A stretch of 64,000 bases of DNA. Source: Brachionus manjavacas. Taxonomy: Eukaryota; Rotifera; Eurotatoria; Ploima; Brachionidae. Position numbers and translations under genes: made by a program. The stretch covers positions 4,283,501 to 4,347,500 of the forward strand of contig JAHQIY010000007.1 in the NCBI GenBank assembly GCA_019054805.1. Reading direction: 5' to 3'. Within the stretch, counting starts at the first letter, position 1, and every line of letters begins with the position of its first letter. The notes below the pieces were generated by a model, which worked only from the letters and a program-made list of their open reading frames with translations, had not been told where the DNA came from and ran no database searches. This document shows positions 1 through 64,000 of this stretch, piece after piece.

Positions 1-528
1 AATCAAAGTTCCAGAAAAGTATTAATATTCGGCTATTAGGTGCAAACCAAGACAGGAATAAAGAAAAAGTCTTTTAAATGTTAGGCAATTATTTAAATTT
101 ATGAAAAACTAACATCAAACTTGATTTTTATAATAAATATAATAAATGATAATAAATCTGTATTTTTCCATATTCATCAAGTAAAACTGATAAAAAAATT
201 AGTAATTTTAGTTAATGAATTAGCACACTTCTTTCTAAACCAAATAGGTAATACATTTTACAATTTAAGATGGAAAAGTATGAACTTAAATAAAACGACG
301 CCATGAGAAATTTTAATTTTTAACGAGAAAATGTTGACAAAATTTTTTTGAATGAATTTTGTCAAGCTGAAAAAATAAATCTGCCTATTTTTGATAGCTC
401 TATTTTTAATTTTTATTATTACAATCAACGCTTTAAAGATGATGTAAAGTAACAAAAAAAAAGAGAAAAAATTAAATAGGAGAAAATAAAATAATATGAA
501 AAATAAAATAATATGAAAAACTAAATAC
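1..528 (-). other. CLU intron 3 (continues off the left edge)
   Basis: AT-rich sequence following a donor at 528/527 on the minus strand. No TPR-coding exon is visible here, so this intron exceeds 500 bp, about ten times longer than the other two in the gene. No other feature is seen. Confidence 0.7.
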
Positions 529-3500
529 CTTCTTTAAAATAACCTTGTTGAATTTTAGCTTGACCATTGGTAAAAAAGTTATAAGCATCGGTTGCTTTAG
601 TGGGTACGTGTTTGACAACAGGATACATATTTAGAACATCATCATCCAAAAATGTTTCTTTGTGCTTGTTATCAAAATTGTATTCTCTGAGTAAAATTTG
701 AACTCCGTTCGACTGACAGAACGAACGGAGTAGACTGAGTTTTCTAAGTTTTAAATTGGCAAAAGCTTGTTCATCATTTCCATCTAGTTTAATGTCAAAT
801 TTGTACTGAGCCATTGCTTCTTCGCTTATTAGCGACCAAAGAGAACGCTGGGTCAAGTTAGCCCAGTCGTTGCTGATCTCTGGTAGACCACGTTTTTTAT
901 TCTGATTTTTCTTTCGCTTTTTATTCACTTTGTTCTCGGCGCTTTCGACTTGACCAAGTGCGGAATTTTTCACAAAGCTGCTCAAATAACAATTCAAAAA
1001 GTGAGCAACACAAGCGGACAAATTAAGTGCCGGCACCGACTGAACAAACTGTCTAAAAACTCGTTTGGCGCATCGATTAACCAATTCGTTGATGCCAATT
1101 GAGTAGATATAAGACAAGGTTTCGTGCTTTTTAACCTGATCCAACAAATAGCCTAAGTAACGAATATTGATGCCTCGTGAGTGCAAGGTGTCCGAAAGAG
1201 TGACACCGTCAGTCACAAAAATACCATGCTCTAAAAATTCCTTAATCAACAATGGTATTTGTACATCGACCAAATATTCACACGCTTCATTAAGCATTTT
1301 TTTATCAGATTGTATCAATTCTTCTGAATCGGCCAATTTAACCACTGGCTGATACAAATTGGGATTGAAGCGAATGTCGAATTCGCTTGATTTCCATGAG
1401 CCCACATGTCTACAAGCATCTTCTATTATTTTAGTGCTATTTTCTTGGACGTTGTTGTTGGTCAAGTCTTTGACTAGTTGTTTGGCATTTTCAATTTCGC
1501 TAGGGTCAGTTTCTTTGTCTCTTTTGGCCTCTGCTTCCTCGGCTTTCTTAGCCTTGTTCATGTCCTGAATTTGAATAGCTGCATGCTTGACAAACTGTAC
1601 ATACTTGGAATCAATGAACGACTCGATCAGCTCTTGTCTCAATGAACACAATTTGTGTCTGAAATTTCGCGGAAAAGCTTTATCCTCAGCTTCCTGGTTG
1701 TCCTCATTGGGCAAAAAGTTAACATCACTGGGAAACATTCTCAACAAGTCCAGCACGTAATGACGGCTATCATTTCCGACAATGCCTTTGCATTCAATGG
1801 ACGAATACAGCACAATATCGTCCTGGGTGTCTATCTTAATTTTGTGCGGCCTCATTCTCAAGTGGCTGGCCACTTTTTCCAACAGTTCATTGTACTTGGG
1901 ATGAGTGACACATGTCTTGCCAAAATCTGTCGAGCCATGCACCACTGACTGCTCCTGATCCTTGTCCAAAATTCCCGGTATTATCGACTGGGCAGTTACT
2001 CTAAATCCTTTGTAGTCAATGATCACAGTGCCGAGAGTGAACAAACCATCTATGTCCAGCAAATTGAGTGCTTTCACGCCTTGCAGATCACTGACCGGAG
2101 CAACATAGGCGGCATAGTCACCACCAAAATCCTTGTAGTGATCTTTAACATCAAAGCCCAAGCTGAAAAACATGTTGTTCCAAATGAACATTTGAATTTT
2201 TGAGTCCTCGCCCGGATTAATGGCCATTATGTTGCTCTCTACGACAGCAATGGCGCCTCGAGTGGCTGCATTCACAAAATCACTATGCACTTTGAACATG
2301 GCTCGTTCCCGTACCAGTCTTTCGGGCAGGGATTTTTTGGGCAATTCGCGAGTAGCTTGGATCTCCTCGTTCCAGTCACGCGAATGACCTGGTATGTGAT
2401 CTTCATGTCCTAGTTTTGATGCGTTCGAGTCCTCTGCTCTGAACCAATCCACGTTGTGCTCGAATTCAGGTGACAACCAGCTAAATATTTGGAAAGGTGT
2501 GCCAATGCGCTCAAAAGGATGCTTTTGAGTCCTTTTTTTTTGCACAAAACCAAAATTTTTTTTGAACGAACCACTTAGACTGTTCAACAGGTCGACCAGA
2601 GAGTGGTATATTTTGTGCGAGTTGTCCTGCTTTGGATTAAAAGTGTCATCTGAGCTCAGGTTTACGTAGAAGCCGCGCGTTGACGCTGTTAAATGAAAGC
2701 GTTTGTCTTCGTTGGTGATCACGTGCAAATACATCAGATCTCCCTTCATTTTGCGTTTGCCTGGCGGCGGGTTCCATCCACTGAAAGCCAATTGCTTCAA
2801 ACTGCTGGGTGGACGAGTTTTTATGCCATTCAAATGAATCGGACAAATGGGCGTCTCTTTTGTGCTCGGCAAAACAAATTCTTGTGGCTGGCAATCGCTC
2901 AGATCGCTCTTTACATTTTTTTTATCTGAACAAAAATAAAATATAATAAAAAAAATATTTTATTTTTTATTTATACCAGTTATGTCTCCATTGGTAATGT
3001 CATTTAGATAAGTTAATGAATTACAATTGACTGCATTAAAGTTGTCAATAGGGTCAATTGAATGGATAAGGTCGTTGATATGGCGGACATGAAGTCTCAC
3101 TTCCCTGACTGTATAGGGCTCTAAATTGTGAATGAAATTTTTAAAGTAAATTTAAAAACTTTGTCATTTTTCTAGGTACCTTCGACTACTTTGATAACAG
3201 AGCCGTCTTTTAAGCCTTCAATAGACTTGAGCTCGGTAAAGTTGTCCAGAACTTGACCGTCCAATTGTAGACTAAAACAGGTTCTGTGACACGTTTCTTC
3301 TTTGTCCATCAGCATTTGATGAATTTCTTGGACAAGTTCCATAGATGTAACTTGTAAATCGAAGGGCTCTAGACCCGGAACGCTTATTTTGACCGAAAAT
3401 GCACTGTCCTGGATCAAAATAAGCTCGTTTTCGTCTTTGGTCTTTTCCACTTGACCAGTCGTTTCACTATTTCCGTTTTCTACTTTTGCCATGTTGTTAT

Positions 3501-3555
3501 TTGCATCACTTTGGGCACCTAAATTTTGCCCGCTTTGTTTCTCTACTTCAGCCAT
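529..3555 (-). CDS. clu: Clustered mitochondria protein (CLU/CLUH), 5' part, three exons
   Basis: CLU proteins are cytosolic RNA-binding factors that bind mRNAs for nuclear-encoded mitochondrial proteins and keep mitochondria dispersed (family knowledge). Exon 1 (3555-3180) starts MAEVEKQ and carries the ubiquitin-like N-terminal domain ([20 protein letters not shown]), ending VVE. Exon 2 (3120-2977) continues [17 protein letters not shown]. Exon 3 (2925-529) holds [19 protein letters not shown], the central CLU domain from about residue 355 ([43 protein letters not shown]) and the helical CLU-central region, ending at KEG with donor G|GTATTT. Introns are 59 and 51 bp. About 972 codons are present; the C-terminal TPR block is missing and must lie left of position 1. 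The start is the first Met of exon 1, upstream of the conserved domain. Identification is firm; splice sites are inferred. Confidence 0.96.
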
Positions 3556-4639
3556 TTTTCAAGTAGCAAAAAATTATTCTCTACAAAATTTATGAAAAAT
3601 ATTATTTTTTCATGTTTTTTAAAAACAAACTTAGATTAATTAATTTCAGCCGAACCGTAAAGTATCAGCACTCTTGGCGGTAAGAAATAAAAAGTTTATG
3701 TTTAGATTAGCGTGTTGTTTGTGCAAAATTAAGATTATCCAAGACCATGTGTTTTTAAAATTTATTTTTATAGGCCTCAAATATTCACATTAAATGCTTA
3801 GTTTTGGAAAAAATTTGAAATTTTTCGCTTTGTTCATACCATGAGTATTTAATAACTAGTTGCAATATTGCAATAGATTCACTGGATTCATTTATTATAT
3901 AACTTAACAATCAAACTTAATTCGAGGTTTTTCAGAGATTAAAATTATTTTTTTCCAGCCAAAAAGGCTGGAGTAGATTTTTGTTGGACATAAATGGCCA
4001 AATTCAGTGTTACTCAGCGATACAACGACCTATATAAGCAGCCTAAAAACTTAAGCACATGACGCTTTGAAAATCTTTGAATTCACAATAGTTTGTTTTT
4101 TTTTTACTATAGCTTACTCTTTATTTGTACACGCAAAAGCTAAAAGCAACATAAATTTGTTTTGGCATAGAGTAGTGTTTATTGTTATTCTAAAAAACTT
4201 AAAATAAGAATTATGATAAAAAGCGATAAAATTTAAAATGCTTTAAATTTTTGTATCAAGGAGCATGGAACAGCAAATTGGGAGATTTGCCTGAATCTAT
4301 TTTAAATTTTTCTTTTAAATTTAAAACTTAAAAAAACTTTGTAGCCGAATTTTGCATTATTTACTTGGCCAGCCAAAAATAAGCTGAAATGAGCGAGTTT
4401 GGATGTTTCTAATTAAAACTTTTTTTTTAAATATTTTGAAATAAAATATTTTATAAAAATTAAATAAAATTTTTAAAAGTTCTGTTTTGAGAATAATTTA
4501 AAAATAAATGTGATAAATCTTTGCAAAATAATTTATCTAACTAACTGTTTCTTTGTTTATTGACTTGAGAAAATTTTTTGATGTAAAGGCTGAACTTTAT
4601 AAATTAAATTTTTATATTTAAAAAAATTGTTCGAATTGG
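3556..4639. other. Intergenic, no gene seen
   Basis: Spacer upstream of CLU. A slightly GC-richer stretch at 3645-3680, about 100 bp upstream of the CLU start codon, could belong to its promoter, but no TATA box stands out. The rest is A/T-rich without coding signal. Confidence 0.5.
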
Positions 4640-4960
4640 AAGTCGAATGTCTAAATATTCGACTTCCAATTCACAAGGATCCGTTTTAGGTCCGCTTCTT
4701 TGTCTAATCTTTTTTAAAGACTTTACAATTTATTTAAAAATTTGAATTTTAAAATTTTTGCAGATGATACACCATTGAGTATCTCTGATAAAGATCTTCA
4801 AGCGGTTTTGAAAAGTTAAAATCTTAAATGAGTAGTGTGATTTTCAAAGCTGACAAAGTTAAACTTTTCTGTAAAGAGAATTTTCTATCTTTTTACTTCA
4901 GCTAAAGTCCAAATTTTTAATACTTTTATCCCTACTCATAAAACTCATAAAATTTGAAGG
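4640..4960 (+). mobile_element. Decayed LINE reverse-transcriptase fragment
   Basis: The plus strand reads SQGSVLGPLLCLIFFKDF, the conserved PQGSVLGPLLF block of non-LTR reverse transcriptases. After a frame change it reads FADDTPLSI, the catalytic FADD/YADD box. Spacing between the blocks is right for RT palm motifs. Stops and shifts show it is dead. No LINE ends were found; the clade cannot be told. Confidence 0.7.
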
Positions 4961-5777
4961 CTCAACAAAACTTGACAGAATCAATGGAGAAAAAAATTTA
5001 TAATATTTCTATTCAAGATTAATTAATTACCTTGTGATCAAAAGTTTTCAAAAACTTAAAAGCTGTCAAATTTCATTAATATTAATAATTTATATGTATT
5101 TGTTTCCGAAAATGAATTATTTAACTTGAATTTCATTTTGATAAATTTTTTCAAATAACTATGTAACCAACAATTTTTTTTGATTTTATAGATTTTAATT
5201 TTTTTAGAATTTTTTTATATTAATAACTTTATAATAAATTTAAATAAATGAAGCGGATTTTGAGCTTTTCTAAAGCTTTTTAACATTTAATGTTTAATCA
5301 TATCAAACTTTGAAAATTGTATAATAAAAGAATTTTGCTTTTTTGAAAAAGTCTCACAATGAAAAAAAATAAATAATTTAAAAATAGTCAATTAATAAAT
5401 AGATAAACCATTCACAAAATAATTATAAAATTTCCCTTTTAGAAATAAAAAATAATTTTAATAAATATTCATTTGATAATAGCATCCAAAAGTCGAAAAA
5501 TGAAATAGTTTAAATTTTTTTTAATAGAAAAAAATTCATCTACTTCTTTCAACTTTTTTAGCGAAAAAATGGAGAAATTTTAAATCGGTTTTTTCAATCA
5601 TTACATTTTTAAGTAAAGCTTTAAAATCAAGACAAATTTTGTTTTAAACAAGGTCAAAAAGACAAAATGTTTGACGTTTTAAACTATTTCCTTAGCTACA
5701 AATTTTGATTAATACTTAGCAAATTAAATTAAAATTTCAATTTTTAAAAAATAACGACCGATCACAAGTCACCTAGA
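4961..5777. other. Intergenic, no gene seen
   Basis: A/T-rich spacer between the RT relic and the next gene; frequent stops in all frames and no recognisable motif. Confidence 0.5.
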
Positions 5778-7908
5778 ATGTCAGATGGCTATAATTGTTT
5801 TGATAACTTGAACAAGTATTTGTTGCATAAATGTCTCTTCTAAAGCTTTCTAAACTAAACCAATTTAACTAGTGAGTTCAATAATTCCGATTTTTCGAAT
5901 CCTCTCGAACGATACATGAAAAATAATCATCTTTCGTTCAGACCAGAAGCTAGTCAGACACTGTCCAAAGAAAAGAAAAGCATCAAATTTAACAAACATA
6001 ACTCTTTACCATGCTCAACTAATGCTGCTCAAAAAAAAACCCAGAGTAATGAATCAAACATTCCAAAAAAAGACAATCCGCCAGCTAAAGTTTCCAATAA
6101 GCCACCGAAATATAACAGCATAAATAATATTCCAAGTTTTGAAATTCCAAAGCGTTCTAAATGCTTTGATTTAAAAGATAAAAAAGAGTAATTTAAAATT
6201 GAATTTATTTAAAATTGAAATGATTGTTTTTATATTTTTGAAAAGAAAACCAGTTCAAAATTTAAAAAAAGACTTATCAGTTCTTTCGTTTGACAATTCT
6301 GTCATTTATAGAAATGATTCAATAGAGGTTTCGAGCTGTGAAAGCGATGAAGACATAAAGAATGAGAGTAGAGACTTAAAAAGTCTAAAAGACAAAATAA
6401 ACAAGCTGAGGAAACAACTGTTTGATGAGATAAGGGAAAGCAAAGAATTTTTGATGATGAATGACGATGGAGAAAGCGGAAATGAAGTCGAGCTGAGTCT
6501 AGATGATAACAGTGAATCAAGTTCAGTAGGAACCGATTTATCTAATATCGAATCTATTAATTTAAGCAATCGAAAATTTAATTCTAAACCCAAAAAACTT
6601 GAGCAAAAATCCTTCTTAAATTCGAACAAAAAAAAATCCTCTATTAATTCCTTGGACCTGAGAACAGACGATCTAATTGAAAAGAGGTACATATCACATT
6701 TAATTTTTTTCCAGAGCTAAAAATTTTAATTCAAAAGTGAAAATTCTCTAAGTGATAGAATGGTTAGCAGTGATGGGTTGACCAGCAGAAGTTTTAGTGG
6801 TTCATTATCATCTAGCTGTTCGACTCTAATAAATGACACAGAAATACACAAACCAGAATTTGTTTTATATTTAGAAAGTATTTTTTTGAAACTTTAGAAT
6901 TTTTGAAAATAATTTTGAAAAGATAAAGATAAACCAAGCTACGAGCCTATGACAGGAAAGCAACTGAAGCCAGAAAATGATATTTTATACCAATGGAGAC
7001 TAAGACGTAAAATGGAAGAAACCAAAAGCACAGGCGAGATTACTGATCCAATTTTGGAACCTCTAGCCACCACAAAAGATACAAGTATTCAGAAAAGTGA
7101 CTGTACGCTCAAACATGGCACTTCAAAACCGATTACTGAAGAAAATGAAAGAGAGAAAAGTAAAACACTTCAAATGTCTATTCAAACACAAACCTTGAAT
7201 ATGGTCGATACTGAAATTCAAACTGAACCGGAGATGAAAAAACCTGAAAAAATAAACCTCGAAAAAATTGTCAATACAAAAAATGTGGTTAAAAATGAAT
7301 CAAGAAGAGACAAGAGTGTGGAATTCGAAATTCCGACCAAAGATTGTGACGAGAGCAAGAAAAAAGAGACTCAAAAAATTTCAACAAAGCCTAAATTTAC
7401 TTCTTCATCACCAATTAAAAAAGCTATCAAAACATTTCAGCCAGAAATTTCATCTTCAAATAAAATGTCATCAGAAGAGCCTGTAAAAATTCCAGTGACT
7501 ATTGATAGAATTCAAATGAACAAGTCCAATTCAGTGCCGAATAAATCAAGAACTTCGATTAGTCAACCATCTTTAGAACGACCATCTGTAGGCTCGTCTT
7601 TTACGACTACAGTTTCTTCAATTTGTTCAAGTATTACAAATGTAACAGGCCGAGAGTCACCTATCAATTTGGCAGCTTCATCTCTTAACCACGTGAAAAA
7701 TGAAAAATACTTTGATGGTAGCAAAGTTGTCGCCAAAAATCAAGATTGCCAAATAGACCACAGTCAAGCAAACGAATTGAATTTTGTCAATTTAAACAAT
7801 GAATATGTCACCAGTTTTGATGATCACGATAAAGAACTATTTGAATCGGATGATATTTTGAGAATTTTGCTAAAAAAAACCTATTTTTATCAGCTGAAAT
7901 TAAAGTAA
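5778..7908 (+). CDS. Unknown Ser/Lys/Asn-rich protein, five predicted exons
   Basis: Function not recognised. Five exons can be joined in frame with canonical sites: 5778-5815, 5873-6187, 6246-6686, 6738-6877 and 6923-7908, giving about 639 residues. The first exon is tiny (MSDGYNCFDNLN). The protein is low-complexity and mostly disordered, with an acidic Ser-rich stretch around residues 150-230 and short basic blocks. The only motif that looks conserved is at the start of exon 5, YEPMTGKQLKPENDILYQW followed by RLRRKMEE, reminiscent of a short motif in vertebrate PROSER3-like proteins; that resemblance is from memory and weak. No membrane segment or signal peptide. An AATAAA follows at about 7985. 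Exons 1 and 4 are the least certain. Confidence 0.6.
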
Positions 7909-8087
7909 AAATTTTCATTTTATTTAGTTTAAAAAGTTTATTTAAATATTTTTTTGTTAAAAGGCAAATCGACGAATTAATCACAAAATAAATCCTAATG
8001 AAAAAAATAAAAAATATTTTTACATCTTTTTTTTAATAAATTTTTTAATTAAATTTAGTGAATAATCAGTTTTAATAATTTATTTAG

Positions 8088-9454
8088 TTAGTAAATATAG
8101 TTTAGAATCCAATCTATGTAATTAGGTACAATTGTATAAAAACTTGGTATGGAACTAATGCACTTTTTGGTCTCACTATTTCCATATATGAAGCTGGAAA
8201 TTCCATACAAGTACCATGTGGAATCAATTTGATGCATTAAGCTTCCGCCTGAGTCTCCAAAGCAAATATTCGATTGCTGTGAAACATGCGCTGTTGAGTC
8301 AAGAGCGCAATAGTTCACATCATCATAGCCCCGACAAAGTGATCCATTATTGAAATTTTTGATTTGTAGAGTTGTTTGAAGAAGTCGGTTGGATAGAGTT
8401 TTTTGAGAATTGTAACCATTTGTGCTTCCCCTTAAAATTTTAAATTGAAAAAACTGCAGAGGTGTTCTGAAATTTGGTTCAGAATTTACCAGAATTTATT
8501 TTATATTGTGAAAAGATTTCTGAATGACAATATGGTAAAAATCAATTAATATTAATGATTAATTGAAAAAAATCCTTAATATTTTGAGCGCATTTCAAAA
8601 AGATATTATAAAACACTTAATTAAAAGAGAACAATTATAAGATAGTTTCGAATTTGTTAAATTTTCGAATATTTTGGAAATTTTATTTTTACAAAAATTT
8701 TGGTAAATTCTGCAAAATCTATCAAAATAATTAGAAATACTGGGATACTAGTGCTAATTTTTCTTACTTACCATCCAATTACTACCACTGTTTTTCCATA
8801 AATGGATACTTTATTTTTGCTCGATGGTAGACAAATAGGGAAAATTTTTCTTGAAAATTTTACTGGTATATTTAGATGCAGAATAGCTATGTCATTTTTT
8901 AAAGTACTGGGCTGAAATTCTTGATGAATAATATATCTAATAATCAGATATGTATTCTCCAGAGTAATTTTTTCACTAAGATTATTTATTCCGATAACTA
9001 CGGCAAATGAAGTGTTTTTGTGGTCAAAGACACAATGGGCTGCGGTCAAAACATGTTGAGATGAAATTAAAGAGCCGGCACAAACATGATAGAGTTCTGA
9101 ATTTTTTGACTGCCTGATTGAGACTAGCCAAGGCCAGGAGTTGGGAAATGCAATTTTTCCATTAATAATTCGTTCCGATGCTACCAAGTTAACATTTGGA
9201 ACTACTAAAGGGGTTCCGCATTTTGTGTATTTGGCCGATCTAGTCGAGTTTCGTTTATTGTTTGCATTAATTATTATAGGTGGAGTTCTGCGTCTTTTTA
9301 CCCAAATTTTCTTCGTAAATTTATTTCTGATAGATCTTTGAACACTATCGTTTGCATGCAGACTGCTGCCATTTTCCAGAGATGGACGTGTTAGGTCATC
9401 ACAGTAAATTTTATCAATTAAAAAAACTAAAAATAACGCAAATATTGGCTTCAT
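8088..9454 (-). CDS. Secreted trypsin-fold serine protease SP1
   Basis: S1-family zymogen of 341 residues in two exons (9454-8772, 8430-8088) with a 341-bp intron placed inside the Trp codon of the GW-GST motif, as in its paralogues. It has a signal peptide (MKPIFALFLVFLIDKIYC), a Lys/Arg-rich pro-region of about 70 residues with KKIWVKRRR, a pro-region Cys (KCGTP), and activation site R-IINGK. The catalytic triad is complete: LTAAHC, NDIAIL, CFGDSGGS. The residue six before the active Ser (position 189) is Asn, not the Asp of trypsin, so cleavage after Lys/Arg is not expected. Start codon is the first Met before the hydrophobic leader. It lies head to head with SP2, 269 bp apart. Confidence 0.92.
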
Positions 9455-9723
9455 TTTTTCTGGATGAAGTCTAACTAAATTTTCAATTTATTTCTAGATT
9501 AATTAAATAAAATGTTATTAATTTAGAATTTTTTTTTGTTTGAAAAAAATGCTCAATAATGTAAATTTCAAGTCAAGTCACATTAAGAATTAAAAAATTT
9601 CCAAGCAAAATTTATCATTCAATTAAAATGACAAGCATCAGATTCATTTAAAGTTAAAATTTAAAATGATAAATAATTATCTTCCCGAAAAAATGTTTCT
9701 AAATGCAAATTTTTTTTTTCACT
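9455..9723. promoter_or_regulatory. Shared upstream region of divergent SP1 and SP2
   Basis: 269 bp of A/T-rich DNA between the two start codons must hold the 5' ends of both protease genes. No clear TATA box or palindromic operator was picked out. The promoter role is inferred only from gene orientation. Confidence 0.35.
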
Positions 9724-10795
9724 ATGATCTTTTGTAATAAAATAATTTTGACATTATTTATTGTTATAAGCCTTTTTATTAACATTGCTGTGAACCATGC
9801 ACCAGAAGCTGATACCCCACAGATTGGTCTAAATACCTTCAAAGCAAATACATCAACTCCTCTGAATGAATATAGAAAGAATCTTGAACAAAAAAAGAAT
9901 AATTTGAAACGACGCATTAGAACTCGCATTGTAAGAATTAGAAGGACAAGAAAAATTCCGAAAACAACAAAGCCTTCGATAAGCGCCACATGCGGGGTTC
10001 CAATTATTTTATCAGCAATTGAGAATTTGCCTTTATATCGAATAATAAATGGTTACACTACCAGTGTGTTTTCATGGCCATGGATTACTTCCATTCATGA
10101 TGAAAATAATGACCACATATGCGCTGCGACCATAGTTTCACAAAAATATCTTTTGACAGCAGCTCATTGTGTAAGAGACTACGGTTTTAGAAATTATACA
10201 ATAAAACTTGGTATAGGCCAATCGACCCAAGCTAACAAGGAATACTTTTTTCAAATAGACATGGTTCACATTCATCCAGATTATGATGATAATCTAAAAC
10301 ATGATTTAGCCATCATAAAATTGAATGAAAATATTGAGTTTTCGCCTGTAGCTAGACCAATCTGTTTGCCACCGGTTGAAAAAGGAGATTTTCCGCTTGG
10401 AAGAAATGTTGTAGTTATTGGCTGGTAAATTTCCAAATTTAGTTAAATTAGGATATTTGTTTTATTTTAGGGGCAGTACCACTGGTAATCGACCTGCAAG
10501 TTCGATTTATCTTCAAGAAACAGTTTTAAAAGTAATGAATCAGCAAATGAACAACCAATGCAGTAAACAACTGAAGGATCTCTATTGTGCTTTGGATCCA
10601 ACTTCGAAACAATCGAATATCTGCTATGGTGATTCAGGCGGTCCAATGATGATTTATCACGAAAGTGCTTGGCATTTATTTGGCATTTCAAACTTTCTGA
10701 CCGGATTTAGTTCTTCAAAATGCGACAACACGAGACCTAGTTATTATGCCAACGTGACTAAATATTTAGATTGGATAAATAGTATTATAACATGA
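9724..10795 (+). CDS. Secreted trypsin-fold serine protease SP2
   Basis: S1-family zymogen in two exons (9724-10424, 10471-10795) with a 46-bp intron inside the Trp codon. Starting at the Met of MIFCNKII rather than the ATG at 9703 gives 341 residues, the same as SP1, and a better signal peptide. The Arg/Lys-rich pro-region (LKRRIRTRIVRIRRTRK) precedes Cys (TCGVP) and the activation site R-IINGY. Triad residues are LTAAHC, HDLAII and CYGDSGGP. Position 189 is Asn, as in SP1. An AATAAA lies at 10875, about 80 bp after the stop. Probably secreted and activated by a trypsin-like protease; its substrate is unknown. Confidence 0.92.
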
Positions 10796-12025
10796 GATTA
10801 TCCTTTAAGGTTATTTTTAAAATGTATGTTATTTTTTAGTTTTTTCACTAAATTCTTGTATTTGGGTGAATTTTAATAAAACTTTTGAAATTTTTTATTT
10901 ATTTGCCAAGATTAATTAACAAATGTGATGAGACAATAACTTTGATCCCTTCAACTTATTAGAATAGAGAATATTCTAATTGTGAAAAATAACTAAGAAA
11001 TTTGATGGTTTTTTTCTTTTTTTTTAAAGTATCTTAATCATTCAAATAACGGGATTGAAAATCATTAAAATTGTCAGATATTGTAATAAAAATACAAAAT
11101 TCTTTTCAGGTTTTGTTATTAATTTTCATTAGATTCATTACAATTTGTGCTTTATTGAAATTGAATAAATGAAAAATGTAGAATTAAGTGCTCTCATAAT
11201 AAAAAATCTTGCCAATTATCAATGCAAAATTTCTTTTTATAAATATTTTGCTATTTTTATCTACATTGCGTATTTACCTAAAAAAATTAAAAAGTCTATT
11301 TAAAAAAAAAAATTCGATTTGAATTTTTCTGAAAAGAAAAGTAAAAGCCATGATCTCTTATTTTTAAAATAGCAGCCTATTATCAAAATGTCTATTATAA
11401 AAATATTTTCAGATTTTCCTCTAGATCAATGTCTTGAGAACTTAATCATAATGGAAAATTTAAAAAAAAAATCACTAGAATAATTGAGCCTTTGCTACCA
11501 AATAAGAAAATTTAAGATTCTGATATTTAATATTTAAAAATTGCTAAAATTGTTTTTTTACAGATAAAAATTTTAAAAAAAGACAACTAATAGTTAGATT
11601 AGAAAATTTAAAAAAAACGTCATATACTAATTCAAACTTAAAATTGGTTCATAAAAAAGGATGGTTAAGAATGAAGAATTTTTTATTTTTAATGAAAAAA
11701 TAAATGTATTTAAAATAAATTTTTTTGAGTCATGTTTTGAATTTTAGATTGTAAAATAGCTTGACAACAATTTAATTGAAACTTTTAAATTAGATTTTGA
11801 AATAGTTACTTTTATAACTTAAAATTAAAAGTAAAGTTCCAAGAATTCTAAACTTTTTATTTTCCATAAATTATTAAAAATGACTTTTTAAATAAAAAAT
11901 AAAATTTTAATTTATTATAAATTTTACAAATTGAAATAACCAAGAAAATCCTAAACAAAAAAATTCGAAATAAGTTTTTATAATCTAATTTTTATTTATT
12001 TTAAACATTTAAAACTTAAAACTCA
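10796..12025. other. Intergenic between convergent SP2 and SP3
   Basis: 1.2 kb of A/T-rich DNA holding the 3' UTR of SP2 and, on the other strand, that of SP3. No coding signal, RNA gene or repeat recognised. Confidence 0.5.
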
Positions 12026-13175
12026 TCAATTCAACATAGTTGTTTTTATCCAAAAAAGATACTGCGGAACAATTGCGTAAATACTTGGCGCTTTGTTATT
12101 ACAACGAAAAAAGGATTCCGGGTCTCTTAGCACATAGTTTGCCACGCCATACAATATCCACTTTTTCATTTCACCATCATAGAACATTAGTCCACTTCCA
12201 GAATCTCCAAAGCAAACATTTGCTTTATTTGGCGTCGGATCCAAAGCACATATATAATTTCCATTTACACTAAAATTTAATCTACAGTTTAAATCACTTA
12301 TTACTTGAAGCTTTGCCTGCAACATTTCGTTTGAAAGTTCTGAGCGACCATTGAATCCTGTTGTAGAGCCCCTGAAAATTAAATTATCTAGAATCAATTT
12401 AAATAGCAAGAATTTCTTAGAGCCTGTAGAGCAAAAAACCGAATACCAACCAGCCTGCTATGAATAAATATCTGTCATACAAAAATGTGTGTTCACTCGA
12501 GTCTGGCAAACAAATAGGCAATAAATCATCGGTAAAATTTAATGGTCTAGCCAGCTTTACTAGAGCAATGTCATTAATGCTAAACGTAGCACTGTACAAA
12601 GGATGGATAAAAATTCGAGATACATAATGGATATCTGTTGGACCAGGCTTTTGATCCAAATTAATGGTGCTTGTGATAAAAATATAATTTGACGCATCAT
12701 TTTGGAAACAATGAGCTGCAGTAAGTACATGCTGGGAGGAAATTATTGTTCCAGCACATTTGTATTGAAAATCATTAGAAGTATTGGAACGCAAAGATAA
12801 TATCCAAGGCCAGGAACCTTTTATTGCCGGTTGACCATTCATTATGCTGAAAAATAAATTGTTTTGAATATTATTTTTTGCTTTTCCACAAATTACTGGA
12901 GATGATGCATTAGATTTTGTGGTTTTTAAATCTTTTTTTCTTCTCAATACTTTAACTCTTATTATTTTTGTCACCAACTTTCTTACTGGTCTTATTTGTC
13001 TCAATGATTTTTGGTTTTGCAAATCAGCGGAAAAATTTGATTCTGTTGAGATTTTACTAGAACCTTTTTCGTTCGAATCAAAAATTGTCATAAAATTATG
13101 CGAACTAATTGCCCAAGAAAACAAGCAAAAAATGACCAAAAAAAATTTAATTCTTAAATTTTTAATAAAGACCAT
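12026..13175 (-). CDS. Secreted trypsin-fold serine protease SP3
   Basis: Two exons (13175-12451, 12371-12026; 79-bp intron with donor GTTGGT) give 356 residues. Signal peptide FFLVIFCLFSWAIS, Lys/Arg-rich pro-region (RKLVTKIIRVKVLRRKK), pro-region Cys (VICGK), then the mature domain. The expected R-IVGG activation site is replaced by S-IMNGQ, so activation must differ from that of SP1 and SP2. The triad is present (LTAAHC, NDIALV, CFGDSGSG); the residue before the last Gly is Ser instead of Gly, and position 189 is Asn. From the activation site to the stop, intron included, it is nearly identical to SP4, while the pro-region is not. A TATA-like box (GTATATAAAA on the minus strand, 13210-13201) lies only about 30 bp before the start codon. 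Confidence 0.9.
12040..12860. repeat. 821-bp near-identical tract shared with 21732-22552
   Basis: By eye this segment differs from the SP4 segment by about three substitutions and no indel. It covers exon 2, the intron and exon 1 up to the activation site. Similarity stops abruptly at both ends: outside the stop codon, and inside exon 1 just upstream of the codons for FFSIMNG. The pattern fits gene conversion or a recent recombinational exchange between paralogues. Confidence 0.85.
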
Positions 13176-13462
13176 GTTGGATTCTTTATCAGATTTTTTA
13201 TTTTATATACTTTCAAAGATTGTCTTTTACTTAAATTTATTTTAGTTTTTCTGTTACGGTTCATTTCATGATCATTTTATTTTTTAAAAAGATGAATTTT
13301 ATTTTAAGCTCAATGAATATTTTCGAAACAGTCAAAATGTCACATTTTAAAACGCATGATCATTATTAATTTTTTTTTCAAACTTTTCATTTTCATAAAA
13401 TTTTAATGATTACATTTTTAATACAAATTTTGTTTTATCTTTTTTATTTTTTTTGTCTTAAC

Positions 13463-13761
13463 CAGAGTTGTTTAAAGTCAAAGAGTCAAATTCTTTCACA
13501 TAAATGCGGCCGCCATAAAAAAGTTATGCTTAGAATGGTAAAAATTAAAATATTTATAAAAATTGACTTAATTTTTAAGTGAAATTATACCGTTCGCGTC
13601 CACATGAATTTTTTGCCGTTCCATGAACTTATTAAGGCGGCCACATTTATATCAAAGACCTTGACTTAATGACTTTTTACTTAGAAAAAAAAAAAATAGT
13701 CAAAAGACTTTTTTTTTAAATTGACCTGAAAATGACCTTTTCTGACTTTTGAGGAAGTTTG
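13463..13761. mobile_element. hAT-type MITE with perfect 8-bp target duplication
   Basis: A 299-bp element beginning CAGAGTTGTTTAAAGTC and ending GACTTTTGAGGAAGTTTG, flanked on both sides by the 8-mer GTCTTAAC (13455-13462 and 13762-13769). CA..TG-type ends with imperfect inverted repeats sharing AAAGTC/GACTTT, plus 8-bp duplications, are hallmarks of hAT transposons. There is no coding capacity. Inside is a second short inverted repeat around GCGGCCGCC (13502) and GGCGGCCAC (13636). Confidence 0.75.
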
Positions 13762-13769
13762 GTCTTAAC

Positions 13770-14199
13770 CTTAATCTATTCAAAATATAAAAACTCAATT
13801 GGTTTGTTTTTTACCTGAAAATTTTAAATTTTTCTTAAGTAACCTCTGTTAATTTGAGTAATTAATTTATGATAAAAAAAATCAAATGATAACATAAATT
13901 TTACTAACTCAAATTTTATTTTTCTTAAATAGTCTTCACACACAAGCTTTGAAAATAAATTTACCTTTGAGTCAAAAAATGAATTGCTTCAAATTCATTT
14001 ATCGAAAACAAAGTTCTTTTATATTTTATTTATTTGTTTATCTGTGTTGAGCTAAAGATCTTTTAAATCAAAAAAATCAAAAAATTTATAAGTAAAATAA
14101 TTTGATTCGAAACTGTTTGTCTTTTATACTTCAATTTCATAAACAAAAATTTAGATATATATTATATGGCGGTCGTATTTAAAGGTAATCGTTAGCGTT
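13770..14199. other. Intergenic, no gene seen
   Basis: A/T-rich spacer between the hAT MITE and a Tc1 relic; no motif recognised. Confidence 0.45.
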
Positions 14200-14530
14200 C
14201 TTTTTTTAGAAGTTCAAATAAGAGTAGCAAAACATGAAGATTCAATCAAAGTAGTACGAAAATTTGAGATTAATGTTGAAATCTAATATGGCATATTCAA
14301 AAAAAATTTATTAATGAATTGATAAAAATGATAAGGTCAAAAAAAGCTCAATTTTTGATTTTGTTTTTGTAGATGAAACAAGCATTATAGTTTATGATAA
14401 GCCGCATTTAAGACTTTTCTCGTCTCAACCAGAAGCATTACCATGTACATCCAAGTTTAAGAGTAAAATTCATATCTGGGGTGGGATATCTCGTAAAGGA
14501 ATTAAAAAATTCGCAGTATATTTTATCTCT
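14200..14530 (+). pseudogene. Tc1/mariner transposase fragment (first catalytic Asp region)
   Basis: The plus strand near 14362-14520 reads FVDETSIIVYDKPH, then KIHIWGGISRKGIKKF. FVDE..F and VWGGIS.KG are the first catalytic block and the following conserved block of IS630/Tc1/mariner transposases. Upstream stops and the absence of the D34E part show a truncated, inactive copy. Confidence 0.7.
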
Positions 14531-14599
14531 TAAAAAAAAATTTGTTCTTTAGTTATCATTTCTAAATTAAAAAGGTAATTATAGAAAATATGGATCAAT

Positions 14600-15215
14600 T
14601 TTTGAAAAGAAATAGAGAAATGGAAAAATGTATTTGACGCACAAAAATAGTATATAAAAATTTTTTTTGCGCATAAACACAAAAAAATTAAGTAACCTAT
14701 AAAGATTCAGTCATAATAGCATATAAAATTAGTCTCGGATATAATAAAATAAGTTAAACCTAAAAAAAAAAACTATAGCATAAAAAAACATAACTTAATC
14801 AATATTCAATGCTGACTTGGCCTTTGGTAATCGACAACGTTTTTTTTTTAACTTGAGTTTCTTCAGTATTACCTAGTTCAACGTTAGCTTATTTGAACGA
14901 CCTCATCTTTTTGTCAGTTCAGCAGCTTCCGAATTTTGAAAGACCTTTTAAACTTACTTGAGATGATCTATTGCAGTAACTTCAGATAATGGAGCCACTT
15001 TAGATACTTGAGCTCCTATCGAAAAGTTTTGATGAAAGGTCTTTTCTTTTTTTCCCTCGTCTGGGTCGAGCAACGAATTACCTTGGAAAAAGATTTTTAA
15101 TACTTTAATAGAAAAAAATATACGATAAAAAAAAAAAAAAAAATTTTAACTTTTTATTCATTAAGCGATAGTTAAATTTTTATGCATCAAAACCCCTCGT
15201 CCGAATAGAATCTGG
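14600..15215 (-). repeat. Inverted, decayed copy of the 53.6-54.4 kb repeat
   Basis: Read on the minus strand, this matches 53610-54400 in order: GACGAGGGGTTTT, GACGAGGGAAAAAA, AAGTATC..AAGTGGCTCCATTATCTGAAGT-like sequence, GAACTA.GTAATACTGAAGAAACTC, and ATATTGATTAAGTTATG. The reading frame seen in the other copy is broken here, and the other copy carries an extra block of about 140 bp. No ends or target duplication were defined. Confidence 0.7.
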
Positions 15216-15227
15216 AAAAAATGAGTT

Positions 15228-15830
15228 AAGGACCGAATCAGATAGTTGGACCATTGAGGTCAACGACAAGCTCTTGTCTAGTTGAGACAAATTCAACAAC
15301 TCAACTTAACCGTGGTCAAAAAAGCAAAATCAAACGACTAGCGATGTCGGCTTTAATAAGTAGTACAATACCGCAACGAGAACTTTAAAATTATTGTTGA
15401 ATGATGAGAAACTATAAACTACCGTTTATGTCATTAAATTAGTTAGAAATTTTTTTTAATTATATAAAAATTGTTTATTTAATTTTAACGTAATATCCCA
15501 AGTTAGCTCCCAAAGCCAAAAATCTAGTGTTAGAAGCATTTTCTAAGAAATAGTCAGACACCTATTTGTGTACGCTCAATTGATCAGAATGAGACAGAAA
15601 CATTTTTTCAAGCAAAAAATCAAATCAAAAGACATTCTCAATCTGATCCACAAGAAAAAGAACCGAATAAAAAATTACTTGTCTCAGAAAACGAAAGTGA
15701 CAATGCCTTCGAGTTAGATTCAAACATTTCAACTACTGAATATTGAATTCAAGTAGATCAATCGAAAAACTCGAATATAGTTGCTCCACAAACTTCTACT
15801 CAAAACAGCTTTGAAAAAAATTCAGTTTGA
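15228..15830 (+). pseudogene. Unidentified coding-like remnant
   Basis: Two stretches have codon-like composition unlike the surrounding DNA. About 15230-15395 reads ETNSTTQLNRGQKSKIKR then LAMSALISST. About 15528-15828 reads HSQSDPQEKEPNKKLLVSEN then ESDNAFELDSN, crosses one in-frame TGA, and goes on VAPQTSTQNSFEKNSV. No start codon or splice context is convincing and the family is not recognised. Probably a dead gene or transposon fragment. Confidence 0.4.
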
Positions 15831-15944
15831 ACATAATGAATATGTCAGTGGATTTCCATGTTTTGCCATTACTTTCTCTAAGTTTTAATCTAAAAAGATA
15901 AAAATGCTATATTTTATAAAATATTTTTTGATAAGTTTGTTTTA

Positions 15945-16240
15945 CATTAGTTTATGAATTTGGTCAGGTTCTGAAGCTGTCTCTTCTTCCAATCTTCTAA
16001 GCGCTAAGGTAATCTCTTTAGTGCTAAAAGGCTCGTCAAATTTGCATTTTTTTTTAATCAAAAAATTCAAGAATATTATCAATTATTTCTCTATCTGTTT
16101 GTGTTTTAATTAGACCAATATTAGGATAAGTTTTTTTAAATTCACCAAAAAAAGTCGCTTTTTCTTTGTCAGTTTTAGTTCCTTTTTATTATAGATTAAA
16201 GTAGGTAAATTAGATTGTTTTTAAATTTTTGAAACAATTC
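15945..16240 (-). mobile_element. LINE ORF2 fragment, N-terminal edge of the RT domain
   Basis: The minus strand reads FGEFKKTYPNIG, and in a shifted frame KFDEPFSTKEITLALRRLEE ending SEPDQI. This resembles the conserved entry to non-LTR reverse transcriptases (EPFT..EL..AL..LK...APGPD.I). It is short, shifted and inactive. Confidence 0.55.
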
Positions 16241-16819
16241 TAGTTAAAATATTTAAGTTATTTATTATTCTAGTTAAAATTCTAGTAAAAAATATTTTTA
16301 ATCTTAAGTATAAATGCCACAAATAAAAAGCCGTAATCTCAGACATTTAATTTTTGATATTTTTGAAATTAAAAAAAAAGTAAAGAAATTTACCAGTTTC
16401 AACAAAAATCAGAACAAAAATTTTTACGATATAACCTGACAAAGGCTATTAGAATCGAAATTAGTGTGTCTGACAAAGTATGAGTATGTCTGTAAAGTTT
16501 ATGATTTGAAGCACTATAAAAAATAATTTTGATTTTACCTTTTACATTTTTTAAAGAAATAAAATTCAGAGAAAAATAAAAAAATCATCATTATTATAAT
16601 TCAAAATCTAAATTTTATATTAAAAAACATGCGTTTTAGAAAGAGAAATATATAATTAATAAAAAATTTTTAATTATTTCTAAAATTTACTATATTTGCG
16701 ATGATTTGTTGATTTTATTAAGAATTTTACCTTTTACAATTTTTAATTCTCAAAATAGTAATTTTATGTGAAACTTCGCAAAAACCTCAGATCAAATAAA
16801 CTTTGTAAATTAAATATAT
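16241..16819. other. Intergenic, no gene seen
   Basis: A/T-rich DNA between two LINE fragments; no coding signal. Confidence 0.45.
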
Positions 16820-16820
16820 T

Positions 16821-16859
<39 letters not shown>

Positions 16860-16917
16860 GAGTAGTAATAGTAGTAGTAGTAGGAGTAGTAATAGTAGTA
16901 GTAGTAGTAGTAGTAGT
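16820..16917. repeat. (TAG)n microsatellite, 3' tail of LINE-2
   Basis: About 98 bp of TAG repeats with a few AGG and AAT interruptions. It lies exactly at the 3' end of the minus-strand LINE-2, so on the element strand it is a (CTA)n tail. The intact LINE at 23.4-27.5 kb also ends in a shorter run of the same trinucleotide. Confidence 0.85.
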
Positions 16918-19330
16918 TTTTGCAGTATAGATATTTCTTTCTACACTAACGATCAAAAGCGTTTAGCCTTATAAACTAGGGCTTTGGAAGACTTTGCTTT
17001 TCACCATTCCAAAGACTTCATTGTCAATGACTGCTTTGAAGCCATTTATTGTTTGCGCACTAACAGTATTAACTGATAAACTGTTCCATAATTTTACGCA
17101 GCGATTTGTTAAGAAATTATATTTTAAAGAGCCTCTCCGATTTATTTCTCGGACTAATCTATTGTCATGTGGTCTTCTTAGGCTTTTTACACCGCAAGCG
17201 AAATTGATGCCATTTGTTAACGTTACTTTTTCAAAAACTTTAAAAATTTTGTGTATTTGAATTAAATCTCCCTTAAACCACGATTTTCAAGTTTCATAAG
17301 ATTTAAGTTTTTCAATCTTTCTTCATAAGACTTGGTTCTGGTATAATCATTCAGTTTTGTCGCTCTTCTTTGCACTTTTTCAAGAATAATAATGTCTTTT
17401 TTTAAATACGGATTCCAGGTTTCTACTGCATACTCCAGATGGGGTCTCACAAGTGATGTTTAGAGAAGTCTTAATGAATCTCGGCTAAGGTTCTTAAAAG
17501 AATTTCTTATTTGACCCAGTATTCGGTTAGCTTTCATAGCTGCTACAGTACATTGTTTATTTCATTGCGGTCGTCTTTTTTGATAATGGTCGTATTCTAT
17601 TTTAAAGGAGTTCACGGTCTTAGTTGCGACTATGTCGTCTGGCAGTTCGTTCCATGCATTAGCTATCCGATTGATGAAGAATTTGTGTCTTTGCTGACAA
17701 GATGCCACGATCTCACACCGTAGTTGACTTCTCTTTGTGTCTCTTCTCTTAATTTTAAGTCGTCAGCATATCCAAGACAGAAACTGTTGAGGCTCTCAAG
17801 GAGATCATTGATATAAATTATAAATAGGATTGGACCAAGTACGGATCTTTGTGGTACTCCGCTTTTAACTACTTTCCAATTTAATACATCATTACCTAAT
17901 ACAACTCGTTGTACCAGCCCAATCAAAAACGACTCAATCCAGCTTAGAAGTTTACCATTTATACCATTTGATTCAAGTTTTATTATCAATTTTCCATGCA
18001 AAACTTTATCAAAACACTTTGATAAGTCAGTATACACATTGTCAAAATTTTTGCCTTTTTCATATTCATAAGTTGCTTTATCAATGAACTCTAATAGGTT
18101 TGTTGCACATGATCTGTAAGGAAGAGACCCGGGCTGTTAATTAGATATTAAATTGTATTCTAGTAAATAGTTCATTACCTCATCCCTCAGCATTCTTTTC
18201 ATTACCTTGCCGACTATTGAAGTAAGTGAAACCGGTCTATAATTTTTGATATCGATTTTTGATCCATTTTTATGAATTGGAGATACATTTGCTTTCTTCC
18301 ATAATTTTGGTAGTTCACCCTCATTAAACTATTTTATAAATATCAATGAAAGTACCCATGAGATTCCTTTATAGCAATTTTTACATGGATAGACAATGAG
18401 ATCAAACTTTTAAAAAATCATTTTCCTTTCTCTACTTTTTGTACCTTTTCAAAATATTAATTTATTTGGCCCTGTTCCTTTTTGTACTTTCTGTACTTTT
18501 TGTACTTTTTCTAATTAATTCGGGTATGCTGAAGGTAAGAAAAATATTAGTTAAATATAAAATTTATATTTAAAATATTGATTAATAAAAGGTTTTTTTA
18601 TTACCATTAAGAACAAAAAGTACAAAAAGGAACAGGGCCAAAAAAAATAATATTCTGAAAAATTACAAAAAGTCCAGAAAGTACAAAAAGGATAAGGGCC
18701 AAATAAATTAATTAGAAAAAGTACAAAAAGTACAGAATGGATTTTTACTTTTAAATAATTTCATTGTCTATACCTCTTTTCTCTGGCTTAAAGATGACGT
18801 CCGGGTTCAATATCAGCAATCTGACTGTTCTTTTAGGAAAATTAATATCTCTCTCGGTTTCACTCGGCAAGTTGAAAACCAATTTAAAAAAGTCATTTAT
18901 TATTTTTACAATATCTTTATGTTCTGTAATTAATTTTCAATCAACTTCAATAGCATCAAGCTGACTTCTAGTTTTCCTCTTACTATTTATGTAGTTATAA
19001 ATAAGTTTCGGTTTTTTTTGAGTGTTTTGCCAAGAATAGTTCGAAGTCATGGACAGCTTTTCTGATTGCTCTCGAGCATTTATTTCTAGATTTTTTATCT
19101 GATGAAAACAAAAGATTAGTTTTAAAATTTGTCTCCTTGAATCTATACCAGAGCTTATTTTTTTATTTAACCATCTGCTTGATTTTAGTGTTAAGGCACT
19201 TCGGCCTTGTTCTGTTTTTTCTTGAGCTTTTATTTGGAGAATTGCGCAATGATATCCAATTAAGTTCTTATGTGAATATATCATATATTTGACTTGAGTC
19301 CATATTCTAAAAAATTTTAGCCCAGTCATG
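16918..19330 (-). mobile_element. LINE-2: degenerate CR1-like retrotransposon, 5' truncated
   Basis: From 19330 downward the minus strand shows the ORF2 linker (KKPKLIYNYINSKRKTRSQL), then RT blocks: LWKKANVSPIHKNGSKIDIK with NYRPVSLTSIVGKV, YTDLSKCFDKVLHGKL, SGVPQRSVLGPILFIIYIND and GYADDLKL, then the C-terminal MRPHLEYAVETWNPYLKK and LEKVQRRATK. Several stops and shifts (for example after LISN) make it inactive. It is related to, but clearly diverged from, the LINE at 23.4-27.5 kb. A TA-flanked MITE interrupts it at 18393-18768. The endonuclease domain and ORF1 are missing. Confidence 0.88.
18393..18768. mobile_element. TA-flanked fold-back MITE nested in LINE-2
   Basis: Ends read GACAATGAGAT and, inverted, ATTTCATTGTC, flanked on each side by TA. 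Inside, long inverted repeats built from TTTGTACTTTTTGTAC and GGCCCTGTTCC face one another, so the whole 376 bp can fold into a hairpin. No coding capacity. The LINE-2 reading is interrupted exactly here, which makes the insertion younger than LINE-2. Confidence 0.75.
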
Positions 19331-21717
19331 ATTCGTCTTTTATGACTAAGAAATTTGCTTTAATATTTATTGAATAAAACAAAGAAACTAAAATTAAAAT
19401 ATCCTGTTCAAAAAAAATTATGGCCATTTTATTTTATTCCAAAATGTAATAATTTTAAATTGATGTTGTTTTAATCAAATTGAAATCAGTGACTCGAAAA
19501 CTGAGTATTTAAAAAAAAAATATTTAAGCAAAATTTAACTGACAAAAAAATTAAACTTTAATAATTAAATACAAAGTATTATCTATAAATGAAAATTACC
19601 ATTGTTTTATTTAAAAACGCAATTCCAGGGTAGTTGTTCGCTTATAATTTAAAACTAAATCATATTATTTTATATCTCATTTAAATTTATTAAGAGGCTA
19701 AATTTCTAATTCATATAATTTAAAATTTTTTAAATATTTTGGATTTATTTAGAAATTCAATTAAAGGATAAATTAGATACTTTTTTAAAGCTTTTTCAGA
19801 AATTTTTTGGTTTAAATTATGTAGTAGAACAATAATAGCTTTTAGACAAGGAATTGAACAATCTGCAGTGATTCGAAAACTGAGTAAAAAGGTTTAAAAA
19901 GTTAGTTGGCGTAAGTGGTCAATTATTGTTTAAATTTTTTATTTAAATTTTTCTCTTTTTTTTTCTTTTTAATTCTTTAACGATATCCATCTTAACTATC
20001 TACTTAAATTATTTTATTTTATATCTCGAAGGAACCACATTACTAAGCTAACTTAGTTTTTTTTAATTAAAAAATTGGAATTTACATTTATAATTTAAAA
20101 CATAATCATTACGAAATTAATTTTTAGTCTGAGTATATGAAAATTTGATTGAACTGTTTATTTATGAATTTTTTTTTGAAATTAAATAAACTCGAACAAT
20201 TATTCAATTTCCTAAAGTTAAAAATTTTATTTAAAGAATTTAAATACTAAATCAGATACTATATTCGATTTTCAACACTTGTTGCGATTCAGATCTGCAT
20301 CTATCTCTTTAGTAATTTCGGATGAATTAAAGACTCCAAGAGAGGCCAATGAAGACTTTTGGCTCACAACGTGCTAAATTTAATTTAATTTTGATATTAC
20401 TCTTATCGTTAAATAATAGTTGTTATCATTATTTATATGAATAATTGCAGAATAAGACATTTTTGATTAATGGAACATTTTTTAATTTTAATTTATTAAA
20501 CAAGATTTTTTAAGTGTCAAAAAAATTCAGGTATTTTTGTTAATTAAAGATTTTATCTTTCAAAATCATTTAAAGTGTTAAGAACATGTTTTTTTTTTTA
20601 GTTTACAACTTTTGGAACCTTAGAAAACTTGTAATTTTTACCTAAAGAATTTTGAGAAGTTATTTAAAGGAATAAAAATCACTTTTTCCGCTAATATTAT
20701 GAATTCTTTTTAAGATATTAAAATTAAAAAATTTCCTTTTAAAATGATAATGTCTAATGCTTTCAAACTGTCATACATCAAAAATAAGAACTATTCATTC
20801 AAAGAAAAAAATCTCAGTACTCTAAATTTCTTTAAAAAAAACTATCCTCAACTGAATAATTTTTTACTCAAATTTATTATTTTAAGGTATTGTTTTCCAA
20901 ATAATAAAAAATTTATGTAGTGCTAAAAATCTAATAATTCTAAAAATAAATTCAAAAATTTCTATTCATGTTAGATAATTACAATTTTATTAAAAAAAAA
21001 TTCAAAATATTGATTCATTTAGAAAAAAATAAAAATGAAGTTTTTTTTATAGAGATTTTTACCAGAAACACTGCACAAAAAATCAATTTTATTTTATTTA
21101 TTTTTTAATTTTAACAAAATTAAGTTGAACACTTTTTTTTTATATCAAATGAACCTCTAAAACAAATAAAAAAAAATATTTATTTTGAATACGTTTTTTC
21201 TTATTTTCAAATTTTCTACACGCAATACCAAAAGCTCTGTCTCGAAATTCATATCATTTTGTGCAAAGAAATAAATTTAAAGTAAATTACCCAACACTTA
21301 TTAAGTAAAAAAAAGATCTATTAATGGTATTTAAATATGTTTAGATAAAAGACGAATTTTATTTGGACAAAAACGTAATTTAAAAACTTAGCTTATAAAC
21401 AGGCTCTTTAGATCGAATTGATTTTTTAAACCGGTTTGGCTTATTGAATCGGTTTTTCAATCGGTTCTACTTATTAATGGGTATAAGGAAAAATCTGTTT
21501 AAAACCGGTTTTTAATGAACGGGTCTACCAGTCAGGACAGAAATGAAACCAGAAGGTAATTTAATTGTCAGTGCTTGCTGATTTTGACTGCTGAATTATT
21601 TCAGCAAATGATAAGTTATTAAAATATAAAATTTAGGGATTTTTGTGAGGAATAATTAATATATAATCAATTTAATTCTGATTTTGTTCTAATAAAAAAT
21701 TTTCATTTTGATTTTTT
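19331..21717. other. Intergenic, no gene; one 82-bp repeat and CCGGTT boxes
   Basis: Mostly structureless A/T-rich DNA. It holds an exact 82-bp copy (19590-19671) of sequence found upstream of SP4 and SP5. Near 19489 and 19868 the pentadecamer-like GTGA(C/T)TCGAAAACTGAG occurs twice. Around 21430-21510 there is a cluster of (A/G)AnCGGTT boxes. No reading frame is convincing. Confidence 0.55.
19590..19671. repeat. 82-bp exact repeat, copy 1 (others 23057-23138, 28253-28334)
   Basis: Begins TGAAAATTACCATTG and ends AAATCATATTATTTT. It appears identical at all three positions. Copies 2 and 3 lie about 165 bp upstream of the start codons of SP4 and SP5 and are part of the 1.1-kb duplication; copy 1 stands alone, with unrelated flanks. 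Confidence 0.85.
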
Positions 21718-22893
21718 TCATAAAGTCATCATTGTTTTTATCCAAAAAAGATACTGCGGAACAATTGCGTAAATACTTGGCGCTTTGTTATTACAACGAA
21801 AAAAGGATTCCGGGTCTCTTAGCACATAGTTTGCCACGCCATACAATATCCACTTTTTCAATTCACCATCATAGAACATTAGTCCACTTCCAGAATCTCC
21901 AAAGCAAACATTTGCTTTATTTGGCGTCGGATCCAAAGCACATATATAATTTCCATTTACACTAAAATTTAATCTACAGTTTAAATCACTTATTACTTGA
22001 AGCTTTGCCTGCAACATTTCGTTTGAAAGTTCTGAGCGACCATTGAATCCTGTTGTAGAGCCCCTGAAAATTAAATTATCTAGAATCAATTTAAAAAGCA
22101 AGAATTTCTTAGAGCCTGTAGAGCAAAAAACCGAATACCAACCAGCCTGCTATGAATAAATATCTGTCATACAAAAATGTGTGTTCACTGGAGTCTGGCA
22201 AACAAATAGGCAATAAATCATCGGTAAAATTTAATGGTCTAGCCAGCTTTACTAGAGCAATGTCATTAATGCTAAACGTAGCACTGTACAAAGGATGGAT
22301 AAAAATTCGAGATACATAATGGATATCTGTTGGACCAGGCTTTTGATCCAAATTAATGGTGCTTGTGATAAAAATATAATTTGACGCATCATTTTGGAAA
22401 CAATGAGCTGCAGTAAGTACATGCTGGGAGGAAATTATTGTTCCAGCACATTTGTATTGAAAATCATTAGAAGTATTGGAACGCAAAGATAATATCCAAG
22501 GCCAGGAACCTTTTATTGCCGGTTGACCATTCATTATGCTGAAAAATAAATTAGCATTTAAGTTTTTTTCTGCCACACCACATTGTTTGATAGATTGGCC
22601 GCGACGTGTTGTAATATCCTCCTTTGTTGTGATTGTGGTTTTTGCTGCCTTGGTCTTTTTAGTCCTTGTACGTTTTATTCTGATTATTTTTGTTACCAAC
22701 TTTCGCTTTGGTTTTTTTGTCTTACTGAAATTAAACTTATCAAAGATGAGTTCAGGTCTTTTGGAACTTGAATTGCTGAAGAATCAATCAAAGTTGAATT
22801 AACAAAAGATAAAAACTGACTTGAATTTATAACTAATAAAATCAAGCAAATAGCAATTAGATTAATATTGAATTTAAAATTCTTATAAACCAT
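21718..22893 (-). pseudogene. Serine protease SP4, complete but frameshifted
   Basis: Exon 1 (22893-22143) and exon 2 (22063-21718) give the same architecture as SP3: signal peptide (INLIAICLILLVINSSQ), Lys/Arg-rich pro-region (RKLVTKIIRIKRTRTKK), pro-region Cys (QCGVA), activation site S-IMNGQ, and the triad LTAAHC, NDIALV, CFGDSGSG. At about 22711-22717 a run of seven T replaces the eight T found in the SP5 copy, shifting the frame between signal peptide and pro-region. With one base added, the joined exons would be in frame (366 codons). It may be a pseudogene or a homopolymer error. The catalytic half is nearly identical to SP3. Confidence 0.85.
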
Positions 22894-23381
22894 AATTAAA
22901 ATCTCAAGTATATTTTTCTTTTCTAATTTACGGTTTTTTTTTTATTCATCCATGTTGTCTCGGTTCATTTTTGAAAACTTGAGACAATGTCTCGTGTTGA
23001 CTAAAATTGATTCATTACTAAAACAATGAATCGCAACATCACGTTTATTTGACGTCTGAAAATTACCATTGTTTTATTTAAAAACGCAATTCCAGGGTAG
23101 TTGTTCGCTTATAATTTAAAACTAAATCATATTATTTTTTTGGAAATGAATATTTTTAATAATAGCTTTTTTTTGAATATTATATTTCATTTTAAAGAAG
23201 AAATGATATATTTTTTATGTTTAAAAAATTATTTTTGTTTTTTTTTATAAAAATCGAAAAAGAAAAAATGTCAAAATTTTTTAACAAAAATTCAAAAATT
23301 CTTCCATGTTTTTAGTCAATAAAAAAAATTTTAAAATAATTTTCAAAATTAAACAAAAGCCTTGTTATCTGATGAATAATA
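22278..23381. repeat. 1.1-kb direct repeat, copy adjoining the LINE 3' end
   Basis: 1,104 bp matching 27471-28575 (1,105 bp). The differences I can see are homopolymer lengths only (T7/T8, T10/T12, T8/T6). It contains the first half of SP4 and about 490 bp upstream of it. Its right end abuts the (TAG)n tail of the LINE exactly. Confidence 0.92.
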
Positions 23382-23457
23382 GTAGTAGTAGTAGTAGTAA
23401 TTATAATTGCTACGCTTTCGCGTTAAGTCCGGTTATATCCAGACCATAAGCAATAAT

Positions 23458-26453
23458 TTAGTCTTTCAAAAGTATGTCTAAATTAGTTTTAAAAATGTTT
23501 GTTGATTTTGATTCTATAACTTTGTTTCCAAGCTGATTCCAATCATTGACTATTCTGTTGGTGAAAAAGTTGAATCTTGGTGCACAGTTTTTGACAATTT
23601 CTCTTCTTAATCTGTAGTTGTTGCCTCTTGTTTTATTTACACCAAAAACCTTGTCTGGTTGTTTATACCAGTTGACTTGATCGTAATTATTGAGCAACTT
23701 AAACATTTGTATTAAATCACCTCTCTTTCTTCTTGTTTTAAGTGTTGTAAGTTTTAGCCTTCTTAGTCGTTCTGGATACTCTAGATTCGATAAACCTGAG
23801 ATAGAACGCGTTGCTCTTCTCTGAACCTTTTCAAGCGCATCAATGTCCTTCTTTAGGTATGGGTTCCATGCCGAAACAGCAAACTCTAAATGAGGCCGAA
23901 CCAGACTCTTATACATCTTACAAATAACGTTCTCACTGCGATTACTCAAGCCATTTAAGACTAACCCCAAGATTCTATTCGCTCTTGAAGCCGACGTGCT
24001 GACCTGCTTACCCCATTTCATATCACTTGTCACCATTACGCCCAAATCCCTTTGCTCGGTTGCAACTGCTAACTTCTGAACACCTTTGCTGCTTGAAATA
24101 AAAAATTCGTTTTTCGGATTGTTTTTGCCAATATGCATTATCTCACACTTTTCGATATTAAGGCCCATTGACCACTCCCTACACCATTTCACTAGCTCGT
24201 CAATATCCGCTTGAAGCTGCTGTTTCATCAAGTTTTCATTGGTTTTATTGAAGACGCAATAGATCTTACAATCGTCCGCGTAAAGTGAGCATATGCTCTT
24301 GAATCTATCGGGAAGGTCATTAATAAAAATCACAAAAAGTAATGGACCGAGGACTGAACCCTGTGGAACTCCACTCGTAACTTCTAGCCACTCAGATGTT
24401 GAATGACCAAGAACAACACGCTGCTTCCTACCAATCAAAAAGGATTCAATCCACCTGTGTAAATTACCACTGATACCATAATGTTTCAACTTGTGGAGGA
24501 GTTTATGATGATTTACTCGATCAAACGCCTTCGAAAAGTCAGTATACACAATGTCGATGTTATTGCCCTTAGAAAGCTCCGTTGTTATCAAGTCAAAACT
24601 CTCCAAGAGATTTGTGGTACAAGATCTCTTAGGCATAAAACCGTGTTGAAACATACTGATCAATCTATTATGAGTCAAATGATCAATTATGACTTTCCGA
24701 ATGATTCTTTCCGTGATCCGACAAACTATTGAGGTTATGGACACGGGTCTGTAGTTGTTAACATTGCATCTATCACCTTTCTTAAAAATAGGAGTCACAT
24801 ACGCTCTTTTCCAAACCTCTGGGACCTGTCCTGTTGTCAACGAACTCTTCATTAATAGTGATAAAGGAACACATATAGCATCCGCAGTCATCTTCAAGAA
24901 GTAAGGATTAACACCATCGAAACCTGTGCTTTTGGATACATTTAAGCCTTTCAAGTGTCTCAAAACAATCAGCGGAGAAATGTCCGTGTTTATGTTGAAC
25001 TCGCATACTTTTTCACTTCTATGTAGAAAATTCGGTGGTTCATCAACGTTGTTATTGAAAACCGAATGAAAAAACTCATTGAAAATTCTGACTATCTCAT
25101 CACGATTGCTGGTGATTGAACCATCGGACCGTTTAATTGAGTGAATTGCTGGCTTTACGTTTAGCTTTTCATAAAAATACTTAAAAATCATTTTTGGCTG
25201 TTTGGCATGTTTTGCTAGTCGTGCCTCAAAGTCACTAACTGCCGACTTGATTTTACGCTTAATTTGATTACGAACACGCCGAAAATTTTCCAAAATACTA
25301 CACCTCAAACTTCTTTTTCCGCCAACTAGCTTCTTCCATAAGCAATACTTTTCTTTAATTAGCTTCTTGATTCCATTATTCATCCACGGCGGCTGTTTTT
25401 TACGATTTTGACCAGCAATTCGTTTCGGTACGTACATCTTACAAGCACACTGATATAATCTGAGAAAAACTTCGTACATTTCATTAACACTCAAGTTCTT
25501 AAAACTTCTAATCCAGTCAATACTTTTGAAAAACTTAGAAATTAAAAAATAATTTCCTCTTCGGTAATTAAACAAGACACTGTGAAACAAAACTTCTCCA
25601 TCATCATCTTCATTTAAATAATAATAACTCCATGCTATGCTTAAATGGCAACGCTCCAGATTACTTAAACCAGGGCCAGTACTCAAATTTGCTACTCTCG
25701 CATCACTCTCGGTTAAAATCAGGTCCAAAATAGACTTATTGCCATACTCGTTTGTCTGAAAAGTTGGACAGTCTACATTTTGCATTAGAAAACAATCTTC
25801 GATTGCATTAACCAGCTCAAGTTCTTCCTTCCTAGCACCTTGACCAACACTCCATTCTCCATTTTCATACCAACATATATTTGGACTATTAAAATCCCCA
25901 CAAATTAAAAGCCCACTTACCTTTTTTGATTCAAATAGTTTCCTCGCACAAAACAAACTTTCTCTTACTTCATCAATCGATTCACTGATATAAGGACAAT
26001 AAATGCAACCAATAAGAAGGCGTTCTCTTCCACATTCTAATTTACACCAAACCTCCTCCACCGAAAAATGAGTATCTAATACCAAATCAACTTCAACCAC
26101 TTTTATATCTTTCTTTTCGTAGATACACACCCTCCACCTCTCTTGTTAGCTCGCCTGTTCTTATGATAGCATTCATAGCCCTCTATATAAGTTACTGACG
26201 CTTCATCAAACCACGTCTCGGTCACAAATAAAATATCATATTCGTAAGTATGGCTTAAAACTTTTAGCTCGTCCAATTTGTTCCTGAGTGATGTGGCATT
26301 CGTATACCAACACTTAAGCTCTTTGTATTTCGATCTTGAATCACGCATGGAATTATAATTAGAAATATTATTGCTTTCCAACTCTGTATGATGTGGATCT
26401 CCCGCGAAACCCACCTCTCGTACTCCCCGTTTGATTTCTCCGCCCATTTTCAC
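23458..26453 (-). CDS. LINE-1 ORF2: AP endonuclease and reverse transcriptase (one frameshift)
   Basis: Begins MKMGGEIKRG (26453), overlapping the end of ORF1 by about 86 bp. Endonuclease motifs in order: TNATSLRNKLDEL, DILFVTETW, GGG-CIY, LLICGDFNSPNICW, SILDLILTE. The usual SDH catalytic motif appears as ERCHLSI. RT motifs: KSTGFDGVNP, VNNYRPVSITSI, YTDFSKAFDRVNH, SGVPQGSVLGPLLFVIFIND, LYADDCKIY, then RPHLEFAVSAWNPYLKK and VQRRATRS, ending at 23458. The frame breaks near 26131 in the GGAGGG run between the two endonuclease parts; one extra G would restore it. The protein would otherwise be close to 1,000 residues. It mediates target-primed reverse transcription. Confidence 0.92.
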
Positions 26454-27405
26454 TACCCCGATACGTTTCTCTCCGTCTGTTCTTTTCCTCCTCCGTCAGT
26501 ATCTTAACCCTTACAATTTTCCCGTTCAATATTATCCACTTGTATCCGGTCTTATCTCTCTCTTCTGCAATGTTCAAGTTATTCTTTTCTTCCCTCAATT
26601 GCTTCTCAAAAACCCTCTCAGCCTCAGTTAAGTCCGCATTTAAATATACTTTTTCATATTTTCTATCGATTCTGTGGAGTCCTCTCGCCACTGAGAGCAC
26701 TTCACTACGGTCTCCAGCACTTTGTAGCTCAACTAAAATCGGCGGTATTTTACTCACATCGTTAGATTTGTTCTTGAAACGAGTAATACTTCTTATGGTC
26801 GATTTTTTAACCTTTAAAGCGTCAAATATTTCTTCAATCCTCGATTCATCTTCCTTCTTCCGATCATCACCCTTTTCACTTCTCGATAATTCAATACCAT
26901 GAATAATCAAATTCCTATTCTTCGATTCTCGTTCTCTTTGTTCCACCATAACACTATTTACCACATTTATCTCAACAGGTTGTTGAGGAGGCACCGGTTC
27001 GTTAGTTTTCCCTCTAATGGATTTCAAAACTGCCGATTTGTAGCAAAGATTAGTTTTTGCAATTAACTCTCCACTTTCATTGATCTCTTTACTAATTTCG
27101 TTAATGAAATTTTGATTGTTACATCTACAGTTACAGCGTAAATTTTCGATGTTACCAAGTCGCTCTGTCAACTCTCTGATCGTGTTACTCAGGGTTCGAA
27201 TTGTCGCATCCTGCTGCTCCACTCTTAATTGTAAACTAAAAATTTTCGACGTTGCGCTCTTCATTCGTTCGAATTCGTCCGACTCAATCTTCTTGATCTC
27301 GGGCGACTGATCCATATGTTCGCTATTTCTCGTCTTTTTGGGTCTTATCGTATCATTGAGGTTTGGAATCGGCTGGCTGGCAACCGGCGTTCCAAATTCG
27401 TTCAT
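26368..27405 (-). CDS. LINE-1 ORF1: RNA-binding chaperone-like protein
   Basis: 345 residues starting MNEFGTPVAS. A coiled-coil region (about 50-90, RVEQQDATIRTLSNTIRELT) is followed by a Cys cluster (LRCNCRC), an ORF1p-like RNA-binding domain beginning RNLIIHGIELS and ending near AEERDKTGYKW, and an Arg/Gly-rich tail (TRGGFRGRSTSYR). No CCHC zinc knuckle of the usual spacing is seen. The layout suggests trimerisation and RNA binding, as for other LINE ORF1 proteins (inference). The frame is intact. Confidence 0.85.
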   Translation of the reverse strand: MNEFGTPVASQPIPNLNDTIRPKKTRNSEHMDQSPEIKKIESDEFERMKSATSKIFSLQLRVEQQDATIRTLSNTIRELTERLGNIENLRCNCRCNNQNFINEISKEINESGELIAKTNLCYKSAVLKSIRGKTNEPVPPQQPVEINVVNSVMVEQRERESKNRNLIIHGIELSRSEKGDDRKKEDESRIEEIFDALKVKKSTIRSITRFKNKSNDVSKIPPILVELQSAGDRSEVLSVARGLHRIDRKYEKVYLNADLTEAERVFEKQLREEKNNLNIAEERDKTGYKWIILNGKIVRVKILTEEEKNRRRETYRGSENGRRNQTGSTRGGFRGRSTSYRVGKQ

Positions 27406-27470
27406 ATTATGAATAATTTGTAATTTCTAATTTTTTTTCAATTATTTATTTGTTAATTTAAGTTGTTTTT

Positions 27471-28087
27471 GTAGCACTGTACAAAGGATGGATAAAAATT
27501 CGAGATACATAATGGATATCTGTTGGACCAGGCTTTTGATCCAAATTAATGGTGCTTGTGATAAAAATATAATTTGACGCATCATTTTGGAAACAATGAG
27601 CTGCAGTAAGTACATGCTGGGAGGAAATTATTGTTCCAGCACATTTGTATTGAAAATCATTAGAAGTATTGGAACGCAAAGATAATATCCAAGGCCAGGA
27701 ACCTTTTATTGCCGGTTGACCATTCATTATGCTGAAAAATAAATTAGCATTTAAGTTTTTTTCTGCCACACCACATTGTTTGATAGATTGGCCGCGACGT
27801 GTTGTAATATCCTCCTTTGTTGTGATTGTGGTTTTTGCTGCCTTGGTCTTTTTAGTCCTTGTACGTTTTATTCTGATTATTTTTGTTACCAACTTTCGCT
27901 TTGGTTTTTTTTGTCTTACTGAAATTAAACTTATCAAAGATGAGTTCAGGTCTTTTGGAACTTGAATTGCTGAAGAATCAATCAAAGTTGAATTAACAAA
28001 AGATAAAAACTGACTTGAATTTATAACTAATAAAATCAAGCAAATAGCAATTAGATTAATATTGAATTTAAAATTCTTATAAACCAT
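27471..28087 (-). pseudogene. Serine protease SP5, truncated by the LINE
   Basis: Identical to the first half of SP4 (signal peptide, Lys/Arg pro-region, QCGVA, S-IMNGQ, LTAAHC), but with the eight-T run that keeps the frame open. The coding frame ends seven or so codons before the catalytic Asp block, at FIHPLYSAT, where the LINE 5' end begins and adds KTT-stop. It lacks the catalytic Asp and Ser, so it cannot be an active protease. It retains its own copy of the SP4 upstream region. Confidence 0.9.
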
Positions 28088-28575
28088 AATTAAAATCTCA
28101 AGTATATTTTTCTTTTCTAATTTACGGTTTTTTTTTTTTATTCATCCATGTTGTCTCGGTTCATTTTTGAAAACTTGAGACAATGTCTCGTGTTGACTAA
28201 AATTGATTCATTACTAAAACAATGAATCGCAACATCACGTTTATTTGACGTCTGAAAATTACCATTGTTTTATTTAAAAACGCAATTCCAGGGTAGTTGT
28301 TCGCTTATAATTTAAAACTAAATCATATTATTTTTTTGGAAATGAATATTTTTAATAATAGCTTTTTTGAATATTATATTTCATTTTAAAGAAGAAATGA
28401 TATATTTTTTATGTTTAAAAAATTATTTTTGTTTTTTTTTATAAAAATCGAAAAAGAAAAAATGTCAAAATTTTTTAACAAAAATTCAAAAATTCTTCCA
28501 TGTTTTTAGTCAATAAAAAAAATTTTAAAATAATTTTCAAAATTAAACAAAAGCCTTGTTATCTGATGAATAATA
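27471..28575. repeat. 1.1-kb direct repeat, copy adjoining the LINE 5' end
   Basis: Second copy of 22278-23381. Left edge GTAGCACTG abuts the LINE 5' end; the right edge GATGAATAATA is two bases before a hAT MITE. The two copies and the LINE fit together as repeat-LINE-repeat with no extra bases. Confidence 0.92.
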
Positions 28576-28577
28576 AG

Positions 28578-28647
28578 CAGGATTGTTTAAAAGTCCCAAA
28601 TCAAAATTCAAGTCCGGACTTGGAGTTGTGACTTTTAGACAATTCTG
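28578..28647. mobile_element. 70-bp hAT-type MITE with perfect 8-bp target duplication
   Basis: Starts CAGGATTGTTTAAAAGTC and ends GACTTTTAGACAATTCTG, an inverted repeat over about 18 bp. The 8-mer ATAATAAG flanks it on both sides (28570-28577, 28648-28655). The centre is a near palindrome (AAGTCCGGACTT), so the whole element can fold into one hairpin. Confidence 0.85.
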
Positions 28648-28655
28648 ATAATAAG

Positions 28656-30745
28656 TATTGATCTTAATTAAATATAAAATAAAATTATAGAATTAAAAAT
28701 TTCTGACTGCACTTAATTAATTTTTAATACCTTCAAAAAAAAGAATTGAACTCTTTTGAAAATTATGTCATATTTTTTTTTTATTTATTTATAAAACATT
28801 TGTTCTTCTAATTTTAAATAAACATGGAAAAAAATCAAAACCTAGCTAACATTTGGCTGAAAGGAAGGACCAAGCTTCATTCCAACTTGTCTGGGTATTA
28901 CTTAAACTATGTTTTATATTAAAATAACATAATGATTTAATCTCAATTGTGATGTCTTTTTTATTTGTCATCCAAGCAGAGGATCGAGGCTTCAAACCCG
29001 CTGAGGGTGAAAATATCTTCAAAATATCTATGCAGTACATGACGAATGTTTATCTTATCTTTTTGCTTTTTAATCATAAATCTCATTGCTGAAATAGATC
29101 ATAACGGAATAACAAAACTAAGATTTTCGTGCTGGGAATAACAACTAACTTCATGAGGCCATAATGAAATAGATAATGACCAGTAAATAAGTGACCAAAG
29201 AAAAATTAAGATTAAAGAAACATGGTCACTTACATTTGTTTTTGGTCAACTAACTAATTTTTATAGAATTATTTTAAACAATACTAAAATGATTTATTTT
29301 TAAATGAAAAGTTAAATTTTAAATTAATCGTGAAAAAGTTGACTAAATTTTTTTAATTTTCTTAAACTAAAATTTTTATAAATCTTTAGAAAAATAAAGC
29401 AATATAAATCTGCGTTTAAATTTAAAAAAAAAGTAGTCAAATTTTAAAACACTATTTTTTTTTTATTTTCTTTAATATAATAGAGATTTATTAATTAATC
29501 TATATAAAATAATCTTACTATTAGACTACTTAATCTTAACAGTTTCTCTTATTTCAGTAATTTTCCTTTTATTGCGTAATGTGCTACTATAGGCGATCTC
29601 CTAGTAGACCGCCTCCGCAAGCTTGCTTATTATTATTAATTCTTCTACATCAAAAATAAAAGTATTGACTTAAATATAAAATGTGTCAAAACCAAAAAAA
29701 TTAAAGATTACTTTCATTTGCTAATTTAATAATAAAATTTTTAAAAATTATATTTTATTTATAGTTTTGCTGGAAACTTGAGCCTTTTACCAAATGTTAA
29801 TTGCCAAAGTTCAAATCTTTTTTTAAAATTATTAATTTTTAAAAATAATCAACAAAATAATTCTTTAATTAAAATTTTACATTTAAAAATATTAACAAAG
29901 TATTTAAAGCCTACTTATAAACAGCTTTTCGAGTATCTTATAGTTGTACACTCGCCAATAAAAATGCAATTTAGAAATTGCTTACTGATTCCAGCAGAAA
30001 GCACTAAATTTTATTTTCTGGAATTTTGCATTTACAGTTGTCATCTTATAAAATCACACATGTTTCAAATTTACAGTGACATAAATATTTAAACAAAATC
30101 TGAAATAAAATTAAGAGATCCAGGGCTTCGGTTAGGAATTAGGTTCAGCAAAAATTATTATCCAGCAAGAGAAACGAGTTTATAAGAAAATTTTCATAGT
30201 TTTTTAAAAAAGAATGGGTAGATTCAAGTAATTTTGGCTAGTTTTAAAGGGTCCTTTTAAAAAGAACTTCAATTGTTATCAGATAATTTGTGTTGAAGTT
30301 AAAAATGGAAAATTTTTGTTTAATAAAGCAACGAAATAAGATTAATAACTAAGAAATTTTTTTAATCTGTTGTTTTTCAACTTTAACTTAATTAAATGAA
30401 ATAGACAGAAAATTAAAAAATTTTCGTCGTTGTATATTTTTTTAATGATAATTTTGTTCGATAAAAAAATTTGAAACAATTTCATAATTTGAATTTTCTT
30501 ATTTTTTTAATATAAAATATAAAATTTTGACAAAGTTTAGTCTTTTATATTTTATTTAAATCAGTATCATTTTAGATAAAGAAAATAATCAATTTTAGAA
30601 TTGATGTATTCCTTAACCATATTTGTGACCAAATCAAAACGAGTGGAAAAAATTTAGAACTAAAAAGTCAAAAATAAACTTTTTATTTACTAATTTTATT
30701 TAATAAATAAATTTTTTAGTAATTATTTAAACCGGTTTAAAAAAT
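28656..30745. other. Intergenic with MITE fragment and a GC-rich islet
   Basis: A/T-rich DNA with no gene. It contains a partial TIR element (29172-29470) and a short GC-rich islet at 29588-29632 (AGGCGATCTCC and AGACCGCCTCCGC) followed by TTATTATTATT, which may be the 3' end of a lost retroelement. AAACCGGTTTAAA lies at 30729-30741, just past the eIF3m stop. Confidence 0.5.
29172..29470 (-). mobile_element. Partial copy of the GTGACC-type TIR element
   Basis: Matches the inner part of the 33538-34166 element in opposite orientation: GACCAGTAAATAAGTGACC, then CATGGTCACTT and AAATCTGCGTTTAAATTT. Outer terminal repeats are missing at both ends, so it is truncated. Confidence 0.75.
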
Positions 30746-32166
30746 TTAACTCATCTGTAGCAAACTTGGTTGTGCAATTATATTAGTTAAATTTTGATCT
30801 ACTGTAGCCAAATTTTCTCTCCATTTTTCTAGTTTATCTTTCAACACTAGCCAGTTCTGTTTTGTAAATGTCCTATAGGATACAGACATTACAGTCACAT
30901 TCTTAGCCAAATGATCAATTTTACATCTAATACATTTGGTTCGGATTGCTGATAGAAAAATTTTAAAAAATTTAAAATTAATTTTGAGAATTTTTTTCTT
31001 TTTTTACCATCAATAACAAACGACTCGATTTCATCAGCTTCTATTTGTAGTTCTTTTTCTAATAAATCAAAAGAAAGCTCTTTACTATTTTCAGCCAGTG
31101 TCATTAAACTTAAAATGCGCATTTTGTTTATGTTTTTTTCGTGGTCCATTCCGACTTGAGAAATAAATTGCTTGTGAGAGTTGGTAAATTCAATGTACTG
31201 GGTTAAATTCCCAGAAACAAAAATAGTAAAGAGCTTTAGAATTAAAAAAAAATTTAATTCCATTTAAAACTAATTTAATCTAGTGTTGATTACATTATGG
31301 ATGAGTTCTCCTTCCAAAAACTTGATGGGCTCCAGCAAAAGAAGGCTGTCGAAGATAAAAATATTTGGATCATTGATGCAGTAGACAATGCACCTATCAT
31401 TAATTTTTTTACTTATTTTTACTTAATAAATTTAATTACTTGTGAGCATCATCTCTTGATTTGGAAGCAGTTTCTTTGGTGTAAGTTCCCAGAAGCTGGG
31501 TAATAAATTTGAGAGAATTTTTGGAGTCGTTCATTTGAGCGGCAGCCTCGAACAAAAGACGATACAAAACTTGACTTTCCTCTGTGGTTGATTGCCAAGT
31601 TTGAAGGTATCGTTTTATCAACTCCAAGTCCAGCTTCAAAAATTGTGAGTTTTTGGCCACAATTGAACACTTGATTAAGTACAAATAAACAGTGTATCTG
31701 TGACGGCTGGTCGAAATCAATCCATGGAAAAGATTGCTTAATATTCTTAGTTTTAAAATGTTGTATCGTTCTGGCAAAGTTGCTCTTATGACTTGCTCGG
31801 AAAAGAGAGAAACTAGCTTTCCGCAAGTGTCTTCAGGCGATATGATAATGAGACTAAGAATAGAATTCAGGATCATTTCCAAATCTAGAAAATTCAAATT
31901 TTTTATCTTGTAAGTTATTATTTATCTTCTTTCACCTGGTTCACTTATTTCCGTGGCGTAAAATCGCGTCATGTTTTTGACCAAATCACTAAGAATATCA
32001 TGCCAAGCTCCTGATACGATTTTGATTCCTAATCGACTCAAGAATGATTTTAATGCATCGACCTTAATTGAATTGATATTTTGATAGTTTTCTCGATTTG
32101 TTTAAATTTTTTTACTTGATCTTCAGCGGAAACATCACAAAAAACTGGCATATCGTTTTGATTCAT
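30746..32166 (-). CDS. eif3m: Eukaryotic translation initiation factor 3 subunit M
   Basis: eIF3m is a PCI-domain subunit of the eIF3 complex that helps load the 40S ribosome onto mRNA. Six exons join in frame: 32166-32116, 32062-31936, 31884-31440, 31393-31294, 31233-31008 and 30948-30746, giving 383 residues (human protein is about 374). Landmarks: VFCDVSAEDQ, LRILSNLFHGL, RYTVYLYLIK, LLGTYTKETAS then DDAHK, IKFLEGELIHN, LFTIFVSGNL, then the PCI winged-helix LQIEADEIESFVIDA and CKIDHLAKNVTVMSVSYRTF. Introns are 53, 51, 46, 60 and 59 bp. The first intron looks like a frameshift until it is recognised as a 53-bp intron within the early helices. No signal or membrane segment; cytosolic. Confidence 0.96.
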
Positions 32167-33537
32167 TTTTGATTTTCTCTAAGTGAAATTTTATTTTTAA
32201 AATTAATCAAAAATAAAGTAGATATTTTCAGATGAAGTTTTTATTTGGAAAATCTCCTTAACCATTTCACTGATAAATTGCGAAAATTAAAATTTAGCAA
32301 AAATAAAGATAAATTGCATTCATTCATTTATAAATATTTATTTCAGGTTTTACTCAAAAATTGCCATGTGGATTGCATTTATTGTTAAGCATTTAAAATT
32401 GTCCTTTTATTATGAGTTATCAATATTTCCAAAAAATTAGTTTTTTGAAAAGTTAAAATTATCGATTAATTTATTTTCTGAAAATATTACGAGATTTTTT
32501 ATTTTTACTTAGTATCATTCTTATTAACTACAAAAGCGTTATTTATAATTCTAGGTTAAGTGCCTTAAATTCTTTTTTTACAATTTTTCGAGAAAAAATT
32601 AAATTTAAGTAAATTAAATTGTTAAATTGCTTTGAACCAAATTCAGTACCAGACATTCCCAGTCAACCCAAATTTAATGATTCCTTAAAGATATTGAACT
32701 CAATTTCATCTATTTTATGAACATTTATAAAGGATTTTGTATAAAATATTATTTATTTGTGACTTATATCCAGGGACTTTTTAATGATAAATTATGGAAA
32801 ACTTCTTTTTATTTTATTTCATTCTAGTAATTTTCTGTTTATTTGATTTAATTTACGCCAATTCTGGCGTAAATTAAAAATAACAAAAAAGAAAAAACAA
32901 AATTTTAAAAAGATGAATGAATTTAATTAATTCAAAATTAATTACAGGTAACTGTTGAGTAATTCGCAATAATAAAATATTATTTTCAAATACTAATTTA
33001 TTGTACATAACAAGTGTCTAGAATTCGAAAAAATTATGAAAAGTATAATAATTGTGTACTGTAAGTATGATATTACTGATTGTAGTGGTTAATTCTGACT
33101 ATTATTGGCGAACAAATCAGGCTTTGAAAACACTCAGATATCTTAAAAAAAATTAAAATACATTGAAAAGGTTTGAAGCTCTCTTTTTCATTAAATGCAA
33201 AATACATGCATGGTTTTAAATTGACCCATTCTAATCTTTAACCTTACTTTTTATATCTTCGACGGATAAAGGTTAGGTAATTGCAAAATTAAGTTTCAAG
33301 ATTAATAATTTAATCTTAAACGAAGATAGCTATAAGAAAAAAATTAAACAAATACCTTTTGTTTAATAATTTGCCCATTTTAAGTTAACTTAAAAAGAAA
33401 AATTGAATATTAAAAAATATCTAATTTAAATTATTTAATTGAATCTTGGATCAACAATAACATTTATCTGGAAGAGTATTAGTTAGTCATAGATAAACAA
33501 ATAATTACATAAATTAATTACATATTACTTTGTCTGA
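32167..33537. other. Intergenic, no gene seen
   Basis: Upstream region of eIF3m and further A/T-rich spacer. No coding frame or clear promoter motif. Confidence 0.5.
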
Positions 33538-34166
33538 GTCTATTGCAATATGTGACCAGTTGGTCAAATATTTGGTGAACAGTCAATCCTACTCAGTTAT
33601 GTGATCAGGAGTGTTCACCTATTACGTGACCAGTAAATAAGTGACCAAAGAAAAATTAAGATTTAAAAAAAAATTTAAATATTAAAGAGCTAATTAAAAT
33701 ATGTGATCAACAAAAAATTATACCCGACCAAGTGAAAAAATATATGACCAAATATTAAATTATGTGACCTTTTTTAGGTAACCAATTAAAGAAAATAAAA
33801 AAAAAGGGTTTAAAATTTGACTACTTTTTTTTTAATTTAAACGCAGATTTATAATGCTTTATTTTTCAAAAGATTTATAAAATTTTTGTTTATGAAAATT
33901 AAAAAAGCAAAATTTAGTCAACTTTTTTCACGATTAATTTAAATTTTCATTTAAAAAAAAAAACATTTTAGTATTGTTTAAAATAATTCAATAAAAATTA
34001 GTTAGATGACAAAAAAAAATGGAAGTGACCATGTTTTTTTAATCTTAATTTTTCTTTGAACATTTATTTGCTGGCCACGTAATAGGTGAACATTCCTGAT
34101 CACATAACTAAGTAGGATTGACTGTTCACCAAGTATTTGACCAACTGGTCACATATTGCAATAGAC
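33538..34166. mobile_element. TIR element (MITE) with about 135-bp terminal inverted repeats
   Basis: Left end GTCTATTGCAATATGTGACC and right end the inverted same sequence. The inverted repeats run about 135 bp with few mismatches (CAGTTGGTCAAATA, GGTGAACAGTCAATCCTAC, ATGTGATCAGGA, CACCTATTACGTG). If TA is taken as the target duplication, the element starts TTGCAATATGTGACC. No transposase frame inside. A second, partial copy is at 29.2-29.5 kb. Confidence 0.85.
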
Positions 34167-34875
34167 CCTTTTATCTTATAAATATAAGTAAAGTTTTAAA
34201 CAATTTTTTACTGAATAATAATCATAAAATTGGATTATACTGAAAAAGTAATGATTGTCAAAGTTTTGCACAAAATTTAGATGATTTTGTTATGATTTTC
34301 TAAGTAAAATTTCTTTGATTGGCAACGAGCTGAGAACAGCATGAAGAGAAATAAAACTTTAAGGTTAATGGGACGTAAACCCAAAAATTGACTCAAGACT
34401 TTTGTTTTTTTATTAGTTAAAATTACTAAGTTGTAAATAAAATTTCCATTTTTGACTTTATTTGACTTTTTTTGACTTTTTTAACCGAAAATAACAATAT
34501 TTTACGTAAATTTTGGTCAAAAAAAAAATTCGATTTTAAAAACTTTCAATGAAAAAAAATAAAAAAGATTTTTTTTTTACGGAATTTTCGATTTTACAAA
34601 AATTTTGGCAATTTTGTGTTTGACCAAATTTGACTAAAAATTACGTAAAAAAACGTTAATTTTCGAAATTTTACGTCAAATGACGTTTTCAAGAATTTGT
34701 CATTTCACGTAATTTATCGTCAAATTTGGTGAATTAACGTAATTTTACGTAAAATATTATGAATTCATCGTATTATAGCAGCACTGTAGGTGAAAGTATA
34801 CGGAGAGATGTTTAGAATATTTCTATAGTTTTCTATAGCTTGTAAAATATAATTTAAATATATTTTTTTAAGAGT
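34167..34875. other. Intergenic with an ACGT-rich patch
   Basis: Between about 34480 and 34760 the tetramer ACGT occurs repeatedly (TTTACGTAAA, TTACGTAAAA, AACGTTAA, TTACGTCAAATGACGTT, CACGTAATT), far above what this A/T-rich background would suggest. It ends at ATAGCAGCACTG (34786), whose complement CAGTGCTGC looks like a hAT terminus. Possibly a decayed transposon. Confidence 0.4.
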
Positions 34876-35028
34876 ATGTTGGATAAACACCCGTTGAATT
34901 TTTCTTTGATTGATTCATTAATTAAAGAGCAACACAGAGTTGAATGTGAATTAGTTAAAGTAGAAGCTGGTTTAGCGTATAAGAGAAAACCTCGGTATGA
35001 TGCTTTTATTTTGAATAACTTTGCTTAA
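34876..35028 (+). pseudogene. Possible MULE-type transposase C-terminal remnant
   Basis: A 50-codon open stretch, MLDKHPLNFSLIDSLIKEQH then RVECELVKVEAGLAYKRKPR and YDAFILNNFA. The pattern HP.....ID.L.KEQ......K...G resembles the C-terminus of FLYWCH-associated MULE transposases, from memory. No zinc or DDE motif is in reach, so the call is tentative. Confidence 0.4.
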
Positions 35029-38000
35029 GAAAATATCGAGTAAACACTTCACAATCTGAGTTTAATAGTGAAATATTAATTGATAAAGCGATAATTGACA
35101 TTATTTTTTTTAATTTGACTTAAAAATTAATAAAAAAAAATAAGTTAATTTTGCTATTTTGAACAACGCTATTTTTATTTAAATTTTGATTTCAATTAAG
35201 CATAGCTATTTTGAATATAGCTAATTTAATTAAGCTATTTTAATATACTCCCCCTAAAATTAGACTAAAAAAATATTAATAAAAAATTAATCTAAACAAA
35301 AAAGGATTAATTTTTATGAGCAGGAAAATATTAATGATAAAACAAAATATCAATATTTTGAAATTTAATTATTTATTGTCTCTATGATCTATTCATATCA
35401 GAATTTTTTTTGCATTTTGTAAATTTATATTATTTAAATTTTAATATTCTGTCATCGTTACAATTCTAAAAATCTTATTTTTCATTTCTTGGTTGTAAAT
35501 CAAAATCGGCATGTCCCAATTTATTCGTTTTAACGAACTCAAAGCCATCAATTCAGCAGATGAAAATTTCAAAGAAAATATATCAGATGATAACAGATGA
35601 ATGATGCAACAAACTTAATTCCAGCACTGTATTTAAAAATAAGTTTACGTCATAACTAGCAAGTTGTAAAGAATTTATTAGAATAATAATTAACTAGAAT
35701 TTAAAATATTTTTTTATTAATTAGCTATTTAATTTGTATTTTTTACTTGATCAACTTAATTTGATTCTAAAAAGTTGAGTAGAACATACTTACGAATGTA
35801 ATTTAAAAAATTAAATAAAACTACAAATTATCTTTTTTTTCTAATTTGCGATTTGTAAATAATGAAAATAAGTACTCAACAAATTTAAATTAATGAAGAA
35901 ACAAAAATGTGTTAAAAACATAAACAACAAATTAATTTTCATTAAGAATTTTAAATAAGATCTATTTTTATCATCAATCTCAATTCTAATTTGTCTTGAT
36001 TCAATTCTGATCAGAAATCGATTGAATATTTGTCGAATTGAATTTAAATAAACATTTTTTTGATTTTCTATACCGATCGAATAAATGTTTTTGTTACCTT
36101 ATTTGTTAATTTAGTTTTTTCGTTCTTCAATCTAATTGTTAAAATTCAAATTGGAAAAAGTTGAATAGATAAATACAAGATAATTTGCAAATAGAATTGT
36201 AAAAATTTATCTTTTATTGATGAAAAATAACAAGCAATATCTATTTTATCATTTGCTTTATTTCAGCAAAAAGATACCAGAAACCATCAGATCTTATCTA
36301 AAATTGATCTTATCATGTGCTTTGAAATAAATAATAAACTAATTTCCCAAGGACATTATAATAAAACCAAGCAATTTTTAAAAAATTAAATGCTTTAGCC
36401 ACTATGTTTTGAAACGATTCTGATGTCTCAAAGTTAATCACTATAAAAATTGTGATTAATTTGAACCCAATACTGACATTAGAAATTAAATATTTGAAAG
36501 TTCTTGAATACAAAATTTGTTTTTCCTTTATATTAGATTTACATTTCTTTTTATCTTTTTTGCTAAATTAGTGAAAAAAAAGACTATTTGACTAAAATAC
36601 AATAAATTCTAAAATTATAGCTTATTTTGAAAATTTATCTTTTTTTTTAATTTTACTTAATTTGACATCAAATTAATAAAAAAATACAATTTTATTTTGA
36701 ATTAAAAAATGTCTCAAGTAATTAATGATGATCCTAAAATAAAAGACAAACTACGACTAATATCAAAAATCATTTTTTAAAGCTAAAGAACTCAAAATCA
36801 TTAACCATTTAATAATTATTAGAAGCAGTTGATAAAGTATTTTAACAGCATATTAATTAAGCAAGAAGAACTACTAAGCTACTTAAATTCGAATCTTCGG
36901 ACTTAAATAGATAATTAACCTTAAAAATACTAATGGCGCTTTTATATAACGGGAGGACAGAGTTTTGCTCAGAGATATGTAATAAAAAAAATGGTATCTT
37001 TGGTAGCAAAATAAAATTTCAAAAAGTTTAAAGTTATAATTGATAAAGAAATAATTTTTTTTTTTTTATTAATCCGATTAATAAAAATTTTTTTAGAATA
37101 TAATTTAGACAGAGCTTTGACCGGTTGGAATGGAGACTTAGTTCTTCCTTTAAGCAACACGATTAGATTTTGAGCTTTAAAAAAAAAGACAAGTTCGAAT
37201 TATATTTTCCAAAAAAAAAAATTTTCATTTTTTTAGCATCTTTTTAGTTATTTGTACTAGTTTAAATGACACAGCTCATTATAATCGATCGATGATTTTA
37301 TTTTATTAAATTTTAACTTCCTATAAAAAAATCACTAAAATTTCTAGTTAACGTTCAAGGTGATGGGTGAAAAGGGTGCCCTATCCTTTCTCAGCTCGTC
37401 TAAACGAATCGATTGATATTTTGAAAGTCGTAAAAATTTTTAAAGTTTTTAAGACCAAAACCGGTGTATTAATGCTGTTCTTTTTACTAAAATAGTTGAT
37501 TTTTATTATAATCGACATGTTAATTTTTTTAAATTAGAATTTAGGCATTTAATTAAACTAAATAGTATAAATTTTAGCTAAAAAATTTATTTTACTTATT
37601 TGGTACGAAATTTCTTGCAACTTCTAAAAGAAAAGAATTTAAAACTAAATAAAACGAAAGCTTTCGACTCTTAAATTTTTAACCCTAAATAACATTCAAT
37701 TATTTTTATCTGATTATTGCTCATAATAATCAGTTACTTCTATCATTGGTATAATTTGGAAATATGATTATAATATCTTAAGGTGAAATCCAAAAAATAA
37801 AAAAATGTTGAGAAAATCTATAAAAATCTAGTTTGTCAATTGAAATTCAATTTCAATGATCAGTGATCATTCAAAATTAATTTGTAATTCAATTTTTTTA
37901 GAATAAAATGGTCTATCTTCTAGATTTTTAAAAGTCTTGTAGATTGATTTTTTTGAAAGAAAACAATTAAAAAAGAATTTTTTTTTTAAAGATTTTTGGT

Positions 38001-38434
38001 TGTTTTTCTTTGATTAGAGAATAAAATGACAGAAATAAGATAGAGTAGACCATTGTCAGGATCATCATTTGTATTTTTTTATTGCGATAAAATCATGCAA
38101 ATGATTTTTTTTAATTTAGTTAAAAAGAATGTTATTATTTTAAATCTTAAGAATTCAATTTAAAAATATTTTGATCAGATACAGTAGAATAAATTAATTG
38201 TTAAATTTCGTAAAACTCTCACTTTTTGAATGCACTGTCTCTAAATTTTGATAAACTCAGAATATTTTTATTCATTAATTTTTTATATACATTTTGAAGA
38301 TTTAAATAAATCAATTTTGAGACATCTTTTGTTTTTGTGTATCCTAAAATAAATTAAATTTAAAAAACCATAATTTAAAAAAGGTAATTTTTTATTTCTT
38401 AATTAAAAAATTTACAAAAATTGTTTTTATTTTT
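35029..38434. other. Intergenic, no gene seen
   Basis: 3.4 kb of A/T-rich DNA with stops in every frame. No RNA gene, repeat or transposon signature recognised. Confidence 0.5.
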
Positions 38435-39922
38435 TTAAATATAAAAAAAATTTTCCTTATTTTCTATTTCATGTTTTGGAATGGACATAGCAATTCTATT
38501 GTCAATCAGTGTAAAATAATTATTGTATAAACTTCTAAATGATACGCTTTCTTTTTCTCTGACACTTCTGTAGAATTTTTCATTTTTTAAATCAAATAAC
38601 TGAGGCTGGTCGAAGTTTTCATTTGTATTTTGGTCATCAGAATTTTGAACCGAAGAAACTGTACTAGAAAAACTCTCTGATGCCAAATCAATATCTTTTT
38701 GAATGCTGTTCTCTTCAAAATTTTGATTTAAATCGTTTACATTTTTTGTCTCTTCATCTGCATTGTAACTATTCAAAGAATTACTCGAAGAGCTTAAATT
38801 TTCTTCTTCAGCAATTACACTTAAATTTTTGACTTCAAATTGATTCAAATTTTTCAACCCATTACTACTGTCTTTTTTTCGAACATATTTGAGGCCCAAT
38901 TTGTTTGAATTATTGTTAAACTCGAACCGCTTAGTCATGGTCAGCATGGAACCTTGATCTGGTAATTTGGGCAAATTAGCCTCATACTTTACATCATCCA
39001 CAAAATCCCCATTTTGGTTGTTTGACTCGTAGAAAATAATTCTATTCTGTCTCGAAATAGGAAATTCAAATGCTGGATTAACCTCTGGGATATCCTCAGT
39101 AAGTTCACTACAAGAAGATGAGGACCGAGAGGACAAGGACAAATCATTTTCATGTATGCGGAAATATTTGTTCTTAACCTCTAAATTTTTATCAGGTCTG
39201 TCACCAACTTGAATTTTTTCATGCAAAGCAAATGACTTTGTTGAATAGGTTGGTTTCAACTCAAGCGAATCGTCACGTCGTAAAGGCTCGGAATCACTTG
39301 ATTTTTCTGATTCTGAGGAACAATTTGGTGTCGAGTGCTCAAAATCGTATTTACTGTATAAAAATTTAGTCAACACATTTTGGTCAGCATCACCTTGTCT
39401 GAGTTCTTTGGCAGTGTGAGCCCAGTGTTTGTCTCTATAGAATGGAGGCAAAGGTGGACGACTGTAGCTAGTCGGTATGTACTGAATGGGGCCATATATG
39501 TTGTGCTCTTTAGGCAGTTTTTTGCCTCTTTGGTGCCTATGGACAATTTCTCTATCTAATTCTTCTTTTTTAATTTTTTTCAATTTTGAATGCTGTAAAT
39601 TTTTGAAAAGAATTTTTTTATTTTTTTCAGTATCGTCTAAATTTTGAATTTCGGATTCGTTCCGCGAACATTTTAGGTTGAAATAGTTCAGTCTGTCACG
39701 GTATTCGGAAGTCTCAGTCTTTGAGCTATTGCTAGAGTCACGGTATTTTTTGCGCTTGTTTTTAACCAATTCCTCAAGTTTTAAATTTTCATCCGTAATC
39801 ACTAAGATTATGGATACCTCATTACCTTGCTTATCTGAATAGTCGTAAAAAGACGTTCTTTTGAGATAAGGATTCGCTTTTGAGTCAAAATTTTTGGCAG
39901 ATTTGTGCAAGTTTCGAATCAT
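38435..39922 (-). CDS. Unknown Ser/Asn/Lys-rich protein
   Basis: A long open frame of 495 residues, clear coding signal against the background, family not recognised. The N-terminal third is basic (KNKRKKYRDSS, LKKIKKEELDREIVHRHQR). The middle has a Pro/Tyr segment (YIPTSYSRPPLPPFYRDKHW) followed by AHTAKELRQGD, the part most likely to be conserved. The rest is acidic Ser/Asn-rich and probably disordered. No signal peptide or membrane helix. Upstream of the Met the frame stays open to an acceptor-like TTTATTTTTAG, so a further 5' exon is possible but was not found. Single exon as drawn. Confidence 0.65.
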   Translation of the reverse strand: MIRNLHKSAKNFDSKANPYLKRTSFYDYSDKQGNEVSIILVITDENLKLEELVKNKRKKYRDSSNSSKTETSEYRDRLNYFNLKCSRNESEIQNLDDTEKNKKILFKNLQHSKLKKIKKEELDREIVHRHQRGKKLPKEHNIYGPIQYIPTSYSRPPLPPFYRDKHWAHTAKELRQGDADQNVLTKFLYSKYDFEHSTPNCSSESEKSSDSEPLRRDDSLELKPTYSTKSFALHEKIQVGDRPDKNLEVKNKYFRIHENDLSLSSRSSSSCSELTEDIPEVNPAFEFPISRQNRIIFYESNNQNGDFVDDVKYEANLPKLPDQGSMLTMTKRFEFNNNSNKLGLKYVRKKDSSNGLKNLNQFEVKNLSVIAEEENLSSSSNSLNSYNADEETKNVNDLNQNFEENSIQKDIDLASESFSSTVSSVQNSDDQNTNENFDQPQLFDLKNEKFYRSVREKESVSFRSLYNNYFTLIDNRIAMSIPKHEIENKENFFYI

Positions 39923-42159
39923 TTTATTCTCATCTAAAAATAAAGATTTAGCTATTTATAAAGAATATTTGTAAGCTCGATTTCAGGTGTGGAGAATGCT
40001 AATAAATAATTTGAATTATTTTTTAAACTTTAGAAACCAATTTTAAATATAAATAAGAGATAATTAAATAGATATTAAAAAGTAATTAAATAGGATTCTA
40101 TTTGAATATACCAAAATATTTTTTCTTTTTTTTTTCTAATGAAATCTTAAATTTGAAAATAATTTTCCTTATTGCTCAAAATTATCGAAAATTTCAACTA
40201 AATGATCGATCAATTTTTTCCCAAATTGCCAAATTTATACCATGAATATTTAGATATCTATCAAATCATCTATTTGAAGCTTTCGTTTTTAGACTCAATT
40301 TATAGCAAAACAAACAATAAACATGAAAAAATTAAAATGGCGATTTGAGTTTTATTCTATTGCTTAATTAAAAAATCTTGATTTTGATTACAGCACCCAC
40401 TTTATTCTAAAAACAAAAATTTAAATATAAAATTAAAATATTAATGTTGTTTTTTTTTAAAGAAATACATTAAATTTAATCTATTAACAACATTTTTTTT
40501 AAATATCTTAATTTAAAAGAAATTCATATAAATAAATAAATTAAAATTGTCTAAAATTCGATTCTAAATTAGTTAATGTTTGCTAAGTCATCATTAATTA
40601 ATGGGAGTTAGAAAAATCAATTTTAATTTAATTTTAATTTAAAAACAACAAAGAAGTTGAAAAATTTCAAAAAATTATTTTTCAAAATTAAGTATCTAAA
40701 ATTAACAAAATTTTATGTATTTCTTAATTAAAATATTAAATCAAATTTTTTCACTTTTATAGAATTGAATTGAAAAGGTATTGTAAAATTTTTTTTTAAT
40801 TCACAAAAGATCAATTAAAAAACTAATAAATTAATCGTTAATAACGATAAAGATATTAATTTTATAATTAAACAGTCTTATCAGTGAAAATCAACATTAT
40901 CTAGCCATTAACTAATGGCTAGACTTTTCAAATTTTAAAATAAACTAATTATTTTAAATTAACTTTTTCGCAACCCAACTATAATTTTAATCAAAAATAA
41001 AAAATTCTTAATTAAAAGATGATAAATCACTACGTTGAAATTTTTCATCGTTTTGTTTAATTTAAGATGTAATTTTTATTTAACCATTCTCCTTTCTTGG
41101 AAGCCAACGCTCATCTTGTCTTCCAAAAAATGTTTAATACTTGTCTTGAAATAAGTAAATAAAAATGTCTAATAAAAATAAAAATCCTTATTGTTTGAAT
41201 CAAAATTATAAATATTGATTAAACACCCGAAAACACAATTATTTTTCCAAACAAACCTAGTAGGTATACTTTACGAAGATCAATTATGAGAAAAAATTAA
41301 ATGAAGACGCGTAAAAATCTTAATTTTTTTTCACTTTTTAATTTAATTTTCTTAAGGATATTACCATTTATTTACTGAATAAAGCTAACAAGGGCCAATC
41401 TTTTCAATAAAATTTTGTTAAACTAACAAAATAAAATTTTTTTCTTTAAATAAAAACTTAACTTTAGGTAAAAAAATTGAGTAATATAAAAATTAATTAG
41501 TTTTATTTTTCATTCAAAACAACTGAAAATTTAAGTAAATCTTGTATGGGTTCGAAATTAAATTTTTTTTATTTTTTAAAAACATTTAAAAAAATACTTT
41601 TAAAAAAATTTGGAACTTTAAAAATTCAAGTGTAGGATGAAAAATTAGTACAAAATACTTGTTTTTTATCAATTTTTTCTGTAAACTAAACAATATTTAA
41701 CTCTTGTAAAATTTAGCAATTAATATTTAATTTTATTTGAAAGATATTTTGGAGTGAAAAAATATTCTAGTGGTTCAATTATTTAATTATATTTTTATCA
41801 ACGTGATACAACAAGCCAAAGTTTTCTCGTCAACAAAGTCTAAATAAAACGAATTTTAAAAAAATTTAATTAATTTTATTACAGCCGATTAAAATTAAAA
41901 AAAACGTTTTGACTAAATAATTAAAGCAGATACAAAATAGAAACACATTTAGTGATCGAAAAACCTTGATAATTTTAAAGTTAAATCCATTTAATATGTC
42001 CTATATATTTTATTGAAATCTTTGATCTAAATCCAAAATTAAAATTTTTTAATTTGTTTCAATAAATAATTTTTCCATTAATCTTTCAGAATAAACATCA
42101 GATCAAAAAGTCATTAAAAAGCATAAAAAACTTTTAATTTTTGTATTAAAAACGAGCAG
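39923..42159. other. Intergenic, no gene seen
   Basis: Upstream of the 39.9-kb gene: A/T-rich, with no recognised exon, RNA gene or repeat. Confidence 0.5.
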
Positions 42160-42393
42160 TTCGACCTAACTTTGTAGGGGTTTGGGTAAGATTTGAGTTT
42201 TTTTTTTTTTTGGGTATTTGGGTGAAGGTTTTGGCTGAATAATTCTTATTTTTGAGTATAATGGACATAACCATTCAAAAATTCTTTGAAAATTTAGTAA
42301 AATTGCCTCTATCAAAACCTAAATAACCCAAGATTTTTTGAATACCTTTTAAACACACATAAAAATCTTACCCAAACTCAAAGTTGGATCGAA
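42160..42393. mobile_element. Fold-back MITE-like inverted repeat
   Basis: Left arm TTCGACCTAACTTTG then GGGTTTGGGTAAGATTT; right arm, inverted, TTCGATCCAACTTTGAG then TTTGGGTAAGATTTT. The inner parts (GGGTATTTGGGTGAAGG and, inverted, GGGTTATTTAGGTTTTG) continue the similarity, so nearly the whole 234 bp can fold. No target duplication was found. Confidence 0.65.
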
Positions 42394-43969
42394 ATGTTTA
42401 ATTTTGAATTCCATTTTTACCAAAAAAAATTGTTAATATGGAAAGAGAATTTTTTAAGTAATATGAATTTTTGGTAAATAATTAAATAATTTGAAAAATA
42501 ATTAAAATACTTGGAATAAAATTTAAAAAAATGGTTATCTATAAAATAAACCAAGAAAAACTAATAAATATGTCCAGAATTAATAATGGATAGAGGAATG
42601 AAGGGTTCTTGGGTTGGTCAAACTTAACTATCTTAATCAAATTCTAATTAAAAATGAAAATTAAATATCTAGTTTTTCGTAACTATAATAGTTCTTTTTC
42701 ATTAGCTTCTTTAAATATTTAATTATATTTTGTATTTTTTCTTTTGTTGAAATTTCATCAAGTAATGAGTAAGGAGACACAGCGTAATTATTTTATCTTT
42801 TACACACACACACTCTTAATATTTCTCTCGGCTAAATCAGAATAAAGATTACCAATTCTAAATGCATTTTTGCGCCTTAAACAATTAAATATCAGAAAAT
42901 TTAAGTTTTTAAAAGAAATGTTAATTTTTGATGTTTCATTTTAAAAAAATTGTAAAAAAAAACAAATCTAAAATCCTTTGAAAAAAGAAAAATAGAAAAT
43001 ATTGTCCAAACTGAGTTTTTGGTGATTAAAACAAACTTAAGTTGAATTCTAAGGTGATTAAATATAGCATAAGTATTGGGATATTCATCGAATCTCGATT
43101 TAAAATTTGGATCTATAAATATTGGTTTTGTTTTTTTTAAACTAAATGTTTCCAGCTAACAAAAATAGAAAATATCTCTAGATATTTGAGATAAACTATG
43201 TTTGACATTTTTAAATTAAAAAAATTTAAAGAAAATTTCCTAAGTGCTGATAGAAAAAATATCTTGCTTTGAAATAAACTAAATATTGTTAATGCTAAAA
43301 ACAAAAAAAATGTAAAATTATTCAAAAATTCAAAAAAAAAGAAGTATTTTTTTACATAAAATTATTAAATACTAAACCAAATAGTATTAAAATGAATCCA
43401 AAAAACATTCTATTAGTCATTTTTTAAATAAATTATTTAATTTTTCGTTTTTTTTTGTTTGTACATTCAATTAAATTTTGCTCAAATGTTTTTTAATTAA
43501 CAAACGCAATTTTTTCCCACCAAAATATTTGATGACATGAAAATTTTTATTCAACTTTTTAATTTATGTCGTCAGTCAATTTCTCATAGACGATATTAAA
43601 TGAATACTCTTATTTATTTTATTAGCTATTATATTTATAATATTAATTAAAAATAAAAATAATAAAATTTAAATTAAAATTCTTTTGTCGGCAGGTATAT
43701 ATGTATCTCTAAATAAAATCTAGTTGATTTGAAAATAAAAATTTTATTATAAAATTTAATTGAATTTATTTTAAACAAACCAAAAATATTTTTATATAAA
43801 AAAATCAATTTTTTTTAATATCATAAGATAAATCGACTTGTATAAGCAATTCAGAATTAAAACAACCTTTAAAAGCCATTTTCCTCTATATGTTTTCAAA
43901 ATTATTTAAGAAAAGTAAAATTAGAAATAATTGAATTTAAAATTTTGATCAAATTTTTAGGGATTCAGA
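42394..43969. other. Intergenic, no gene seen
   Basis: A/T-rich spacer downstream of BRK1; only a short (CA)n run near 42801. No coding signal. Confidence 0.5.
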
Positions 43970-44491
43970 TCAATTAAGCGTTTCGCCTTTAGTTACTTTA
44001 GCCTCGACAAAGTCTATTTGTCTCTCTAGTTTGGTCAATTTTTCATCTAATGTAGCCAATTTTGAGCGGCATGACAACTCAAATGTATTCAAAAAATCTG
44101 TCAACTTTTTAATGTTTGAAAGTATGACGGCAGTATACTCTCGATTATTCCAGTCTTGCTGAATTTGCCTCTGAACACTTGAGTATGAACCAGAGCTCGG
44201 AGCCTGATTTATGCCTGACATTAAACCAAGTTGATTATTGCTCATATAATTATTGGCTTCAGTGCAAATGCTCGGAAATATGTTGGATAAATGCGGATGC
44301 TGATAATGGCTCTGATTTGTGTATCGTGGTGCTGTCAAATTAAGAGCTTGTTGCTGCTGAATTTGCTGATGCTGTATTAACAATTGTTGTTGTTGGTGTA
44401 AGTGAAACTGCATTTGAGCATGTTGTTGGGAGGTATAATACGACGATCGTGAATCACCTGAGTTTTCATTTGATGAAGATAATGAAGACAT
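43970..44491 (-). CDS. brk1: BRICK1 (BRK1) with long Gln/His-rich N-terminal extension
   Basis: BRK1 (HSPC300) is the smallest subunit of the WAVE regulatory complex, which controls Arp2/3-driven actin assembly; it forms a helix in the WAVE-ABI bundle. Residues 106-173 match the family from end to end: [54 protein letters not shown] and the terminal KGETLN. The first 105 residues are Ser/Gln/His-rich ([20 protein letters not shown]) and are absent from the usual protein of about 75 residues. The frame is uninterrupted from ATG 44491. An internal Met (residue 91, [10 protein letters not shown]) would give an 83-residue product close to normal size, so alternative initiation is possible. Single exon. 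Confidence 0.9.
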
Positions 44492-46500
44492 AATTTTTTA
44501 ATAAATTAACAAGTTCTTTTTCTTCAAGATAACTCAAAAATTTTTATTAAAATTATTTTTTTTATGACAATTTTTTTCTCAATTTTGTATTCATACACTC
44601 ATTTGGTTTATTTGGCGGATTAGCGCGATTTAGTGAAGCTAACTTTATGTTAGCCTATATTTATGAATGTAGGTTAGCAACAAAAGCTCTGCAATTTTAT
44701 TTTTTTGCTGTGTGACTTGGTTTACTTGAATTTATTAACTTAATTAAAATTATTTAAAAAAAAAGGTTTAGTTAAAAATAAATTAGACAAATAAATAAGC
44801 ATTTTTTAATACATTTAATAAATTGATTAAGAATATTAGGTTTTTTTAATTTATTTTTTATTGAGATTTAAAATTTTAAGTGGTCTTGAAATTGAAATAA
44901 TTAATTAAATTGCATCATTTAAAATTTTAAGATTTTTGTATTGAAAATTAAGAGACTAAAAGTTTTTAATTTCTCGAAGGTCAACAACATGTGCTTTGAG
45001 GCCACTTGAATAAACATCAAATAATGAGCTATTTTGGTGAATTTTTCACCTATTTCTGCAATTAGGTCAAATAAACAATTTTTTTTTTAATCGTGTTCAA
45101 AGTTTGTTTATTTTACACAGCTGCTCAATAATTTAGAGAAAATTTAAAATTTATAAATTTCAACAAGAATCGATTAGGAATCTATTATTATAATTTTTGG
45201 TAAATAATTTTAAATTTAAGAGAATTAATTCAAACAACGATTTAAATGTGAATTATGGTTGTTGGTGGCATGAAAAATTCATCGTTTCCGGAAGCATTTT
45301 TCATGTTAAATTTAATTTTTATAATTAAAATAGTGGTCATCAAGAATATTCTTCCCTTAAAGATTTTGTCGATTTTTTAGTCAATTTGAGAAAAAAGTGA
45401 CTTTTAAACTTCGCAGTTTTTCTATCTAAATTTAGACCACTACATTTTGATAAATATTAAGCTTTTCTTTATAAATCTATAAAAAAAAATTTAGGTTAGA
45501 TATTTTGGTAAAAAAATTGCTCTAGGAATCTTGGATTTTTTTGAAAAATGTGAGATTTTTAAGCTCACAGTTTCCATTGAAAAAATTAAAAAAAAAACAA
45601 AAGAGTCTTAGAATAAATTATTTTTGTGAAGATGAAAATTTATTTAATTTTTTGATGTGATAAAAATAGACGTCTCATAGCCGAAGGCAGATTCAGCACT
45701 AAAAAAAACCAAAGGACATTGTTAAGCTCGAGTTACGTTTTTTAAATTTTTTTAATTACTTCGAGTTGGCGTAATTCGAAATCCACTTAATTGATTTGAA
45801 TTTTTTTTTCATCAAATTATCTTTTATAATCAGTTGAAAATCTATTTATTCATGGTAAATTTTTTTCACTGAATGACAGATTAGCTGGCAACTTTAGAAT
45901 TTGTATTAAGTTAGGTTTATAATTCACTCAAGACAAGATTTGAATTTTTATTCTACTTGAGTTTGATGTGTGCAAAAAAACCATCTTGTGCACAAATACC
46001 CAATGCAAGCGACTAATACACGCTTTGGTTGCAAAAAGTTCTCGTTTCTAATACACTCATTTGCATTCAAATATTACAACTTCATAGAAACTCACAAGAT
46101 TAATATTTTTTCCAAATTTATAATTTTTATTCATATTTTTTTTTATTTTTTCAAATGTAAATGTAAAAAAAATATTATTGCAATTTATGATTATGATTTA
46201 AAATTTATAATTTTCATTTTTTTTCTCTCTAATTTGCAAGCATACTTGAAATAGATAGAACTTATGTAACACGCTGTTTGATTCGCTTTAGAACAAAAAT
46301 AATTTATTCTCATAAAAACAAGAGAATTGCATTCAAATTTTTCTAACCTTTCGAAATTTTTTTTTCTTTTTTTTCCTTATTAAGATATTTAATTTGTGTT
46401 TGATTTAGGAGACCTATAATCTGAGTCGAATTGCAAATGAAATAACCAATATAGGGAGCATACACAACGAGTTTAGTTGTCTCTTTAGATCATAAGTAAA
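44492..46500. other. Intergenic between divergent BRK1 and PEX5
   Basis: 2 kb holding the upstream regions of both genes. At 44612-44690 there is a GC-richer patch with GGCGGATTAGCGCG and nested GCTAAC/GTTAGC palindromes, 130-200 bp upstream of BRK1; a promoter role is possible. Nothing else is recognised. Confidence 0.45.
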
Positions 46501-49500
46501 ATGATGAAAAGTTTGATAGAGAACGAGTGCGCGGGCCAAAACTCGCTTGTCAGACTGGCATCGCATTTTACGAATGCGAGCGAGTCGAATGCGGTGCGCA
46601 ATCTAAGATCACTTGATCTAGGTCCACAGCTATCCAGTGACAGTTTGGTCGACGAGTACTTGAGCATGGAACATCAGACTCGGGTCGAAGCGCCAAGGAC
46701 TTTTCACATGGAAACTTTGTTCAATGAAATCAAATGCATTGACAAGTCGGTTCAGCCGAATTCATGCGGTACTGGCAATCAGGACTGGTCACGTGACATT
46801 TTGTGGGACTCGATCAGAAAACAGGCTTCCAGTGCCAAAGATTTTCAATGGTCAACTGAATACCTTGCCCAGAATGAGTCTAATATTTTGGACGAAACGT
46901 ATTTGGGAAATTAAATTTTTTTTTCTTTACTAAATTTTTTTTAAGATGGGAAAATATGATGGTAAAAAATGCCAAAAATCCCAACGAAATGTTCATTCAA
47001 AATTCGATTTCAAATGGTTTTGTTAAAAATACTGACTCGCTAATAGCTACAAATCAGTTAAATGAAGAAATGAGAAAAACAGTAAACGAACTACTTGATT
47101 CAATGCAGGACAGTCGATTTTCCGAAACAGAGGTAAGTCAATCATGCAGTTTTTATTTTGGTTGAAAATTTTAGAGTGACTTTTACTTACTTACAATTTT
47201 TTTAATTTGAATTCAATGAGATTTCGCCTTTTTTAAAGAGAATTATTGTTTTTTTCCAGATCTAATTTTTAAGGATAAAAGGTCCTTTGTTAGCTGAAAC
47301 TAATTTGGAAAATTAAAATTTATTTATAAAATTTCATCATTTTATGTCTATTTATAAAAATAAAATTATATAAAATGGCTTAAAATTGAATTAGCAAATC
47401 TTTTAAAAAAATAAAAAACAACAAAAATCTTTATAAGTAAAAAAAATTCAAAAGAATCAAAAATTTGCTCAACCAAAATCTCTTCTTTTATTCATCAAAA
47501 AACTAAGTTTTTCACAAATTTTGTCTCTTTGCTTGATTTTGGTTGTTGGTCGGTTAACTTTTTTTTCCTCAATTGAAAAACCTTTTGGTTCAGTTTCGCT
47601 AATGAGACTAATTTCTAATATTTTTCACGGTAATTAACTCATTTTTAAAAAAGCGAAAAATTTTTTTAGTACGAGACAATAAAAATTGACTAATTTTCAT
47701 CCCCGACACTAACTATTAACTTATCAATTGACTAAGTCAAAAATAAATTTTTAAATAATTATTAAAAAAACTTTTAAGAGGTGCTTTTTTCTCTTAATCT
47801 AATTTCTAGTAAAACAAAGTTAAAAAAATCTTTAATTATCTTTATTTTAGCAGATTATACGGTTTTAAATTTCCAGAAAATTACGAGTTATTTCATTTGT
47901 TAATTAATAAAAAAATATTACTTTATAATTAGAAACAAATTTATAATTTTTTTCACCTTTTCTGATTTATTTGAAGAAAAAAAAAACAAAAAAAAAAACA
48001 GTTAATGATTATCTTAAGAGAAGTCTTTCTGCGTATGATGTAACATCTAGAAAAAATTTAGAATAAATTAATAAATAAAGAGAAAATTTTAAATTCATTA
48101 ATATTTAAGAATGTAAGATAGTTTATTTTTTTATAAAATATACGAATATTTTTAAATCTCAATATTGAAATTATTAATTTAAATGACATAGCTTTTAGCG
48201 AGCGAGAATAATTTATTTCTGTTTTGAAATTATAATTAATAAAATATGTAAAAATCTACAAAGTTAGAAAAAAATTTAATTATTTTCAACCAAAGATAAA
48301 ATATTGCCTTTTTTAGAGCTTAAGTTCAATTAAACAAGCTTGTGTTATCTATTTCTAAATAGAAGACTAGATCATTTATTAGTAGATTATTAAAAAAAAA
48401 ATTATTTTAAAAATTTTGTCAAAATTATATTTAATTAAATTGAAGCAAGAAAATACAAATTTCTATTTCAATTAAAAAAAAAATTTAAAACAAAAAAATT
48501 ATTTTTAATAAAAAAAGTTAATTAAAAAACAATAATTTCTACAATTTTTTTTGTTTAAATCAGGTTTATGTTACTAAAAATTGAAAGCTTAATAGAAAAG
48601 CAACTTGTTCTTATTAAATTTGAATATTCATTTTTTTTCCATTTGGCCATCTGTTGTATTTGACTATCACTCTTTTTTAAATTATATTTTAAATTTATTT
48701 TTGAGTCATTTTTAATTTATTTTTCCCTTATATTTACAGGTGAGTTAAAATCAATTATTTTAAGTTAAAAGTAGTAAACCATTATTTTCTAATATTTAAA
48801 TAGTTTTTATTAAAAAGTTATTTAAACCATCAAAATAAAATAAACTAAAGCTGTTCGCTTAAGCATAAGCTTAAAGATACATATTTAATACAACTTTAAA
48901 GATTTTTTCTTTTAGCATAAAAGAGAACAGTAAAAAGCATGTTTTTATGGTTGAATAAAGGTTTTAAAAAACTGAACTAACCAGATAGAAAAGTCTTTTA
49001 AAAGGGAAAAACAATATTTTTTTCCATTAAAGTTAAATTTAAATCAACTTTTTTTAAATAAAATTTGAATTATCTCTTAAACATGAATTCAGTTCAACTT
49101 TAGCAGAAACTTTTTAACAAATTTTGTTATCATTCTGCAATATTTTCCTTTTCCATCAAAATTCAAATCTATTTGAAAAGATTTTTATTTCATTTTACCT
49201 TAAATTTATATGTTTTTTTTAAGTAAGAATAATATTTTTTTTGACATATCTAAAATACTTTTAATCTTTTCATTCACTTAATTTTTTTTTGAATTGTTTA
49301 ATTAATTTTCATTTACTAATAGCCTTCCAATAATCAAAATTCAAAGTGAGCATAAATTTCATAATTAATTTTTCATGAAAAAAATAAACCTAAATATTAA
49401 AAAATATACACAAGCTTTGTATGTTGATTATCAAAAGATTATTAATAAATGAATGATAATTAAAAAATTAAAAAAAAATACAACTGAGAAAAATGCCATT

Positions 49501-51027
49501 TAAATTTAAGGTAAAAATGTATTCATGAAATAAAAATCTTGCCATTTAAAATAAAAATATTTAAATTAAATTGACACTGAAATTTCTTTTTTTTGTATTT
49601 AAAATAAATAAAAAATATTTCCAGAATTTTTAGGCAAATATTCAAAACAATTTTTTTAAAATGTGGAAAGAAAAAAATAATTTTAAAATAATTTTAAAAT
49701 CAAGTTTTTACAATTTGTTCGAAATCTGTCGGCAAACGGCCTAACACATCCAGAGAACAATCAAACAAACAGCAAGCAAATAGACGACCATCTAACACTA
49801 TTTGATTCAATATCAAAACAAGAGAACCTAAACTTCGAGGAAAACAAGGATCTAGCAAGCGAATGGGTTAATGAATTTCAAAATTTGGACCAGTCTTTGT
49901 CCAGTGTGACTTCGTCGAATAACCAAGAAAACTCATATTGGAATGATTTGCAGAACGAATGGAACGCGATTGCATCCGAGAATCCAGATCAATCATGGCT
50001 TGATGATTTTCAGAAAGTCTTCGATTCCTACCGTAACTACGAGTTCGACAAAGAGAACCCTTTGACCATGCACCCGAACCCTTTCGAGGAGGGCCTGGAG
50101 CGCTTGAAAGCGCACGATATTGTCAACGCAGTGTTGCTTTTTGAGGTGGCAGTGCAAAAAGATCCAGAAAACACGCTGGCTTGGGAGTACCTGGGCCGTA
50201 CTCAGGTCGAAAACGAACAAGATCCACAGGCGATCAGAGCTCTGCGAAAATGCTTAGAATTAAAACCTGATAATTTAATTGCTCTAAGCACTTTGGCAAC
50301 TTCCTACACAAATGAATCAATGCAACGACTAGCTTTTGACAGTCTTGTCAAATGGGTACAAAATCATCCTTCCTATTCACATCTGTTAAAAAACGACCCC
50401 CAAGCTGACAGACTCGTCAAGTCATCTGACCAGCTCAAGTACATGTCCCTGAACCCTTACTATTTGACCCAACTGGGCATCGTTGGCGCAAACGATTTTA
50501 TGGACTTGCAAGAAATCTATCTGAAAGCGGTGCGCGAGTCGGCCAACAGTCCCAACCAAATCGACCCGGACCTGCAGTGCTGTCTGGGCATACTTTTTCA
50601 CCTATCTGGCGAGTACGACAAGGCGGCCGATTGCTTCAAAACGGCTCTTCAAGTAAAACCAAATGATCACTTGTTATGGAATAAATTAGGTGCTACATAT
50701 GCTAATAACAATAGAAACGAGGAGGCCATAGATTCATACTATCAAGCATTGAAACTGTGTCCCGGCTTCGTACGAGCCAGGTATAACTTAGGAATTGGTT
50801 GCATGAACCTAGGCGCGTACAGAGAAGCAGTAGAACACTTTTTAACCGCGCTACACCAACAAAGTCAGGCGAATATAGGCCAAAATACCAAGCACAGGAA
50901 CCAGCAAATGTCGGACACTATTTGGAGCACACTTAGACTTGCTTTATCCAATCTGAACCGATCTGATCTGTACCAGGCCTGCATCAACAAAGACCTTGAT
51001 CAACTTAAAAACGAATTTAATATCTAA
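46501..51027 (+). CDS. pex5: PEX5, peroxisomal targeting signal 1 receptor
   Basis: PEX5 binds C-terminal SKL-type signals in the cytosol and carries cargo to the peroxisomal membrane. Three exons join in frame (46501-46898, 46946-47132, 49705-51027), 635 residues, the usual length. Near the N-terminus lies Cys10 (IENECAGQN), the conserved ubiquitinated cysteine used for recycling. WxxxF/Y PEX14/PEX13-binding motifs: WSTEY (W117), WVNEF (about 248), WLDDF (about 293). The joined exon 2/3 boundary gives ETE-FLQFVRNLS, matching the family. The C-terminal TPR domain starts near NPFEEGLERLKAHDIVNAVL and includes LAWEYLGRTQVENEQ, LWNKLGATYANNNRNEEAI, RARYNLGIGCMNLGAYREA and IWSTLRLALS. Intron 1 is 47 bp; intron 2 is 2,572 bp. 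Confidence 0.96.
47133..49704 (+). other. PEX5 intron 2, unusually long
   Basis: Donor AG|GTAAGT after GAAACAG and acceptor AAATCAAG|TTTTTA are supported by protein conservation across the junction. At 2.6 kb it is about fifty times the typical intron in this window. No transposon motif or conserved exon was seen inside apart from the candidate ratchet point at 48739/48740. Confidence 0.8.
48726..48746 (+). promoter_or_regulatory. Candidate recursive splice site (zero-length exon) in PEX5 intron 2
   Basis: A pyrimidine-rich tract leads to TATATTTACAG immediately followed by GTGAGTT, that is, a 3' splice site fused to a consensus 5' splice site (junction 48739/48740). This is the arrangement of ratchet points that remove long introns in two steps. 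It would divide the 2,572-bp intron into 1,607 and 965 bp. Confidence 0.5.
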
Positions 51028-52589
51028 ATTGATCAACAAAAAAAGATTTTTTTCTTGTCTTCAAAATTTCAAGTAATTTCCAGTAAATACTCCTGAATGG
51101 GCGATGGTGCGCGATATTCAGACATTTTTTTTAAAGTCTGTCATGCTCAAGAAAGTGATTGTTATTTTGAAATTTCCATTTTTTTATATATATTTAAAAC
51201 CGAGTGCAACTCAATTATTTTTTTTAAAAAAAAAAAACCTACTAAAAAAAGCCAAAAAAAATCAAAAATTAAAAAACCAAAAAAAAGGCTTATTTTATCG
51301 TCCGATTATTTTATTTTTTTTTTTATGGACAGAGTTTTATGGTCAAGAGTGAGCTCATCAGACAGAGTATATGGAATAATTTGTTATTAAAAAAAAAATA
51401 AAGCAAAAATTTATTTTATTGTTAACCTTGATGCTTGAATTATTCACAAGAATGGAAGAAATGGATGCTTGTGAAAATATAACAACGCTAATTTGTTCCG
51501 TTTATTTTTTTATTTATTATAAAACAGATTTTTTTTTTGAGTACATTTTTTGTGTATCGTCTGCTACTGCTTCTATTTGTCCTATTTTCAATTTATTTTC
51601 ATCTTTGTTCTTTTAAGCCTATATAATCAGTATTTTTGTTGATTTTTGTTTTACTTGAAATTTTGAAATAATTTGTAACAACAGTTTAAACATCAAACTA
51701 AAAAACACAATAAAAACAAGACCAAAAAAAAACGAATAAAAAAAAGAAAAAAATCTTAAAAAAAATTAACAAAACCAAAATCGAATTTTTTTAATTATTT
51801 TAATCCAGTCTACAATACATTTAAAAAAATTGATGAAATCACAAAAAGAGCTTATTAATTTATTTACCAATTCTAGTTAATTTGAAGCCACATGGACAGA
51901 ATAATATTTATAGAAAATAGAAAGTAGAAAAAGTTAAATTAAAAAATAAGAAATAAAAATATAGGATTAGATAATATATTTTCTCGGAAAATTGAAGTTC
52001 ATGATCAAATGTAAATTTCAAATCAAAATTTTTAGTTTTTGATTCAAATAAAAAGGCATTTTTTATCAATTTTTTAATAAAAAATAAACTTTTTTTTAAC
52101 ATTATCTGTTTAGTCAATAATTAGATAGAAAATTAAATGAATTTTTATCTGAAGTAAATTAAATGCTTAATCAATATTTTGAAATTTTACAATACAAAAT
52201 TTAACTTTGTTTCGCCGTAATATAATTTAATTGATATTAAAATATCATTTTAAGCGTATAATTTGGATACCTAAATGTCGATTTAAATTTGACTTTAAAG
52301 TTTCCTAATAAAGATTTTAGAAGAGTCAATTAAAGGTCAATTAGAGAGAAAAAGATTTGTTTTTTTTTTAAATTAAAATAATAAACTTCTTATGTTTAAT
52401 TTAAAAAAATTAAAAAAATCTAATTTAATCATTTTTACTAATATTTTAATCAATTAAATTTTGATCATTTGATTATGATCATGAACTTCAAGTTGCCTAT
52501 TTTCTCTAATCAAATTAAAAGCAAAATCTGGATTGAAATGAAAATCCATTTATTTGTTATTCTAATCCTCGAAATTCATTTGTGAATTT
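51028..52589. other. Intergenic, no gene seen
   Basis: PEX5 3' region with several A-rich runs and AATAAA-like sites (for example near 51400), then A/T-rich spacer. Apparent frames here are poly-Lys or poly-Phe artefacts of homopolymers. Confidence 0.5.
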
Positions 52590-53250
52590 TGAAGCGGTAA
52601 CCTCTTCCTTAGCTTTTTGTGACATTAGAATTGTTGCTTTTTTCAACCAATTCTATTCCATGCATGAAATTGTATAATTGAATTAGATCACCTCTTTTTC
52701 TTCTTTCCACCAGATTTGGAATTTTCAAAGCTTTCAATCTGCTTTCATGCGGTTTGTTTCTAATTGAAGAAATAAAATTTCGTAGCTCTGCGTAGAATCC
52801 TTTCAAGATTCTCACAGTCCGGCTTAAGAAATGCAGACCATACAGGCACAGCAAATTCCAAAAGAGGACGAACAAAAGTTGAATAAAATGATCTAAATAA
52901 CTTACAACCAAAACGAGCGAATGATTTCCTGATGCGACCCACCATTTGATTTGCTTTGTTTGTATCCTCTATCACTTGATTTTTCCATTTAAGATTTGTA
53001 TTGAAAATAACTCCAAGATCTCTCTTTCGGTTTCTGACGTTGATAATTGCTTACTTTTAAGAGAATTAAAATAAGAGAATTCTTTGTTTTTATGGCCATA
53101 ATGCATAACCACACATTTTGATGTGTAGAACAGAACTATTGAGTCCACTTGAAAATTAAATCTAAATCTGATTGTAGTTTCACTGCGCTTATTTCTGATA
53201 AAGTTTGCGAGAATATTTTAGTATCATCTGCATACATTTTGACAACATTA
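52590..53250 (-). mobile_element. LINE-3: 3' part of a degenerate non-LTR retrotransposon
   Basis: Read on the minus strand: MYADDTKIFSQTLSEIS (the RT YADD box), then KWKNQVIEDTNKANQMVGRI, FRSFYSTFVRPLLEFAVPVW and LERILRRATKF, then in a shifted frame LVERRKRGDLIQLYNFMHGI. The order is RT palm to C-terminal RRAT block. Frames are broken. The protein differs clearly from LINE-1 and LINE-2. 5' parts are absent. Confidence 0.85.
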
Positions 53251-53609
53251 AATTTACTAAATTTCGTTCATAAGTTAGTTTGGTTCTTTTTATTTCTGAT
53301 GAAACTAAGAGAAGTTGAATTTTTTTAGATTGGAACTAAATAATATGAAGTCTGTTTTATTGTTGTTGTTTGCTAGTAATCAATTCAAGTCAATGACGTT
53401 AAAAGCTAAAAAAAGAAAAGAAAAAAAATAAAAGGACAAGTTTTTTGTTTTTTTTTGAAAAATAAATTTGGGAAAACCCAGGACTAACCCGAACGGCAAA
53501 AAGTCTTCTTTTTAGTCACTCTACCAAAAAAGACAAGTTTTGGATTTAAATTAAAACAAATTAGAATCATTTATCCGTGGCTTTGCTAATTTGTTATGTC
53601 GTTGTTTTT
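53251..53609. other. Intergenic, no gene seen
   Basis: A/T-rich DNA between LINE-3 and the next repeat; nothing recognised. Confidence 0.4.
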
Positions 53610-54400
53610 TTCTCCAAAATAAAAAGTACGAGGGGTTTTATAGCATAAAAAATTAAACAATCGCATAATGAATAAAAATTTAAAATTATTTTATTTTTTT
53701 TTTCTCGTTTATTTTTTTTTATTAAAGTATAAAAAATCTTTTGCCCAAATGATTCGTTACTCGGCCTAGACGAGGGAAAAAAGAATAGACCTTTGATCAA
53801 AACTTTTCTATTTTTATTTTTTAGGAGATCAAGTATCTAAAGTAGCTCCATTATCTGAAATGGCTCTAGTTACTGCTGTAGATCATCTTGATCAAGTTGA
53901 TCAAGTTTATGTGGTCGTTCAAAATCAGGAAGCTGTTGAATCGACAAAAAGAGGAGGTCGTCCAACTAGGCGTAAGGCTAACGTTGAACTAAGTAATACT
54001 GAAGAAACTCAAGTAAAGACGTGGTCGACCACCAAAAGTCAAGTCAGCTTTAAATATTGATTAAGTTATGTTTTTTTTTATGCTATAATAATAATATTGA
54101 GATACGACAAAAGCATAATTGCGGAGACGTCTTACTAGAAAGACATCTATGGTAGCTAGATGCATTGAAATCTACTTACATATAAAAAGTTATTAATAGT
54201 TTACTATTTAATTATAAGTACAATCTAAAGCTTTTTTTATGCTTAACTTATTTTATTATAAGCGATACTAATTTTTATATGCCATTATGACTAAATCTTT
54301 CATACATTATTTAATTTTTTTTGTTTATGCTCTAAAAAAAAATTTTTTATACTACATTTTTTTTTAATGTGTCAAATAAATTTTTCCAAATAAAAATTCA
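53610..54400 (+). repeat. Dispersed repeat carrying a short AT-hook-like reading frame
   Basis: Homologous over most of its length to 14600-15215 (inverted). After an acceptor-like TTTATTTTTTAG (ends 53824) there is an open frame to 54060: VSKVAPLSEMALVTAVDHLD, a QVDQV repeat, then STKRGGRPTRRKANVE and EETQVKTW. RGGRPTR resembles an AT-hook. The frame is broken in the other copy, so it may be the last exon of a lost transposon or retrogene. Family unknown; ends not defined. Confidence 0.6.
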
Positions 54401-55599
54401 AAATAAAAATTCTCTAATTTACTTCCTCTATTATTTTTTTTTTCTATTTTATTATATTTTTTTAAAAAATATATTCTTTATAATATTGTCGCTTAATTAT
54501 TTCTATTTTTTTCTCTAAAATACAAATTCTCTAAAATTTTTTTTCTCTTTTATCAACGTTTACAGAGCCAAGGTCATTGGATAAGCTGAAAGAAATTGTC
54601 TCAAGTATTCTTATGAACCAAAAAACATTTTTGATAGCTAAGCAGACTCAATGCCTAATGTAACAATTTGAATATGAAAAATATAGGCTGTTTAATTCAC
54701 TACTACAAGCTTTATTCAGTCCGTTTTTTAACTTTTTCAAATGAAAAAAATTGAAAGATTTCAATTGTCTTTTATTATTAGAATAAAAATGAATGGTAGT
54801 TTCGATACAGATTTTTCTTAATTTTGATCTAAGAAAATTAAAAATTTGGCAAAAAAATCTCCTCAAAATTATAATCTTAACCAATTCTTTAGCCTCACAT
54901 CAAGTTTTTAAACTTTTTCACGATAATGTTAAAGAAGTCAAAATGTTATTCCATATTTAATCTGATTTGAGAGACAACAAACCTTACCGAAACAACTACA
55001 CCAAGATTTATCTCCATACGATCAATTATATCTATAAAAGCTAAAAATAAATTTCTAAATAAAATAAAAGGGATCTTAAAATCCCAGAAAAAATTAGAAA
55101 TTGAAAAAATAAATGAAAAAATTAAAGAAATAGATAGTGAAAAAAAATAACGTCAAAGAATGGCATAGGTGAGTTAAAAAAACATGCTTTGTAATCATGA
55201 ACAACAACTATCAAAATGGAAAAACATTTCTCAACCTACTTATAAAGGCATTCTAAAAATCGTAGGAAAATCAATTACAAATTTATTTGTAAGTTTAAAT
55301 GAAAAATTAATTAAAAGATTAAAATTTTTTAAATGTTTTATGCTGTTTAATTTAAATTTATTAAGCAAAAATTAAAACCCTTGTATCTACAAACAAACTT
55401 GTATGTATAAATTATTCTTTTAATTGAAACTAAATTAGCTAAATAATCTATATTTCATTTTTATCACTAATTTGTATCATTAATTTTGTCTTTCATTTTA
55501 CTTTTTAATTTTAATACATCGTCAGAATTGGCGTTAAATGAAATAAATAAATAAATAAAATATCTATTGAAGTCTATTGTAATCCGTAACATATTCTTC
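54401..55599. other. Repeat debris, no intact gene
   Basis: About 54566-54655 reads coding-like (EPRSLDKLKEIVSSILMNQK then TFLIAKQTQCLM-stop) after an acceptor-like TTTACAG. At 55500-55560 the sequence CATCGTCAGAATTGGCG followed by AAATAAATAAATAAA looks like the 3' tail of a plus-strand non-LTR element. The two may belong to one decayed LINE; the link is a guess. Confidence 0.35.
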
Positions 55600-56453
55600 T
55601 CTATTATTTTTACAGTAAGCAAAAAGAAATGTCAAGATATCCTAGCATACCAAGCTGTTTTTTAACTGCTTCAAGAACAATATATTGTGTTTTATGTATA
55701 GTTGTTCTACCGTCCCTTATTTAAAATTTTTAAACAGAGGTCTGACTCTTGCAAATTTCTTAACTTCTTGTTCTTTTTAATTAATAAATTTTCCCTAATT
55801 TCTAATTCTCTTAGTCTATTTTCAGAAATTAAGACCAAATCTAGATGGTATCGAAAAATTTCTAATGTGGTTTCTCAAAATCATTAAGAAAAAAGCTATT
55901 CACATCCTTTACCTTTTTGAAAAATTGTCGCATCAGATTTACTTGTATTAATAAAATAAATTATAAACTAGACAACTCTTGTCGTTAAATAAAAAAGTTT
56001 TTTAAATAGTTGTTAAATACATTAAAAAAAAAAAAAAAAAATTGATTTTTTTATCAAACATTTTTGATTATTTTTTAAAAATGAACAAATTTATTAATTT
56101 TTATTGAATTAGATCAAAATCAATTTTCTTTGAATCAAATCAAAAATCTAAAAATCTAGAAAAAGTTTTATTTTAGATTTGGTCTTTATCGCAGCAGATT
56201 TACTCGGATTATAATCAATTTTCCAACTTTGAGCAAACCTAAATCAAAATTTGAAACATCAAACTATATTCAAAATAATCCTTCATAGTTTAATAATATA
56301 TTTTGGTCCATTTATAGATGCACCAAGTTTAATGTCAGAACATTCATTGAATAAGTAGTTTATAAAATAGATGAACAAGTAAAGAGAAAGAATACCCCCT
56401 TGTTTGGCAACTTGAGTTGTTTCCATCATATCTCCTACTTTATCCTAATATTT
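55600..56453 (-). mobile_element. LINE-4: decayed reverse-transcriptase fragment
   Basis: The minus strand from 56450 reads TTQVAKQGGILSLYLFIYFI then NYLFNECSDIKLGASINGPK, matching the RT pattern (V.QGGILSPYLFN.YIN.L...C....IGA.IN) of a LINE lineage different from LINE-1 to LINE-3, which have PQGSVLGPLLF. The sequence downstream to about 55600 looks like a continuation of it but has many stops. Confidence 0.6.
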
Positions 56454-57280
56454 CCTATTATTATGCATCAATTTTCTCTTTTTCCTGAACTATCAAATAT
56501 TTAAAACATGTGTAAGCTGTAACTATTTTATTTCAATTTATCTTTTTATATTTTCTTTTATAATTTATTCTTTTTAAAGTTTTTTATATTTTAATGTGTT
56601 CAAGTGACCTAGTTTTTTGGTCAAAAAGTCACTGGTGACAAAAATTGGTAACCACTTGGTCATAAAATAGAGATAACTCGTATTTCCTTCAGAAAAAACG
56701 TTTGAAGGTATTAATCATGGATCTGATAGACCGATTAAATTTTCAAGTGGGTTCTAACATGGGACTTAATTTTCTTTAATGAATTGAGAAAACTTTTTTT
56801 TAGAAAATTATTGGACATAAAAATCCAAAAAGATTTGTTGAAACTTTCCCTTAAAAGGATAAATTAAGAAAAAAAGTACACCAAATTTATATTCATTATC
56901 CAAAAAATACAATAGAAAAATTAATTTTAAAAAATTATTTTTTAGTTCAAATTAAATAAAAAAATCTTAAATGAAAAAATTAAAAAATAAATAAAAAATA
57001 AAATTAAAAAATTAGAAAAAATAAATTTAAAAAATAGAAAATGAATTTTAAAATTTTTAAAAAATAATAATAAAAAAACAATTAATAAAAAATGTTAAAA
57101 AATTTTTTTAAGTCAAAGTTTTTTTTTAACAAACTTTTATTTGAATTTTTTATCTATTTATTTATTCATTTAAAATTAAATTAAACTGAAGTTCGATAAA
57201 ATAAATGAAAAATTTAAAGCACTAACTTGACTTGAAAAAAAAAAATTTAAGTCATTGACTTGACTTGACTTATGACTTGA
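56454..57280. other. Intergenic, no gene seen
   Basis: A/T-rich. Around 56600-56680 a short palindromic set of GTGACC/GGTCACT words resembles the TIR family at 33.5 kb but no ends could be drawn. 56900-57120 is almost pure A/T. Confidence 0.4.
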
Positions 57281-57298
57281 GACTTAAAGACAACTCTG
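57281..57298. mobile_element. Solo hAT-like terminus
   Basis: GACTTAAAGACAACTCTG is the inverted form of CAGAGTTGTCTTTAAGTC, nearly the same terminus as the 13463 element. It follows a run of TTGACTTGACTT repeats. The partner end and target duplication were not found. Confidence 0.5.
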
Positions 57299-57713
57299 GT
57301 TTAGGTGAAAAATGGTAGCGAAAACTTAAGTAGCTAACGGAAAATTTAACTAAAATAGACAATTCGCCTTACTCGCCAGACTACTTCTTCAAGGGCTAAT
57401 ATGGTCTAATATATTGCCAATATTCTTTAGTATTGTGAAAAAGTTAAAAAACAGTTGCATTATTTATGCGTTTTAAAAAGAAAATTTTTCATAAAATATC
57501 AATCTTAAGAAAAGCCTTTTTTAAAACCAAAAATTCGCCAATTAAAATGAAAATTAGTTATTAAGATTTCATACGGCATTTATTTTAAAAAATTTTCTTT
57601 AAATTAAAAAAATAAAATTCGTAAAGTAAACAAAAAATACGAGGTATTTTTCTCTAGGAAATAAAAATATCACATGCAAAAAAAACAATATTCGTAGACC
57701 TTGCCGGAACACC

Positions 57714-57760
57714 TATAAAACCCCCTGTTTTGAGAAAGTAAGGAGATAGTTGTTCGTTCA
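57714..57760 (+). promoter_or_regulatory. Candidate core promoter of HR39
   Basis: TATAAAA at 57714-57720 in a GC-richer islet (GCCGGAACACCTATAAAACC), followed 30-45 bp on by TAGTTGTTCGTTCAGG, a plausible initiator. It lies about 300 bp upstream of the HR39 start codon. Inferred from sequence only. Confidence 0.45.
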
Positions 57761-58030
57761 GGAGGTTGCTAGTTTAGAATTTAAAATAAATTTTTTTTTT
57801 AATTTTCTTAGAATTTAGCACATTTCTTTAAAATCAAAAATGCCTTTGATTTAATGTCTTTATTTGATTCAACTTTTCCATTTTTTTTCTAATTAAAAAA
57901 CAGTGAACTAAATTTTGCATTTTGAACGATTTTGACTCCTAAATATTTTAATAGAAATATTTTAAAATTTTTTATGCTAACAATTATTTGTTGTTGAAAA
58001 CTTTAGTTAGAATAAACCGATCTTATTAAT

Positions 58031-59500
58031 ATGGAAGCGACTCCCCTGACACAACATCAACTCCATGAATTTCACCTAGATAATGGTGAGAAAAAATACT
58101 CAATTTCCTATTAAATTTTTAAATTACTTTATAGGATCAATTGAAACTACTGGGACGACCATTTTGCTAGAAAACGTGGACGAAACCAATCTTACTCAAA
58201 ATCAAATATTAGAACAAACAGTACTAACTTCTCAGAATAATCACGGTTCTACGTCAATAGGAGCTTGTCCGATTTGTGGCGACGAAATAAGCGGATTCCA
58301 TTACGGCACATTTTCCTGTGAATCCTGCAAAGGCTTCTTTAAGCGCACAGTCCAAAATAAAAAAGTGTTTCAATGCCACTCGGGCGATGGAGAATGCAAC
58401 ATTACATCTTTTAACCGCAAGCGGTGTCCAGCTTGCCGGTTCACCAAATGTTTAAAAGCAGGAATGAGAGTGGATGCAATTAGAGAGGATAGACATCGGG
58501 GTGGAAGGAGTTCGTATGAAGGTGCCAGATTTTATATGCCCAAAGGCACTGGCACTAAAAAAAAGTATATCGAAAACATTTACGGTGGTGTAGAGTTGAC
58601 ATACGCATTCCAAGTTCCAAATGAACCGGTTGTACCAAAACTAATTCAAGAAATAGCTAGAATAAATGATGTATAAACTAATATTTTTAATTAAATTTTA
58701 AAGTTGATTTAATGAATTTCTAGCTATTGAAAGGGGATGATGATGATATTAAAGAAGGATGTTTTTTTTCTACGAATGATCCAAACATTGTAAACAATTT
58801 TTTGCATATAACCGATTTGAGACTTTACAAAATTGTTAAATGGGCTCGAAATTTGCCCTGTTTTACATCTACTCTACAAGAAGATCAAATTTTATTGCTC
58901 CAAAATGCCTGGTGTGACTTGCTATTGCTGGACGTCTGCAACAAAACAATGACCAATATGTCCAAATCAAATGGAAGGTCGATAATATTCACCAAAAATC
59001 ACATAATTGATCAGCAAATAGCTGACTGCATCCAGCTGTCAGAGATCATGTCCCAACTGTACGATTTAATGACCATGATTGAATCGATACGAATGGATAA
59101 TAATGAATTCGTAGCACTCAAGGTTTTGATTTTACTTTCACCTGGTAATTCGATAAGAAAAGTAAATGTTTTTCAGTTTAAAAATAATTTTTAAGATTCC
59201 GGACGGTTAAAGGACGAAGAAAGAGTTCAAAGGACCCAAGAAGATGTCATTGATGCTTTATATACTTATACAAGTTCGAACTACAAGGAACAATTAGGAA
59301 AATACGGAGAAATTCTAACTCTGTGCTCCTACATAACGAACGTTTCAATTCATTTTAAAACATATTTATTTAATAAGTTAAAAGATTTAGAAAATGGTTT
59401 AATGGAACAAAATCAAGATCAATCGAGTCATAATTGTGGTCTCTTGATGGAACTTCTCAAAGGAGATCTTTTATTTCAACCAAGTTATTCAATAAATTAA
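58031..59500 (+). CDS. Hr39: Nuclear receptor HR39 (NR5B family)
   Basis: A DNA-binding transcription factor of the NR5 group. Four exons join in frame (58031-58085, 58135-58670, 58724-59144, 59196-59500), 438 residues; introns 49, 53 and 51 bp. The DNA-binding domain starts at Cys63 ([14 protein letters not shown]), with NR5-type P-box [10 protein letters not shown] and second finger [14 protein letters not shown]. The following Ftz-F1-box region, [14 protein letters not shown], is of HR39 type rather than FTZ-F1. The ligand-binding domain runs from [19 protein letters not shown] through [13 protein letters not shown] to the AF-2 helix LLMELLKGD. The protein is short, with only 60 residues before the zinc fingers. 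The D-box holds six residues (C-HSGDGE-C) instead of the usual five. AATAAA at 59564. Confidence 0.94.
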
Positions 59501-60172
59501 ATCCCAGTGGAAATTGTTTTGTTTCTAGTTAAGATATTTTATTTTGTACATATATTTGATTAAAATAAAATTTATCATGAATTTTTGTTAAATTTATTTA
59601 GTCTGTTTTTGGGTGTTTTATGTATTTTTTTGTTATTCGAAATTTAAAGGTGGTGATAATTCTTATTAGAAGAAAAAAAAGAATATCTTGAAGTTGATGA
59701 TCAACTTAAAGGGTTTATCTTTGGAAATTAAATTAATCTCTGAATTTAAATAATTAATACAGTATGTCTTGAATATAGAGAGCATAACAACAAAAAAAAA
59801 TCAAAAAATTTTAAGTAGTGAAAATTTGAAATAAAAATCATCAAATAAAACAAACTATACTATCTAATAGAATTTTTTTTTAGCTTTCTTTTTATATATA
59901 AATTGTCCAAAAAAAAACTTCTTAACACTCCAAAACTCTTTTTTAAAATACTTAGATAAAATTCATTAAAAAAATTAGTATTTAAAGTTTAGAACATTCA
60001 TTTTTTTAATAAAATTTTACCACACCTTAACAATCCTGGAAATTATTCTTTCACACAATATTTAGTCTTTTTTTATTGTTTACATGCACTTTTTACAACT
60101 CATTAATTATTTTTTGCTTTAAAAACGGTGATTTTATTGAGTTGTACCATTTCGTTGATTTTTCCATAAAAA
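59501..60172. other. Intergenic, no gene seen
   Basis: HR39 3' UTR with a polyadenylation signal, then A/T-rich DNA up to the Tc1 relic, whose 5' terminal repeat may lie here but was not identified. Confidence 0.45.
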
Positions 60173-61041
60173 TGGATAAAAAAAAAGTAACTGAGGCGCA
60201 AATAATGTGGCAAATAATTGAACTGTTGAAGCAAAAGACAAAGTCTCAACAAGAAATAGCTGATTTAGTAGGAGTTTCGAAAAAATGCGTATTTACATCA
60301 AATAAGTATGAGAAGACTTCGGTGGCCAAAAAATTACCAAGTCTGGTAGATCTCGAAAGCTTTCCGATCGAAATGAATCGTACATTTTTATAAAGGTCAA
60401 AATCATTCCTACAAAAAGCTATAGGTAACTAGCTTCTGACTTTAGTTCTAAGTTTCCAAATGTTAGTGTTAATAAAGACACTGTTTGAAAAAATATCTAA
60501 AAAATATAAAAGACTCAATAGTCGTTTTCAGCAATTAATCTAATTTTGAAGTATTAAACTGAAAATCAAGAGTGTTCGTAAAACGTTTCGCGAACCAAAA
60601 GTATCACCCAAAGTTTTGTTTACCAAAGTTACAGTAAAGTTGAGGTTCGGTTGGAATTTGGGGATGTATTGATCATAAAGATACTGGTTGCTGCTCTATT
60701 TATACAAACAGAATCAATCACTTTTTATAGATGGTCACCCTGAAAAATCAGTTGCTACCATCAGCCGAGAAATTTTTTTATCAGAGTCAGCATTGGATTT
60801 TTCAGCAAGATAGGGCTAGTTCGCATACTCCCCATTCCGTTCGTGATTGATTTCAAGAAAAACAAATATCTGTCCTCCCTTCGTGACCAAGATCACCTGA
60901 TCTTAATCCAATAGAGAATTTATGGTCATATATAGGCCACAAAATGGTCAATACAAAGATTAAATCAGTAGAGCATCTAAAAAGCGTTCTTTTTGATGAA
61001 TGGTTGAAAGTTCCAAGTGAAATAGTCAATTTTCTATCCTA
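60173..61041 (+). pseudogene. Tc1-type transposase, decayed
   Basis: Starts MDKKKVTEAQIMWQIIELLK with an HTH (QQEIADLVGVSKK). In another frame it continues SGRSRKLSDRNESYIFIKVK, then ELASDF-like and SKFPNVSVNKDTV. The catalytic end is readable: FQQDRASSHTPHSVRD and LNPIENLWSYIGHK, with 34 residues between the second Asp and the Glu (DD34E, Tc1 subgroup). The first Asp block is not clear. At least three stops or shifts show it is dead. Confidence 0.85.
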
Positions 61042-61579
61042 GTTTTTGTACTTTTCTAATAAAAAGTTTTTTCCTGAATAAAATGTAAACAAAAAAAATC
61101 TAACATTTGTAATATTATTATAATATTTAAAATATAAAAAAATAAAAAAAAATTTGTTTTTTATTTAGACGCACGGCTTCCCAGAAATAAACCTTGAATA
61201 AAAAAAAATTACGTAATTTTATATTTTCGTTTAAAAAAAATAAAAATTACTGAAATTAACGCAAATTATGGTAAAATCCGTATATCATAGCAGTAAATAC
61301 AATCTAAATTTTTAACTTGAGCAAAAAACGCAAATTGATTAATTACAAAATTGGATAGGAAATTCTTTTAAATTTCATATTTGATTTAGATTTAATTTTA
61401 TTATTTGTGTTCAAATAAAATAAAATCTAAATTACATCAAAAAAATTATTTCAATTTCAAAATTAGAATTCAACTTTCTATTAGAGTTTTAAAAACTTGT
61501 AAAAGTTTGTAAAAAACAAAGATTTAAATAATGTCCTTTTTAGATTTTTATTCAATAAAATTTTGATAAACTTCATATT
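61042..61579. other. Intergenic, no gene seen
   Basis: A/T-rich spacer downstream of DUF229. At 61210-61300 a short TTACGTAA / AACGCAAATTATGG / CATAGCAGTAA stretch recalls the ACGT-rich patch near 34.7 kb. Confidence 0.4.
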
Positions 61580-63519
61580 TTATTTTTTACAAAAACAAAA
61601 TTTTCTCAAATCCTTGGTCAAGTGTAATTTTTGGCTAAAGTATGGTATACACTTAGTTCCTAATCCATAGACATCAAGTCTACTTATTGAAGAAACAGGT
61701 TCGATGTGATATTTTTGATTTTTGTCATAAAAAATTGTGGCTTCATATATTCCATTATTTAACTTGGTCACAAATCGAAGCCTAACTAATTTTCCATCAT
61801 TTATATTTGCATATTTTACCGATTTCAACTCTTTTAAGACAAGAATTTCACAAAATTTCTTTACTTGAACAAGCAAGCTATTCATTTCTTTAAAAACATC
61901 ACTAACTGCCTTTTTAGAGAACTTGTCATCAATTTTCAAATGTTTCCAATCACCTATGCAGGTACAAAAATGCATCGGTGCTCCAACATGTTCACATGTT
62001 CGATTAGCAGGGATTTGGTCAAGTAGGCTAATAGATCGAATGCCATGTACAGCTTTTTCTTGTTTAATACAAGCCAAGTCTCTGATGGTTTGATAAATTT
62101 CTAGAGGTGTTGTAAATTGATTTGAATTGCGAACTAAATTTAAAATTTTATTCTTATTTTCTTGTTTGAATTTTTCAGGCAAATAAATTGAAAAATATGG
62201 AAGACGTTCTTCTAAATCGCCTTGTTCACCCTGTCGATCTGAACCATAGCGAAGACCATGATCTGAAAATAGAAAAAGTGCTGTATTGTCTAAATTTCCA
62301 TTTTCATAATTGTATTTTAAAAAAAACTCTAAATCATCATCTAATAAATTGGCTTTTGCATTGTTACCATGTGTATTCTCACCGTAGTGCATTATAGCAA
62401 CGTAATTGGCTTTCGTATTGTACATTTCAATAAATTCAGTAATTAAATTTAAAGCTTTTTGTGAACGCTTAACTGAACCAATGCATAAGTCATCCGATCT
62501 GTGATTTTTTCTGTTTTCAGCTGCTAAATTATAAGCTCTCATGTAATGATGAGCAGTATTGTTGTAGAAGCCTCGATGTCTAAAAGAAAAGGGACTGAAA
62601 TTAGGATTGTCTTCAAAGTGAAACGACATGTAACCTTTTTTTTTTTTAAAAACTAAATTTAAGATATTGCTCTATTTTTTAAATTTTAAGAAAAAACCTT
62701 GTTCATGCAAATCTTTCCAAATCATTGGAAATATTTCATCAACATGCTTTCCTTCTGGATCGTATTTATGAGCGCTTGGAAGTTCGTGTGGAAATTTTCC
62801 TGAATACAATGGTGTTAAATTGTTAAAAGTACCATCACCAACTGTCGTGTAGCCATGAAGAATAGTTGATTGTAAATTCAAGTGAAAGTATTTAGAGGTT
62901 TTGGGCAATCTTTTTAACCAAGAAACTCTAGACATTGAATCATAGCTTAATACTAAAATATTCATAGGTTGGCAAGAACTGATGACTTTATCCAGTGGCT
63001 TCGTTCTTACTAATTTTATTTTGTTACTTATTTGCACATGGATATTTGAATATACGAGAGATTGAACTTTCGATGAGCATGTTACCTCAATGAGCTCATC
63101 TTTTATCAAAAGTCCATCATCAAGATTCTTTTTTTCTGAAAATTTTAATTCGTAATCATTCAAAAAATTGATTGTTTTATACGTACATTTCAATTTTTTT
63201 AAATGTGATAAATTGATTTTTTAAAATACCATTTTGAATTTTTTAAATAACCGAATTCATCTTTTAGCTTACAAGGAGATACATATATTTTTGAATTATG
63301 TCCTGTAAAATTAAGCTGTGGTAGTTTACAGAAAAATTTTTGTCCAAAAGTTTGATTTGATTTAAAATAAAAATCATGGTCATCGAAAATTTCTGCTGAA
63401 CCTAGTTCTGTTGAGTTTTTTTTTTGATGAAATTTTGAATTAAAAATACAAAACAAATATACCGAAATGATTAGAAAACAAATTCTTTTTTTTGAACAGA
63501 ATTTTTTGAAACTTTTCAT
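61580..63519 (-). CDS. DUF229 family protein, alkaline-phosphatase/sulfatase fold (one frameshift)
   Basis: DUF229 proteins are invertebrate type II membrane proteins with a sulfatase-like fold; the substrate is unknown. N-terminus MKSFKKFCSKKRICFLII is a signal anchor (about residues 13-29). Then the Cys-rich stem (FFCKLPQLN, CTYKT, IEVTC) and the catalytic-fold motifs MNILVLSYDSMSRVSWLKRL, VGDGTFNNLTPLYSGK and LFLFSDHGLRYG. One intron (62697-62635) joins HEQ-GYMSFHFED. The frame breaks at about 63222-63227, inside a run of six A between SKWYFKK and INLSHLKKLKCTYK. One more A would make the whole coding sequence 626 codons in frame. Either a homopolymer error or a recent pseudogene. Confidence 0.88.
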
Positions 63520-64000
63520 TTTAATTTGAAATTAAAAATAACTTAGCATTAAAAATTTATGTTGAATTCTTTTTCTGAAAAAAGATAGCTTGACAAATAA
63601 ATATTTATGAACCTTTTTATTTAGGCTTCAAATATTGTGTCAAAAATAGTTTTCTTTGAATATTATTTTTTTTTACAAAAATTAATTATTTTATCAACGA
63701 TTTTGATAAAGTTTGCAAATGGTCTGAAGATTGGTCTACTCAGCTTAATGTTGAAAGGCATATAATTAATTGAACTAGCTAAAATGATGAATTTTACTAG
63801 ATAATAAAAAAATAGATAAAACAGATGAATATTACTAGATATTTTATTAAAACCTTAGATAAAAAGATAAACGACTATTTATTTAGATATTTCATTAGAT
63901 AAAAAATAAAAATACAAGATAAAAAAATGAAAAAAAAAGCAAATAAAATTTAATTAAATTAAGACTAATTAATTCTTCTTCTTTTACTTTTAATTACTTG
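63520..64000. other. Upstream of DUF229; AGATAA cluster
   Basis: No gene. Between about 63799 and 63925 the word AGATAA occurs six times in the same orientation, a possible cluster of GATA-factor sites 280-400 bp upstream of the DUF229 start codon. Otherwise A/T-rich. Confidence 0.4.

Follow-up and report, generated by a model that had tools for sequence, protein, structure and literature searches.

According to previous studies, target-site duplications (TSDs) made by LINEs of the L2 and CR1 clades are usually 3-5 bp long (PMC4245944), and a TSD of over 20 bp has been defined as a long one (L-TSD) (PMC2666801). In the part of the latter report that deals with wild-type chicken DT40 cells, a 1,228-bp TSD was described in one of 25 inserts of ZfL2-2, an L2-clade LINE of zebrafish (PMC2666801). 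For human L1, the published passages on cells deficient in nucleotide excision repair give TSDs of more than 100 bp in 4/7, 21/23 and 22/28 inserts, 18 of these large TSDs being longer than 1 kb, while large TSDs were found in 3/9 inserts in complemented cells and in at most 10% in HeLa cells (PMC5223499). In the same passages, the authors took the view that large L1 TSDs could duplicate exons, but that recombination between the repeats would make them short-lived (PMC5223499).

In the window, i.e., the whole stretch of 64,000 nucleotides of Brachionus manjavacas DNA that was analysed, a LINE lies between two 1.1-kb direct repeats. Judging from the sequence, duplication and insertion very probably represent a single event, namely a long TSD made by one LINE insertion. 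The features concerned are as follows:

22278-23381, minus strand: copy A of the proposed TSD, downstream of the LINE (in LINE orientation), with 488 bp upstream of a start codon and 616 bp of coding sequence
23382-27470, minus strand: LINE, near full length, near-identical to at least 29 other copies
23382-23399, minus strand: LINE 3' tail, with (TAC)n as its sense sequence, directly against copy A; most other copies read end alike
27471-28575, minus strand: copy B of the proposed TSD, upstream of the LINE (in LINE orientation), with 488 bp upstream of a start codon and 617 bp of coding sequence

The insertion resembles the ZfL2-2 case in being flanked by a TSD of equal size class (1,228 bp); however, ZfL2-2 was an engineered element in cultured cells, and the inserts reported there mostly carry short TSDs (PMC2666801), whereas most rotifer copies carry no clear one. 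The human L1 data, as far as the passages on large TSDs go, come from mutant cultured cells and another LINE clade (PMC5223499), whereas the rotifer case is found in the assembly of an animal genome. The L1-bridged tandem duplications described in cancer likewise have a LINE at the junction of a direct duplication, but those covered by the passages concerned are of megabase scale and somatic (PMC7058536). Given the published kilobase precedents, the rotifer case fits a known, rare class. The R9 rDNA retrotransposons of bdelloid rotifers, associated with the 2009 work of Gladyshev and Arkhipova, reportedly have a 126-bp TSD. They are thus said to share with the present element an exceptionally long TSD made by a rotifer LINE, but reportedly differ in being site-specific in rDNA with a set TSD length, whereas the sites found here are unlinked and the lengths vary widely. 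In the passages on Brachionus covered here, nothing like a long-TSD case is described, although absence from print does not follow. Long TSDs are rare but not new; what is added here is two rotifer examples from one genome assembly. The example in the window appears to have duplicated the first part of a gene and left a complete, though frame-split, gene downstream. Kilobase TSDs in the literature covered here come from cultured or tumour cells, whereas two long TSDs are now found in an animal genome assembly, where a young set of copies in a small genome makes their rate and consequences countable.

Self-BLAST and global alignment of the two repeats gave 1,102 identical bases, no mismatches and three indels between the 1,104 bp of copy A and the 1,105 bp of copy B. 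Each indel lies within a T run (copy-A positions 22712, 22934 and 23167; 1, 2 and 2 bases), in agreement with the first-pass annotation, according to which the copies appear to differ only in homopolymer lengths. The LINE, 4,089 bp in length, fills the space between the repeats with its tail adjoining copy A and its 5' end adjoining copy B. Its earlier description as abutting both repeats without spare bases proved exact to the base. At each repeat edge, the next base outward is not the same in the two copies, which fixes the edges in place, and zero bases are shared at the junctions.

The 1.1-kb repeat has six matches in the 114-Mb genome, which are the two copies themselves and four shorter pieces: 275 bp in a protease paralogue (12586-12860), 82 bp at 19590-19671, and two weak ones on other contigs, covering 64-82 query bases with 77-81% identity. 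The possibility that the flanking repeats are a dispersed repeat or an LTR was rejected, since the genome search finds local copies and small pieces. The 82-bp piece is identical to a segment of the DNA upstream of the protease gene (23057-23138 and 28253-28334); it sits 3.4 kb from copy A, and no further match to it was found in the genome. The window has a single further long direct repeat, the 838-bp protease paralogue pair 12023-12860 versus 21718-22552 (98.9%), which does not adjoin both LINE ends.

The element between the repeats has the following coding capacity:

26368-27405, minus strand: ORF1, 345 aa, with no Pfam match at E 0.001
26103-26453, minus strand: front part of ORF2, in another frame, as ORF2 is frame-split in the window copy
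23458-26130, minus strand: long part of ORF2, 890 aa, with endonuclease (PF14529, E 8e-9) and reverse transcriptase (PF00078, E 2e-38) domains

The endonuclease and reverse transcriptase domains, together with a 3' tail at the priming junction, identify it as a non-LTR retrotransposon; it lacks LTRs, and its dispersed copies nearly all have a common 3' end and many different 5' start points. It may belong to a CR1/L2-like clade, as the general appearance of ORF2 and its microsatellite tail would suggest. The frame of ORF2 is open in another copy, and the best relative of the protein among the matches listed (7,995 candidates scored) is a Brachionus calyciflorus protein that is 39% identical over the whole query. 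The true 5' end of the LINE is settled in part only: the window copy is 51 bases longer than the next longest, and in a 129-bp copy (L040) the 5' junction is adjoined, near 1400-1419, by 20 bases that match LINE positions 6-25 in antisense, possibly a 5' inversion.

The duplicated stretch consists of the first part of a trypsin-family gene (Pfam Trypsin) and the 488 bp upstream of its start codon, in line with the first-pass annotation, which had seen half a protease gene, with the region upstream of it, in the repeat. Three protease features are needed here:

21718-22893, minus strand: SP4, full-length protease locus, made up of copy A and the left flank, frame-split at a T run in the assembly
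27458-28087, minus strand: SP5, open but truncated protease, matching Trypsin profile positions 1-84 of 220, followed by LINE-derived residues and a stop
12023-12860, minus strand: protease paralogue, 98.9% identical to 21718-22552, continuous across the second breakpoint

SP5 was previously described as in-frame but truncated, which agrees with an open frame that runs into LINE sequence and stops. Judging by motifs, we take the truncated copy to keep the region of the catalytic histidine and to be missing those of the aspartate and the serine. SP4 had been called full-length but frameshifted; the first part stands, as its pieces match Trypsin positions 1-127 and 129-220, whereas the frameshift may be an artefact. 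In the assembly, the frame past the T run near 22712 is out of phase with the start codon of SP4, but all three differences between the repeat copies are homopolymer lengths, with no substitution, so an error in sequencing may account for the frame split. When copy B was used in a protein search, seven hits were obtained; three of them are close relatives, at 61-69% identity, and are uninterrupted across the second breakpoint, as would be expected of an undisturbed locus. Together with the continuity of the paralogue, this indicates that copy A with the left flank is the normal continuation of the gene. As to an empty site, these relatives and the paralogue are continuous over the second breakpoint as other genes, not as alleles of the locus. 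The paralogue and 21718-22552 share about 835 bp, are identical inside the TSD part and diverge sharply beyond 12860/22552; the pair appears to be a recent gene conversion or duplication.

With no substitutions in 1,102 bases, the divergence between the two repeats is bounded at about 0.27%, and the nearest long LINE copy is identical at 4,036 of 4,039 positions (two mismatches and one gap). The lack of mismatches and the near-identical long copy together indicate that the event is recent, as had been suggested before.

The set of sister copies comprised at least 30 LINE copies at 96% identity or more, including the one in the window, drawn from the best 40 of 230 and the best 40 of 77 candidates. 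Flanks of at least 2.7 kb per side were read for 20 copies and of 1.4-1.6 kb for nine, while about 4 kb was used for the window copy. Such a survey for long flanking duplications, which the first-pass annotation had envisaged, yielded a second, unlinked case, in which a 5'-truncated LINE copy of 671 bp (L024, C2:140443-141113) lies between 374-bp direct repeats. These repeats are identical at 373 of 374 positions, the sole difference being a substitution, and the 5' junction has one extra T. A query with 244 of the 374 bases found its two local places and no further one among the best 40 of 119 candidates, which were mostly LINE copies. Long abutting repeats are thus present in two of the 30 copies (6.7%, 95% interval 0.8-22%), a rate that rests on two cases. 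Repeats of more than 20 bp abutting both LINE ends, i.e., L-TSDs, were found with lengths of 1,104/1,105 bp, 374 bp and also 28 bp; the last, in L020, is exact, and at its upstream end it shares 11 bases with the start of the LINE as delimited by BLAST.

Of the other 27 copies, the 18 tested for short matches had none longer than 9 bp near the junctions, a length that may arise by chance, and the nine copies with shorter flanks had no abutting repeat of 14 bp, the shortest length tested, or more. TSDs reaching beyond the fetched flanks were searched for with 3' flanks of about 90 bp from 26 of the 27 copies without a repeat of at least 28 bp (L027 was left out). Among the best 40 of 932 and the best 40 of 1,286 candidates, where weaker partners could be missed, no near-identical direct partner lay beside the LINE, while the copy's own locus was recovered in all 26 cases. 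For L018, a partner of the flank with 92% identity lies at a distance of about 11 kb, but in inverted orientation, and repeat families hold the flanks of L009, L010, L014, L029 and L043. L018 also contains a 221-bp direct repeat (941-1161 and 2262-2482, 99%), away from the LINE and among further repeats. The putative nick sites have no tested motif in common.

As for the route by which a single insertion would have duplicated the target, a distant second-strand break, rather than template switching, is the one towards which we lean. Its two breaks are placed by the edges of the proposed TSD:

between 28575 and 28576, no strand assigned: putative first-strand nick, at which reverse transcription would start
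between 22277 and 22278, no strand assigned: putative second-strand break, inside the coding sequence

The endonuclease would nick one strand of the trypsin-family gene locus, 488 bp upstream of the start codon, and the LINE RNA would be reverse transcribed from this nick (target-primed reverse transcription). The break in the other strand, which would normally be a few bases away, would then lie at a distance of about 1.1 kb, within the coding sequence; the newly made DNA would be joined to this break by its 5' end, and filling of the long gap would duplicate everything between the two. Such a duplication would leave a complete gene with its own 488 bp upstream on the 3' side of the LINE and a truncated copy on the 5' side. 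One event is supported by the exact abutment, the unslidable edges, the 3' tail and the near-identical, mostly 5'-truncated sister copies, and also by the local nature of the long repeats, the close relatives that read through the breakpoint, the recent age of both LINE and repeats, and the published 1,228-bp precedent for the length. The giant TSD that the first-pass annotation had raised as a question gains support from the 374-bp case and these relatives. What counts against it is that 28 of the 30 copies lack such a duplication and most lack a clear TSD, so the usual second-strand behaviour of the family is not established by these copies.

The same LINE event could also have followed another, rather unlikely route, in which the free cDNA end, at a point about 1.1 kb downstream, pairs with or invades the sister chromatid or a break in that chromatid. 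Repair would then copy back through the stretch and give the same LINE-bridged tandem duplication. Its final sequence would be identical to that left by a distant second nick, and a passage on a 22.6-Mb L1-bridged duplication in a tumour proposes such a route (PMC7058536). However, at the window junction the 5' end of the LINE shares no microhomology with the target, although direct joining needs none, and no sequence feature requires this route.

It is highly improbable that the 1.1-kb tandem duplication came first and that the LINE was later inserted exactly at its junction, although the protease cluster does hold another recent duplication or conversion (12023-12860 versus 21718-22552). Edges independent of the LINE ends would then be expected, whereas they coincide to the base in the window and, in L024, to within one base at the 5' end. 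A junction would also have to be struck to the base twice, here and at C2:140443, against which the random-insert control speaks: when 20,000 pseudo-inserts were placed at random in the window and in 20 fetched loci, three had abutting repeats, and all three are the genuine 374-bp pair of L024, judged by their lengths and the 1,046-base spacing. Direct repeats of at least 300 bp at 85% were absent from 215,529 bases of 29 fetched loci, apart from that same pair. A duplication made by the LINE event itself would predict an unlinked case of like geometry, whereas a LINE that met a chance tandem duplication would not. An assembly artefact, e.g., two haplotypes joined around a LINE insertion, is likewise highly improbable. 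The structure here is known from assembly sequence, and its copies differ by homopolymer lengths alone, but a misjoin has no reason to land exactly on both LINE ends, and the 374-bp case of equal form differs by a substitution.

If one insertion with a long TSD is the correct reading, recombination between the repeat copies could restore the empty site, so such alleles may be reversible, and the window locus offers a testable, possibly reversible allele. A wider proposal, which we put forward tentatively, is that LINE insertion in this rotifer, via loosely placed second-strand processing, may be a recurrent low-rate source of local gene duplications, with sizes from hundreds to thousands of bases. 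Target alterations would then be mostly nil or a few bases and rarely huge, and thanks to a long TSD a complete gene would remain even where an insertion reaches into coding sequence.

Elsewhere in the window, the remains of another, older reverse transcriptase element lie on the minus strand at 17663-19329, and self-comparison gave imperfect inverted repeats (67-83%) at 18389-18771, 34620-34733, 49283-49478 and 52353-52421. Finally, we also identified a gene encoding PEX5, the product of which is 98% identical to Brachionus plicatilis PEX5.
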